DNA from: Thermoflexus hugenholtzii JAD2
Lineage (GTDB): Bacteria > Chloroflexota > Chloroflexia > Chloroflexales > Roseiflexaceae
Length of the DNA stretch: 46,265 nucleotides
NCBI GenBank assembly: GCA_945881915.1
Contig: CAMCVW010000027.1
Span: 1-46,265 of the forward strand
Reading direction: 5' to 3'
Shown here piece after piece: positions 1 through 46,265 of the stretch. The position numbers and the translations under genes were made by a program. Under the pieces are notes generated by a model that was not told the origin of the DNA, did not search any database, and saw nothing but the letters and a program-made list of their open reading frames with translations. Each line of letters opens with the position of its first letter. The stretch's first letter is position 1.

Positions 1-506
1 TGCGCGAGTGGGGTCCCGAGTACTGCACACAATATCATTTGGATTGGTAATGCCTGCGTGACCACCACAACCCGTTGACCACGATGACGTCGCAACAATC
101 CATCCCAGGCTGCGATACACCGTCGCGAAACGTCGCCTACCGATTCAGCATCTGGTGCTGCTCCATGGACCGGATTTTGGACGCGTATTGCCATTTCGGC
201 GGGGAACTGTTTTTGCGCTTCGTGCCGTGTCAATCCCGTCAGTGCACCGAGGTTTTGGTCAGCCCATGCTGCATCCCACTGCGGCGAAAGCTGCTGGGAG
301 GCTGCGATGTAGGCCGCGCTCTCTTGGGTGACTTGCTGCGGGGAACTGTAGATGCAAGTGATTTTTTGACGGCGCAACTCATCGGCTGCCTGTTGCATTT
401 GGGCAATCCCGAGCGTTGTCAAGCCAGTATTGGATTGTCCTTGGAAGCGCCGTTGTCGGTTGGCGACGCTCTGTCCTGCGCGGACGAACCACACCGTTGT
501 ACGCAT
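1..506 (-). CDS. Histidine-phosphatase-fold protein without catalytic residues (3' end cut by window)
   Basis: Reading the minus strand from an ATG at 506 gives an open frame of 168 codons that runs off the window. The fold family is the phosphoglycerate-mutase/histidine phosphatase superfamily: an N-terminal strand VWFVRAGQS, then FQGQSNTGLTTLGIAQ, IYSS near residue 52, the AESVGDVSRR helix near 120-129 and a strand VVVVTQALPI near 146-155. In active members the first strand carries RHG and the last one THG or SHG. Here these read RAG (Ala10) and TQA (Gln151), so both catalytic histidines are gone. The arginine expected after IYSSP is also absent (PQQVTQ). The frame has no stops, so this looks like a maintained pseudoenzyme and not a decayed gene. 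It lies 74 bp downstream of two DUF4230 genes on the same strand and may share their transcript. No function can be assigned. Confidence 0.75.
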   Translation of the reverse strand, partial: MRTTVWFVRAGQSVANRQRRFQGQSNTGLTTLGIAQMQQAADELRRQKITCIYSSPQQVTQESAAYIAASQQLSPQWDAAWADQNLGALTGLTRHEAQKQFPAEMAIRVQNPVHGAAPDAESVGDVSRRCIAAWDGLLRRHRGQRVVVVTQALPIQMILCAVLGTPLA

Positions 507-580
507 ACCGCCTCGTCAGAGTGAATCACCATACCTCGTGTCGGATATGGTCATTGTACGGGATGACGTCCGCGTTGTCG

Positions 581-1366
581 TTAGCGACACACTCCTGCGG
601 TGGTGATGACCGTGATGTCTTGGTAGCGTATCAGTGGATTGATGTTGGTCACGAGTTCCTTGACGACGTACACCGCTTGCTTCGCAGCCTGTGTCAAAAT
701 TCCCCGTTCGCAGGCTTTGACACGTGCTGTTTTGGCGGTATCGCTCCCAATTTGTTTGGTTATGGCGACATCAAGTTCGTCATCGCTACTCAACACATAC
801 GATATCCCGTTTTTGGAGGGTTTTATCAAACGCTGCGCGACATCTTCAGCCACGCTATCGATCGTCGAAGCCGGCAACGTTATCGTGATTTTGTTGCCAG
901 GGGCAACAACGATGTGCACGTTTTGTAGATTGATTCCGGCACGTACCTCGTATGTTGCACTCGCCTCCACCATCAGCGTTCCCTTGAGCCACTTATCAAA
1001 CGCAGAGCGGTCTTTGCTGGTATCCATGTTCCATTGGCTGTCGACAATCATCGACTGCGTGGTCAGTTGCCATTCGTTGCGCATGCTCCGGACAATTGCG
1101 TCCTGCGTGACCACATACGGGGTCGCAGTGGGCGGCGGCGTCATCGTGGGTACCTGCGTTGAAGTTGCTGTCGCGGTCTGTGTTGCAGTGGGTATTGGGG
1201 TGCTTGTGACTGGCAGTGGCGTCGCTGTGGCTTGTCCTGCCAGCGTTATCTGCGGCAAGTTAGTGCCCCAACTCGTCGTCGTGATCCACAGGTAGACTGC
1301 GACGAGTACTACGAGGAGGCTGAATGCACGGATGAGTGCACCCAAGAATTGAATGATGTGTTGCAT
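581..1366 (-). CDS. DUF4230 family membrane-anchored protein (copy 2)
   Basis: The protein has 261 residues. I start it at 1366 because AAGAGGAG lies about 6 bases upstream; a longer in-frame ORF has no such site and overlaps the preceding gene further. A single hydrophobic segment (about residues 9-28) is followed by a Thr/Pro-rich linker (about 45-85) and then a C-terminal domain of about 170 residues. That domain has the pattern of DUF4230: a strand ATYEVRAGINL, a strand ITITLPAS, and a helical C-terminus ending with a cysteine-containing strand. Topology is probably N-in with the domain outside. It follows another DUF4230 gene with only 22 bp between stop and start, so the two are likely one transcript. 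The function of DUF4230 is not established. Confidence 0.7.
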   Translation of the reverse strand: MQHIIQFLGALIRAFSLLVVLVAVYLWITTTSWGTNLPQITLAGQATATPLPVTSTPIPTATQTATATSTQVPTMTPPPTATPYVVTQDAIVRSMRNEWQLTTQSMIVDSQWNMDTSKDRSAFDKWLKGTLMVEASATYEVRAGINLQNVHIVVAPGNKITITLPASTIDSVAEDVAQRLIKPSKNGISYVLSSDDELDVAITKQIGSDTAKTARVKACERGILTQAAKQAVYVVKELVTNINPLIRYQDITVITTAGVCR

Positions 1367-1388
1367 TGCACGCTCCTCTTGTACTACG

Positions 1389-2111
1389 TTACTTGGTCGA
1401 CAAAGGGACAATGCTCATGCAATCGCCAGTATTGATAGAGACGTTTACGGTCGTAATTTCTGGATTGACTGCTTTGATAAGCTTCGCCACCTCAATCACA
1501 TACGCATCAGCAGCACGCTGGGTAATTCCTTGCTTGCACGCATCCGCAAGCATCGCTTCATGGACCGCGACTTGTGCTGTTTGATTGAGAAAACCGGTTT
1601 TATTCGGCGCAAACCATCCGCGGCTCTCGCTCTGGCGTCGCATTTGGGTCTGATCAACCGTCAATGAAAAGACTTGGCTGTCTGGAACGGTCACATGTAC
1701 GGTACGCCCGTCGTTTTCGATGCGCACGGTATCCGCAAACTGCGCCATATCCACACCAGCAATCACCGTACCCGTCCCACACAGCTCGAGTGTCTCTCCC
1801 ACAAAATATGTATAAAAGTGGTCCATTTCGTTGTTGTCGACCAATACGCAACCAGTGACAGTAGCGCCCTGCGTCTCCCACCGATGCAACGCATGCATCG
1901 CGGTGACGATTGCCTTGGTCGATACGACATTCACCAGTGGGTCTGCATCTGCTTGCGCAGCTGGTGGAACGGTCGTCGTATCCCACAGTCCAGTAAGGAC
2001 GTTGGCAAAAGGCAACTCCGGGATAGTTTTGCCGATATAGTTCAGTGCGTATACCGCCATGGCGATTAGGAATACCGTCGTGATTGCCTTGCTGATGAGT
2101 CTTGCGATCAT
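1389..2111 (-). CDS. DUF4230 family membrane-anchored protein (copy 1)
   Basis: The product is a 240-residue protein with one N-terminal membrane segment (about residues 5-24) and a short spacer rich in Thr, Pro and Ala. The C-terminal domain is about 170 residues long, and its strands ETLELCGTGTVIAGVDM and VHVTVPDSQVF match the layout of DUF4230 and the neighbouring copy at 581-1366. The start at 2111 follows an AAAGG sequence; an upstream in-frame start at 2159 lacks a ribosome site. It heads a minus-strand series with the second DUF4230 gene and the phosphatase-like gene. Two cysteines in the domain (VTGCVL and LELCG) and one near each end of the C-terminal part could form disulfides if it is exported; that is inference. 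Confidence 0.7.
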   Translation of the reverse strand: MIARLISKAITTVFLIAMAVYALNYIGKTIPELPFANVLTGLWDTTTVPPAAQADADPLVNVVSTKAIVTAMHALHRWETQGATVTGCVLVDNNEMDHFYTYFVGETLELCGTGTVIAGVDMAQFADTVRIENDGRTVHVTVPDSQVFSLTVDQTQMRRQSESRGWFAPNKTGFLNQTAQVAVHEAMLADACKQGITQRAADAYVIEVAKLIKAVNPEITTVNVSINTGDCMSIVPLSTK

Positions 2112-2336
2112 TGTTTGGCCTTTCGTCTCGTCAATTCCCGTACCATCTGAGTCTAGCATGCATCGCTTCAGTATGTGTTAGATTTACACTAACTTGTTTG
2201 TCCACAAATGTGACTTTCACGATAGAGTGTGTAAATCTCGGATGCACATACCAGACGTGTGGGGGTGTGCATGAGTTTCCGTCACGAGATGATGTTTGGC
2301 TGAGGCGTGCGTCAGAGTGTCGTCAGGTGAACATGA

Positions 2337-2372
2337 GAAAACCCCCGTTCCGGTGTACACCAGAACGGGGGT
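2337..2372 (-). terminator. Rho-independent terminator of hsp20
   Basis: Arms acccccgttc (2341-2350) and gaacgggggt (2363-2372) pair perfectly. The inner ggtgt/acacc pairs too, giving an almost continuous 15-16 bp stem. On the minus strand the stem is followed by TTTTC. It lies 18 bp past the hsp20 stop. Confidence 0.85.
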
Positions 2373-2389
2373 GCGGCTCATCAGATTGC

Positions 2390-2782
2390 CTATTCCTGAA
2401 TCTGAGGGGTTGCGGTGACGCTGATTTTCTTGGGTTGCGCAGCGGCGCTCTTGGGTACGCGAATGGTGAGGATACCGTTGGCGCCGTGTGCAGTGACTGC
2501 ATCTGCCTCGACCGGCAGGGGGAATTCGATACGTCGTGCAATGCGGCTGACGGCATATTCACGGACATGTTTGCGCAGATCCGGCGTTGTATCTTCTGGG
2601 GTGGCGTCGGCTTTTACCTGCAATGTGCGACCGACCAGCGTGAGTTCGATGTGCTCGGGGGCAATACCCGGGACAACCATCTTGACGGTGTACCCTTGAG
2701 AATCTTCGGTCACTTCGATTGCGCCGCTGGCGGGACGAACGGACTGCTGGAACAACAAATCTGCAACGGAAGAGTGAGTCAT
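2390..2782 (-). CDS. Hsp20/alpha-crystallin small heat shock protein
   Basis: This is an ATP-independent holdase chaperone of the cytoplasm, 130 residues, in the usual range for a compact bacterial sHsp. The alpha-crystallin domain spans about residues 20-120. It opens with AIEVTEDSQGYTVKMVVPGI, continues with the IELTLVGRTLQVKA strand pair and ends with the family signature GILTIRVPK (about 103-111). The very short C-terminal tail lacks an obvious IxI motif (ISVTATPQIQE), which in typical sHsps helps oligomer assembly. The ATG at 2782 is preceded by AAGGAG with 6-7 bases spacing. It is a single-gene unit with its own terminator. No CIRCE element is seen upstream. Confidence 0.93.
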   Translation of the reverse strand: MTHSSVADLLFQQSVRPASGAIEVTEDSQGYTVKMVVPGIAPEHIELTLVGRTLQVKADATPEDTTPDLRKHVREYAVSRIARRIEFPLPVEADAVTAHGANGILTIRVPKSAAAQPKKISVTATPQIQE

Positions 2783-2883
2783 ACGATTTCTCCTTCAAAA
2801 CTCGGGCCGGTATGTCCCGGCTGATGAATGGAGTATATCGCGCCGACTATTAGATTCACATATGCGAAACGCTAGAGAAGTAG

Positions 2884-2925
2884 TAGTTATCAGTTCGCAG
2901 TTCGCAGTTCGCAGTTCGCAGTATC
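2884..2925. repeat. Heptamer tandem repeat, CAGTTCG type
   Basis: Four perfect copies of cagttcg occupy 2891-2918, flanked in register by the variants tagttat (2884-2890) and cagtatc. It lies between hsp20 and the MOSC gene and has no coding potential. The flanking variant is the complement of the ctgataa heptamers at 33314-33341, so the loci look related. Confidence 0.85.
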
Positions 2926-2955
2926 ATCTATGGTCTTTTTCATTGACAGAAGGTC

Positions 2956-2989
2956 AATTCCTAATTCCTAATTCATAATTCATAATTTT
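2956..2989. repeat. Heptamer tandem repeat, AATTCCT/AATTCAT type
   Basis: Two copies of aattcct (2956-2969) are followed by two of aattcat (2970-2983) and a partial copy. The repeat overlaps the stop codon of the MOSC gene, so the array forms the last bases of that reading frame. Confidence 0.85.
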
Positions 2990-3558
2990 CCTGGCCATCT
3001 GCGCTGCGGCGGAACAATCACGGTGACTGCATCGCCGAGGTGTATGGTGCCGATGCATTCGACCCAGGCAGTGAACCCGCGCTTTTCGAGGGCTGCTTTC
3101 ACAAAGCGGGACCGCAGTGTCGGATCGCCGTAATGCTCTGCAATGACCGTTCCGGGACCGGTGCAGGGTTGGTTTTCCCAATCGACCACGAGTGACGCAC
3201 CCGATGCAAAAATCAAGCGCGTCGCCGGTGGGAGCAGTGTCAACGAGGGAATTCCCGCCAGTACCATATTGGCACCCAGCCATTCGGGGCGAATCTCGGG
3301 CAATGACAATGTCGTTGCAACTTCGGCGAGTTGGTCTGCCGCCACAATGGTAACTTGACGTTCATTGCGCACCGTCGTCCCTCGTGGATAATGCGGTATG
3401 CGCACATCGGCACGCCGCGTCAATCCCGCATGGCTATCACCCACGACACCCTCCCAGTCGAATTGGAGTGTGTCGACTGGACGGGTAACCAAGGTACGTG
3501 GCAGGTCACCGACGGCAAGCCAGGTAACGGTAGCGGTCAGATGTGTGGTACCTGGCAT
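2980..3558 (-). CDS. MOSC domain protein
   Basis: MOSC proteins are linked to molybdenum-cofactor sulfur chemistry and to reduction of N-hydroxylated compounds, but no substrate can be named here. The 192-residue product has the family layout: DWEGVVGDSHAG near the N-terminus, then NERQVTIVAADQL, EWLGANMVLAG, and the signature ENQPCTGPG with the cysteine that typically carries sulfur (about residue 128). The start at 3558 is chosen because AAAAGGAG lies 7 bases upstream; the ORF could extend to 3627 without a ribosome site. The final codons lie inside a heptamer repeat (2956-2989), suggesting the repeat has captured or replaced the original C-terminus. Confidence 0.85.
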   Translation of the reverse strand: MPGTTHLTATVTWLAVGDLPRTLVTRPVDTLQFDWEGVVGDSHAGLTRRADVRIPHYPRGTTVRNERQVTIVAADQLAEVATTLSLPEIRPEWLGANMVLAGIPSLTLLPPATRLIFASGASLVVDWENQPCTGPGTVIAEHYGDPTLRSRFVKAALEKRGFTAWVECIGTIHLGDAVTVIVPPQRRWPGKL

Positions 3559-3694
3559 GGCATGACTCCTTTTGGAAACGACGTGCGCAGAGCGGTCAAT
3601 GGTATTGCATGAACCAAGCCGGTACATGGTGATGGCCCGGCTTCGTTCTGTGTGTTACGGTATTATACGGATAATACCCGTCGGACGCGGAAAA

Positions 3695-3958
3695 CTATGC
3701 CGTACCTGACAGCGTATAGACCTCGAGGTCCCACCATTGTGCCATAGGCAACTCGTGCACGGTCGCCGCTGCACTTGTCGGATTGTCCGCATACACGTCG
3801 AGAAACACTTTACCCTGGGGCACGGCAAGACGGATCTGCCCGAGGCGACCGGCGGCTTGGAGGACCTTGACCATCGCCTTCTCGGCGTCGACGACGGTCA
3901 ACACGTCGCGCATGTCGACCCCCGGTTTGAACGTACTCACCACCATATACTGTTGCAT
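3695..3958 (-). CDS. Small protein, muconolactone-isomerase-like (ferredoxin-like fold)
   Basis: An 87-residue protein starting MQQYMVVSTFKPGVD, with AAGGTGATGT before the ATG. The pattern is a strand, a helix rich in Ala/Val (EKAMVKVLQAAGRLG), a strand pair and a closing WWDLEVYTL strand. It resembles the muconolactone delta-isomerase/dimeric alpha-beta barrel proteins of about 90 residues. It is divergent from a MarR regulator with 141 bp between, which usually means the regulator controls it. The isomerase activity itself is not supported by any residue I can verify. Confidence 0.55.
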   Translation of the reverse strand: MQQYMVVSTFKPGVDMRDVLTVVDAEKAMVKVLQAAGRLGQIRLAVPQGKVFLDVYADNPTSAAATVHELPMAQWWDLEVYTLSGTA

Positions 3959-4050
3959 ACATCACCTTTTCATACTCGTGTGTCAAACTACTCCGACGCC
4001 GACACGAGATGACCAATACTGCCGGGTGGATAGTGTAGCGTAGCAGAAAT

Positions 4051-4062
4051 AGTTTATAAACT
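4051..4062. promoter_or_regulatory. Candidate MarR operator
   Basis: AGTTTATAAACT is a perfect 12-bp palindrome in the divergent region between the small protein (ends upstream at 3958) and marR (starts 4100). A related half, ctgtttacg, follows at 4066-4074. The palindrome includes TATAAA and so could overlap a -10 element, as is common for MarR autorepression. This is inferred from position and symmetry only. Confidence 0.45.
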
Positions 4063-4099
4063 CAACTGTTTACGTTATGATGGATAAAGAGAGGAAGCG

Positions 4100-4594
4100 A
4101 TGATGTCGAGCGCAACAATCGACGAAGCGCGCAGATTGGCGCAGCTCCTGCTGGGCGCTGCCCAGCGGGCGCAGTCGGAATTTGCTGCCATCGCCGCAGA
4201 ATTGACAATACCGGTGGCGATTGCGCGGGTAATCTGCCAGTTATCAGAGCCCATTGCCATGCATCAACTCGCCGCAACGATGGCGTGTGACAAGTCGTAC
4301 ATCACGCCGCTCGCTGACCAACTCGAAGCACTCGGATTGGGCATACGCCTGCCGGGACCGAATCGGCGCAGCAAAGTGCTGCAGCTCACGGCCCAGGGTG
4401 AGACCATGCGCTCGCGACTCGAAGGGCACATCGCGGCACGCAGCCCGGTCATGACGGCGCTCAACGAGCGCGAGCGTGACATCTTGAGCGATTTATTGGC
4501 TAAAATCGTCGGGGCTGGGGCTGAGCTAACGGCTCAGACACGCCGCCAGGCGACTAATGTGCCAGCCACCCAGGTGGGATCAGCGGCTTTGTAG
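4100..4594 (+). CDS. MarR family transcriptional regulator
   Basis: A 164-residue winged-helix DNA-binding protein. The helix-turn-helix lies about residues 50-75 (MHQLAATMACDKSYITPLADQLEALGL) and is followed by the wing GIRLPGPNRRSKVLQLTAQGETMR. The C-terminal helices (about 105-145) would form the dimer interface. Two adjacent ATGs follow GAGAGGAAGCG; either could start. It probably represses itself and the divergent gene at 3695-3958, possibly through the palindrome at 4051-4062. Its last 61 bases overlap the 3' end of the convergent gene at 4534-5400, so the two mRNAs are complementary there. Confidence 0.88.
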   Translation: MMSSATIDEARRLAQLLLGAAQRAQSEFAAIAAELTIPVAIARVICQLSEPIAMHQLAATMACDKSYITPLADQLEALGLGIRLPGPNRRSKVLQLTAQGETMRSRLEGHIAARSPVMTALNERERDILSDLLAKIVGAGAELTAQTRRQATNVPATQVGSAAL

Positions 4595-5400
4595 AGGGCA
4601 GCAGCGTCACTTGCAACGATCTCGATAATCTCGGGCTCGATGGGCCCGAGGATGGCGCGCATGACTTGACCGGCGTCGCGGTGATCGCTGCGGGCATCGA
4701 CACAGTGTTGGTTGTAGGCAGCATATTTCCCTGCGGCGAGCATCTGTGCACCATCAGAGATGACCGCTCGGGCACGCTCGAGCCCCCCTTGCGCGGGGTA
4801 CAGCGCCTGCTCGACCGAATCACCATAGCCGATGCCGTGGTGGAACATATCCGCCGTCGATACAACGACAGCATTACGAGCAAGTGCGGCGACATCGTCG
4901 TAGCCTGGCATGATTTGTGGGAATCCACCTGCCAGCCATGGGTACACCTCAATGACGCGGGGCATTTTTTTGCCATAATAGTCTGCTGCTATCTCCCATA
5001 GATAGCGGAATGTATACATTGCATGATCAAACGCCCATTCGTCACCGCGTGCGATGTCTGGTCCTTGTATCCCCCAGATGCGTTCAACAGCAGGATTCCC
5101 ACCGGCTGCGACGCGGCGCCGAGCCTGCTCCATGTCGTCACTGAATGCATGCAAGACGCTAATCGCCAGAACGGTGTCTGCGCCAGAATCCATACACGCG
5201 TTGATGACCGCACTAATCTGCTTGGCGCAGTCTTGCACTCCGGCATGCGGAAAGACCAATCCGCCGCGGTCACGCAAAACCGACGCCAAATCCCATTCAC
5301 GGGCAGCAGCGAGCATCGCGCGGGCACCACGAATACCCATGGATGCATGCTCTTGGGCATATTGATGATTGATGTCGATACGCAGTTGGTTGCGATCCAT
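4534..5400 (-). CDS. MEMO1/LigB-like protein, function unknown
   Basis: A 288-residue protein. I start at 5400 (MDRNQLRID) because AAAGGATTCCGCC precedes it; an in-frame ATG 30 bases upstream has no ribosome site. Around residue 50 it has VFPHAGVQDCAKQISAV, resembling the PHAG motif of MEMO1/AmmeMemoRadiSam protein B. Near residue 180 it has VVVSTADMFHHGIGYGD, resembling the SSDMSHYG motif of that fold, which is shared with class III extradiol dioxygenases (LigB). The usual ICG segment near the C-terminus is not evident. I therefore see a distant member with histidines in plausible metal positions, but no substrate. Its 3' end overlaps marR by 61 bp. Confidence 0.45.
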   Translation of the reverse strand: MDRNQLRIDINHQYAQEHASMGIRGARAMLAAAREWDLASVLRDRGGLVFPHAGVQDCAKQISAVINACMDSGADTVLAISVLHAFSDDMEQARRRVAAGGNPAVERIWGIQGPDIARGDEWAFDHAMYTFRYLWEIAADYYGKKMPRVIEVYPWLAGGFPQIMPGYDDVAALARNAVVVSTADMFHHGIGYGDSVEQALYPAQGGLERARAVISDGAQMLAAGKYAAYNQHCVDARSDHRDAGQVMRAILGPIEPEIIEIVASDAAALYKAADPTWVAGTLVAWRRV

Positions 5401-5477
5401 GGCGGAATCCTTTTGGTAGTCTGTGTTCATGTAGTATAGCGCAGCTCATTCGTCCACCAAAGGAGTTTGGTGCATAG

Positions 5478-5505
5478 AAAAACCGCGGACCATATGGTCC
5501 GCGGC
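5478..5505 (-). terminator. Terminator downstream of the decayed DUF5684-like copy
   Basis: Bases 5483-5504 form a perfect 22-bp palindrome (ccgcggacc at its left end) followed on the minus strand by TTTTT. It sits 15 bp after the stop of the pseudogene at 5520-5989. Confidence 0.85.
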
Positions 5506-5519
5506 TTCTTGTACGTTGG

Positions 5520-5989
5520 TTACTTGGTGAACGGCAGAAAGCGCACATCTGCAGTCGATTGGACGCCCAAGTATGGTTGTGCGCTGAAGCCAATCAGCGG
5601 CAACATAATCTCAGCTAGTAGCAGATGCAAAATGACCGATCCAATCGAATCAGATTTGCCGAATGAACGCAACAACTGGCGCATCACGATGTAGGCGACG
5701 TGGAGCAGATGAGCCCGGTCAACCCGAAACTGATAGGCGACAGCGCTGCCCCGATGAGGAAATACCAGAACCAAGCAGCAGGCAAGCCCGTGATGTCGAC
5801 CAATGTCTTGAAGTTGAGTAATGGGATGATGGCGTAGAATCCTGGCTTGCCGGCCTTGCTGAACAACTTCCACAGACCAATCACAACAGCGATACCCAAC
5901 ACGTGCACAATGATTCCACCGGTAGCTCCACCCATCAGTGATGCGCAAATATCTCCGTTCAAAGTGTTTTCGTCCAGATGAACCTCCAT
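5520..5989 (-). pseudogene. Decayed duplicate of the DUF5684-like membrane protein
   Basis: This copy is homologous along its whole length to the intact gene at 6216-6671 (shared blocks KAGKPGFYAIIPLLNFKTLVDITG and RQLLRSFGKSDS). It has two lesions. After GLTGLIC the reading frame shifts: compared with its partner one base is missing near 5703-5706, and the rest of the protein continues in another frame to the stop at 5520. At the start, the intact gene has GGAGG followed by ATGGAC, while here the equivalent position is CTGGAC, so the start codon seems lost. A sequencing error could explain the frameshift but not both changes. The conserved terminator suggests a fairly recent decay. Confidence 0.75.
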
Positions 5990-6170
5990 ATGTATTTATT
6001 GTAGTGTTACATGTTTATTTTAATACAGTATTTTACAAATTTTTAATAATTTTACTAAATTAATTTACCCAACTTTAGACCAAATTATGATATTCAAAAC
6101 GAATAAATTGCTTAATACACACTTTGAATTACAGCTTAAATATTCATATTTTTAATAAAATGATTAAATC
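5990..6170. other. AT-rich intergenic island
   Basis: About 180 bases of strongly AT-rich sequence (many runs such as tttttaataatttt and aaattaattta) separate the two copies of the duplicated membrane gene. No ORF is seen. It contrasts sharply with the GC-rich surroundings. It may carry the promoter of the downstream copy, or be foreign DNA linked to the duplication. Confidence 0.6.
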
Positions 6171-6201
6171 AAAAAAGCGAGCCGTGTATACCACACGGCT
6201 C
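6171..6201 (-). terminator. Terminator of the intact DUF5684-like gene
   Basis: Arms gagccgtgt (6179-6187) and acacggctc (6193-6201) pair with a 5-base loop, followed on the minus strand by TTTTTT. It lies 15 bp past the stop at 6216. Confidence 0.88.
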
Positions 6202-6215
6202 ACCAGACGTACAGA

Positions 6216-6671
6216 CTACTTAAACCAAGGGAGGGCTCGTACGTCGCTGGTCGACTGAACGCCCTGGTAGGTTGCTCCACTCAGACCCAGGTACGGAATC
6301 ATGAATCCAGACAAAAAGAGATAGAAGATAACATTGCCGACGCTGTCAGACTTCCCGAAGCTGCGCAAGAGTTGTCGAAAGACAACAAACGCAACGTAGA
6401 GGCTAATGATGCCCGTAATTCCCAGGGTGACGGACGAAAGTGCTGATCCGATGATGAAGTACCAGAAATACGTGGCAGGGAGACCGGTGATGTCGACCAA
6501 CGTTTTGAAGTTCAACAATGGAATGATTGCATAAAAACCAGGCTTACCTGCTTTGGTAAACAGCTTCCACATGCCGACGACTGCGGCGATGCCGATAACC
6601 AGGCCGATGATACCGAGGGCTCCTCCCATGAGAGACGCGCCCATGTCTGTGTTCATTGTGGTTTCGTCCAT
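6216..6671 (-). CDS. DUF5684-like small membrane protein
   Basis: A 151-residue protein with about four hydrophobic segments (residues roughly 15-37, 60-85, 85-105, 115-135). The core segment KAGKPGFYAIIPLLNFKTLVDITGLP matches the hallmark of DUF5684-type membrane proteins, which are often found near signal peptidases; the family has no settled function. The ATG at 6671 follows GGAGGTTCTC, an excellent ribosome site; an upstream TTG is less likely. A very AT-rich stretch upstream (6700-6770) probably holds the promoter. The next gene downstream is a frameshifted copy, so this is the functional member of a tandem duplication. Confidence 0.65.
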   Translation of the reverse strand: MDETTMNTDMGASLMGGALGIIGLVIGIAAVVGMWKLFTKAGKPGFYAIIPLLNFKTLVDITGLPATYFWYFIIGSALSSVTLGITGIISLYVAFVVFRQLLRSFGKSDSVGNVIFYLFLSGFMIPYLGLSGATYQGVQSTSDVRALPWFK

Positions 6672-6699
6672 GAGAACCTCCAAAATATTGTGTTGCAGT

Positions 6700-7122
6700 G
6701 TTGCAAAGCAATATTAGCATAATATATGAGAATTGCAATAGATTATGGTGAGAATATTTAGAAATACCAGCACCGCACATGGGTACATTGCGTTCCCCAA
6801 GTCGAAGAATGATTGCACATCAAAGGAGCATCCCGTCAAACATATCACTTTTCGTTGTGCTGTGACATGCTCAATCCGAGTAGATGCACACGCAAAGAGA
6901 CAAGAATACTGCGCTTAGCTACAAAAGTGTCTTTCTTTGCTCCGCAGATCGGCACACCGTTGGGCGTGGACGGTATTACCGTGCTGAGGAGGTAAACGTT
7001 CTTACGACTATTTAGGCGAGAACACCCAACAAACCTGTGTGTCGCCCCATAGCGGAGATGGAATTTCTTGCTATCGAGAAAGCTACGGCTTCTCTTCAAA
7101 GCAACGGTACGTCTTGCCGGTA
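6700..7122. other. Intergenic region without recognised gene
   Basis: About 420 bases with no gene I can support. The only plus-strand ORF (6813-6995, 60 codons) has no ribosome site at its start and no recognisable motif. A good Shine-Dalgarno-like gaggaggt at 6985-6992 is not followed by a start codon at proper spacing, which could mark a decayed gene. Bases 6705-6770 are AT-rich and probably promote the minus-strand gene at 6216. Confidence 0.5.
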
Positions 7123-7148
7123 AATTGATACAATGAGAGTACTCAATT
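7123..7148. promoter_or_regulatory. Inverted repeat upstream of the HbpS/PaiB operon
   Basis: AATTGA (7123-7128) and TCAATT (7143-7148) are inverted, separated by 14 bases that include the -10-like tacaat. The site lies just before the ribosome site of the first operon gene (7163). An operator role is inferred from position only. Confidence 0.3.
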
Positions 7149-7162
7149 GATAAGGATCTATC

Positions 7163-7591
7163 ATGCGCCAAGAAACAACCATTGACCATCGCGATGCAGA
7201 TATCGCCATCCGCGTCATCATCGCCGAATTGACCAAACGCAACGCCCTCGGTGTCGTCGCCGTTGCAGACCAACACGGTGAATTGATTGCGCTGATGCGC
7301 ATGACCGGCGCACAACTGCAATCCGGCACGATTGCTACCAACAAGGCATACACCGCAGCGCGTACATGCAAACCGACGCGCGACATCGGCCGCAAAATCC
7401 GCAGTGCCGATCAGGGCTTCGACATTGCCTACTACGGCGATGCACGCTTCATCGGCTGGGGCGGCGGCATGCCGATCATTGTGGGCGGCACGTGTGTGGG
7501 CGCAGTCGCGGTCAGTGGCTTGAGCGAGGATGAAGACATCGAGTTGGCCAGTATGGGGATTACGGCAATTTTGCAGCAGAATGCGGTATAA
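7163..7591 (+). CDS. GlcG/HbpS family (DUF336) protein
   Basis: A 142-residue protein of the GlcG/HbpS family, whose members bind heme or sit with glycolate and two-component genes. The profile is typical: AIRVIIAELTKRNALGVVAVADQHGELIALMRM at the N-terminus, a central helix with NKAYTAA (about residues 60-66), the stretch GWGGGMPIIVGGTCVGAVAVSGLS near 100-123 and a short C-terminal helix. No signal peptide is visible, so it should be cytoplasmic. AAGGATCTATC precedes the ATG. It leads an apparent operon with a PaiB-like flavoprotein, a GNAT and an MFS transporter, with gaps of 9, 2 and 29 bp. Confidence 0.85.
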   Translation: MRQETTIDHRDADIAIRVIIAELTKRNALGVVAVADQHGELIALMRMTGAQLQSGTIATNKAYTAARTCKPTRDIGRKIRSADQGFDIAYYGDARFIGWGGGMPIIVGGTCVGAVAVSGLSEDEDIELASMGITAILQQNAV

Positions 7592-7600
7592 GGGGCGCAC

Positions 7601-8215
7601 ATGTACATTCCACATGCCAATCGCATGGACGACCGTGACGTGCTCGTGCCGTTTATGCAACAGCATGATTTTGCGACCATCATCAGTAATGGTCCCGACG
7701 GTATACCAGCGGTCAGTTATGGTCCGGTGATGAGCAATCTACGCGATGATGTCCTATGGGTCGAATTCCATCTCGCCCGTGCAAATGGGCACACGGCACT
7801 GCTCTCGGCGGGCGTCATCACGACGTTGTCGTTCCATGGCCCGCATGCATTCGTTCATCCTGGCTGGTACGCAGCAGAGCATGCCGTCCCGACCTGGAAC
7901 TATGCGGTCGTGCACGCAACCGGTACCCCCGAGGTCATCGAAACGCTCCATGATTCGTTGGCAATGGTCAATGCATTGACGCACTTCTATGATGCCAGTC
8001 ACCCAGCCTACACCGAAGAAGGGGTTGCTGGCATGTTGCGCGGGATCGTCTGCTATCGGATGCGTGTGACGACACTGGAGGGCAAGTATAAGCTCAGCCA
8101 GAATCGATCCATTGCAGATCGCGTGGGGGTGCGCCAGCAGCTCGAGCAATCACCGCGAGAGCGCGAACGCGATCTCGCCGGAATGATGCGCACATCCGAA
8201 CCTGCGGTGGAGTAG
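7601..8215 (+). CDS. FMN-binding PaiB-type regulator/flavin oxidoreductase fold
   Basis: A 204-residue protein of the PaiB family (split-barrel FMN-binding). Family marks are MYIPHANRMDD at the start, a barrel strand with ATIISNGPDGIPAVSYGPV, ALLSAGVITTLSFHGPHAFVHPGWY near residues 67-90, VPTWNYAVVHATG near 97-109 and the C-terminal KYKLSQNR (about 164-171). Bacillus PaiB represses degradative enzyme and sporulation genes, but whether homologues act on DNA or as flavin enzymes is open. AAGGGG precedes the ATG with good spacing. It lies between the HbpS-like gene and a GNAT in one likely operon. Confidence 0.9.
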   Translation: MYIPHANRMDDRDVLVPFMQQHDFATIISNGPDGIPAVSYGPVMSNLRDDVLWVEFHLARANGHTALLSAGVITTLSFHGPHAFVHPGWYAAEHAVPTWNYAVVHATGTPEVIETLHDSLAMVNALTHFYDASHPAYTEEGVAGMLRGIVCYRMRVTTLEGKYKLSQNRSIADRVGVRQQLEQSPRERERDLAGMMRTSEPAVE

Positions 8216-8217
8216 TC

Positions 8218-8709
8218 ATGGATGTGGTTTTTCGCACCGGTTACATTCCCGGTGTGTTGGGCTGGATGATTCAGACTCAGACGCAGTATTATGCGGCGCT
8301 GGTAAACTTCGGCCTGCCGTTCGAATGCACCGTGGCCTCTGGTCTCGTCGAGTTTGCGCCACGTGCCACAGAGCCAGGGAATCTCCTTTTGACGGCGTGG
8401 GATGACACGACGCTGTTGGGCAGTATTGTGATTGACGGTGGGACGACCCCGCCGGCGCGACTGCGTTGGTTTGTGGTCGATCCTCGGCAGCACGGCAGAG
8501 GAATTGGGACCGCATTATTGCGCCAGGCGTTGGCGTTTGCCGATATCTGGCATGATTCAGTGTGGTTGACGACGATCGTCGAGCTCGACGCGGCAATTCA
8601 CCTCTACCGGACGCATGGTTTTCGCATGATGGCCGAACACGATGATGCGACGTGGGGGCCAGTGATGCACGAACAGACCTGGCAGCGGGACCGAACACAA
8701 CAAATGTAG
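8218..8709 (+). CDS. GNAT N-acetyltransferase
   Basis: A 163-residue acetyl-CoA-dependent acetyltransferase. The N-terminus (RTGYIPGVLGWMIQTQTQYYA) resembles the segment that joins MarR and GNAT domains in fusion regulators, but no MarR domain is present. Strand beta4 and the acetyl-CoA loop are WFVVDPRQHGRGIGTALLRQAL (about residues 83-104), with the Q/RxxGxG/A motif as QHGRGIG. The C-terminal LYRTHGFRMM is the usual beta6 region. It starts two bases after the PaiB stop, with GGTGGAG overlapping that gene as ribosome site, so translation is probably coupled. The substrate is unknown. Confidence 0.88.
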   Translation: MDVVFRTGYIPGVLGWMIQTQTQYYAALVNFGLPFECTVASGLVEFAPRATEPGNLLLTAWDDTTLLGSIVIDGGTTPPARLRWFVVDPRQHGRGIGTALLRQALAFADIWHDSVWLTTIVELDAAIHLYRTHGFRMMAEHDDATWGPVMHEQTWQRDRTQQM

Positions 8710-8738
8710 GTGGTGATGACGCCACATAGAGGAACCAA

Positions 8739-9944
8739 ATGCAGTCAGCAGCGAGTGGACCACGGCCCCGGATTGCGTTGTTGACGGCACAGACTGCGAT
8801 TGGCCTGCGCGAGATTCCACAGAGTGCGTTTTTGTTGTTGTATCTGCAGGCCAACGGCATGACGCCGTCAGGCATTGCGCAGGTCGTCTCGTGGGCGCAG
8901 GTCGCCGGGATGGCCGTCGCGGTGATGGGTGGTGTCTTGACGACACGCTTGGGCAGCAAATGGGTCTATGTGATTGGATTGGTGCTCAGCATAGCGAGTA
9001 GCTTCGTTTTTTCGTTGACGGATGTGTGGTTCATCACGGCAGCCTGGGTCATCGGCGGAGCGGGGGCAGCGCTGTATAACGTCGGGAGCTCGGGCTATTT
9101 GACCCGTATCGGGCAAGCAGGCGGGTTTGGTACGTTGACGGCGCTGTATATCCTGAGTGCTACTGTCGGCGGTGCAGTCGGACACCCTATTGCCAGCTGG
9201 ATTATCACCGACGTATCGTATGCCGGCTATGGGATGAGCATGCTCGTGCTATCGGTGATCACCATTGTGATTGCGGTGGTGGGGATGCCCAACTTGGTCG
9301 ACGACACGCCGACGGTCCGCATCCCGTCGCGGAGTATGCGCGAACTCCTGCGCACATCCAGGGTGTGGGCGATTTTGGTGATGCGCGGGCTGGCGACCGT
9401 CAATTATGGTGCGATGTTGCTGTTGGTGCCGTTGCTGCTCGATACGTTGACGAACGATCCAGGGTTGGTTGCCGCATACGGCTCGACGTCATTGGTACTT
9501 GCGTCACTGGCGCAGTTTGGTGCAGGGCGGGCAGCAGATCGCTGGGGTGCGCAGTGGCCGACGGCAGTGTCGTTTGCGGTCATGGTGGGTGGCAGTCTGT
9601 TTTTGGCGTTGGCACATACGACCGTGGTGGGGTTGTTTGTGGGCGGAGTGATTAGCATTGCAGCCGCGTGGGCATTGGCAACACTGATGTTCATCTGGGT
9701 GGCAGACGGCGTGCCGCAACGCGACCACGCAACGTTGTTTGGCTTGCTGATAGCGGTCTGGAGCATCAGCATGATTATCGGCTCGTTGACTGCCGGACGT
9801 CTGGTCGAAATCGCGCCAGCCAGCCCGTTTGTGGTGGTCGGGGTAATCAACGCGGTGGCACTGCTGGTGGGCTGGCGCTACTATGCGGGGCTGAAGAACA
9901 GCGCTGCCATCAGCCCAGAACCCCCAGCACCCCAAACACCATGA
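8739..9944 (+). CDS. Major facilitator superfamily transporter
   Basis: A 401-residue inner-membrane secondary transporter with about 12 hydrophobic helices. The first helices include LLYLQANGMTPSGIAQVVSWAQVAGM and a short loop TTRLGSKW between helices 2 and 3, where MFS proteins carry their conserved basic motif. A second such loop, GRAADRWGAQWP, follows helix 8. Central loop at about residues 185-205. AGAGGAACCAA precedes the ATG. It is the last gene of the HbpS-PaiB-GNAT set, which may together sense and export a compound; that link is inferred. Its last 35 bases overlap the convergent lysE-type gene. Confidence 0.9.
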   Translation: MQSAASGPRPRIALLTAQTAIGLREIPQSAFLLLYLQANGMTPSGIAQVVSWAQVAGMAVAVMGGVLTTRLGSKWVYVIGLVLSIASSFVFSLTDVWFITAAWVIGGAGAALYNVGSSGYLTRIGQAGGFGTLTALYILSATVGGAVGHPIASWIITDVSYAGYGMSMLVLSVITIVIAVVGMPNLVDDTPTVRIPSRSMRELLRTSRVWAILVMRGLATVNYGAMLLLVPLLLDTLTNDPGLVAAYGSTSLVLASLAQFGAGRAADRWGAQWPTAVSFAVMVGGSLFLALAHTTVVGLFVGGVISIAAAWALATLMFIWVADGVPQRDHATLFGLLIAVWSISMIIGSLTAGRLVEIAPASPFVVVGVINAVALLVGWRYYAGLKNSAAISPEPPAPQTP

Positions 9945-10512
9945 TGACAATCCCTGCAACGGCACGCATCCCGCGTTGGATGAGCGGTCGTTGCAGGGTT
10001 GTCGCAAATGTCCCTGCCACACTGCCGATGGTCGCGTAGATCAACAGAGTCAGCAAGGCGTAGATGCCGCCATGGAGCACAAACTGCACCGCAACCACCT
10101 GATCGACCGCAAAAAACTGTGGCAAAAAGCTGACAAACAGAACCAGTGTTTTGACATTCGAAAGGCTCGACACGACACCTTGGGCAAACGGCGACGGTGT
10201 GTTGTGGCGGTCAGCTTGGGGGCTGGTGGGCTGCCAACGGAGCTGCCGGTAGAGCATCTGGCCGCCGATCCAGATGAGCACCAATCCGCCCAGAACTTGG
10301 ATGAGCTGCAGGGCATCGGGCCAACGTTGCAGGGCAATCGACCCGCCAGTGGCAGCCAGGGCGGTATGACAGAGGACGCCGCAGGTCAGCCCGAGCGCGG
10401 CACGGCGGGCAGCTGCAGAACCAGCGGTGCTGGCGATGCCCAGGATGAGCATCATGTTGGCGCCTGGTGCCACGATGAGCAAAGTAATGGATAGAATAAA
10501 GATGGTGAGCAT
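9910..10512 (-). CDS. LysE/RhtB family amino-acid exporter
   Basis: A 200-residue membrane protein of the LysE superfamily, starting MLTIFILSITLLIVAPGANMMLI at 10512. This is preferred over upstream in-frame starts since it reproduces the family's N-terminus, with the PGA/PGP motif in helix 1, and AGGGACACCC lies before it. Five to six hydrophobic helices are visible. The conserved middle part reads FAQGVVSSLSNVKTLVLFVSFLPQFF (about residues 110-135), where LysE proteins typically have NPK; here it is SNVK. The substrate could be an amino acid or related metabolite and is unknown. It converges on and overlaps the MFS gene by 35 bp. Confidence 0.9.
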   Translation of the reverse strand: MLTIFILSITLLIVAPGANMMLILGIASTAGSAAARRAALGLTCGVLCHTALAATGGSIALQRWPDALQLIQVLGGLVLIWIGGQMLYRQLRWQPTSPQADRHNTPSPFAQGVVSSLSNVKTLVLFVSFLPQFFAVDQVVAVQFVLHGGIYALLTLLIYATIGSVAGTFATTLQRPLIQRGMRAVAGIVIMVFGVLGVLG

Positions 10513-10595
10513 GGGTGTCCCTGGCGTGTACGAACCTATAGTAGCGCAGAATGGACAAATCCTCAGGGAGAATAGTAGGTACGCAGGAGGAACAC

Positions 10596-11381
10596 ATGGC
10601 AACACTGCAGGCACTCCACGATGCGGCGGCAATCCGTGCGTATCTGAGTCGACAGCCGATGCGGCACATCTATGAGCTGGGCGATTTGGATCCGTTCTTT
10701 TGGCCGCAGACCGTCTGGTATGGCTGGGTGGATGGAGCATCAATCGAACAACTCGCATTGCTGTATGTCCCTGGCGGGGCACCGGTGCTGCTGACGCATG
10801 CCAACGAAGCAGGAACTGGCCACGCGCAATTCGTGCAGGCGCTGTGCGATGTGTTGCCCAAACGGTTCTATGCGCATATCGATACCCCAACCATGAACAT
10901 GCTCGGTGCGGTGTATGCAGGCGAGCCACATGGTGCGTATCGAAAAATGGGATTGCAGGACCGGACCATGGCGTTGGCAGCCGATGCAGGTGCGGCAGTC
11001 ATGCTGACCAACCAAGACATCCACGCACTCGAGCGATTATATGCCGAGGCATACCCCGGCAATTGGTTCGACGCGCGCATGGTCCAGACCGGCTGTTATG
11101 CGGGGATCTGGCACGGCGATGCGCTGGTGGCCGCAGCAGGCATCCACGTCGTGTCGGAGCGCGAGCGGGTGGCTGCACTGGGTAATGTGACCAGCAACCC
11201 CACCGTCCGCGGCCAGGGCTATGCGCGCCAGGTGTGTGCGCGCCTGTTGCGGCATCTGGATGCGCTCGGGATAGCGCATATCGGCTTGAATGTGGCGGCT
11301 GGTAATGCACGTGCACAGCAGGTGTATGCCGGGTTGGGGTTTGTGCCGGTGGCGGAGTATCACGAGGTAATGTGGGGGTGA
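10596..11381 (+). CDS. GNAT N-acetyltransferase (two-domain)
   Basis: A 261-residue protein. The start at 10596 follows GGAGGAACAC; the ORF could extend 45 bases upstream without a ribosome site. The first ~135 residues form a degenerate GNAT-like half (LGDLDPFFWPQTVWYGW, IEQLALLYVPGG). The second half is a typical catalytic GNAT domain: ALVAAAGIHVVSERERVAALGNVTSNPTVRGQGYARQVCARLLR, with the acetyl-CoA motif RGQGYA (about residues 208-213), then IGLNVAAGNARAQQVYAGLGF. It stands alone, divergent from lysE. The substrate is unknown. The arrangement is common for Chloroflexota and actinobacterial tandem GNATs. Confidence 0.88.
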   Translation: MATLQALHDAAAIRAYLSRQPMRHIYELGDLDPFFWPQTVWYGWVDGASIEQLALLYVPGGAPVLLTHANEAGTGHAQFVQALCDVLPKRFYAHIDTPTMNMLGAVYAGEPHGAYRKMGLQDRTMALAADAGAAVMLTNQDIHALERLYAEAYPGNWFDARMVQTGCYAGIWHGDALVAAAGIHVVSERERVAALGNVTSNPTVRGQGYARQVCARLLRHLDALGIAHIGLNVAAGNARAQQVYAGLGFVPVAEYHEVMWG

Positions 11382-11531
11382 GAGGGGGGAACGTATCCCA
11401 CCCAAACCCTAGAATTGCAGCGTGATACAGTTCGCCTAGTGCTGTGGCGCATCCACACCCGCGTCTGCGGCCTGGCATAGAACACCCATCATCCATCGCT
11501 TCCGGGGCGTTGCCCCGGCAGCGACCAATTG

Positions 11532-12011
11532 TCACAGCGAACGCAAGAAGGATTGCACCGCCGGCGGAACGGTCATCTCCCACAAGAGCTGATCGAGCTC
11601 GTCCTCATAAATCCCCGTGCTAGACTGGAACCCGCTCAGATCCAGTCGCACCGCACCCTCGAACGCAGCGCCGTTGAATAACGCCGTTTTGAGGCGCTGA
11701 TAGAGGCGGTTCTGCGCATTGAGCTCGTTCGCAAAGGCCTCGAACGTGGTATCGACGATGACGGTGCCGTCCTCCCATATCGACAGCATCTCGTCGCGCT
11801 CGAGGCGGTGCAGCTCGTGCACCCGATTGCGGGCGATGCACGCCGGCGCATGACCATTGCCGAACAACACATCCGTCAGGACCGCCATCAGGTCCAGCAT
11901 CCCGTCCTCACTGCCCACCACCAAACGCACCGTCACCAACCACTCGGCCACCTGCCGGTTGGCGATGACCACCCCACCCGGGAACACCGTCGCGTCATAC
12001 TCAATCCCCAT
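11532..12011 (-). CDS. Conserved-looking protein of unknown function behind an attenuator-like leader
   Basis: A 159-residue acidic protein that I do not recognise. GGAGGTGTCAC before the ATG at 12011 fixes the start (MGIEYDATVFPGG). The N-terminal part is strand-rich (GVVIANRQVAEWLVTVRLVVGSEDGM), the middle helical (ARNRVHELHRLERDEML), and the C-terminal part again helical with the acidic segment GIYEDELDQLLWEM. No signal peptide, membrane segment or cysteine motif is evident. The upstream region is remarkable: a consensus promoter (12127-12156) and a long hairpin ending in T6 only 20 bases before the start, so expression may be decided by premature termination. Confidence 0.6.
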   Translation of the reverse strand: MGIEYDATVFPGGVVIANRQVAEWLVTVRLVVGSEDGMLDLMAVLTDVLFGNGHAPACIARNRVHELHRLERDEMLSIWEDGTVIVDTTFEAFANELNAQNRLYQRLKTALFNGAAFEGAVRLDLSGFQSSTGIYEDELDQLLWEMTVPPAVQSFLRSL

Positions 12012-12030
12012 GTGACACCTCCATCGACAC

Positions 12031-12091
12031 AAAAAATCCACACTATCTGCCGCAGGGCACACGAGTCCCGTGTACGGCGATACTGTGGATT
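12031..12091 (-). terminator. Terminator-like hairpin in the 5' leader (candidate attenuator)
   Basis: Arms 12075-12091 and 12035-12052 pair over about 17 positions with one G-G mismatch and one bulged A. Within the apical region ACACG/CGTGT can form a second small stem. On the minus strand the stem runs into a stretch of six Ts. The transcript from the promoter at 12127-12156 would start near 12120 and meet this structure about 30 bases later, before reaching the ribosome site of the gene at 11532-12011. No other minus-strand gene lies upstream that would need a terminator here. Confidence 0.65.
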
Positions 12092-12126
12092 GGGTTGTCT
12101 GGTGACCAGCCGGTGCTAGGAGTCAG

Positions 12127-12156
12127 ATAATAGCACGTCGCCACGGCGGATGTCAA
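12127..12156 (-). promoter_or_regulatory. Sigma-70-type promoter
   Basis: On the minus strand TTGACA (complement of 12151-12156) and TATTAT (complement of 12127-12132) are separated by 18 bases. The -35 box is a perfect match and the -10 box matches at five of six positions. An 11-bp palindrome ctggtgaccag (12099-12109) lies just downstream of the expected start and might be a binding site. Confidence 0.65.
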
Positions 12157-12272
12157 TACCCTACAGGGTCCAATCTATACCCCATCTTGAACAAATCTTG
12201 AATCTGCGCAGGAACGATGGCCGAGTGACTGCGTCTTATCTGTGGAACGATTTTTTGAAAGGGATACCGACA

Positions 12273-13169
12273 ATGAACAAGCGCTTTACAACCATTCTGG
12301 TCGCTGGTGGACTCCTGGTCGCAGGGGTAGCAGGAGCAATTGGCTTTACCCAGCAAGCCTCCGCTGATCAGCCCACGGTCCCCGCTGCTGATACTACCCA
12401 GGCAGTCCGGCGCGGACCCGGCGGTGGTGCAGGTGGCAATGGCGGCGGCAACGGCGGCAACGGCGGTGCTCGTGGGGCATCGTTCCGCGTCAGCTGTGCA
12501 CCAGCAGTGGTCGATGCCGTCGATCCGATTGTCATGCCCGGGCACGCCGGGATGAGCCACTTCCATCAGTTCTTCGGCAATCTGGCCATCGACGAAAACA
12601 CCACCGCCGCTTCACTCCGTGCCGAACCCGCCACCAGCTGCCGCAACGGCGCTGATTCTTCCGGCTACTGGGTCCCCACCCTCATCAACAACGGAGCCAT
12701 GGTCAGCCCGACTGGGGTCGAAATCACGTATCGCAAATCGGTCAGCGCACGCGTCGTTGCCCACCCTGCCGGCTTGATGCTCATCGCCGGTAGCTCTAAA
12801 GCCACCGAAGCACAGGCGACGTCGATTGTCTCGTGGTCCTGCTCCGGCTCGAACGCAGCGGGTACTGCCAACCCAACCGTCTGCAGCAATCGCCAGAGTC
12901 TGGTCGCCACCATCCGCTTCCCCGAATGTTGGGACGGCGTGAATCTCGACTCGGCCGACCACAAGAGCCACGTCAGTTATGCGGCAAACAGAGTCTGTGC
13001 CGCCGGTACCGTCGCTCTGCCACAAATCGAAATGCGCATCAACTATCCACGGCAGACCGCTGTGACCACACTCAGCTTGGCATCCGGTTCGATCTACTCG
13101 ATGCACGCTGACTTCTTCAACGGCTGGAACCAGCGCCGCTTCGAACGGCAAGTAGCCCGCCTTAACTAA
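12273..13169 (+). CDS. Secreted DUF1996 domain protein
   Basis: A 298-residue exported protein. The start at 12273 (MNKRFTTILVAGG) gives a clean signal peptide ending near QASA-DQ (about residue 32); a longer frame exists but would bury it. A Gly/Asn-rich spacer (about residues 50-70) follows, with GNGGGNGGNGG. The rest is DUF1996, with GMSHFHQFFGN (about 103-113), YWVPTL, RFPECWDGVNLDSADHKSHV (about 217-236) and a closing HADFFNGW. The histidines and cysteines of those blocks are the conserved ones in the family, which is found in fungi and actinobacteria and is often extracellular; no reaction is known. It is divergently arranged with the attenuator-controlled gene. Confidence 0.85.
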   Translation: MNKRFTTILVAGGLLVAGVAGAIGFTQQASADQPTVPAADTTQAVRRGPGGGAGGNGGGNGGNGGARGASFRVSCAPAVVDAVDPIVMPGHAGMSHFHQFFGNLAIDENTTAASLRAEPATSCRNGADSSGYWVPTLINNGAMVSPTGVEITYRKSVSARVVAHPAGLMLIAGSSKATEAQATSIVSWSCSGSNAAGTANPTVCSNRQSLVATIRFPECWDGVNLDSADHKSHVSYAANRVCAAGTVALPQIEMRINYPRQTAVTTLSLASGSIYSMHADFFNGWNQRRFERQVARLN

Positions 13170-13515
13170 GCCGAGCGCGGTCCATCACGGTCTCCCGATG
13201 CACGGCATACTGTGGAGGTAATCCATACGCACGGCGAAATCAGGGATGTCATACAAAACCAAAACTGCTGTTTCGCAAGAAACAGCAGTTTTGGTGCGCA
13301 CGACGCAGGAGAATCCCTTCACCCAGTGCGCTCTGCCACTGCGGATCACAGCCGAATGCTCCAAACGGTGATGCGACCGAACAGACATGACGCACGAAGC
13401 GGCTGTCAGGGCAGCAGGGATGTAAAATCGCAGGGCTTCGCGTTTCCGCTGATGCACGCGGATGTGTGTGGAGGATCCGGGTGTACTCCCCGTGAAAAAA
13501 ACGAGAGTGCACATC
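13170..13515. other. Intergenic region between DUF1996 gene and helicase gene
   Basis: About 350 bases with no supportable gene. It holds the 16-bp perfect hairpin at 13259-13294 and otherwise low-information sequence. The plus-strand reading frame through it (from 13212) has no ribosome site, crosses both hairpins and looks like chance. Confidence 0.55.
13259..13294. terminator. Perfect 16-bp hairpin, probable terminator
   Basis: The arm ccaaaactgctgtttc (13259-13274) is exactly complementary to 13279-13294, with loop gcaa. T-rich sequence flanks it on both strands (TTTTGG, then GGTTTTG on the minus strand), so it may stop transcription from the DUF1996 gene on the plus strand. The core gctgttt recurs in the helicase terminator 250 bp away. 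Confidence 0.6.
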
Positions 13516-13552
13516 AAAAAACGTTGCTGTTTCTGACAAAACAGCGGCGTTT
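13516..13552 (-). terminator. Terminator of the UvrD/PcrA-type helicase
   Basis: Arms 13519-13532 and 13539-13552 pair over 14 bases, two of them as G-T wobbles, with a short loop. On the minus strand the stem ends in TTTTTT. It lies 27 bp past the helicase stop at 13579. Confidence 0.82.
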
Positions 13553-13578
13553 GTTGTTTTCCCCTTATAAAAAAACCA

Positions 13579-15519
13579 TCAATCCATATCATCGATATCT
13601 GGAACCACGCCGTCGAGGCTCGACAGGATCTGCCAAGCTTCACGGCGGCGACTGCCGCTTTCGACGACAGTGACCAGCCCGGCACGCAGGGTATCGAGGA
13701 AGCAGTATTGCGCCCCCCAGCTGGCGATGTGCTCGGGCGACCGCATCAGGATGAGCTCGTCACGGGCACGGGTGAGGGCCACATAGAGCACCCTGCGCTC
13801 TTCTTCGATTTCGTCTTCGTCACGCGCATGACTATGCGGGTATTGGCCCACATCGGCGCGGGCCAAGTAGACGACATCGGCCTCGGTCCCTTTGGCGGCA
13901 TGGACGGTCGACACGGTGACCGCGTCGTCCTGGGGGGACACCTGAGTCGCGTGGAGCGGATCGAGAACAAACTCCTCGACAAAGGTGGCCAGCGTACCGA
14001 AGCGATTGGCGATGCGGATGAGCAATTCGAGGTCTTTTTTGCGCTGTTCCCATTGCTCGTACTGGTATTTGGTGGCCAGTAGCGGATCGAGGGCCTGGAC
14101 TGCGGCCGCGACTTGGTCGGCCGTGGAGGTGGTGTGCGCCAGCAGGTGCAGCAGGGGCATCGCCGGCCCTTTGGGGTCGGGTTTGGCGCGATAGAGGAAT
14201 TCGGCGGCTTGCTGGAGCGATTCACAGGCGCCCACTTGCTGCACCCAGCGTTCTGCGGTGCGGTCGCCGACGCCCTTCCAGAGGGTCAGATAGCGCATCC
14301 AGGCAACTTCGTCGTTGAGGTTCAGAGCTACCCGCAGCAGTGCCAAAACATCGCGCACGTGTGAGGCTTTGAGCAGACTCGTGCCCCCGACAAAGACATA
14401 GGGGATACCGCGCTCGATGCAAGCCGTCTCGACGGTACGGGCGGAGAAGGCAGTGCGGACCAATACCACCATTGATTGCCACGGGGCCCCTGCGGCGTGA
14501 CGCCGATCCATATCACCCGCCACCCACAGTCCCTGTGCGAGGTCGTCATCGCATTCGACCAACAATGGTTTGCTTCCGTGACCGCGGATTGCCTGGAGCT
14601 CTTTGTTGTATTTGAGCGGTGATTCGGCGAGCAACCAATTGCTGACGTCGAGGACTTCTTGGGTGGAGCGGTAGTTCTGCGTCAGGTAGTAGATATCGGC
14701 ACCTTTGACGCGTTCGGCAAAGGAATGGACGGTTTTGAAGTCCGCCCCGCGGAAGGCGTAGATGCTTTGGGCGTCGTCACCCACACAGAAGAGTGTTGCT
14801 TTTTGGCGCAGCGCGTGCAGGAGTTGCCACTGCAAGGTCGAGGTGTCTTGGATTTCGTCCACGAGCACATGCAAAATCCGGCCGACGATGCGTTCGCGCA
14901 CGGCCCGCTGCGAGATGAGGATGGTGGCGCAGCGGCGCAGGATATCGTCAAAATCGAGGTATTTCGCACTCGTTTTACGCTCTTCGTAGGTGCCATAGAC
15001 AGCCAGGACGTTGGCGAGTTGTTGTTCATCGAAGATCTTCTGCGACTCGAGGTACTGCTGCACCGGAATGTTTGCGTTGCGGGCATACGACAACCAGGTC
15101 ACCAGCTGACTGGCTTTGGGCAGTGTGCTGCCGCGATCGCCGTCGTCGTTGGGCAACACCCGACCACGCGCGAGTCGCATCAATTGCTCGCGATCGTCTT
15201 CGTCGATGATGGTGTAGGAACGCAGGTCAAAAGCGTCTGGCTCAAGCCGCATCAAATCGAGGCAAATGCGGTGGAAGGTGCCCACGCGCAAGCGCTCGGC
15301 GACTTCACCGACTTCGACCGTGAGCCGTTCCCGCAATTCGCGGGTGGCGCGGCGGGTGAATGTGACCAATATTATCTGATCGGGTCGGACGCCGCGGCGC
15401 AACAATTCCACCGCTCGGGCGATGAGCGTGGCTGTTTTGCCGGTGCCAGCGCCCGCCAGCACCAGGGCGTGTTTGCCATCATGCGCGACAGCGCGTTGTT
15501 GAGATTCGTTGAGCAGCAT
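13579..15519 (-). CDS. SF1A ATP-dependent DNA helicase, UvrD/PcrA-type
   Basis: A 646-residue DNA helicase that moves 3'-5' on single strands in repair or replication restart. The superfamily 1A motifs are in order: Q motif LNESQQRAV (residues 3-11), Walker A AGAGTGKT (about 22-29), Ia LVTFTRRATRELRERL, motif II VDEIQDTS (DEFQDTN in most relatives), III VGDDAQSIYAFRGAD, IV YYLTQNYRST, V VSTVHAAKGTEADVVYL and VI EERRVLYVALTRARDEL. It is shorter than UvrD (about 720) and lacks their long C-terminal tail. It starts 39 bp after pncB on the same strand and may be co-transcribed with the NAD genes; a terminator follows its stop. Confidence 0.95.
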   Translation of the reverse strand: MLLNESQQRAVAHDGKHALVLAGAGTGKTATLIARAVELLRRGVRPDQIILVTFTRRATRELRERLTVEVGEVAERLRVGTFHRICLDLMRLEPDAFDLRSYTIIDEDDREQLMRLARGRVLPNDDGDRGSTLPKASQLVTWLSYARNANIPVQQYLESQKIFDEQQLANVLAVYGTYEERKTSAKYLDFDDILRRCATILISQRAVRERIVGRILHVLVDEIQDTSTLQWQLLHALRQKATLFCVGDDAQSIYAFRGADFKTVHSFAERVKGADIYYLTQNYRSTQEVLDVSNWLLAESPLKYNKELQAIRGHGSKPLLVECDDDLAQGLWVAGDMDRRHAAGAPWQSMVVLVRTAFSARTVETACIERGIPYVFVGGTSLLKASHVRDVLALLRVALNLNDEVAWMRYLTLWKGVGDRTAERWVQQVGACESLQQAAEFLYRAKPDPKGPAMPLLHLLAHTTSTADQVAAAVQALDPLLATKYQYEQWEQRKKDLELLIRIANRFGTLATFVEEFVLDPLHATQVSPQDDAVTVSTVHAAKGTEADVVYLARADVGQYPHSHARDEDEIEEERRVLYVALTRARDELILMRSPEHIASWGAQYCFLDTLRAGLVTVVESGSRRREAWQILSSLDGVVPDIDDMD

Positions 15520-15558
15520 GGACCGACTCGCATACGAACATTTGTTCCAATGAGTGTA

Positions 15559-16779
15559 CTACGATTGCTCGGGATTAGCAAAGTATTCGTGTTGATAACG
15601 GGCAATCTGCTCAGATGGACCACTCTGCTTGCCGGCGTGGTCGCTCAATTTGACCGTTGGCTGGCCGTCGGCGTGGGTCGTCTTCATGACGATGTTGAGC
15701 GCCGGGACGCCCAGATCATTCATCAGGGTGGTGCCCCACCCATAGACGAGTTGGATGCGCCCCGCAAAACGGTCATGGAGCGCTACGATCCGGTCGATGG
15801 TCAAGTTATCACTGAACACAATGGTCTTGGTGAGCGGATCTATACCGTGCAGTTCGTAGAAGGCAATCACGCGCTCTGCGAACGCAATCGGTTCCCCCGA
15901 ATCATGCCGCAGGCCGCGCCAGTGCAGCGCCTGGGTGCGGTCAAAATCCGCAAAAAAGCGCTCGGTGCCGAACGTATCGGTCAGCCCAATGGCCAAATCG
16001 GCACCGTAACGCGCATACCAGTCGCGCATAAATTGTTGGTGCGCAGCCCGCACTGCGCCAGGTACGTGGGGAGCTAAAGCAGCGTAGACCATCGGCATTT
16101 CGTGCGCATAGGTGCCGATGGGTTTGAGTCCGAAATCGTGCGCATACGCCACATTGGACGTTCCCACCAGTTGTGTGGGGCAATGCATCTGGAGTTGTTG
16201 CAGCACGTGGAACTGCCAGGCAGCACTATAGCGCCGGCGCGTGCCGAAGTCGACAATCTTGATGTCGGGGTGCCGCTGCAGCACCGCTATTTTGGCTGCC
16301 AAGCGGGCATCGCCCTCGGCCTGGAGCGCACGCCCGGTCTGGGCTTGTAACGCCGTGAAGTAGCATTCATTGACGATGCTCATCACGACGGTCTCCCAGA
16401 ATGTCACGATCGGCCAGGCGCCCACGCTCCACACCACGAGATCACCGTCGACACGGTCGACGTGCACATCCGGGAGACGTGCTGTTGCCAAGAAGCTCAG
16501 GTAGTCTTGTGAAAAAATCGGTGCACCGGCGCGCGATTGCAATCCTGCGAGGTACGCGAGCTCTGCGGCACAAAAACCGCGCGCCTGCACCGCGGTCAGT
16601 CGCTCTTGCAACACCTCTACGGTAACCAAATCAGCAATACGCTCGCTGCCACGATTGGTCAGCGCAAACCGTACCTGCCTGTTGCGGTGGTGTTCGTACT
16701 GGAGTTGGCTCATGGTGAATTTATAGTAGTCGATGCCGGTACTCAACCACACGGTGGGCGCTGAGCAATTGTTTGTCAA
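15559..16779 (-). CDS. pncB: Nicotinate phosphoribosyltransferase
   Basis: This enzyme (EC 6.3.4.21) makes nicotinate mononucleotide from nicotinate and PRPP, the Preiss-Handler entry to NAD. The 406-residue length fits the E. coli-type PncB. Visible blocks are STGIDYYKFTMSQL at the N-terminus (where family members have TDLYKLTM), GTRRRYSAAWQFHVL (about 179-193), VGTSNVAYAHDFGLKPIGTYAHEM with the conserved histidines (about 205-228), LTDTFGTERFF and GLRHDSGEP near 287-295. Its ATG overlaps the pncA stop by four bases (ATGA), so translation is coupled and nicotinamide can be channelled through nicotinate to NAD. The cluster includes nadE and a likely NrtR repressor. Confidence 0.95.
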   Translation of the reverse strand: MTNNCSAPTVWLSTGIDYYKFTMSQLQYEHHRNRQVRFALTNRGSERIADLVTVEVLQERLTAVQARGFCAAELAYLAGLQSRAGAPIFSQDYLSFLATARLPDVHVDRVDGDLVVWSVGAWPIVTFWETVVMSIVNECYFTALQAQTGRALQAEGDARLAAKIAVLQRHPDIKIVDFGTRRRYSAAWQFHVLQQLQMHCPTQLVGTSNVAYAHDFGLKPIGTYAHEMPMVYAALAPHVPGAVRAAHQQFMRDWYARYGADLAIGLTDTFGTERFFADFDRTQALHWRGLRHDSGEPIAFAERVIAFYELHGIDPLTKTIVFSDNLTIDRIVALHDRFAGRIQLVYGWGTTLMNDLGVPALNIVMKTTHADGQPTVKLSDHAGKQSGPSEQIARYQHEYFANPEQS

Positions 16780-17435
16780 CGGCCACCTCGCTGCCAGACT
16801 GTTTGTGCTTCGGCGACGCTACAAAAAGTCACTCCTGCCGCAATCAGGCGTTCACGCATAGTCACTGCAGTCTGGGCAGAGACAGGACGGGTGGCTTCTT
16901 CGATAATCACCACCGCACAGCCGCCTTTTTGGCGGATATCCAGCGCCGTATGCCCCACACAATAATCGAGTGCCAAGCCAGCCAGATAGACTGTGTGTGT
17001 CTGTTGATCTGCGAGATATGTCGCCAATGTCTGGCCGTGGAGCGTCGCTCCGTTCCAGGCGCTATAACTGGTGTCGTCTGCGCCATCGCGCAGGACTTCC
17101 ATCCCCTTCCGGAACGTCGTCGTGCCCGCTGGCACGACCAGATCAGGATGCAGGGCGGCACCAGGACTCTGGGCTATGCAGTGGACCGGCCAGGTGGTGC
17201 GGTAGTTGGGGGCATCGGCGAAGTGGGCACTCGCCCGTGGATGCCAATCTTGGGAGGTAAACAGTGGCAGACCGTGCGCGCCTGCGCTCGCCATCAACTG
17301 ATTCGCCAATGGCAGGATGACCTCACCTTCCACGACCGCTAACTCACCAAACCCGGGCAGTCCGAGCCGTAGACCCTCCGCAGCCGGCATGAATCCACAC
17401 TGCACATCTATCAGACCAAATACTGTCTGTGACAT
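16776..17435 (-). CDS. pncA: Nicotinamidase
   Basis: PncA (EC 3.5.1.19) deamidates nicotinamide to nicotinate. The 219-residue protein has the isochorismatase-like fold with the expected triad: Asp10 in LIDVQ, Lys in TTFRKGME (about residue 109) and Cys in LAGLALDYCVGHTA (about 158). The metal site is suggested by SQDWHPRASAHF (about 61-72). GAGGGGAC precedes the ATG. The gene is followed by pncB with a four-base overlap and preceded by nrtR, 83 bp away. That gap holds a 21-bp imperfect palindrome (17452-17472) that may be an NrtR operator, so pncAB may have their own regulated promoter. Confidence 0.95.
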   Translation of the reverse strand: MSQTVFGLIDVQCGFMPAAEGLRLGLPGFGELAVVEGEVILPLANQLMASAGAHGLPLFTSQDWHPRASAHFADAPNYRTTWPVHCIAQSPGAALHPDLVVPAGTTTFRKGMEVLRDGADDTSYSAWNGATLHGQTLATYLADQQTHTVYLAGLALDYCVGHTALDIRQKGGCAVVIIEEATRPVSAQTAVTMRERLIAAGVTFCSVAEAQTVWQRGGR

Positions 17436-17451
17436 ATCGTCCCCTCGAGTT

Positions 17452-17472
17452 GTGTAATTGTATAAATGACAC
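17452..17472. promoter_or_regulatory. Candidate NrtR operator before pncA
   Basis: A 21-bp imperfect palindrome with arms GTGTnATT and AATnACAC (7 of 10 arm positions symmetric). It sits directly upstream of the pncA ribosome site, beside a gene for an NrtR-type regulator. NrtR sites in other phyla are palindromes of about 21 bp whose sequence varies by lineage. I found no clear second copy upstream of nadE, which limits confidence. Confidence 0.4.
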
Positions 17473-17518
17473 TATCTACGCACATGATACGACTCTGGAA
17501 CACTGCTGTCAAACCGCG

Positions 17519-18190
17519 TTAATCGAAGCTGCGCGTGGATCGTTCGAGGCGCATTTCGTTGAAGCAGAACAACCGTGCCGGCCGATGTGCGCCGTCACGT
17601 TGGTATTCGTTGGTCTCGTGGATGAGGTCGAGGCTGAGGAATTTTTTGCGAAAGTTCCGCTTGTCTAGGGGACGGCAGAGAATTGCTTCGTAGGCGGTCT
17701 GGAGCTGTGTCAGCGTGAAGTACACCGGCAGGAGTGCAAAAATGGCATTGGTGTAGTTGACTTTGCTCTTGAGTCGTTCGTGGGCATAGGCGATGATTTC
17801 GGCATGATCATAGGCCAAGCGCGGCAGGGCATTGACCGCAAAAAAAGCAGGCTGTTGGGTCTCGGCGCTGAGGCTGGGATTTATTTCTATCCCGAGGCCC
17901 ATATAGGTAACCGAGACGCCGTGGCCGCGGGGATCTCCGGCTACTGTATCGAAGGTATAGAGTTGCTCGACGAGGCGCAGTAGTTGCTGCTCGACGCCGG
18001 CTTTGCTGCCCAAGATACGCTCATGGGAAGACAGCGTCGTCTCACCGGCGACGATGTAGCCGCCGGGTAAGGCATACATGCCTTGGAACGGTTCGTGGGC
18101 ACGTTTGATGAGCAGTACTTGCAACGAGTCGTTGGCCAATTGCATGATTACACTGTCGACCATCAAAATGGGTGATTGATATGCAGTCAT
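17519..18190 (-). CDS. nrtR: NrtR-type Nudix-related transcriptional regulator of NAD metabolism
   Basis: A 223-residue protein. The start at 18190 overlaps the nadE stop by four bases and has AGGTGA upstream; longer in-frame starts lie inside nadE. The N-terminal Nudix fold (about residues 8-140) retains PLPGGYIV-type sequence (MYALPGGYIVAGE), but the catalytic REUXEE of the Nudix box has become ERILGSK, so hydrolysis is unlikely. LVEQLYTFD is a mark of NrtR. The C-terminal 70 residues (SKVNYTNAIFALLPVYFTLTQLQTAYEAI...LDKRNFRKKFLSLDLIHET) form the NrtR winged helix. NrtR represses NAD genes and is relieved by ADP-ribose in studied cases. The position inside the NAD operon fits this. Confidence 0.88.
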   Translation of the reverse strand: MTAYQSPILMVDSVIMQLANDSLQVLLIKRAHEPFQGMYALPGGYIVAGETTLSSHERILGSKAGVEQQLLRLVEQLYTFDTVAGDPRGHGVSVTYMGLGIEINPSLSAETQQPAFFAVNALPRLAYDHAEIIAYAHERLKSKVNYTNAIFALLPVYFTLTQLQTAYEAILCRPLDKRNFRKKFLSLDLIHETNEYQRDGAHRPARLFCFNEMRLERSTRSFD

Positions 18191-20109
18191 TGCGTCACCT
18201 GTGGCCATTGCCAGACTGCCGCGTTCGATAGATCCGAGGGCATGCGCCAATCGCCGCGGGGGCTGAGTGCCACGCTGCCGACCTTTGGACCGTCGGGCAT
18301 CACCGAACGCTTGAATTGGTTCCCCGTGAAGCGCCGCACGAACACCCGTAACCAGCATTCGATAGTCGCTGCATCATAGACATCGGCAAATGCGCGCGTC
18401 GCCAGTGCCAGAATCTTGGCAGGAGCATCACCCCAGCGCACCAGATGATACAAAAAGAAATCATGCAGTTCATAGGGTCCGATGATGTCCTCGGTCTTTT
18501 GGCTGACTTCTCCGGTGTGTGCAGAGGTCAGTTCGGGTGATATCGGAGTAGCGACGATGTCGGTCAAAATTGCTTGAATACGGGCGTCGTAGAGGGATGC
18601 CATATGGATGACGAGATGGCGTACGAGTGTTTTGGGAACACCAGCGTTGACATGGTAGTGACTCATGTGGTCGCCATTGAAGGTGCACCAGCCCAGTGCA
18701 ATTTCGCTCAGATCCCCAGTGCCGAGCACGAGTCCGCCCCAATGGTTGGCCGAATTAAACAGGATGCTGGTGCGCAGGCGCGCCTGGACGTTTTCGTAAG
18801 TGATGTCTTGGGTGACTCCGTCGTGGCCCAGCGCCTGGAGCTCGGCACTGACTAACTGCCCTATCGGAATCAGCGTACATGGCACAGCAAAGGCTTGCGC
18901 GAGGGCCACAGCATTGGATTGCGTCCGTTCCGACGACGAATGCGCCGGCATGGAGTAGCACCGCAGCAATTCTGCAACGGGCCGCCCGATAATCTGGGCG
19001 GTGCGGGTAGCCACCATGAATGCCAGCGTCGAATCGAGTCCACCCGACAAACCCAGATGCAGGTGCGCTGATCGACTTGCGCGGATGCGCTGTGCGAGTC
19101 CGTGGGCTTGGATGTCGATGATGTGTTGCAGGCGTTCCTGGCGCTGCGCAGGATTTTCGGCTGTGGGCAGGAACGGGTGAGCCACGAGCTGTGGCCGCGG
19201 GTCGTCCACGTGAGGATGGACGAGGGTGTCGAGGCGTGTATATTCGATTGCGTGGGCACGATTGGTGTCGCGGGTGCGATCCATCACCAGATGATCGATG
19301 TCGATGTCGCACACCAGCAGGCGTTCTGCCGTGGCAAAGGGGATGCGTTCAGCCAAAATCGTGCCTTGGCTGGCAATCAGCTGGTGACCGCTCATGACGA
19401 CGTCCATCGTCGATTCCGTCCAGTCGCAGCCTGCGTACACATAGGCGCAGACGAGTTTGGCACTCTGGATACGCACCAAATCACGGCGGTAGGCGGCTTT
19501 GCCCACCAGTTCCGGCGAAGCGGATGGGTTAAAGACACACACAGCACCGTTGTCGACGAGGGCCTGGCTCGGAGCATGATTGACCCACAGGTCCTCGCAT
19601 ATTTCGACCCCGAAAGAGACGTTGCCGACGCCGAAGAGCAATTGTGTTCCGAATGGAACATCTGCAGCGCCGATGCGTACACTGGTGTTTGCATGTTGCC
19701 AGCTGTGATACCAGCGTTTTTCGTAGAATTCGCCGTAATTGGGCAGGTGTTGTTTGGGAACGAGCCCGACGATACGGCCACCCGCCAAGACGGCAGCGAC
19801 GTTATAGATCGCGTCTGCATGCGCAAAGGGGAGCCCAACGATGAGCACCGTCTGATAGACTGCGGTCAAGGCAGCCAATTCGAGGAGGCCCGTCAGGGCG
19901 GCGCTACGCAGCCCGGCGTGCATTACCAAATCACCGAGTGAATACCCCGTCAATGACAATTCAGGACAGACCACCACCGCACAATGATCACTGGTGGCAG
20001 CGAGATAGAGTTCCCGAATCGCTGCAACATTGGCGGCGACATCGGCCACGGTGACGGTGGGGCAGGCTGTGGCGACACGCAAGTAGCCAGCGTTCCATTC
20101 ATTCGTCAT
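18187..20109 (-). CDS. nadE: Glutamine-dependent NAD+ synthetase
   Basis: This enzyme (EC 6.3.5.1) amidates nicotinate adenine dinucleotide to NAD using glutamine. The 640-residue length fits the two-domain glutamine-type enzyme. The N-terminal nitrilase-like domain (about 1-270) has its triad in VVCPELSLTGYS (Glu), VPKQHLPNYGEFYEKRWY (Lys) and VEICEDLW (Cys). The C-terminal synthetase domain has the PP-loop LGLSGGLDSTLAF (about residues 353-365), GTGDLSEIALGWCTFNGDHMSHYHVN (about 467-492) and a C-terminal FKRSVMPDGPKVGSVALSPRGDWRMPSD typical of the family. It heads the minus-strand NAD cluster, with nrtR overlapping its stop. Confidence 0.96.
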   Translation of the reverse strand: MTNEWNAGYLRVATACPTVTVADVAANVAAIRELYLAATSDHCAVVVCPELSLTGYSLGDLVMHAGLRSAALTGLLELAALTAVYQTVLIVGLPFAHADAIYNVAAVLAGGRIVGLVPKQHLPNYGEFYEKRWYHSWQHANTSVRIGAADVPFGTQLLFGVGNVSFGVEICEDLWVNHAPSQALVDNGAVCVFNPSASPELVGKAAYRRDLVRIQSAKLVCAYVYAGCDWTESTMDVVMSGHQLIASQGTILAERIPFATAERLLVCDIDIDHLVMDRTRDTNRAHAIEYTRLDTLVHPHVDDPRPQLVAHPFLPTAENPAQRQERLQHIIDIQAHGLAQRIRASRSAHLHLGLSGGLDSTLAFMVATRTAQIIGRPVAELLRCYSMPAHSSSERTQSNAVALAQAFAVPCTLIPIGQLVSAELQALGHDGVTQDITYENVQARLRTSILFNSANHWGGLVLGTGDLSEIALGWCTFNGDHMSHYHVNAGVPKTLVRHLVIHMASLYDARIQAILTDIVATPISPELTSAHTGEVSQKTEDIIGPYELHDFFLYHLVRWGDAPAKILALATRAFADVYDAATIECWLRVFVRRFTGNQFKRSVMPDGPKVGSVALSPRGDWRMPSDLSNAAVWQWPQVTQ

Positions 20110-20728
20110 GCTTCACTCCACGCGGCGACATCCTCACTTTATACTACACGAGAACGAGACAGACTCCAGCAAGCGAGGACGTTTGTCTGTATACACATCG
20201 GCGCAGTCGCGTCAGCTCGCAGCGCACCGTTGTGTAACTGATGATTCGGGATGTGGGGTCGCCTTATCGGCGGGTACTCCTGGTTTGAACAGCTCACCTG
20301 GGTTGATGCATTCCGCTGTGTCGCCATGAATCTCGGCGTCATGGTACCAGTAGACGTGCTGCAGACAACCAATGGCAAGACATTCGCGCGTCTGGATGCG
20401 CTCTTTTCGGGAATTTTCTTCATTGGCATCACCGGCATCGTGATGGCTACCGTAGCACATCGGTTACCGCATACGTTGCACGCCGACGCATCAATTTGCG
20501 TGGACCGATGCGTACATCACCATTAATTCCTCAGCCTGCCCGCTGCCGACAACGCAGGGCCGCGCAACGGACAGTCGCACTCAGAGATACCAATGCAATC
20601 CGGACATCCAACAGGATATCCGGATTGGCGCGCACTTCATGCCGCGTTACACGACGAAGGTCGGCTGCGGCACCGTATCTTCACCAGAGTGGAGCGTCTG
20701 CCGCAATTTGTCTCCGCAATTAGGTTCT
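20110..20728. other. Gene-poor region upstream of nadE
   Basis: About 620 bases lacking a convincing intact gene. It should contain the nadE promoter on the minus strand (a TATAAA lies near 20137-20142 in complement). Small plus-strand frames at 20251-20526 and 20593-20781 look like remnants; the first is listed separately. Nothing else is recognised. Confidence 0.5.
20251..20526 (+). pseudogene. Possible relic of an ABC-transporter permease C-terminus
   Basis: The 91-residue frame ends with FARLDALFSGIFFIGITGIVMATVAHRLP, which resembles the last transmembrane helix of SsuC/TauC-type permeases (pattern: TDxVFAGIxxIGxxGLxxDxxxRxLER). The preceding part does not give the conserved EAA loop. 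There is no ribosome site at the start. It could equally be an unrelated hydrophobic frame, so the call is weak. Confidence 0.22.
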
Positions 20729-21265
20729 TCAACAGCTATATGCTGGAACATACACACACTTCAGCACGGCGCAACCGATGACGTGATGCTGCGGATTTGT
20801 GTAGTATTGTACGCCTAATCCACCCATGGAATAGACTGCCATGCTGGCAATGCGTTCGATGCTGGTCCGCGATGCCTTGGTAAACTCCCAGATGGGAACA
20901 CTATCTGCCCACAGTTCGGGGCATTCTGTGACGCGGAATACCGGCAAGGCAAATTCGGTCAACCCGGTATCGGTAGCCCATGATGCACACCGGTCGCGGG
21001 GTATCGCGTGCCCACGGTCTATTGCAGGATTAGCCCAGGCCCACAGCCATGTGCCATTGTCTGCGCAGTACGACCCGATCATGCTGAACGTCGCAATCGC
21101 CGTAATCTTGCCCGCCTGACGATAGGTCACAATCCCCTCATCTTGCGATAACGACCACTCGCACTGCGATAACTGATATGTCCCCTCCAACTCACTCTGG
21201 CGCCCACGCAACCACTGTTGGTATTCGGAAAATGCGTTCGTCATGCTCGCGGTCGTCTGTCTCAT
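20729..21265 (-). CDS. DUF6882-like protein
   Basis: A 178-residue cytoplasmic protein of unknown role. GAGGAGG lies before the ATG at 21265 with proper spacing. The middle has the pattern of DUF6882: ITAIATFSMIGSYCADNGTWLWAWANPAIDRGHAIPRDR (about residues 53-91), then ASWATDTGLTEFALPVF, a helix with ASRTSIERIASMAVYSMGGLGVQYYTNP and a hydrophobic last strand. Members are scattered through bacteria, often next to stress or toxin-immunity genes, but nothing next to this gene supports such a role. It is a single gene bordered by decaying DNA on both sides. Confidence 0.6.
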   Translation of the reverse strand: MRQTTASMTNAFSEYQQWLRGRQSELEGTYQLSQCEWSLSQDEGIVTYRQAGKITAIATFSMIGSYCADNGTWLWAWANPAIDRGHAIPRDRCASWATDTGLTEFALPVFRVTECPELWADSVPIWEFTKASRTSIERIASMAVYSMGGLGVQYYTNPQHHVIGCAVLKCVYVPAYSC

Positions 21266-21335
21266 AGACCCTCCTCGACGTTTCTTCTTTTTCTAGTATA
21301 CGGATTCATTCGACCACAATTGTGCTCTTTAATTC

Positions 21336-22157
21336 TTGGTTTCGGAATCCCTGCGAGAGGAATCATGCTGCCTAGCCGACATCAAAGTGGGTGCGGTAAA
21401 ATACTCCAACGAATGCGCATACCGAGCCCCCGACGAGAAATATGAGCGACTGCGGATTATACCCATTGTCGTAATTGCGCCGAGCAAAGAAGTCATCTAC
21501 CCAGAGTACTTATCGAGGTATGTTGCTTCATACGATACGACGGCATTGCGTGGCTTCATTCCCGAATTGCGGCGTGCGGGAGTGACCGTCATCGACGGCG
21601 AGGCATTGTTGTTGGCGCAAAAAGCACAACAACCGTTGTTGTTTCACAAGCAAGATTTCCACTGGGATCGACTCGCTGCGCACCTGGTAGCCGATGCAGT
21701 CATGGCACAGGTGGCACAGACGATTCCTGCACAGCGGCCGTAGCAACCGCCGTATCGCGTCGTTACTGCGCCGAGTCCATTCGCTGATCGCGACTTTGCG
21801 GGATTACTGCTAAACCGCTATGCGGTACCAGCAGGGTATGATATAACCATGGATTTGCCAACGCGCGGCGAGTGGTCCAATCAGCGGGTCATGGGCAATG
21901 CGATGGATATCTGGCAGAACAGCGACCCGCAGCTAGCCTTCCCCACAACCAATTTGCAGATAGTGGGGGATAGCTTCAGCATCCGATTCATCAACGCGGG
22001 CTTCGAGCATGGATTCCCGGCGATCTACCGCTCGTTCTACCCTGCCGATGATTCCCAGTACCCGGCGTGGTTGCGCGACCACCGCATCGGAGTGGTGGTC
22101 TGGCAGCTGCGTGATGCAGGGCTGACGTATTTTCTTGATGATATCGCCGAGCAATGA
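21336..22157 (+). pseudogene. N-truncated AlgX/AlgJ-like SGNH protein with an in-frame amber stop
   Basis: Two halves lie in one frame, separated by a single TAG at 21741-21743. The first reads IIPIVVIAPSKEVIYPEYLSRYV, VTVIDGEALL and LLFHKQDFHWDRLAAHLVADAV; the second reads LQIVGDSFSIRF and IGVVVWQLRDAG. These match the order of the AlgX/AlgJ acetyltransferase-like SGNH domain: PxK near the start, the TDTHWN-like block (here KQDFHWD), then GDSFS with the nucleophile serine, and a VVWQ strand. The membrane anchor and about the first hundred residues of a normal protein are missing. Translation across the stop remains open through 22157. It most likely once O-acetylated a polysaccharide and is now inactive. 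Confidence 0.7.
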
Positions 22158-22185
22158 TGCACCGGCGCAGACAAAGGAACACGAG

Positions 22186-23202
22186 ATGACGACCGTACGC
22201 GCACTGTTGGTGGGAGCGGGAGGAATGGGCAAGACCTGGGCCAAAAACCTCAGCGCCAATGCCGATGTCTCACTGGCTGGTTGGATCGACATCCGCCCGG
22301 GTGCTGCAGCAGCTGGTGCGAGCGAGCTGGGGATTAGCGCGGAGTACTATGGGGACAACCTCGATAGCGCACTCCGATTGGTCAAACCCGACTTCGTCGT
22401 GGATGTCACCATCCCCGAAGCACATCACGATGTGACACTGACGTGCCTGGCCGCGGGGATTCCAGTCATCGGCGAAAAACCGATGGCCACATCGATGGAC
22501 CAAGCCCGGGCCATGGTAGCAGCCGCCGAACGCACCGGGGTGCGTTATATGGTCAGTCAAAGCCGCCGCTACGATGCACGGCTATGGGCCTACCGGACGT
22601 TGATGCAGCACGTGGGTGAGGTCGGTATCTTGGATGCAGATTTTTATATCGGGGCACACTTCGGCGGCTTCCGTGATGCCATGGCCAATGTGCTGCTGCT
22701 CGACATGGCGATTCACACCTTCGATGCTGCCCGGTATCTGCTCGGTGACAGCACGCCGGTATCGGTCTATTGCGAGGAGTACAACCCGCGCTGGAGCTGG
22801 TACCAGGGTGCCGCAGGCGCGACTGCATTGTTCGAAATGGCCAATGGCGCACGCTTCACCTACCGTGGCTGCTGGGCAGCCGAGGGTCTGCATACATCGT
22901 GGGAAGCGGAATGGCGTGCAGTTGGACCACAAGGCACCGCAAAATGGAATGGGCACGACCGCATCGAGGCAGATGTCATCGCCCAGCCGGGCGGATTCCA
23001 TTCCAAAACACATCATCTGACTGCGACGGCTGCGGGGGATATTCCGATGGGGATTGCGGGGTCACTCAAAGACTTCGTCCACGCATTGCGCACCGGAGCA
23101 ACGCCGATGGGTGATTGCCGCGACAACATCAAGAGTCTCGCAATGGTTTTTGGGGCAATAGAATCAGCAAAAACCGGCACACGCGTACGCCTCGACAGCT
23201 AG
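22186..23202 (+). CDS. Gfo/Idh/MocA family oxidoreductase
   Basis: A 338-residue NAD(P)-dependent sugar or cyclitol dehydrogenase-type enzyme. The start at 22186 follows AAAGGAACACGAG. The Rossmann motif is LLVGAGGMGKTWAKNL (about residues 6-21, GxGGMG), followed by LAGWIDIRPG. The family EKP motif is visible in GIPVIGEKPMATSMDQARAM (about 90-109, EKP with its lysine), then YMVSQSRRYDARLW. The C-terminal sheet domain has LLDMAIHTFDAARYLLG (about 173-189), giving the conserved His of the DxxxH type motif, and GGFHSKTHHLT near 270. The substrate cannot be inferred; the upstream neighbour is a decayed polysaccharide-type gene. A hairpin follows the stop. Confidence 0.92.
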   Translation: MTTVRALLVGAGGMGKTWAKNLSANADVSLAGWIDIRPGAAAAGASELGISAEYYGDNLDSALRLVKPDFVVDVTIPEAHHDVTLTCLAAGIPVIGEKPMATSMDQARAMVAAAERTGVRYMVSQSRRYDARLWAYRTLMQHVGEVGILDADFYIGAHFGGFRDAMANVLLLDMAIHTFDAARYLLGDSTPVSVYCEEYNPRWSWYQGAAGATALFEMANGARFTYRGCWAAEGLHTSWEAEWRAVGPQGTAKWNGHDRIEADVIAQPGGFHSKTHHLTATAAGDIPMGIAGSLKDFVHALRTGATPMGDCRDNIKSLAMVFGAIESAKTGTRVRLDS

Positions 23203-23220
23203 GACTATCTGCCTGACCCG

Positions 23221-23244
23221 AACCGGTGCTGCGCGGCACCGGTT
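23221..23244 (+). terminator. Probable terminator of the oxidoreductase gene
   Basis: Arms aaccggtgc (23221-23229) and gcaccggtt (23236-23244) are perfectly complementary with a 6-base loop, followed by ttgtgtg. It lies 19 bp after the stop; the T-run is weak. Confidence 0.65.
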
Positions 23245-23364
23245 TTGTGTGCCGTGATACAGGAGCACCTACAGAAAACCCGCGCCCGTGGAATGCACAG
23301 TGACCAAACATGAACACGGCACACCGTGCACCCGGTGCCGCAGGCGCTGTAACCCAGGGAGCAC

Positions 23365-23387
23365 CGCTGCCGAGCGGCAGCGTTTTT
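23365..23387 (+). terminator. Rho-independent terminator
   Basis: Arms cgctgcc (23365-23371) and ggcagcg (23376-23382) with loop gagc, followed by ttttt. It lies between the oxidoreductase gene and the tRNA gene, on the plus strand. Confidence 0.65.
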
Positions 23388-23393
23388 CCATAA

Positions 23394-23425
23394 GAAAAGA
23401 AAAGACCCAGTCCGAAGACTGGATC
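23394..23425 (-). terminator. Terminator of tRNA-Thr
   Basis: On the minus strand GATCCAGTC and GACTGGGTC pair (one G-T) around a TTCG tetraloop (23404-23425) and are followed by TTTTCTTTTC. It begins five bases past the encoded CCA of the tRNA. Confidence 0.85.
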
Positions 23426-23429
23426 GAAA

Positions 23430-23504
23430 TGGAGCCGGCAACGAGGGTTGAACTCGTGACCTGCTGTTTACAAAACAGCTGCTCTGCCACTGAGCTACGC
23501 CGGC
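23430..23504 (-). tRNA. tRNA-Thr (anticodon UGU)
   Basis: The minus strand folds as a 75-base cloverleaf including an encoded CCA. The acceptor stem is GCCGGCG with TGCCGGC, with a G-T pair at its base. The D arm is TAGCTCAGTGGCAGAGCA. The anticodon stem GCTGT/ACAGC holds the 7-base loop TTTGTAA with anticodon TGT. The T arm has GTTCAACCC. A strong terminator follows. The plus-strand ORF over this gene is a chance frame. Confidence 0.96.
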
Positions 23505-23586
23505 ATGACAACAATAATACCACGCGATATAGTACTCGTCAATCGTGCTATGATGAAAAATACGACCTTCGGCGAGGGGAGTTCGC

Positions 23587-24594
23587 ATGAGCGACAGACC
23601 GATACAACTCGACGCGAGCTTTGACGCACGCGCGCACTATACGATTTTGGTGTGGTTACGGCCACGTGATGCAATCGTCCACATCGGCGAGCCGGTGGCA
23701 GTGGTGGTCGATGGAGCCTTGCAACGAGTGATATCTGCGCCGTGTAGCGGGCGGATCGTCAGCGTCTATGCCGACGAAGGCGCTCGTGTCTTGCCACGGA
23801 CTATCATCGGAATGATCCGCCCTAACCTCGTCATTCCCGACCTCATCAGCGGCAGCCGCACGGGAGTCGTTGCTGGGGCGGTCATCGTCCTGACGGTGGC
23901 GTTGGTGACGTTTGCAAATACGGCACCGCACGTACCACTCATCCAGCTGCCGACATTCTCGCTCCCCGAGCAGACGGGAATTGCACCGTCGGTGACACCT
24001 GTGGCAGCCCCATCGTCAGAAGCAACCGATGCACCCGAAGCGACAGCATATCCTGAGCCAAGCAGCGACACACCGGCGGACTCTGCTGCCGATCAACCGG
24101 CCGTCGTACCGATTGACCCAGCGATGGTTACCCCAGAGGGTCCGATAGACGCAACCCCGCAACCTGTGGATGAGTTGCCCCTCGTCGAACCGACCTCCGC
24201 CGACCCCTATGGCTCGGGAATCGACATTGACATAGAGCGCTTGAATGTCATCAACATGGCCCGTCAAGCGGCACAGATTGCCGTGGGCAGTGCGCAATAC
24301 TTCACGCCCGGGACGGTCGACGAGAGTCTGTGGTCGTCTACCCTCGAAGCCAATCTGTTTACCATCAAAGGGAACTATGATCAGATTGCAGAAATATCGC
24401 GCGTCGTCTCGAATGTCGCACTCCAGCCGGAAGTCATCGATGAACTCGATCGCATTCAGGCAGAAGTCGGGAATTGCCTGGAGCCTTTTCAGATAGCTGA
24501 GAAAGCCCGTGAAAACGGGAGTGAGATATCTGGATTCAAACCGCAATTCACGCAGTGTCAACAGTTCTTGGATTCCCTCCCCCAACAGAGCTAA
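23587..24594 (+). CDS. Membrane protein with an N-terminal lipoyl-like barrel-sandwich domain
   Basis: A 335-residue protein with GAGGGGAGTTCGC before its ATG. Residues about 15-80 resemble a biotinyl/lipoyl-type barrel-sandwich hybrid (HIGEPVAVVVDGALQRVISAPCSGRIVSVYADEGARVLPRTIIGMI), with the AP-SG turn typical of the fold but no lysine at the tip, so it should not be lipoylated or biotinylated. One membrane segment follows (about 90-112). Then come a Pro/Ala/Ser/Glu/Thr-rich spacer (about 118-215) and a helical C-terminal domain with two cysteines (GNCLEPF, TQCQQF). With the barrel in the cytoplasm and the rest outside, it could be a scaffold or signalling protein. I do not know a named family. 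Confidence 0.6.
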   Translation: MSDRPIQLDASFDARAHYTILVWLRPRDAIVHIGEPVAVVVDGALQRVISAPCSGRIVSVYADEGARVLPRTIIGMIRPNLVIPDLISGSRTGVVAGAVIVLTVALVTFANTAPHVPLIQLPTFSLPEQTGIAPSVTPVAAPSSEATDAPEATAYPEPSSDTPADSAADQPAVVPIDPAMVTPEGPIDATPQPVDELPLVEPTSADPYGSGIDIDIERLNVINMARQAAQIAVGSAQYFTPGTVDESLWSSTLEANLFTIKGNYDQIAEISRVVSNVALQPEVIDELDRIQAEVGNCLEPFQIAEKARENGSEISGFKPQFTQCQQFLDSLPQQS

Positions 24595-24624
24595 TCAGAC
24601 GAGACGGTCTCGATATACGAACGC

Positions 24625-24653
24625 ACACCCCATCACTCATCGTGATGGGGTGT
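24625..24653. terminator. 11-bp hairpin after the lipoyl-like gene
   Basis: Arms acaccccatca (24625-24635) and tgatggggtgt (24643-24653) are perfectly complementary with a 7-base loop. No T-run follows, so it may stabilise the mRNA end or act as a weak terminator of the gene ending at 24594. Confidence 0.5.
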
Positions 24654-24713
24654 ATGCATGCTCACCAGTACTGTACCCGCAAACCCGCAGAGCACACTGG
24701 GGAAGTGATGCAA

Positions 24714-24744
24714 ACAGCCCCCGGCAGTGCGTGCCGGGGGCTGT
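24714..24744 (-). terminator. Terminator of the subtilase gene
   Basis: A perfect 13-bp stem (acagcccccggca at 24714-24726 with 24732-24744) and a 5-base loop, followed on the minus strand by TTTG. It lies 14 bp past the protease stop. Confidence 0.75.
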
Positions 24745-24757
24745 GGTGGGAGGTGCG

Positions 24758-27700
24758 TTACTTCTGGAACAGCCGATTGATTATGATGGTCTTGGGGGTG
24801 CCCAGGACTGCGAGGGGGGCACGGACACTCAGGCTGACATTGGTAGACAGACTGACATTGTCGACAACGACCTCACCGGCAATGCTCATATCGGTGACGT
24901 AATTGAAGCCAATTTTGACACGCTTGTTGGCATACGGCGTCATGTCGACGGACCACTGCCCCGACCGTTGCGTCTGGCAGATGTCGATACGACCGACGAC
25001 CACTTCATCGACTTCGATGTTGAGGACGTCATAGTACACACCACAGAACTCCAGCGTCTGTGGCGTCACAGTGAAGAGCATCGAACGCGTCGAGGAAGGT
25101 ACGGAGACGTATTGTGACACACGTCGGCTGGTCATATTCGTACTGGCGACGGCGTACGATCCCAGTTTTGCTCTGCCGCCTATAACCATTTGACCGAGCT
25201 GGTCACCCCATTCGCGACTGTTTTCGAACCACGTACCATCACCACGAGCACTAAAGTCTGCGTTGCGCAGAGTGGTATTGGAACTTGCTGGTATGAAGTG
25301 CACCGTGTCGATGTACCACGAGCTGACGTCATATGCGTTGTTGTTGACGACAAAACCAAGGGTGACAGATTGTCCAGCATATGCAGATAAATCAAACTCG
25401 AGCGTATCGTACTCTGCAACCGTGGCCCAGCGTGCTTTGTTACACAACGTCCATTCGCGTACCATTGCGCCATTGACGGTGAAGCGCGCTGTGTCTGTGC
25501 TCGATGCACACGAGCGCTCGTACGATGCCATTCCTTGATGGACCTGCAGCGTGGTTGCGTCGTTCGGGACCACAATGGTCTGTGACACGGTGGCCACTTC
25601 GCTCGGCATACCGCCGATCCACGCAAACATACTACCGAACCAAGTGGGGAAGCCTGACCAGGCACCGATGCTCACCGATCCTGGGGAATTACTCGAGGAC
25701 TCGGTCCAGCCTGTGGTACCGAGCTCGAAATCAGGGTTGACGATGTCGCCTGCAACCGGAGTTGCGGTTGGTGGGACGACGAATGTTGCGGTCCGAGTCG
25801 GTGTCGCAGTTCGCGTGGATGTTGGCGTTCGTGAGGGAGTCCGGGTAATGGTTGGCACGAGGATTGCACCGACCGGTGCCTGCTGGTTATAGAGATTGCC
25901 GATCGTGACCGCATCGATACGTCCGGCTGCGATGACCAACTCATCGAGATCAATCGTGCTATAGGAGCTGCCGTTCGAGCCGATAAGCCATGGGCTCGCC
26001 AACAGACCGCCACGCACACGTTTCGCGGTGCCATTGGCGACCCCGTCGACGTAGACGTTCAGACCGTTGGCATTCCCTGGTGTCAGCAGACAGGCAATCT
26101 GGTGCCACTTGCTGTCGGTGATTGACTTCTTACCAGTCACTGTCACTGATTCAGACGGCGTCACAAACGAACAGACGGGGTAAGAGCCGACTATCGCCAT
26201 CGTGTATACATTCCGTGTATTGGTGCTTTTGAGTACCATCGCGTTGCCTGCGGTACGAACCCAGACACTCGATAACAGCGAGGGGGAGCTCTGTTGCGCA
26301 ATCGACAACGAGGTCATCAGTTCGGTAGTGTTGCTGCTATCGATGTGTGCTGCAGGGCCTTGGACACCATCCGAGACTTCCGAGATACATCTACGGGACG
26401 CATTACGGCAGCGCAATTTGATTCCGGTGTTGCTATACCGATTGCGCTTAATGGTAGAGATAGAGTTGAATGATTCATAGAGAATCATATTCGCTCGCAA
26501 GACCTGGGTGGGTGTGGGCGTGCGCGACGCAATCGGCGTATTTGACGGAGTCAACGTTTCACTCGGCGTGAGTGTTTCACTCGGCGTGAGTGTTTCACTC
26601 GGGGTCAAGGTTATCGTTGCAGTCTCTGACGGAGTGGCTGTCGACGTGCTTGTAGCCGGGATGGTCTCTGTCGGGGTCAACGAAGGGAGCGCCGTGTTGG
26701 TTGCCGTCGGAGGGGTGGTAGCAGTGGGGCTGCTCGATGGAGTGAGCGTCGTCGACGGGGTAACGACAGTCGATGGTGTCACGGTCGCAATCGAGTTCTG
26801 CAGAGCAGTAGTGGCGCGGCCAGCGTTCAAGATACCGGTTCCACAATTCGACGTCGTGCAGCTGCTCACCGGGAATGCGGTAATATTTGCCCGCATCACC
26901 GCGAGAATCTGATCGACTGTGGCAGAGGGTTTGATCCCATACAGCAATGCTGCGACCCCAGCGACATGTGGGGCGGCCATGCTGGTGCCCTGGTAGTTGG
27001 CGTATGACGCAGTTCCCGAGGCCAACGTGGTCGCACCACTCCAGAGCGTGGAGCGAATCGTGCCGCTCGAGAGTGGGTAGCTCGCAGAATCACTGCCGTT
27101 GCCGCCAGGAGCGGCGATGTCAATCATCGTGCCAAAATTGCTGTACGATGCCCGACCGCCAGTGGGTCCCGTGGCAGCCACGGTGACTGCTTGGGGACAG
27201 TTGGCAGGAGTAGCGTACTGGGCATCCATTGCACTATTACCGGCAGCGACCACCACCATGGTGCCGGCAGCGGTGGCTTCATTAATAGCATTCCCAAAGA
27301 TGGATGGGCAACTCGATGAGCTGCCACCAAGGCTCATGTTGATGACGTTGGCTTTCTTGGCGACCAGCGGCACCCCGGCCACAGCAATTCGGGCTGACCA
27401 TCGGATTGCATCGGCGATATCGCTTGAGTAGCCGCCTCCCGAGCCCAAGACCCGCGCTACCATGAGTTTCGAGCCATTGGCAATACCTGCCACACCGACG
27501 CCGTTGTTGCGCAGTGCTGCAACGGTGCCGGCGACGTGGGTGCCATGCCATGAACTCGAGCTGAATGCGTCGAAATCGCCGGCATCGGTGGCGTCAGCAT
27601 CACGGCCATTGCCGTCGTTTGCCATGGAGGCATCCGAGATGAAGTCGTATTGACTGACCACCTGACCGGCCAAGTCGGGGTGCGGGGTAATCCCCGTGTC

Positions 27701-28240
27701 GATAATCGACACAATCGTGCTGGCCCCGCTATACCCGGCATCCCAGGAACCAATTGCATTCATTCCGAAGTATGTCTTGCCAGATATCGGGCTGAGTGGC
27801 GATACCATGTCCCACTGCTTGCTGTATTCGGGGTCGTTGGGAGCTACTGCGGCGCGCATCAGAATATCTGGCTCGACCAGTGCGACTTCGTTGATCTGCT
27901 TCCATTTGGATTGCAGCAAGAGAATTTCTGTGGGGGTGAGCATCCGATTCATCTTGAGGACGTGGACGTTTGTGCCCTGCTGGCGTTTGTACGACGACTG
28001 CGGCCCGATGCTGCGTGCCGAAACGTCATTGAACTGCCGCCAAAATGTGGTGTCGATTGCGCTCCGAGCGGATGTAGGGTTCAGTGTAATCACGAATTGG
28101 TCGGTACTCTCGACCACTGGTGCAGTGGAGCCGTCCGTGTTGCTGTCACGAAACTGCGCCTGCGTCAACCCAATGGGTTGCCAGAGCATCACCATTCCTA
28201 GCACCAGACTCACGAGCCAACCTCGGTTATGTGTGTTCAT
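24758..28240 (-). CDS. Large secreted subtilisin-like serine protease (S8) with LamG-like and jelly-roll-like domains
   Basis: An exported endopeptidase of 1160 residues. The start at 28240 follows AAGGAATACCG and gives a signal peptide (about 1-28); longer frames lack a ribosome site. A propeptide (about 45-125) precedes the S8 domain (about 140-480), which has the triad in SIIDTGI (Asp181), WHGTHVAGT (His232) and QGTSMAAPHVAG (Ser420), with the oxyanion Asn335 in VAAGNS. A Thr/Pro/Ser linker (about 485-580) contains three tandem SETLTP units. A LamG/concanavalin-like domain follows (about 585-790), then a second Thr/Arg/Pro linker and two similar beta-rich modules (about 832-1010 and 1010-1160) resembling carbohydrate-binding jelly rolls. 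No sorting signal or C-terminal anchor is visible. It likely digests extracellular protein while bound to polymers. Confidence 0.93.
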   Translation of the reverse strand: MNTHNRGWLVSLVLGMVMLWQPIGLTQAQFRDSNTDGSTAPVVESTDQFVITLNPTSARSAIDTTFWRQFNDVSARSIGPQSSYKRQQGTNVHVLKMNRMLTPTEILLLQSKWKQINEVALVEPDILMRAAVAPNDPEYSKQWDMVSPLSPISGKTYFGMNAIGSWDAGYSGASTIVSIIDTGITPHPDLAGQVVSQYDFISDASMANDGNGRDADATDAGDFDAFSSSSWHGTHVAGTVAALRNNGVGVAGIANGSKLMVARVLGSGGGYSSDIADAIRWSARIAVAGVPLVAKKANVINMSLGGSSSSCPSIFGNAINEATAAGTMVVVAAGNSAMDAQYATPANCPQAVTVAATGPTGGRASYSNFGTMIDIAAPGGNGSDSASYPLSSGTIRSTLWSGATTLASGTASYANYQGTSMAAPHVAGVAALLYGIKPSATVDQILAVMRANITAFPVSSCTTSNCGTGILNAGRATTALQNSIATVTPSTVVTPSTTLTPSSSPTATTPPTATNTALPSLTPTETIPATSTSTATPSETATITLTPSETLTPSETLTPSETLTPSNTPIASRTPTPTQVLRANMILYESFNSISTIKRNRYSNTGIKLRCRNASRRCISEVSDGVQGPAAHIDSSNTTELMTSLSIAQQSSPSLLSSVWVRTAGNAMVLKSTNTRNVYTMAIVGSYPVCSFVTPSESVTVTGKKSITDSKWHQIACLLTPGNANGLNVYVDGVANGTAKRVRGGLLASPWLIGSNGSSYSTIDLDELVIAAGRIDAVTIGNLYNQQAPVGAILVPTITRTPSRTPTSTRTATPTRTATFVVPPTATPVAGDIVNPDFELGTTGWTESSSNSPGSVSIGAWSGFPTWFGSMFAWIGGMPSEVATVSQTIVVPNDATTLQVHQGMASYERSCASSTDTARFTVNGAMVREWTLCNKARWATVAEYDTLEFDLSAYAGQSVTLGFVVNNNAYDVSSWYIDTVHFIPASSNTTLRNADFSARGDGTWFENSREWGDQLGQMVIGGRAKLGSYAVASTNMTSRRVSQYVSVPSSTRSMLFTVTPQTLEFCGVYYDVLNIEVDEVVVGRIDICQTQRSGQWSVDMTPYANKRVKIGFNYVTDMSIAGEVVVDNVSLSTNVSLSVRAPLAVLGTPKTIIINRLFQK
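26556..26609. repeat. 18-bp tandem repeat inside the protease linker
   Basis: Two identical copies of gtttcactcggcgtgagt are followed by a third with changed last bases. On the coding (minus) strand each unit encodes six residues of the SETLTP type. Such repeats expand and shrink easily by slippage and would change linker length without a frameshift. Confidence 0.85.
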
Positions 28241-28663
28241 CGGTATTCCTTGCGGCATCACTGCAGCACTGTTCGACGGCGCGGTATGTATTTCTGACGT
28301 TACGGTACCTAGATATGTTCCTACCGATGGGATTGCAGTTCCATTAATCAACAGATTGGAGAGTGCCCATAGGCCACTGCGTGTTCGTGCATTCATTATT
28401 GCAAAGAGGGCTTTTAAAAATATTTATACTTTTTTCCGCCGCAATGAGCGAAATCGGCTATCGACATGCCCATGGGCGACGCATGGGTGTTATGTTCGGA
28501 GCAGACTTCACGTACGACCAAAGACGACGACACCGCTGCGTACTATCGGCACTCATTGAGAATCCGAAAGTGAAACGTCAGCGTTGTGTAACCCGCACTC
28601 CTGCGTCGGCAAATGGGCGATGCTAGACTACATGTAGGTGTTCAGTTCTACCAGGGATACCAT
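28241..28663. other. Intergenic region upstream of the protease gene
   Basis: About 420 bases with no supportable gene. An AT-rich patch (28411-28436, containing aaaaatatttatac) probably belongs to a promoter for the minus-strand protease gene. A 10-bp palindrome ctacatgtag at 28628-28637 lies just ahead of the plus-strand GNAT gene. Small frames crossing the region have no ribosome sites. Confidence 0.5.
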
Positions 28664-29182
28664 ATGTCAGTTGTTCCTCCCAAACACTCCATCCCGAGTC
28701 TTTCGATTACTCCCATGGACGAATCGAGCGCAGCCCGCATCCAGACGTGGCAGTATAGCGGTATCATGGCGCGGTATACATTCAATGATGATCCGTTCGA
28801 ACGGCAATGGCTGTGTCATCCTGACCACCGTTACTACCAAATCCGCGATGTTTTGCAGAAGCTCATCGGCTTTGCTGCAATCGGGCAGCATGCGCAGCCA
28901 ATTGGCGCAGCATTCCAAGAAGATGCCGAAGACATTTTGATTGGGATAAGGCCTGATTTGGTCAATCTGCGCCGGGGCTATGAACTTTGTGTGTCGGTGA
29001 TCAACTTCGCCAAACGCTCGACCCGGCGCCGTACCTTGCGGGTCAGTCTGCCCCACAACCACGAACCCGGTCTGGCAGTCTGGCAACGTGCAGGATTCTT
29101 CCCCGAATACACGTTCTTGGGCACCGACAAAACCCCATTTGTGGTGCTCCTTGCACCATCCGATGCAGCCGAGGCTGCGTAG
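28664..29182 (+). CDS. GNAT-like acetyltransferase
   Basis: A 172-residue protein; AGGGATACCAT before the ATG at 28664 fixes the start (MSVVPPKHS). It has a GNAT-like layout: IQTWQYSGIMARYTF at the N-terminal strand, LQKLIGFAAIGQHAQPIG, a beta4 strand DILIGIRPDLVNLRRGYELCVSVINFAK and TLRVSLPHNHEPGLAVWQRAGFFPEYTF as beta5-alpha4-beta6. The acetyl-CoA loop normally reading RGxG is represented by NLRRGYE, so it is degenerate but recognisable. A RidA gene starts 13 bases after the stop, and an amidohydrolase gene after that, so the three probably form one operon handling reactive or amide-containing metabolites (inference). Confidence 0.72.
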   Translation: MSVVPPKHSIPSLSITPMDESSAARIQTWQYSGIMARYTFNDDPFERQWLCHPDHRYYQIRDVLQKLIGFAAIGQHAQPIGAAFQEDAEDILIGIRPDLVNLRRGYELCVSVINFAKRSTRRRTLRVSLPHNHEPGLAVWQRAGFFPEYTFLGTDKTPFVVLLAPSDAAEAA

Positions 29183-29195
29183 TATCGAGGTCTTT

Positions 29196-29576
29196 ATGCC
29201 CAAACAAGCCATTACTGTCAAAAACGGCCCACTACCTGGCGGAGCGTATACCCCGATCTTGCGCGTCGGGGATTTTTTGTTTGTGTCGGGCCAGGTCGCT
29301 GTCGACCCTACCACCGACGAAATCGTCGGCACGACCATCGAAGAGCAGACGAAACGCACCCTGGAAAACATCAAAATCCTCCTTGCAGCTGCCGGTGCCG
29401 GCATGAATGACGTGGTCAAAGCCACCGTCCATTTGGCAGATATGGCAGACTTTGATGGATTTAATGGCGTCTATGCCGGTTACTTCAATGACCCCAAACC
29501 CGCTCGCACCACCGTCGGCAGCAACCTCGGCGGGTTACTCATCGAAGTAGACATCATCGCGTACGTGGGAGCATAG
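29196..29576 (+). CDS. RidA family enamine/imine deaminase
   Basis: RidA proteins hydrolyse reactive 2-aminoacrylate-type enamines, protecting PLP enzymes. The 126-residue length matches the family. The ATG at 29196 follows GAGGTCTTT. Family residues include GAYTPILRVGDFLFVSGQVAVDP (about 15-37), the helix TKRTLENIKILLAAAGAGMNDVVKATVHL (about 53-81), and FNDPKPARTTVGSNL (about 97-111), where the conserved arginine (Arg of PAR-T) binds the carboxylate. The C-terminal strand is LLIEVDIIAYV. It is a cytoplasmic trimer in known cases. It is followed after 4 bp by an amidohydrolase gene. Confidence 0.93.
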   Translation: MPKQAITVKNGPLPGGAYTPILRVGDFLFVSGQVAVDPTTDEIVGTTIEEQTKRTLENIKILLAAAGAGMNDVVKATVHLADMADFDGFNGVYAGYFNDPKPARTTVGSNLGGLLIEVDIIAYVGA

Positions 29577-29580
29577 GCAT

Positions 29581-30804
29581 ATGCGCTACGACACGATTAT
29601 CCATGGAGGCACCGTCATTGACCCGGCCAATGGGCGGCATGGACGGTTCGATGTAGCCCTGAGCCGTGATCGCATCGCTGCGGTCGAAGCAGATTTGTCG
29701 CATGCAGATGCACATCAGCGCATCGATGCCAGTGGGTTGCTCGTGCTCCCCGGATTGGTCGACTTACACACCCATGTCTACTACGGAGTGACGTACTGGG
29801 GCATCGAACCAGATGCGATTGCAGCACGCAGCGGGGTAACGACGTGGGTGGATGTCGGGTCAGCAGGTGCATATAACTTCCGCGGTTTGCGCGAGTTCAT
29901 CCTGCGCGGCACAGAACCCCGGATTGTCACTTTTCTCAACATCTCGGCCGTTGGCCTGACCGCTCCGTTTGGGGAACATTACAACCTCGACAACTGTGAT
30001 ATCGACATCTGCTGCGCCGTTGTGGCGCAGCATCGTGATATCATCGTGGGCATTAAAGCCCGCATCGAAGAAAAAACCGTTGGCACAAACGGCCTCGAAC
30101 CACTCCGGCGCGCGCGCATCGTGGCCGATCGTACTGGGTTACCCTTGATGGTGCACATCGGCTCTGGCCCGCCCGAGCTCGATGAAGTGCTCACGTATCT
30201 CCAGGCGGGCGATATTTTGACGCACTGCTACACGGGTGGCACCATGCGCATCACCGCAGCTGACGGATTGCCGCACCCGAGCATCATCGCCGCCGCCAAA
30301 CGCGGGGTCATCCTGGACGTGGGGCACGGTGCTGGTTCGTTTGACTTTGTCGTGGCAGAGGGCATGCTGGCCGCGGGGATCTTGCCCGACGCAGTATCGA
30401 CCGATATGCATCAGCTCAGCGTACACGGGCCAATGTTCGACATGCCGACATGCATGAGCAAATTCATGGCTATTGGCGTCAGTCTGGACGATGTCGTCGC
30501 AGCTGCCACTTGCAAGCCGGCCCAGATTCTGCAACTGCGAGACGTGGGGACCTTGTCCGTGGGTGCATATGCCGATGTCGCGCTGATGCGCATGCACGAG
30601 GGGACATTCCACTTCTATGACATTGCCATGGCGACGCGTACGGGGACGGGGTTGCTCCGTTGTGAGCAGACCATCCTGAATGGTCGCATCATGAAGCGCC
30701 ATCCCGATCCCGAGCCAGCCCCATGGATCCACATCCGTCCCTACCAACAACACATCATCGACCAAGGGCATACACCGGACCAAATGGCGCGCGATTGTTG
30801 CTAA
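29581..30804 (+). CDS. Amidohydrolase/deacetylase family metallohydrolase (dihydroorotase-like)
   Basis: A 407-residue metal-dependent hydrolase of the amidohydrolase superfamily. It opens with IIHGGTVIDPANGRHGRFDVAL (the small beta-sandwich domain). The metal site is shown by GLVDLHTHVYYG (about 58-69, HxH), IVGIKARIEE (about 156-165; the lysine often carboxylated), MVHIGSGPPE (about 190), ILTHCYTG (about 213-220) and STDMHQLSVHGP (about 278-289, Asp). The closing GAYADVALMRM is typical. Related enzymes include D-aminoacylases and uncharacterised deacetylases. It lies four bases after ridA, so they are translated together. The natural substrate is unknown. Confidence 0.9.
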   Translation: MRYDTIIHGGTVIDPANGRHGRFDVALSRDRIAAVEADLSHADAHQRIDASGLLVLPGLVDLHTHVYYGVTYWGIEPDAIAARSGVTTWVDVGSAGAYNFRGLREFILRGTEPRIVTFLNISAVGLTAPFGEHYNLDNCDIDICCAVVAQHRDIIVGIKARIEEKTVGTNGLEPLRRARIVADRTGLPLMVHIGSGPPELDEVLTYLQAGDILTHCYTGGTMRITAADGLPHPSIIAAAKRGVILDVGHGAGSFDFVVAEGMLAAGILPDAVSTDMHQLSVHGPMFDMPTCMSKFMAIGVSLDDVVAAATCKPAQILQLRDVGTLSVGAYADVALMRMHEGTFHFYDIAMATRTGTGLLRCEQTILNGRIMKRHPDPEPAPWIHIRPYQQHIIDQGHTPDQMARDCC

Positions 30805-30978
30805 GCGGCGTAGAGCTGTCAACGAGATGTCATTCCTGTGGCGCTACGGCACTCTCGCAACGGTCACCGTCGTGACGGGAGTCATGCAGCGGCCGTGGCA
30901 TACGCGCCTGACGTGCGACCGATTTGACGAAAACATGAATGCCCTGAATCAGGACCATCTATACGTTATCCTCCCTGC

Positions 30979-31617
30979 ATGTGGCAAATGATTGGACATC
31001 CAATGCGTTCAGTCTGGATTACCCAAGCACAGTTTGTGGGCAGCATCTGCACCCTCGAGGCACTCGACCCTGCGCGTCATCGGGATGGGTTGATTCATGC
31101 AGGATCTGATGCGTCGATATGGACATTCCTTCGCTTCCCCCCCGGCGACACGACTGCGGGGATGGATGTGCACATCAGCGAACTCATCCGACGCCGTGAT
31201 GCAGGCAGCGAGGTCCCCTACATCATCCGTCGCATCACGGACAACCTGATTGTCGGTGTGACACGATTTATCGAACTCCATCCCGAGCACCGTGGGCTCG
31301 AACTCGCAACATGGCTCCATCCCACCGTACAGGGACAAGGAGTCAACCCCGAGGTCAAGCTCCTCATGTTGTCCCACGCATTTGATGATCTGCATTGTGT
31401 GCGCGTCCAGATCAAAACCGACGCCACCAACACCGTCGCACGCCGATCGCTTGATGCGCTCGGGGCGGTCTACGAGGGCACATTGCGCAATCATTTGCTT
31501 ACCCCGACCGGACGGGTGCGCGATTCTGCTTTTTATTCTATTATTGCTACAGAATGGCCGGCAATCAACGCACAATTACGAGCGCGGATTGCACGCAAAA
31601 AAGGAGAATCCGCATGA
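30979..31617 (+). CDS. GNAT acetyltransferase, RimJ/RimL-like
   Basis: A 212-residue protein similar to the ribosomal-protein N-acetyltransferase class. The fold marks are AQFVGSICTLEALDPARHRDGL at the N-terminus, IVGVTRFIELHPEHRGLELATWLHPTVQGQGVNPEVKLLMLSHAF (about 90-134), with the acetyl-CoA motif QGQGVN, and VRVQIKTDATNTVARRSLDALGAVYEGTLRNHL (about 140-172). The C-terminus TGRVRDSAFYSII is the usual final strand. No strong ribosome site precedes the ATG at 30979; the ATG 24 bases downstream is an alternative. It overlaps the YqhA-family gene by four bases. Substrate unknown. Confidence 0.9.
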   Translation: MWQMIGHPMRSVWITQAQFVGSICTLEALDPARHRDGLIHAGSDASIWTFLRFPPGDTTAGMDVHISELIRRRDAGSEVPYIIRRITDNLIVGVTRFIELHPEHRGLELATWLHPTVQGQGVNPEVKLLMLSHAFDDLHCVRVQIKTDATNTVARRSLDALGAVYEGTLRNHLLTPTGRVRDSAFYSIIATEWPAINAQLRARIARKKGESA

Positions 31618-32111
31618 GACATTTTGTTTCGAGTTTATTGGCAAAAAGCCGCTATCTAGTGCTCATGGCTGTTGTCGGATCAATGCTCGGCATGATTGCA
31701 TTATTTGGATACGGGCTCTATGATTTGTTGAATGTACTGTATAAGTCATTCTATCGCCTGAGCGACGAAAAACTCGCCAAAGAACTCACGTTTGCAGTCA
31801 TCGAAGTCATCGACATTTTTTTGCTGGGGACTGTCTGTTACATCACTGCCCTGGGGTTGTATGAGTTGTTCATCGACGACACGCTGGATTTGCCGCATTG
31901 GCTTCAGATTCACACCTTGGATGACCTCAAAAACAAGTTGACCAGCGTGATTATCGTCGTGATGGGCGTCAGTTTTTTGAGTCAGGTGATTAGCTGGGAT
32001 GGCAAACGCGACCTGATGCTTATCGGGTTCCCCATCGCGGCGGTGATAGCGGCACTGACGTGGTTCCTGCAGTTCAGCACCAAGCACTCTACCGAAAAAG
32101 CAAAAAGATAA
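31614..32111 (+). CDS. YqhA/UPF0114 family membrane protein
   Basis: A 165-residue inner-membrane protein with about four hydrophobic helices (residues roughly 14-38, 60-85, 105-128, 135-155). The ATG at 31614 follows AAGGAG and overlaps the upstream stop by four bases; upstream in-frame starts would lie within the GNAT gene. The family patterns are SRYLVLMAVVGSMLGMIALFGYGLYDL, VIEVIDIFLLGTVCYITALGLYELFID and KNKLTSVIIVVMGVSFLSQV. YqhA proteins are uncharacterised. A strong terminator follows. Confidence 0.88.
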   Translation: MRHFVSSLLAKSRYLVLMAVVGSMLGMIALFGYGLYDLLNVLYKSFYRLSDEKLAKELTFAVIEVIDIFLLGTVCYITALGLYELFIDDTLDLPHWLQIHTLDDLKNKLTSVIIVVMGVSFLSQVISWDGKRDLMLIGFPIAAVIAALTWFLQFSTKHSTEKAKR

Positions 32112-32137
32112 CAGACGCGCGTACCTTTTCGGGCGGC

Positions 32138-32169
32138 AAAAACGGTTCTCGTTCGAGAACCGTTTTTTT
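32138..32169 (+). terminator. Rho-independent terminator after yqhA
   Basis: A 14-base stem (aaaaacggttctcg at 32138-32151 with 32154-32167) and a 2-base loop, followed by a run of Ts to 32169. It closes the GNAT-YqhA unit. Confidence 0.9.
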
Positions 32170-32184
32170 GTGCAAGAGGGGTAT

Positions 32185-32517
32185 ATGCAACACCGTGGCT
32201 GCTGGCGTGTGATGTTCGATTTCGCACCTGATTTTCCCATGCAACGTCCCGAGAGTGTCTATATTCGCATGGTAAAAGAATGTTGGCGGCTGTTGCCGCA
32301 GAGTGTTCCAGGTATCAGCTGCTCACCGTTGCACATCCGCGGCAACGGCATCAGTGGCTGGATCTATGCCGACGACGTCCGTTTGGCTGCTGACGCCGTC
32401 GATCAATTCCGCCGCAAAAGCACCGACGTCGTCCGACGAATCCGCGGCACGCCGGCTGCGGTCATCTGGGAGTACGCGCGCTTTAGCGCTGAATCATCCG
32501 AAACCCATCAACCGTGA
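32185..32517 (+). CDS. Protein of unknown function
   Basis: A 110-residue protein that I do not recognise. The start is taken at 32185 (MQHRGCWRV) because AGAGGGGTAT lies before it; a GTG 15 bases upstream is inside that ribosome site. It is a mixed alpha/beta sequence with the aromatic patches GCWRVMFDFAPDF, KECWRLLPQ and GWIYADDVRLAADAVDQFRRK. No membrane segment or signal peptide is visible. It sits between the yqhA terminator and a decayed metallo-beta-lactamase gene. Confidence 0.45.
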   Translation: MQHRGCWRVMFDFAPDFPMQRPESVYIRMVKECWRLLPQSVPGISCSPLHIRGNGISGWIYADDVRLAADAVDQFRRKSTDVVRRIRGTPAAVIWEYARFSAESSETHQP

Positions 32518-32606
32518 ACCCAATCCACGGCGCATTCCGGTCAGATGCGGTATCATCGCTGAAGCTGTCCGGCAGAGAGACGCATTCCCATGTAGCGGAG
32601 GAACAC

Positions 32607-33317
32607 GTGCATTTCCTACAGATTACTCCGCGCCTCTCGATGCTCACACTCGGTATGGTGCATTGCTACCTCTTTGAAGGCACATACGGCCCTATCCTTA
32701 TCGATTGCGGGAATCCCGGTGACGGGCCCAAAATTCTAGCGGCGTTGGTGCATCGCAAGCACCGCCCTGCCGACCTGCGTATCGTGGCAACGCATCTGCA
32801 CATCGATCACGTCGGGGCACTGAGCGAACTCCAAGCAGCAGGTTCACCTGCTGCAGTATGAGCCCAAACGACTCCGAAGCAGTCGCGCACGGTATCTGGA
32901 TGCGTCCGATGCACTTTGCCGGTCCTTTTGGCTGGTTCGAAGACGGTATCAATCGGCGCATGATTGCGTCACAGCGCGGTCCGTCCGCGCAGACACGTCC
33001 AGATGGCGTCGATGGCGTTGTGCTCTTTGACGAACTGACGGTCATTGCCACCCCGGGTCATTCGCTGGGCCAGATATCACTCTATAGCCCTGTGGACGGC
33101 GGGATTCTCGTACGCGGGTACGCAGCGGTGCACTTCACCGCCCAGCCCAACATCTCGTTCCTCTTATGAGGATAAGGCAATGGCCGTTACGAGCTTCCAG
33201 CGACTCGCTGCATAGAACTTCGGCCATGCGGTTTTTGGTCATGGGAAGCCGTTGATTGGTGCTGCAGATACCTCGTTTAGAATTCGCGCAGCACGCCTGA
33301 AACACAGACATACATCT
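32607..33317 (+). pseudogene. Decayed metallo-beta-lactamase-fold hydrolase
   Basis: The start is GTG at 32607 after GGAGGAACAC. The first part (LQITPRLSMLTLGMVHCYLFEG, ILIDCGNPGDG, IVATHLHIDHVGALSELQA) has the HxHxDH metal motif, but the frame ends at 32861. The middle continues in another frame from about 32858 (WFEDGINRRMIASQRG, LTVIATPGHSLGQISLYSP). There the usual GD metal ligand after the GGILV strand is GY. Near 33165 the frame changes back to the first one and reads EDKAMAVTSFQRLAA, a TAG stop at 33213, then NFGHAVFGHGKPLIGAA, matching the family's C-terminal GHGxP block. Two frameshifts, one nonsense codon and a lost ligand make it a clear pseudogene. Confidence 0.8.
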
Positions 33318-33341
33318 GATAACTGATAACTGATTACTGAT
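33314..33341. repeat. Heptamer tandem repeat, CTGATAA type
   Basis: Four heptamers in register: ctgataa, ctgataa, ctgatta, ctgataa. They lie between the decayed metallo-hydrolase gene and the DmpA-type peptidase gene; the first overlaps the pseudogene's last codon. The unit is the complement of the ttatcag found beside the repeat at 2884-2925. Confidence 0.85.
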
Positions 33342-33362
33342 AACTTCCCGAAGGGAATTCTT

Positions 33363-34487
33363 ATGCCACGACTACGCGAACTGGGAATGGCCATCGGCAC
33401 GACTCCCACCGGCCCGAACAACGCAATCACCGACGTGCCCGGTGTGACGGTAGGGTACGAAACCGTCGTACGCGACACGCCGCACGTCGCCCGCACCGGC
33501 GTGACGATGATATTCCCGCGCGGTCACCAGAGCTGGCAAGAGCCAGTGTATGCAGGGTACCATTCCTACAATGGCTGCGGCGAAATGACCGGCATCGCCT
33601 GGCTCAAAGAATCTGGGCTGCTCTACAATCCGATTGCTATCACTGGGACACCGTGGGTCGGGGCAGTCTGGGATGCGGTTTGTCAGCATTCGATGCGCAA
33701 CGGCTACAACGACAGTTTTCTGCTCCCCGTCGTGACCGAAACGTATGACGGCTGGCTGAGCCACCGCATGGACAACCTCGTCGGGGTCGCACAGGTCGAG
33801 GCTGCCATTGCCAACGCAACCGCAGGTCCCATCGCCGAAGGCTGCGTTGGCGGTGGCACCGGGATGATATGCCACGAATTCAAGGGTGGCACCGGGACGT
33901 CATCGCGCCAGGTACTCATCGCGGGGAATGTCTACACGGTAGGGGTCTTGGTGCAGGCAAATTATGGCGCTCGCGAAGACTTCCGTGCAGACGGCATTCC
34001 CATTGGGCGTCGCATCGGCACCGAGCGCATACCCAGTGGCTGGGCTGAAACGGGTCATGTCCCTGGTGACGGCTCGATTATCGTCATCGTTGCCACCGAC
34101 GCGCCGTTGTCTGCGAGTGGCTGTGACCGCCTCGCACAGCGTGCAACCGTTGGGTTGGCGCGTACTGGAGGCTACGGCCACAACGGCAGCGGCGATTTAT
34201 TCCTAGCGTTCAGTACCGGTAATCGCATCGTCGACGACGTCAATAGGCTCGAATCTTTGCATCAGGTAGCGCCGGGGGCGATGAACGCGCTGTTCCACGC
34301 TGTCGCTGATGCCGTCGAGGAGTCCATTCTGAACGCACTGTGTATGGCGACGACGACGGTCGGCGTCAAAGGCCGCACCGCCCATGCACTGCCCATCGAC
34401 GAACTCATTGCATTGATGCGTGCCAGTGGAACGATGCAGACGCCTGCGGACGGCAAACCGCTGAGCCCACCCGATCGCCTTCCCTAG
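33363..34487 (+). CDS. P1-family aminopeptidase/esterase, DmpA/BapA-like
   Basis: A 374-residue N-terminal-nucleophile enzyme of the DmpA type (L-aminopeptidase D-esterase). These precursors cut themselves before a serine. Family blocks are NAITDVPGVTVGY near residue 20-32, VYAGYHSYNGCGEMTGIAWLKESG (about 62-85), IAEGCVGGGTGMICHEFKGGTGTSSRQV (about 158-185) and GDGSIIVIVATDAPLSASG (about 237-255), where the cleavage-site serine is expected in GDGS. GGYGHNGSGDLFLAFST lies near 275-291. No signal peptide is seen. AAGGGAATTCTT precedes the ATG. Substrates in the family are small peptides with D- or beta-amino acids; the true one here is unknown. Confidence 0.9.
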   Translation: MPRLRELGMAIGTTPTGPNNAITDVPGVTVGYETVVRDTPHVARTGVTMIFPRGHQSWQEPVYAGYHSYNGCGEMTGIAWLKESGLLYNPIAITGTPWVGAVWDAVCQHSMRNGYNDSFLLPVVTETYDGWLSHRMDNLVGVAQVEAAIANATAGPIAEGCVGGGTGMICHEFKGGTGTSSRQVLIAGNVYTVGVLVQANYGAREDFRADGIPIGRRIGTERIPSGWAETGHVPGDGSIIVIVATDAPLSASGCDRLAQRATVGLARTGGYGHNGSGDLFLAFSTGNRIVDDVNRLESLHQVAPGAMNALFHAVADAVEESILNALCMATTTVGVKGRTAHALPIDELIALMRASGTMQTPADGKPLSPPDRLP

Positions 34488-34520
34488 CAGGCGGACTTCT
34501 GCACTGTGTAAAGGAATCAC

Positions 34521-35351
34521 ATGCCGCTCAGTGTCATTGCCCTCATTGTCTTATCGGGATGTATACACGTCGGCTGGAATCTCCTCCTCAAAGGGGCGAC
34601 TTCGCGCAATGTCAGCTCGTGGCTCGCGGTGTGTTTGCCCGGCATTGTATCTTTGCCATTTGTATGGGCAGATACGACACAACATCTATGGGTATTGGCA
34701 GCCGGGAGTGCCGTTTTTCAGGCAGCATATTATCTGTTGCTCGCCTACGGATATGAGCATTACGATCTGGGTGTGCTGTACCCCATCGCGCGCGGAGTGG
34801 CGCCACTATTGTCGACCATCTGGTCCGTGCTGTTGCTCGGCGATCGTCCGAACGTCTACGGCATTGGGGCGGTGATCCTGATAACCGGAGGAACGATCTG
34901 GATTGGCTTGCGCAATCGAAAACCGGGCGAACGGCACGCCGTACCCTGGTTACCACTGCTGGTCGCGCTGATTATTTCGGGCTATACCATCGTGGACGCG
35001 TACGGTACACGGGTGAGTAGTCCATTTGTGTATTACTCGGTCTGCATGACCTGTACCGGCGTGGCAATGTTCCCGTATATCTGGTGGCAGACACCCAAAC
35101 TGCGGCAAGCCATCACCGCTGAAGCACCGCGCGCGGTTCTCATCGGGATTGGTTCGTATGCGTCATATTTGATTGTGTTGAGCTGTTATGCAATTGCCCC
35201 GGTGAGTTACGTAGCGGCCGCGCGTGAGATGAGTATCATCATTGCCGGCGTTGTCGGCTGGATTTGGCTCAAAGAGTCTTTTGGGGCGTCGCGTCTGATT
35301 GGGGCAGGTGCTGTCGCAGCGGGGGTGATTTTGTTGGTATTATTTGGATAA
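34521..35351 (+). CDS. DMT superfamily (EamA-type) transporter
   Basis: A 276-residue inner-membrane protein with about ten hydrophobic helices, in two EamA repeats of five. The first repeat ends with YPIARGVAPLLSTIWSVLLLGDRPNVYGIGAVILITGGTIWIGL (about residues 90-133). The second ends with APVSYVAAAREMSIIIAGVVGWIWLKESFGASRLIGAGAVAAGVILLVLF. Both show the family's conserved P and the E/D-R turn before the last helix. AAAGGAATCAC precedes the ATG. It probably exports an amino acid or other metabolite. trpD starts 23 bases after its stop on the same strand, so they could be co-transcribed. Confidence 0.9.
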   Translation: MPLSVIALIVLSGCIHVGWNLLLKGATSRNVSSWLAVCLPGIVSLPFVWADTTQHLWVLAAGSAVFQAAYYLLLAYGYEHYDLGVLYPIARGVAPLLSTIWSVLLLGDRPNVYGIGAVILITGGTIWIGLRNRKPGERHAVPWLPLLVALIISGYTIVDAYGTRVSSPFVYYSVCMTCTGVAMFPYIWWQTPKLRQAITAEAPRAVLIGIGSYASYLIVLSCYAIAPVSYVAAAREMSIIIAGVVGWIWLKESFGASRLIGAGAVAAGVILLVLFG

Positions 35352-35374
35352 GGAATTGTTTCAGCGGGGGTAGT

Positions 35375-36379
35375 ATGACGATACGAGACAGCATCATTCG
35401 CCTCTCGGGCAGGAACGATTTGGCAGAGGGCGATGCAGCACAGGCGATGACCGAGATTATGACGGGCGTTGCCACCCCCGCCCAAATTGCTGCTTTTCTG
35501 ACCGCGCTCCATCTCAAAGGAGAAACCGCCGCCGAGATCGCCGGTATGGCACGCATCATGCGCGATCATGCACTCGCCGTCAATGTCCGACCGGGGGCGG
35601 TCGACACCTGCGGGACGGGTGGGGACGGTGCGGGCACCTTCAACATATCGACCATTGCAGCCTTCGTCGCTGCGGGTGCAGGTATCCGCATTGCCAAACA
35701 CGGGAACCGGGCCATGTCCAGTCGTTGTGGCTCGGCAGACGTCCTCGAAGGCTTGGGGGTCAACCTCGAACTCGAACCAAACGAGGTCGCGCGACGCATC
35801 GACACGCAACACTTCGGCTTTATGTTTGCACCACGCTTTCACCCTGCGATGCGCTTTGCTGGTCCAGTGCGTCGCGAGATAGGCATCCGCACTGCATTCA
35901 ATCTGCTCGGACCGCTGACCAACCCAGCCCGCGTCAGCCGCCAGGTTATCGGCACCGCCAACGACACCCTGGCGCGAAAATTAGCTGATGCCTTAGCTCT
36001 GCTCAACATGGACGCAGTGATGGTCTATGCCGGTTGTGGCAATGTCGATGAACTCTCGCTCGAGGGCGAAAACATTGTCTACGAGGTACATGGGAACCTG
36101 CCTATCGAGCGGTACCTGCTCGATGGGACTGCCTTCGGGCTGACGCGTGCAGCCAATACTGCACTCGCCGGTGGTGACACCATCGAAAACGTGACGATTG
36201 CACGTGCGATTTTGGGCGGTCAGGGTACCATTGCCCAACACGACGTAGTGGTATTCAATGCAGCTGCCGCTATCCGCGCCGCCGACATGCATCAGAGTTG
36301 GCAGCAGGCAATCGAACGCGCCCGGGCATCTATTGCCTCGGGCGCAGCACAGCAGCGATTAACTCAGGCCATGAGCTGA
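35375..36379 (+). CDS. trpD: Anthranilate phosphoribosyltransferase
   Basis: TrpD (EC 2.4.2.18) joins anthranilate and PRPP, the second committed step of tryptophan synthesis. The 334-residue protein starts at 35375, after GGGGGTAGT. The fold is standard: a helical N-terminal domain (about 1-70) with EIMTGVATPAQIAAFLTALHLKGE, then the PRPP loop TCGTGGDGAGTFNISTIAAF (about 77-96), IAKHGNRAMSSRCGSADVLEGLG (about 107-129) and FMFAPRFHPAMRFAGPVRREIGIRTAFNLLGPLTNP (about 148-183). The invariant residues in those blocks are present. No other trp gene is in the window, so trpD is separated from a trp operon here. Confidence 0.96.
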   Translation: MTIRDSIIRLSGRNDLAEGDAAQAMTEIMTGVATPAQIAAFLTALHLKGETAAEIAGMARIMRDHALAVNVRPGAVDTCGTGGDGAGTFNISTIAAFVAAGAGIRIAKHGNRAMSSRCGSADVLEGLGVNLELEPNEVARRIDTQHFGFMFAPRFHPAMRFAGPVRREIGIRTAFNLLGPLTNPARVSRQVIGTANDTLARKLADALALLNMDAVMVYAGCGNVDELSLEGENIVYEVHGNLPIERYLLDGTAFGLTRAANTALAGGDTIENVTIARAILGGQGTIAQHDVVVFNAAAAIRAADMHQSWQQAIERARASIASGAAQQRLTQAMS

Positions 36380-36380
36380 C

Positions 36381-36884
36381 TTAGAAAAAACTATATTTGC
36401 GCCAAACAGCATCGCGTTCGAGCTCATTCAAGAGCGCGAACGCGATGTATGTCGGTCGACGCGGTATGCTGAGCAACGGCATACTGGCCTCGGTGGGAGT
36501 GCGCCCGCCTTTACGGTGATTGCAGGCTTTGCAGGCAGCGACGACGTTGTGCCATTCGGTCGTCCCACCATGTGCCCGCGGCACCACGTGATCAATGGTG
36601 AGTTGCGATCGCGTCGAGACAAGACCGCAGTATTGACAGGTCTCTTTGTCACGCATCAATACTGCGTGGCGTGTGCAAGGAAGTTTGAGGTTGCGGGGGA
36701 TGCGAATGTATCGGGTCAGTCGAATAACGAGTGGCACCGCATAGCGACGCGAAATACCACATATAAAACGCTGGGCTGCCTCGACCACTTCGGCTTTTTC
36801 TTGGAGCAATAACACCAATGCACGGCGCGCGGGCACCAGTTGCAACGGTTCGTAACTCGCATTCAACACCAGTACCCGTTGCAT
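36381..36884 (-). CDS. HNH endonuclease domain protein
   Basis: A 167-residue protein. The ATG at 36884 follows GGAGGCGTCC. The N-terminal 80 residues (VLVLNASYEPLQLVPARRALVLLLQEKAEVV) are the characteristic extension of stand-alone HNH proteins widespread in cyanobacteria and Chloroflexota. The HNH site spans about residues 85-140, CQYCG, LTIDHVVPRAHGG, TEWHNVVAACKACNHRKGGRTPTEA: zinc ligands CxxC twice (CQYC, CKAC), the catalytic His of IDHV, the Asn of WHNVV and the last His of NHRK. No methylase or restriction partner is nearby, so its role (repair, restriction of unmodified DNA or other) is unclear. It is convergent with trpD, two bases apart. Confidence 0.9.
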   Translation of the reverse strand: MQRVLVLNASYEPLQLVPARRALVLLLQEKAEVVEAAQRFICGISRRYAVPLVIRLTRYIRIPRNLKLPCTRHAVLMRDKETCQYCGLVSTRSQLTIDHVVPRAHGGTTEWHNVVAACKACNHRKGGRTPTEASMPLLSIPRRPTYIAFALLNELERDAVWRKYSFF

Positions 36885-37065
36885 GGACGCCTCCTGGCAC
36901 AATCCGCTGTTTCGAGTCTGAAGCAACACATCACGGGCAACACTGGGAGCAAACAACGTCTGGCGACAGATGTAAGCTGTGCGTCACTACACCACATGTA
37001 GTAGGTGTCCGACGACTGCATCACTACTGCTAGCATACATGAGTGGTTTGTGCATGTCAATGATT

Positions 37066-37095
37066 TTGACAGTGCGAATCAGGGAATGCTATACT
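37066..37095 (+). promoter_or_regulatory. Sigma-70-type promoter of the superoxide dismutase gene
   Basis: TTGACA at 37066-37071 and TATACT at 37090-37095 are separated by 18 bases. The start would fall near 37102, leaving a leader of about 28 bases with ggagg before the ATG. Confidence 0.75.
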
Positions 37096-37130
37096 ACTTA
37101 GGAATGATTTTGTTCACCTAGGAGGCACAC

Positions 37131-37736
37131 ATGCCGTTTACATTGCCAACTTTGGCGTATGATGTTGCAGCTCTCGAGCCACACATTGACGCCGCCACGA
37201 TGACGATTCACCATGGCAAGCACCATGCCGCCTACGTCACCAATGCCAACAACGCATTGAATGACCACAGTGCTTTGCAGGCCTTGAGTGCCGAGGAGTT
37301 GTTGACCAAAATCAGCGACACCCCAGACAGCATTCGTCAGGCACTCATCAACAACGTCGGCGGACACGTCAACCACACCATGTTCTGGGAATTGATGACT
37401 CCTGGCGGTTCGAAGGTTCCAACCGGCAACTTGTCCGTCGTCATCACCAACACGTTTGGCGGTCTTGATCAGCTCAAAGCAGCCATCAACGATGCCGGCA
37501 TGAAGCGTTTCGGCAGTGGCTGGAGTTGGCTGGTCAGTGATGCAAGCGGCACACTCAAGGTCATCAGCACACCAAACCAAGACAGCCCAATCATGCAAGG
37601 GTTGACCCCGGTATTGGGTGTCGATGTGTGGGAGCATGCCTACTACCTGAATTACCAAAACCGCCGTGCGGATTACCTATCGGCATGGTGGAACGTCGTC
37701 AATTGGGACGTCGTCGCCAAAAAATACGGTCGCTAA
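37131..37736 (+). CDS. sodA: Superoxide dismutase, manganese-type
   Basis: SodA (EC 1.15.1.1) converts superoxide to oxygen and peroxide. The 201-residue protein has the Fe/Mn superfamily layout. Metal ligands are predicted in MTIHHGKHHAAYV (His about 27), NNVGGHVNHTMFWELM (His about 84), and LGVDVWEHAYYL (Asp and His about 163-167). The segments GGHVNHTMFW, GSGWSWL and QDSPIMQG are typical of the Mn rather than Fe form, which carries GGHxNH and QDSP. The C-terminal YLSAWWNVVNWDVVAKKY closes the second domain. TAGGAGG lies before the ATG and a near-consensus promoter is at 37066-37095. It is cytosolic, with no signal peptide. Confidence 0.95.
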   Translation: MPFTLPTLAYDVAALEPHIDAATMTIHHGKHHAAYVTNANNALNDHSALQALSAEELLTKISDTPDSIRQALINNVGGHVNHTMFWELMTPGGSKVPTGNLSVVITNTFGGLDQLKAAINDAGMKRFGSGWSWLVSDASGTLKVISTPNQDSPIMQGLTPVLGVDVWEHAYYLNYQNRRADYLSAWWNVVNWDVVAKKYGR

Positions 37737-37776
37737 TTTTTCACTCATCGACAATATCACGAAAACAGTGATTGTG

Positions 37777-37808
37777 AAGCGGAGTTCGGCATTTGCTGAA
37801 TTCCGCTT
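37777..37808. terminator. Hairpin between sodA and pdxS
   Basis: Arms aagcggagttc (37777-37787) and gaattccgctt (37798-37808) pair with one G-T, around a 10-base loop. No T-run follows, so termination may be partial. It directly precedes the pdxS promoter. Confidence 0.45.
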
Positions 37809-37813
37809 TACCC

Positions 37814-37841
37814 TTGAAGACTGATGCATCTGTGGTACAAT
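37814..37841 (+). promoter_or_regulatory. Probable pdxS promoter
   Basis: TTGAAG (37814-37819) and TACAAT (37836-37841) are separated by 16 bases. The leader to the pdxS ATG at 37898 would be about 50 bases. Confidence 0.6.
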
Positions 37842-37897
37842 ACCGCTCAGAACCCCCCGGAACCCGTTTTTTCTCTCGATTGCAAGGAGTCTCACGC

Positions 37898-38785
37898 ATG
37901 GCTATCGAAAAATCAACCTGGACCACAAAAGCTGGTCTCGCTCAGATGCTCAAGGGTGGCGTCATTATGGATGTCATCGACGAAGAACAGGCCAAAATCG
38001 CTGAAGAAGCAGGCGCAGTTGCCGTAATGGCACTCGAGCGCGTACCAGCAGATATACGCAAGCAAGGCGGAATAGCCCGCATGAGCGATCCGGAGTTGAT
38101 TTTACGCATCAAAGAGTGCGTTACCATTCCCGTGATGGCCAAGGCACGTATTGGTCACTTCGTCGAAGCACAGATTCTCGAATCACTGGGTATCGACTAC
38201 ATCGATGAATCAGAAGTGTTGACCCCTGCCGACGAAGAATTCCACACCGACAAACACAAGTTCAAAATTCCCTTCGTCAACGGCTGCAAAAACCTCGGTG
38301 AAGCGCTCCGCCGCATCACCGAAGGTGCAGCCATGCTGCGCACCAAGGGTGAAGCAGGTACCGGCAATGTGGTCGAAGCAGTGCGCCACGCACGCACCGT
38401 TTATGGCGAAATCCGCAAGCTCCACGGGATGTCAGAAGACGAACTCTACACAGCTGCCAAAAACATGCAAGCGCCATACGACCTGGTCAAGTCCGTTGCC
38501 CAGGCCGGTCGTTTGCCTGTGGTCAACTTTGCCGCAGGTGGCATTGCTACCCCAGCTGATGCTGCCCTGATGATGCAACTGGGTGTCGACGGCGTATTCG
38601 TCGGTTCCGGCATCTACAAGTCGGGCAATCCTGCAAAGCGCGCCAAGGCAATCGTCCAAGCCACGACCCATTATCGTGATGCTGCCATCATTGCCGAAGT
38701 CAGCAAGCACCTCGGCGAGGCCATGGTCGGTATCGACATTAGCACACTGCCACAGGATCAACTGTTGGCAAACCGCGGCTGGTAA
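37898..38785 (+). CDS. pdxS: Pyridoxal 5'-phosphate synthase lyase subunit
   Basis: PdxS (EC 4.3.3.6) makes PLP from ribose 5-phosphate, glyceraldehyde 3-phosphate and ammonia supplied by PdxT. The 295-residue size is normal. The start at 37898 follows AAGGAGTCTCACGC. The (beta/alpha)8 barrel shows [41 protein letters not shown] (about residues 14-54), [19 protein letters not shown], with the active-site lysine in MAKARIGH (about 82), [27 protein letters not shown], and the second lysine in [22 protein letters not shown] (about 150). [29 protein letters not shown] closes the phosphate site. pdxT follows 63 bases downstream, past a terminator-like hairpin. Confidence 0.97.
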
Positions 38786-38797
38786 TCCCTTCAACAG

Positions 38798-38830
38798 GAC
38801 GACCACGTGCGGCGCACGTGGTCGTCTTTT
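38798..38830 (+). terminator. Intercistronic terminator between pdxS and pdxT
   Basis: A perfect 13-bp stem (gacgaccacgtgc at 38798-38810 with 38814-38826) and a 3-base loop, followed by tttt. It lies 13 bp past the pdxS stop and 18 bp before the pdxT start. It may reduce pdxT expression relative to pdxS. Confidence 0.7.
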
Positions 38831-38848
38831 AGCATCACCGGAGTGGCC

Positions 38849-39415
38849 ATGACAGTCGGCGTACTCGCGCTCCAAGGCGCATTCATCGAACACGAAGCGA
38901 TGCTCACACGAATCGGTGTCGAAACACGGCAGATTCGTCTGCCCCGAGATCTCGATGGCATCGAACGCCTCATTCTACCCGGCGGCGAAAGCACGACCAT
39001 CGGCAAATTGATGGTCATGTATGATTTGCTGATTCCCTTGCGTGACCGCATCAACGCTGGGATGCCGGTGTGGGGGACCTGTGCCGGTGCTATCTTGATG
39101 TCACGCCGCATCGTCGATGGTCGTCCAGACCAACCCGCGTTGCAGGTAATGGACATTGAGTCGCGACGCAATGCCTTTGGGAGTCAACTCGATAGCTTTG
39201 AGACAGACATCACGATGATTGGGCTCGATGCACCCTTCCACACCGTGTTTATCCGAGCCCCCATCATCGAGAATCCTGGCCCCTCTTGCCGCATTCTCGC
39301 TCAGTTATCAGACGGGCGTATTGTCGCTGCACAACAAAACCATATGCTGGCGACGTCATTCCACCCTGAGTTGACCGAAGACGACCGCATCCATCGGTAT
39401 TTTCTGACAATCTAG
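38849..39415 (+). CDS. pdxT: Pyridoxal 5'-phosphate synthase glutaminase subunit
   Basis: PdxT (EC 3.5.1.2 activity) releases ammonia from glutamine and docks on PdxS. The 188-residue length is typical. The start at 38849 follows GGAGTGGCC. The class I amidotransferase fold shows VGVLALQGAFIEHEAML (residues 3-19), RLILPGGESTTIGKLM (about 42-57), the nucleophile cysteine in WGTCAGAILMS (about 77) and the Glu/His pair in SFHPELTEDDRIHRYF near 170-185. A GNAT-like gene follows after 13 bp on the same strand. Confidence 0.96.
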   Translation: MTVGVLALQGAFIEHEAMLTRIGVETRQIRLPRDLDGIERLILPGGESTTIGKLMVMYDLLIPLRDRINAGMPVWGTCAGAILMSRRIVDGRPDQPALQVMDIESRRNAFGSQLDSFETDITMIGLDAPFHTVFIRAPIIENPGPSCRILAQLSDGRIVAAQQNHMLATSFHPELTEDDRIHRYFLTI

Positions 39416-39428
39416 TCGGTGAGGGTCT

Positions 39429-40445
39429 ATGTACCGTTTGCTCACGCCACCAGATTTGCTGACCCTGCGCCACAAACCACGATCATTAGCGGTGGTACAC
39501 CCTGATGCGTTGTTGTTGACCCCTCACCGTCCGTTGGTGTATGGGCTACGGTCAGTGCTGAGCAATCACGGACGCTGGAGTAGTGCATACATTCGTGATG
39601 TTGCCGTCAGTGCGGTCCTGTACGCGCACGCACCTCCCGGTCGGCCTGAACGTGAACTCGTCGCTCTCGCGAGCTACGGGCCACACATGCGCTACCCGAG
39701 CGACCATGATATTTGGTTCCGACTGCTCGAGGCTCATGTCATCGCGAGTGGAAACCAGCAAGTGCAACGGCTCTATGCAACGCTTTCGTTGAATCATGAT
39801 CTGTCCGAAATATTCCGCCAGAGCGGCTACAGCTGTTATGCACGGCAGACCGTCTTCCGCCTCGAAGGTCCCGATTGGAATCAAGGGACACGCTTTGCGG
39901 CGCTTCAGCCACAGACCCGTCAAGATGTCTGGGGGGTGCACCAACTCTACGGAGCGGTCACACCCAAACCCGTCCAACACGCCGAAGCACGCACCGCACG
40001 TGACTGGGCACTCCCAATTACCACGCCCTGGGACGCATATAAACTCCGTGCCTGGGTGCTCCGTCACGAAGACCGGGTGGTGGCAACAATCCGCATCAAG
40101 AGTAGTCGCACCGCACACGTGATTACGCTCCTGGTGCACCCAGACCTGCGCGCCGAAGTTGCAGATATGCTCCGCTATGGGATGAGCCAAATCGCTGACA
40201 CGCTGCCGATGTGGCTGATTCTGCGCGAATACCAAGAGGAGCTGCAATGGCCTGCCCAAGACCTGGGCTTCCAACCGTTCCGAGAACACCAGCTGTTGGT
40301 GCGGCACACGGTTGCGTTCTCGCGCAGGCCGGCATTGGCACGCGTCCTCGACCCCGCTCGTGAGCAGGGCACCCCTATCCCTTCTATCATCCCGGTCAGC
40401 GAACAAGCGAGGCATCATGTCACACCCGAACGTCATCACGAGTAA
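39429..40445 (+). CDS. GNAT-like protein of unknown substrate
   Basis: A 338-residue protein with GGTGAGGGTCT before its ATG. The N-terminal half ([80 protein letters not shown]) has the second part of an acetyltransferase fold: a helix, and a beta5-beta6 pair with ending [15 protein letters not shown]. The second half repeats a similar pattern ([58 protein letters not shown]). It looks like a tandem GNAT without a clear RGxG loop, so catalysis is uncertain. Its last 29 bases overlap the start of the R3H ATPase gene, so the two are probably coupled. Confidence 0.5.
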
Positions 40446-42171
40446 CATCGACGATCTGCTCGATATCATTCCTGCCCGGGTCCGGACCATGCTGGCCGAG
40501 GCGCTTGAGTCAACAGATGATCTCCTCGAGGTGGTACTCGACCTCGGCCGCCTTCCCGAAGCGCGCTACCGCACGGTTTCGAATTTATTGGGCGACCGCG
40601 AGATTACCTTCGAAGACATCGAAGCAGTCACCTCACGGATCAGTGCCTTCGGCGAAGATAACCGTGCCGGCATACCCCGCACACTGCATCGCATTTCTGC
40701 AATGCGCAACCGCTCAGGTCGCATCGTCGGACTCACGTGCCGCGTCGGTCGAGCTGTCATCGGTACGATTAGCGTGGTCCGCGATTTGGTCGAATCAGGC
40801 AAGAGTGTCCTCCTCCTCGGACGGCCGGGTGTCGGCAAAACGACGATGCTCCGCGAGACTGCCCGCGTCTTGGCTGACGATGCCCGCAAACGCGTCATCA
40901 TCGTCGATACCTCCAATGAAATAGCCGGTGACGGCGACATCCCCCACCCTGGTATCGGTCGCGCACGCCGCATGCAAGTGCAACGACCCAGCGAACAACA
41001 CGCCGTCATGATTGAAGCCGTTGAAAATCACATGCCTGAGGTAATCGTCATTGACGAGATAGGCACTGAGCTCGAAGCACAAGCCTCACGCACCATCGCC
41101 GAACGTGGCGTCCAGCTTATCGGCACCGCGCACGGGCAATTGCTCGAAAACCTGATGGTCAATCCGACGCTCTCGGACCTCGTCGGTGGCATCCAACCGG
41201 TCACCCTGGGTGACGACGAAGCCCGCCGCCGTGGCACCCAAAAAACCGTTCTGGAACGCAAACAACCACCGACGTTTGATATTTTGATCGAAATTCGCAA
41301 TTGGGACGATGTCCTCATCTACAACAACATCGGCGAAGCCGTCGATAGCCTCCTGCTCGGCGAATCACCCCAGGCCGAGCACCGTACCCGCGCTGCAGAC
41401 GGTACCATCTCGGTCGAAATGGTCTCTACTGAGCCGCCTGAAGGATTAGCCGGACAATCCGCTCAGAGTGTACGTCGCGCCCACAACACGGGATTTGACC
41501 AGCAGCCCGAGTCGCGCCGTGGCAGTCGAGGCCGAAGCAACGATCGCTTTGGCACTCCTGCGCGCTCGATGGGCATGATGGCACTCCCTGCCGAGCGCTT
41601 GCACGGCGTTCTGCAAGACCCCATGATGACGCAAATCCCAGCGCAATCGGCTCCGGTCGCCCCTGCAGTACCACACAGCCCATCCATTACCCATCGCATC
41701 TATGCCTTTGGGTTGAGTCGCGACAAAGTCGAAAAAGTCATCCAAGGCCTTCATGTACCCGCAGTAGTCGTCCGAGACATCGATGAGGCGACGATGGTGA
41801 TGACCCTCAAAAACTACTATCGCCAAGGTTCCGCCCGTTTACGTGGTGCCGAGCAACGGAATCTGCCCATTTATGTGCTCCGCGCTTCCACTGCTATCCA
41901 GATCGAACGCCAGCTGTTGGATATTTTTGGAATTGAAGTACCCACACGCGGCCACGAACGCGTCGGATCAGGTACTCCAGAAGTCCAAGGTGCAATTATG
42001 GAAGCCGAGACGGCAATTCATCAGGTCCTCAAAGGTGAAAAGTCCGTGGTCGAATTGACCCCGCAAGGCAGTATCATTCGTCGCCTACAACACCAAATGG
42101 CAGAGCGCTACAACGTGACCTCCGAGAGCCGTGGCAAAGAACCACATCGCCGCGTCAAAGTCTCGCGCTAG
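40417..42171 (+). CDS. SpoIIIAA/Ycf45-like AAA ATPase with a C-terminal R3H domain
   Basis: A 584-residue protein. The start at 40417 (MSHPNVITS) is inside the end of the previous gene with GCGAGG upstream. The N-terminal region (about 1-115) is the Ycf45-type lead segment. The ATPase has Walker [19 protein letters not shown] (about residues 135-152), [25 protein letters not shown] (about 166-190) and Walker [15 protein letters not shown] (about 209-222). A low-complexity stretch (about 340-420) follows. Then comes a small domain ([37 protein letters not shown]), and an R3H single-strand nucleic-acid-binding domain (about 520-584). Homologues are common in cyanobacteria, plastids and Chloroflexota; function unknown. 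tmk starts 24 bases after its stop. Confidence 0.92.
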
Positions 42172-42195
42172 CAGACACGCTGAAAAAAGGGTATT

Positions 42196-42867
42196 ATGGG
42201 ATTGTTCATCACATTTGAAGGCAGTGAAGGGTGCGGTAAAAGCACTCAGTCGCGCCTCCTCCATGAGCATTTACGAGCCGCCGGGTATAACACCATCCAT
42301 GTCCGTGAGCCAGGTGGGACACCGATCGGTGACCAGATCCGGGCAGTAGTTCTCGGGATGAACAATACCGAAATGGACCCCACCGCAGAGTCTTTGCTTT
42401 TTTCTGCCTCGCGCGCGCAGCTGGTAAACCAGATTATTCGCCCACAGTTGGCTGCAGACGGCATCGTGATTTGTGATCGGTATGCAGATTCCACCTACGC
42501 ATATCAGGGATACGGACTTGGTCGCAACCTGGCAGATTTACGCACGGTGACAGCAATTGCAACAGGCGGATTGGCACCCGATGTTACCATCTGGTTGCGT
42601 ATCGATCCGGCAATCGGGTTACAACGCAAACAAACGGCTGCTGGCGAACTCGAATGGAATCGTCTCGATGCGCATGAACTCAGCTTCCATCAACGGGTGG
42701 CAGAAGGGTACCAAGACTTGGCTACCGCAGAACCACACAGATGGGTCAACTGCGACGCAGGATTATCCATTGCCGTATTGGCGACACATATTCGTACCAC
42801 TCTGGCGCCTCACCTAGACAAGGTGCCGCGTCGTGCTATACCGGTCAATGAAAGGACCACCCTATGA
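42196..42867 (+). CDS. tmk: Thymidylate kinase
   Basis: Tmk (EC 2.7.4.9) phosphorylates dTMP to dTDP. The 223-residue protein shows the P-loop FEGSEGCGKSTQSRLL (about residues 7-22), the REPGGTPIGDQIR motif (38-50), ESLLFSASRAQLVNQIIRP (about 64-82) with the conserved R/Q contacts, and the DRYADSTYAYQGYG substrate motif (about 94-107). LDAHELSFHQRVAEGYQDLA is the usual lid and helix. AAAAAAGGGTATT precedes the ATG. It overlaps the next gene (c-di-AMP receptor) by four bases. This order is conserved in several Firmicutes and Chloroflexota. Confidence 0.96.
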   Translation: MGLFITFEGSEGCGKSTQSRLLHEHLRAAGYNTIHVREPGGTPIGDQIRAVVLGMNNTEMDPTAESLLFSASRAQLVNQIIRPQLAADGIVICDRYADSTYAYQGYGLGRNLADLRTVTAIATGGLAPDVTIWLRIDPAIGLQRKQTAAGELEWNRLDAHELSFHQRVAEGYQDLATAEPHRWVNCDAGLSIAVLATHIRTTLAPHLDKVPRRAIPVNERTTL

Positions 42868-43199
42868 AGCTCATGATTGCTGTAGTCCAACGACAAGATG
42901 CTGGCGATCTCGTAGATGCGTTGACCGCTCGCAGCCACCGTGTGACACGCATCAGCAGTGAAGGTGGGTTCCTCCGTGAGGGTAACATCACCCTGTTGAT
43001 TGCGGTCGAAGAAGAACAGATCGAAGCAGTAATGCAGCTCATTCATACGCATTGCAATATGCGTATTCGGTATATTTCTCCGTTGCCACCGGTCGCTGAA
43101 TCCGGTGAATTCTACCCACCGACACCCGTCGAAGTCCAGGTTGGGGGAGCGACGGTTTTTGTGCTCAACGCAGAATCCGTCACGCGCGTCCTGAGTTAG
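42864..43199 (+). CDS. Cyclic-di-AMP receptor, DarA/PstA family
   Basis: A 111-residue PII-like signal protein (DUF970). In Firmicutes it binds c-di-AMP. Sequence marks are MKLMIAVVQRQDAGDLVDALTARSHRVTRISSEGGFLREGNITLLIAVEEEQIEAVMQLIHTHC (residues 1-63), where the T-loop-type SEGGFLREGN (about 30-39) and DAGDL form the nucleotide pocket, and GGATVFVLNAESVTRV at the C-terminus. It follows tmk with a four-base overlap, and AAAGGACC lies before its ATG. No diadenylate cyclase is in the window. It suggests that c-di-AMP signalling occurs in this organism. Confidence 0.93.
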   Translation: MKLMIAVVQRQDAGDLVDALTARSHRVTRISSEGGFLREGNITLLIAVEEEQIEAVMQLIHTHCNMRIRYISPLPPVAESGEFYPPTPVEVQVGGATVFVLNAESVTRVLS

Positions 43200-43251
43200 C
43201 ATGTTTCGTTTGTACACAGTACGTTCAATTGTGAAGTGAGGGGGTTGAATC

Positions 43252-43755
43252 GTGGATATAGGTGGAACACTCGGAGTGCTCGGTCCCGTTTTTGACTTGC
43301 TCAAGTGGGTATTTGCGGGATATATCGTATTGCTCTGGATGGCGAGCGTCATTTGGACATACCGCGATATCCATGCACGCACCGAAGAAACGCTGCTGCA
43401 GGTCCTCGGCGTGTCTCTTGCACTCTTGATTCCCTTCGCAGGGCTCGGCATCTATTCCCTCCTGCGTCCACGCCAGACTATCGCGGATCGCTACGAGCGT
43501 TCACTCGAAGAAGAATATCTGCGTCACGACATTGAGGAGCAATTTGTATGCCCCCAGTGCCAACGCGGGATTGACCACGAATACATCCTCTGTCCGCATT
43601 GTCACACTGGTCTGCGTCGCCGTTGTATCGCATGCGATCGCGTCATTGACCTGACGTGGGCGATTTGCCCATTCTGCGGTGACGATGGCTCCGGCATGGT
43701 TGGTCGCACCACGAACGTCCGCCTGCCCCAAGTGAGCAGATCGGACCACGCATGA
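43252..43755 (+). CDS. Membrane protein with C-terminal double zinc ribbon
   Basis: A 167-residue protein starting at GTG with gaggggg upstream. Two hydrophobic helices lie near residues 12-35 and 48-70 (LLKWVFAGYIVLLWMASVIWTY, VLGVSLALLIPFAGLGIYSLL). After a charged stretch come two CxxC-type zinc ribbons: CPQC...CPHC (about 100-121) and CIAC...CPFC (about 127-144). It therefore looks like a membrane-bound zinc-ribbon protein with the ribbons in the cytoplasm. The function is unknown; similar proteins sit near tmk in related genomes. Its stop overlaps the start of the thioredoxin-fold lipoprotein by four bases. Confidence 0.75.
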   Translation: MDIGGTLGVLGPVFDLLKWVFAGYIVLLWMASVIWTYRDIHARTEETLLQVLGVSLALLIPFAGLGIYSLLRPRQTIADRYERSLEEEYLRHDIEEQFVCPQCQRGIDHEYILCPHCHTGLRRRCIACDRVIDLTWAICPFCGDDGSGMVGRTTNVRLPQVSRSDHA

Positions 43756-44411
43756 ACCGCTTGGCTTTATGGTGCATCGGTATATCGTTCGTCGCCTCGA
43801 GCTGTGGGCTCACACCTACAGCAACGCAGCCGGTGGACTTGAACGGCACGGTATCGCTTCTCTCGGAGCGTTCGCCAAATCCGCGTGCCTTTGGTGACCC
43901 GAAGGCACCCATAGTGATGCGTGAATTCAGCGACTTTCAGTGACCGTACTGTGAACAATACGTCCGTGAGACGTACCCTCAACTGATGAAGGACTATGTC
44001 GACACCGGTAAAGTCTACCTTGAATTGTATGACTACCCGCTGATGTCTATCCACCCTGGCGCGTTGATGGCAGCCCAAGCAGCCAATTGCACTGCAGAAC
44101 AGGGTGCCTATGCCGAAATGCGTGGTCGTCTGTTCACGGGCTCGCGCGACCAAGCCTGGCGCGATGGGTCAATGGATGACCTTACGTTGTTTGGCGATTA
44201 CGCCAGCGATATCGGCATCGATCGCGCTCAATTTGAGAGCTGTGTGACGACCAACCGGCATCTCCCACAGATCAAAGCGGACATCGCTTTTGCCGAGCAA
44301 AACGGAATCCGTAGCACCCCGACGTTCATCATCCGCGACCGGCTATACGCCGGCGCACAACCGTACGCGGTCTTCAAGCAAATTCTCGATACCATGTTGG
44401 ATCCGCCGTAG
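43752..44411 (+). CDS. DsbA-like thioredoxin-fold lipoprotein, candidate selenoprotein (in-frame TGA)
   Basis: Read through one TGA, this frame codes for 219 residues. The first 18 give a lipoprotein-type signal with FVASSC (Cys18). A linker follows, then the fold of the DsbA/BdbD family: APIVMREFSDFQ, the active site with TGA as codon 64 followed by PYC (Cys67), a helix EQYVRETYPQLMKDYV, YLELYDYPLMSIHPGALMAAQAANC, an inserted helical part, and IRSTPTFIIRDRLY with cis-Pro190. Relatives have FSDFQCPYC, so TGA replaces the first active-site cysteine alone. Codons on both sides show no other lesion. A hairpin (43959-43975) starts 15 bases after the TGA with a five-base loop C-G-T-G-A. I infer UPYC, a selenocysteine redox site. 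A nonsense mutation is the alternative. The start overlaps the zinc-ribbon gene by four bases. Confidence 0.7.
43959..43975 (+). promoter_or_regulatory. SECIS-like hairpin downstream of the TGA codon
   Basis: TACGTC (43959-43964) and GACGTA (43970-43975) form a 6-bp stem with loop CGTGA. The loop begins 21 bases after the TGA and has G at its second position. Bacterial SECIS elements are described as hairpins right behind the UGA with a G within the first bases of the loop at about 16-37 bases distance, so spacing and loop fit. The stem is short, so the match is suggestive. Confidence 0.5.
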
Positions 44412-44429
44412 GCTGGTCATTATGTAGAT

Positions 44430-44463
44430 ACCCGGGGTTGCCTGTGGCAACCCCGGGTTTTTT
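44430..44463 (+). terminator. Terminator of the tmk-lipoprotein gene series
   Basis: A perfect 13-bp stem (acccggggttgcc at 44430-44442 with 44446-44458), loop tgt, then a run of Ts to 44463. It lies 19 bp after the lipoprotein stop, showing that the TGA-containing gene is still within a normal transcription unit. Confidence 0.92.
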
Positions 44464-44523
44464 GTACTGCTTCTGGTAATGCAGTAGTAATGCCACGACC
44501 TTATGGTATTCCTAGGAGGTAGC

Positions 44524-45054
44524 ATGATGCATACGAAAAAATCGCTTCGACTCGCTGAATTCGATTACTCGAGCCCTGGGTATTACTTCGTGACGACCAC
44601 CGTCAGGAATTTCAGACGCGTATTTGGACGCACCGTCGATGAACTGATGATCCACAACGAAAGAGGGCTCATAGCCGTCGATTGTTGGGAGCACATTCCC
44701 TACAGTTACCCGGGTCTGGTCTTGCATACGTATGTCGTGATGCCGAATCACGTGCATGGAATTATCGAAATAACTGTCAATGCACCACGCGTGCGAACAT
44801 CATCCAAGCAAGACGGGACTGATGAATACAGACCGTCAGATTATCTCTTGAGTCAAGCGATGGGGTCATTCAAAGCTGCAGTAACGCACCGAATGGACGA
44901 AGGTCTCAAACGCACAGAAGAAAGTTTTTGGTATCCCGGATTCATGGACCGCATTATTCGCAATCAGTTCGAATACGACCAGAGGACGCAATACATACTC
45001 AATAATCCAAGACGATGGCACGAGCGCGAAGAACGTCGCCGCAAAAATCGCTGA
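44524..45054 (+). CDS. REP-associated tyrosine transposase (RAYT, TnpA_REP)
   Basis: A 176-residue Y1-type HUH transposase domesticated to act on REP hairpins. AGGAGGTAGC before two ATGs at 44524/44527 sets the start. The family pattern is clear: RLAEFDYSSPGYYFVTTTVRNFRRVFG (residues 8-34) as the opening strand pair, then LHTYVVMPNHVHGIIEI (about 68-84) with the metal-binding HxH, SQAMGSFKAAVTHRM, with basic and aromatic residues, and the C-terminal FWYPGFMDRIIRNQFEYDQRTQYILNNPRRW. It is a complete gene. The tandem REP-like array at 45082-45317 starts 28 bp past its stop, as is usual for RAYTs. Confidence 0.9.
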   Translation: MMHTKKSLRLAEFDYSSPGYYFVTTTVRNFRRVFGRTVDELMIHNERGLIAVDCWEHIPYSYPGLVLHTYVVMPNHVHGIIEITVNAPRVRTSSKQDGTDEYRPSDYLLSQAMGSFKAAVTHRMDEGLKRTEESFWYPGFMDRIIRNQFEYDQRTQYILNNPRRWHEREERRRKNR

Positions 45055-45081
45055 TTCCCCACCATGGCGTGCATATTGCCT

Positions 45082-45317
45082 GTCGCCACCATGGCGGCGA
45101 CTACCCACCCGTACGCCGGGGGCCACATCCATCCTCGTCGCCACCATGGCGGCGACCTACCCACCCGTACGCCGGGGGCCACATCCATCCCCGTCGCCAC
45201 CATGGCGGCGACCTACCCACCCGCACGCCGGGGGGCCACATCCATCCCCGTCGCCACCATGGCGGCGACTACCCACCCGCACGCCGGGGGCATGCTCCCG
45301 GTCTTGCATGGCGGCGA
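45082..45317. repeat. REP-like palindromic tandem array next to the RAYT gene
   Basis: Four units of 55, 56 and 57 bp spacing begin at 45082, 45137, 45193 and 45250, with a degenerate fifth palindrome at about 45306. Each unit starts with a 20-bp near-perfect palindrome (gtcgccaccatggcggcgac, one mismatched pair) and continues with a GC-rich stretch containing cacccgtacgccggggg. The array is noncoding: translations give low-complexity peptides in several frames. It ends at the stop codon of ruvX. The arms would form hairpins in single-stranded DNA, the substrate expected for a RAYT. Confidence 0.88.
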
Positions 45318-45318
45318 C

Positions 45319-45771
45319 CTACGAATCGACCCGATACGTTTGTTGAATGCGCCGCGCATTCAGGACATCCTGCAATATTATAGACGCAGCTACTTCATCG
45401 ATTTTGGCTTTGCGTTGATCAGCCCGCAGTCCTGCCTCCATCATGATGCGTTCGGCTTCGGCAGACGTATAGCGCTCATCGCAGGTACTCAACGGCTGTG
45501 TGACGAGTGGTGTCAATGCAGCTATAAATTCCCGAATCCGCGCAGCTTGCGGACCCTCGTTGCCATTGAGAGACAACGGCAGGCCAATGACAATCTCGAC
45601 GACGTACTCCATGGCCATGATTTTTGCCAGCTTTTGGACAAATACATGGAACGGTTGCGCGTGCAACGTTGTGTAGGCGGTGGCTACCGTCTGGGATTCA
45701 TCACTGAGCGCAACACCGATTCGTTTTTCGCCTACATCGAGTGCCATTATCCGACCATTCGGTGAGGACAT
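45319..45771 (-). CDS. ruvX: RuvX/YqgF-type Holliday junction resolvase-like protein
   Basis: A 150-residue RNase H-fold protein, implicated in 16S rRNA 5' processing in E. coli. The start at 45771 follows AAGGGGGCTCTT; upstream in-frame starts overlap the terminator of the neighbour. The fold shows IMALDVGEKRIGVALSDE (residues 8-25) with the first catalytic Asp, VVEIVIGLPLSLNGNEGPQAARIREF (about 56-82) with GLPLSxNG, DERYTSAEAERIMMEAG (about 98-114) with the DERxTS/T motif, and KIDEVAASIILQDVL with the final Asp (about 127). It lies downstream of alaS on the same strand, a conserved order. Its 3' end borders the REP array. Confidence 0.95.
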   Translation of the reverse strand: MSSPNGRIMALDVGEKRIGVALSDESQTVATAYTTLHAQPFHVFVQKLAKIMAMEYVVEIVIGLPLSLNGNEGPQAARIREFIAALTPLVTQPLSTCDERYTSAEAERIMMEAGLRADQRKAKIDEVAASIILQDVLNARRIQQTYRVDS

Positions 45772-45787
45772 AAGAGCCCCCTTCATC

Positions 45788-45820
45788 AAAAAAAGACGCT
45801 CGAGGTGCCCCTCGAGCGTC
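45788..45820 (-). terminator. Terminator of alaS
   Basis: Arms gacgctcgagg (45795-45805) and cctcgagcgtc (45810-45820) are perfectly complementary with a 4-base loop. On the minus strand the stem is followed by seven Ts. It lies 14 bp past the alaS stop and 17 bp before the ruvX start. Confidence 0.92.
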
Positions 45821-45834
45821 ATGACCGCAATCAT

Positions 45835-46265
45835 TTATGCCAAATCCAGCAGCTGCCTGGCTTTTACCAGCACCGCATCGATAGTGGCGATGTCTTTGCT
45901 GCCCGCCTGCGCCACATCGGGGCGGCCACCGCCGTTGCCACCCATGACCGGGGCGAGTTCCTTGACGAGATTCCCGGCGTGCTTGCCAGTGACCCCTTTG
46001 CCCACCATCACCAGCAATGAAGCCTTGTCGGCAACAACACTGGTTAACACGACGACCGCAGCCGGTTGTTTATTGACGAGTTGCTCAGCCAATTCACGCA
46101 GCTGGGCACCCTCATTGCCATCCGCACGGCTGAGTACATAGGTCACACCGTATTTGACAGTCGCAGCGCTGAGCAAATCATCTGCTTGGCTGCCGGTAGC
46201 GGCTGCGTTGAGCGAATCGAGCGCTTTTTGAGTCGATTTGAGGTCGGTCAGCACTGACTCGATAC
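45835..46265 (-). CDS. alaS: Alanyl-tRNA synthetase, C-terminal part (5' end outside window)
   Basis: Only the last 142 codons are in the window; the frame is open to the window edge. The sequence is the C-terminal DHHA1 domain of AlaRS (EC 6.1.1.7), with the typical ending ELAPVMGGNGGGRPDVAQAGSKD (about 45 residues from the end) including the GGG-RP-AQAG signature, and a last helix ATIDAVLVKARQLL. In AlaRS this domain supports dimerisation and tRNA binding. No catalytic or editing domain is visible in the window. A strong terminator follows its stop and separates it from ruvX. Confidence 0.95.
   Translation of the reverse strand, partial: IESVLTDLKSTQKALDSLNAAATGSQADDLLSAATVKYGVTYVLSRADGNEGAQLRELAEQLVNKQPAAVVVLTSVVADKASLLVMVGKGVTGKHAGNLVKELAPVMGGNGGGRPDVAQAGSKDIATIDAVLVKARQLLDLA

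Follow-up and report, generated by a model that had tools for sequence, protein, structure and literature searches.

DsbA-like selenoproteins with a UxxC active site were catalogued in the Sargasso Sea survey (PMC1088965), DsbG-like ones, also with UxxC, are listed in PMC13188914, and turnover between selenocysteine (Sec) and cysteine has been described (PMC1794560). The named family nearest to the protein considered here is NF041057 (Rcas_1661 family thioredoxin-like (seleno)lipoprotein), the UxxC-containing "DsbG-like protein" of PMC13188914; a literature search for Rcas_1661 found no paper naming it. The subject here is a DsbA-like (Thioredoxin_4) lipoprotein gene of 219 codons at positions 43752..44411 of a 46,265-nucleotide contig, the whole of which is called the window; this gene and the features placed around it below, from the thymidylate kinase gene to the terminator, lie on the forward strand. 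From sequence comparison, the freshwater Chloroflexota bacterium that carries it very probably decodes a UGA in the active site of the exported product as selenocysteine.

The frame 43752-44411, translated anew, yields 219 residues and contains one TGA only. This codon, number 64 (43941..43943), occupies the first position of the UPYC motif in the context FSDFQ-U-PYC; the gene ends with TAG at 44409-44411. An earlier first-pass annotation, made from the letters alone, had placed the sole in-frame TGA at the first cysteine of a DsbA-type active site, with which this agrees. In Pfam the protein scores 108.5 bits against Thioredoxin_4 (PF13462) and 46.4 bits against DSBA (PF01323), both over the gathering score. 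The resolving cysteine of UPYC, Cys67 (43950..43952), and Pro190 of the STP sequence (44319..44321), at the cis-proline position of the thioredoxin fold, had been described as intact; both are present and, like residue U64, invariant in the alignment. The C/UxxC motif stands at the start of a helix (65-83): AlphaFold2 predicts a DsbA fold with confidence (mean pLDDT 88.6) and puts residue 64 directly before that helix. The best solved structural matches are TsdA, BdbD and Corynebacterium diphtheriae DsbA (Z about 22); TsdA (7unn) and BdbD (3eu4), the top two (Z 21.9, rmsd 2.1 over 173-179 residues), are Cys-type oxidoreductases of Gram-positive bacteria with 21-31% identity to the window protein. 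An N-terminal signal peptide (43752..43805) leads to a weak lipobox, ASSC, at Cys18. The relatives have LAGC, LAAC or LVAC at this place, so that the label "lipoprotein" given earlier stands, with the small correction that the lipobox of the window copy is weak. Read in this way, the gene almost certainly encodes an exported, lipid-anchored DsbA-like thiol-disulfide oxidoreductase with selenocysteine as its nucleophile.

The window protein and NF041057 have much in common: both are Thioredoxin_4-type extracytoplasmic lipoproteins with UxxC in the Sec forms and Cys in others, both have a SECIS-like hairpin with a CGUGN-type loop, and both occur in the same lineage. They differ in that the window protein lacks the first ~80 positions of the NF041057 model and scores 140.9 bits against it (132.4 in the genome search), below the cut-off of 190; moreover, the NF041057 member has UGSC and a loop 17 nt after the TGA, as against UPYC and 21 nt. 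That member is encoded elsewhere in the same genome, as a second DsbA/DsbG-like selenoprotein gene (L104, G000:C7:89790-90542; 245.7 bits, TGA in UGSC). Its hairpin, CTTCCA-CGTGT-TGGAAG, begins its loop 17 nt after the TGA, and in homologues from other genera the stems vary but stay paired. In the protein tree, ten NF041057-type rows (nine Sec, one Cys), among which this genome's copy is the one scored against the NF041057 model, form a clade supported at 100/98, and the window protein falls outside it. The DsbA-like selenoproteins of PMC1088965 (PF01323, UxxC) share the DsbA-type fold with UxxC; the best Pfam match of the window protein is Thioredoxin_4 rather than DSBA, and its likeness to that set is at the level of fold and Pfam family. 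Since it scores below the NF041057 cut-off while a true member is present elsewhere in the genome, the window protein is, on these comparisons and with strong support, a new representative of a protein type described before, and is best placed as a sister lineage of NF041057.

The genome to which the window belongs (3.09 Mb, 98.6% complete) contains the full set of Sec genes that the first-pass annotation had proposed to look for (selA, selB, selC and selD). The tRNA-Sec scores 59.1 bits and is assigned the anticodon TCA by ARAGORN; SelB (363.5 bits, over its frame), SelA (498 bits) and SelD (347 bits) are all over cut-off. The SelD gene (L072, G000:C2:84360-85286) has one in-frame TGA of its own, which lies in the active site (U-A-A-K) and makes SelD itself a candidate selenoprotein. 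Elsewhere in this genome TGA is an ordinary stop: the tmk, zinc-ribbon and REP-associated tyrosine transposase (RAYT)-like open reading frames end in it, and RF2 is present.

A stem-loop of the bacterial SECIS (bSECIS) type follows the TGA. Its apical part (43959..43975) consists of TACGTC (43959-43964), the loop CGTGA and GACGTA (43970-43975), with six pairs; it begins 15 nt after the TGA, as had been noted earlier with the same loop and stem. The published bSECIS model asks for a loop of 3-9 nt, a stem of 4-16 bp, a G in the first two loop positions and a loop that lies 16-37 nt after the UGA (PMC13188914). Here the loop has 5 nt, the stem 6 bp, the G is at loop position 2 and is followed by U, and the loop begins 21 nt after the UGA. 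The folding that the first-pass annotation had suggested gave a borderline answer on energy. Against a criterion of minimum free energy at or below -7.5 kcal/mol, the 55 nt from the TGA fold at -8.4 kcal/mol in a structure that includes extra pairs, and the isolated hairpin at -5.9 kcal/mol in the window, which speaks against the reading, and at -8.0 in four relatives. A search of the window against Rfam returned no SECIS family match, as expected from the little sequence that bSECIS elements have in common. Taken in one sequence alone the hairpin is weak evidence for a SECIS: in eight other open reading frames of the window the same loose rule (stem of at least six pairs) is satisfied after some 10% of the codons.

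It is the comparison among relatives, not the hairpin in one sequence, that rules out chance, because TGA and hairpin are conserved together. All 21 distinct Sec copies have a loop that begins 21 nt beyond the TGA and a paired inner stem (4-6 contiguous pairs); across these copies 98.1% of cells pair at the five inner stem positions. Two stem pairs change on both sides, from A-U to U-A in many copies and from U-A to C-G in G038. The covariation score of 0.218 compares with a shuffled mean of 0.072, was reached by none of 500 shuffles, and falls to at most 0.078 for slid pairings; the shuffles ignore relatedness, and the score is therefore to be taken as support and not as a probability. Constraint on the RNA is also seen in codon usage. 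Of the conserved degenerate codon columns around the site, 28 in number, only four lack synonymous change, all of them inside the hairpin (V-R-E-T, GTC CGT GAG ACG, without synonymous change in up to 20 copies), and the 24 others all vary synonymously. At the corresponding position of the Cys orthologues, 11 of 13 form no pair.

These observations bear on the best surviving alternative, in which the UGA is decoded as Cys, Trp or some other residue, either by general reassignment of UGA or by Cys insertion through the Sec machinery. Low-level insertion of Cys by that machinery is described in other organisms, and lends the idea some plausibility. Against it stand the use of TGA as an ordinary stop in neighbouring genes, the presence of RF2, the full Sec machinery, and a hairpin that goes with TGA and not with Cys codons; we regard non-Sec decoding as very improbable. 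Decoding of codon 64 as Sec, proposed in the first-pass annotation, is thus supported by the machinery genes, by homologues with TGA or Cys, by the covarying stem-loop and by purifying selection.

The homologues show either TGA or a Cys codon at position 64, the alignment test that had been proposed. Every one of the 11 genomes of the genus has TGA at this codon, as do G012, G016, G017 and G018, which belong to the same family, and more distant Sec copies from other families; TGC or TGT is found at the locus in the Roseiflexus-like genus g4 and in G011, G014, G015 and G020. (The contigs of L009, L010 and L011 are those of L075, L076 and L079, and each was counted once.) In comparisons with the closest relatives dN is 0.10-0.20 and dS exceeds 1 on both sides of the TGA, which indicates purifying selection. 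Disabling changes in close relatives, which the first-pass annotation would have held against its own reading, are absent from nine of the ten genus relatives; the exception is the G009 orthologue (L083, G009:C20:17416-18054), where an extra in-frame TAA six codons upstream of the Sec TGA is either a sign of a decaying gene or an assembly fault. This second stop, and the origin of several related genomes from metagenome assembly, are the points in favour of a pseudogene or sequencing error, that is, of a TGA that arose as a nonsense mutation or is a miscalled Cys codon. Such an origin has hardly any probability left, given the same TGA in ten other genomes of the genus and in other families, the strong purifying selection on either side of it, and the retention of the neighbours, the terminator and all motif residues. 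A 141-codon open reading frame does begin at ATG 43986, and two products might then arise: a short exported peptide that terminates at the TGA, and a separate protein that restarts at this ATG. Such a pair is scarcely credible, as the first-pass annotation had also judged. The second product would have neither the active site nor the fold's first strand, and the stretch from the TGA to 43986 is conserved at the protein level, including PYC, in which P and C are invariant and the middle residue is Y or F.

The reading of one continuous gene, with Sec at codon 64, also fits its surroundings. The gene follows thymidylate kinase (tmk; 42196..42867), a cyclic-di-AMP receptor gene (42864..43199) and a double-zinc-ribbon gene (43252..43755), all conserved neighbours, the last of which overlaps it by four bases (ATGA); an intrinsic terminator of 13 pairs lies 3' of it (44430..44458). 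The overlap and the strong terminator had both been recognized earlier and are confirmed. In at least six genera of the family the orthologue stands behind the cyclic-di-AMP receptor and zinc-ribbon genes, which adjoin Sec and Cys copies alike, and tmk is found in most; because these neighbours are kept, the Sec and Cys copies are taken as orthologues at one locus. A mobile origin was considered and rejected: plasmid records contain distant relatives only, all below 60% identity.

Beyond the terminator, the open reading frame at 44503-45054 resembles a REP-associated tyrosine transposase (NCBIfam 44.6 bits, under the cut-off of 80). Directly after it, at 45082-45291, a 56-bp repeat that contains the perfect palindrome GTCGCCACCATGGCGGCGAC occurs about four times. 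This palindrome also lies near the DsbA-like gene in at least three other members of the genus, and for this reason the two elements may form a REP/RAYT pair.

Sec and Cys appear to have been exchanged repeatedly among these proteins. On the tree of 45 proteins, parsimony requires seven or more changes between the two states, three of which are forced by well-supported branches. The Roseiflexus-like genus g4 has Cys at the locus, and SelB is over cut-off in none of its six genomes; two of them have a tRNA match just over the tRNA-Sec cut-off (51 bits), yet no SelB. The Cys genomes G011 and G014 of family f1 likewise have no SelB over cut-off. Loss of Sec at the locus does not require loss of the machinery, because G015 (L086), with SelB and tRNA-Sec, and G020 (L089), with tRNA-Sec, have Cys at the locus and keep these components. 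Neither tRNA-Sec nor SelB is over cut-off in 3 of the 11 TGA-bearing genomes of the genus (60, 72 and 92% complete), which counts against the Sec reading. We incline, if only slightly, to the view that the orthologues make up a subfamily of their own among the DsbA-like lipoproteins of Chloroflexia, one that has Sec or Cys, is not yet catalogued and is defined by one syntenic place (tmk, cyclic-di-AMP receptor, zinc ribbon, dsb), by repeated Sec/Cys exchange and by loss of the hairpin in Cys copies.

By analogy with established bacterial biology, SelB with GTP and Sec-tRNA-Sec would bind the stem-loop just downstream of the UGA, and the ribosome would insert Sec instead of terminating. The protein would then be exported, lipidated at Cys18, and act outside the membrane on its lipid anchor, where Sec64 would attack disulfides, or be attacked as a Sec64-Cys67 selenylsulfide, with Cys67 as the resolving residue. 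The genome yielded one CcdA/DsbD-type membrane protein (40.1 bits), whereas a search for VKOR as an oxidising partner found none. This tips us slightly toward a role in reduction or isomerisation, with electrons supplied by the CcdA/DsbD-type protein, an oxidising role being almost as likely.

Standard gene calling cuts Sec genes at the TGA, so the DsbA-like protein is probably missing or truncated in the public annotation of the genus. At this locus Sec and Cys orthologues form a clean series within one neighbourhood, in a family that includes both Sec-decoding freshwater and SelB-less Roseiflexus-like lineages, and the exchange of Sec and Cys and the loss of the SECIS are therefore directly testable. 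A separate Chloroflexia subfamily, if it is one, would offer a natural test of what decides between keeping Sec and losing it, and the finding would place selenium use in the extracytoplasmic redox chemistry of these bacteria.
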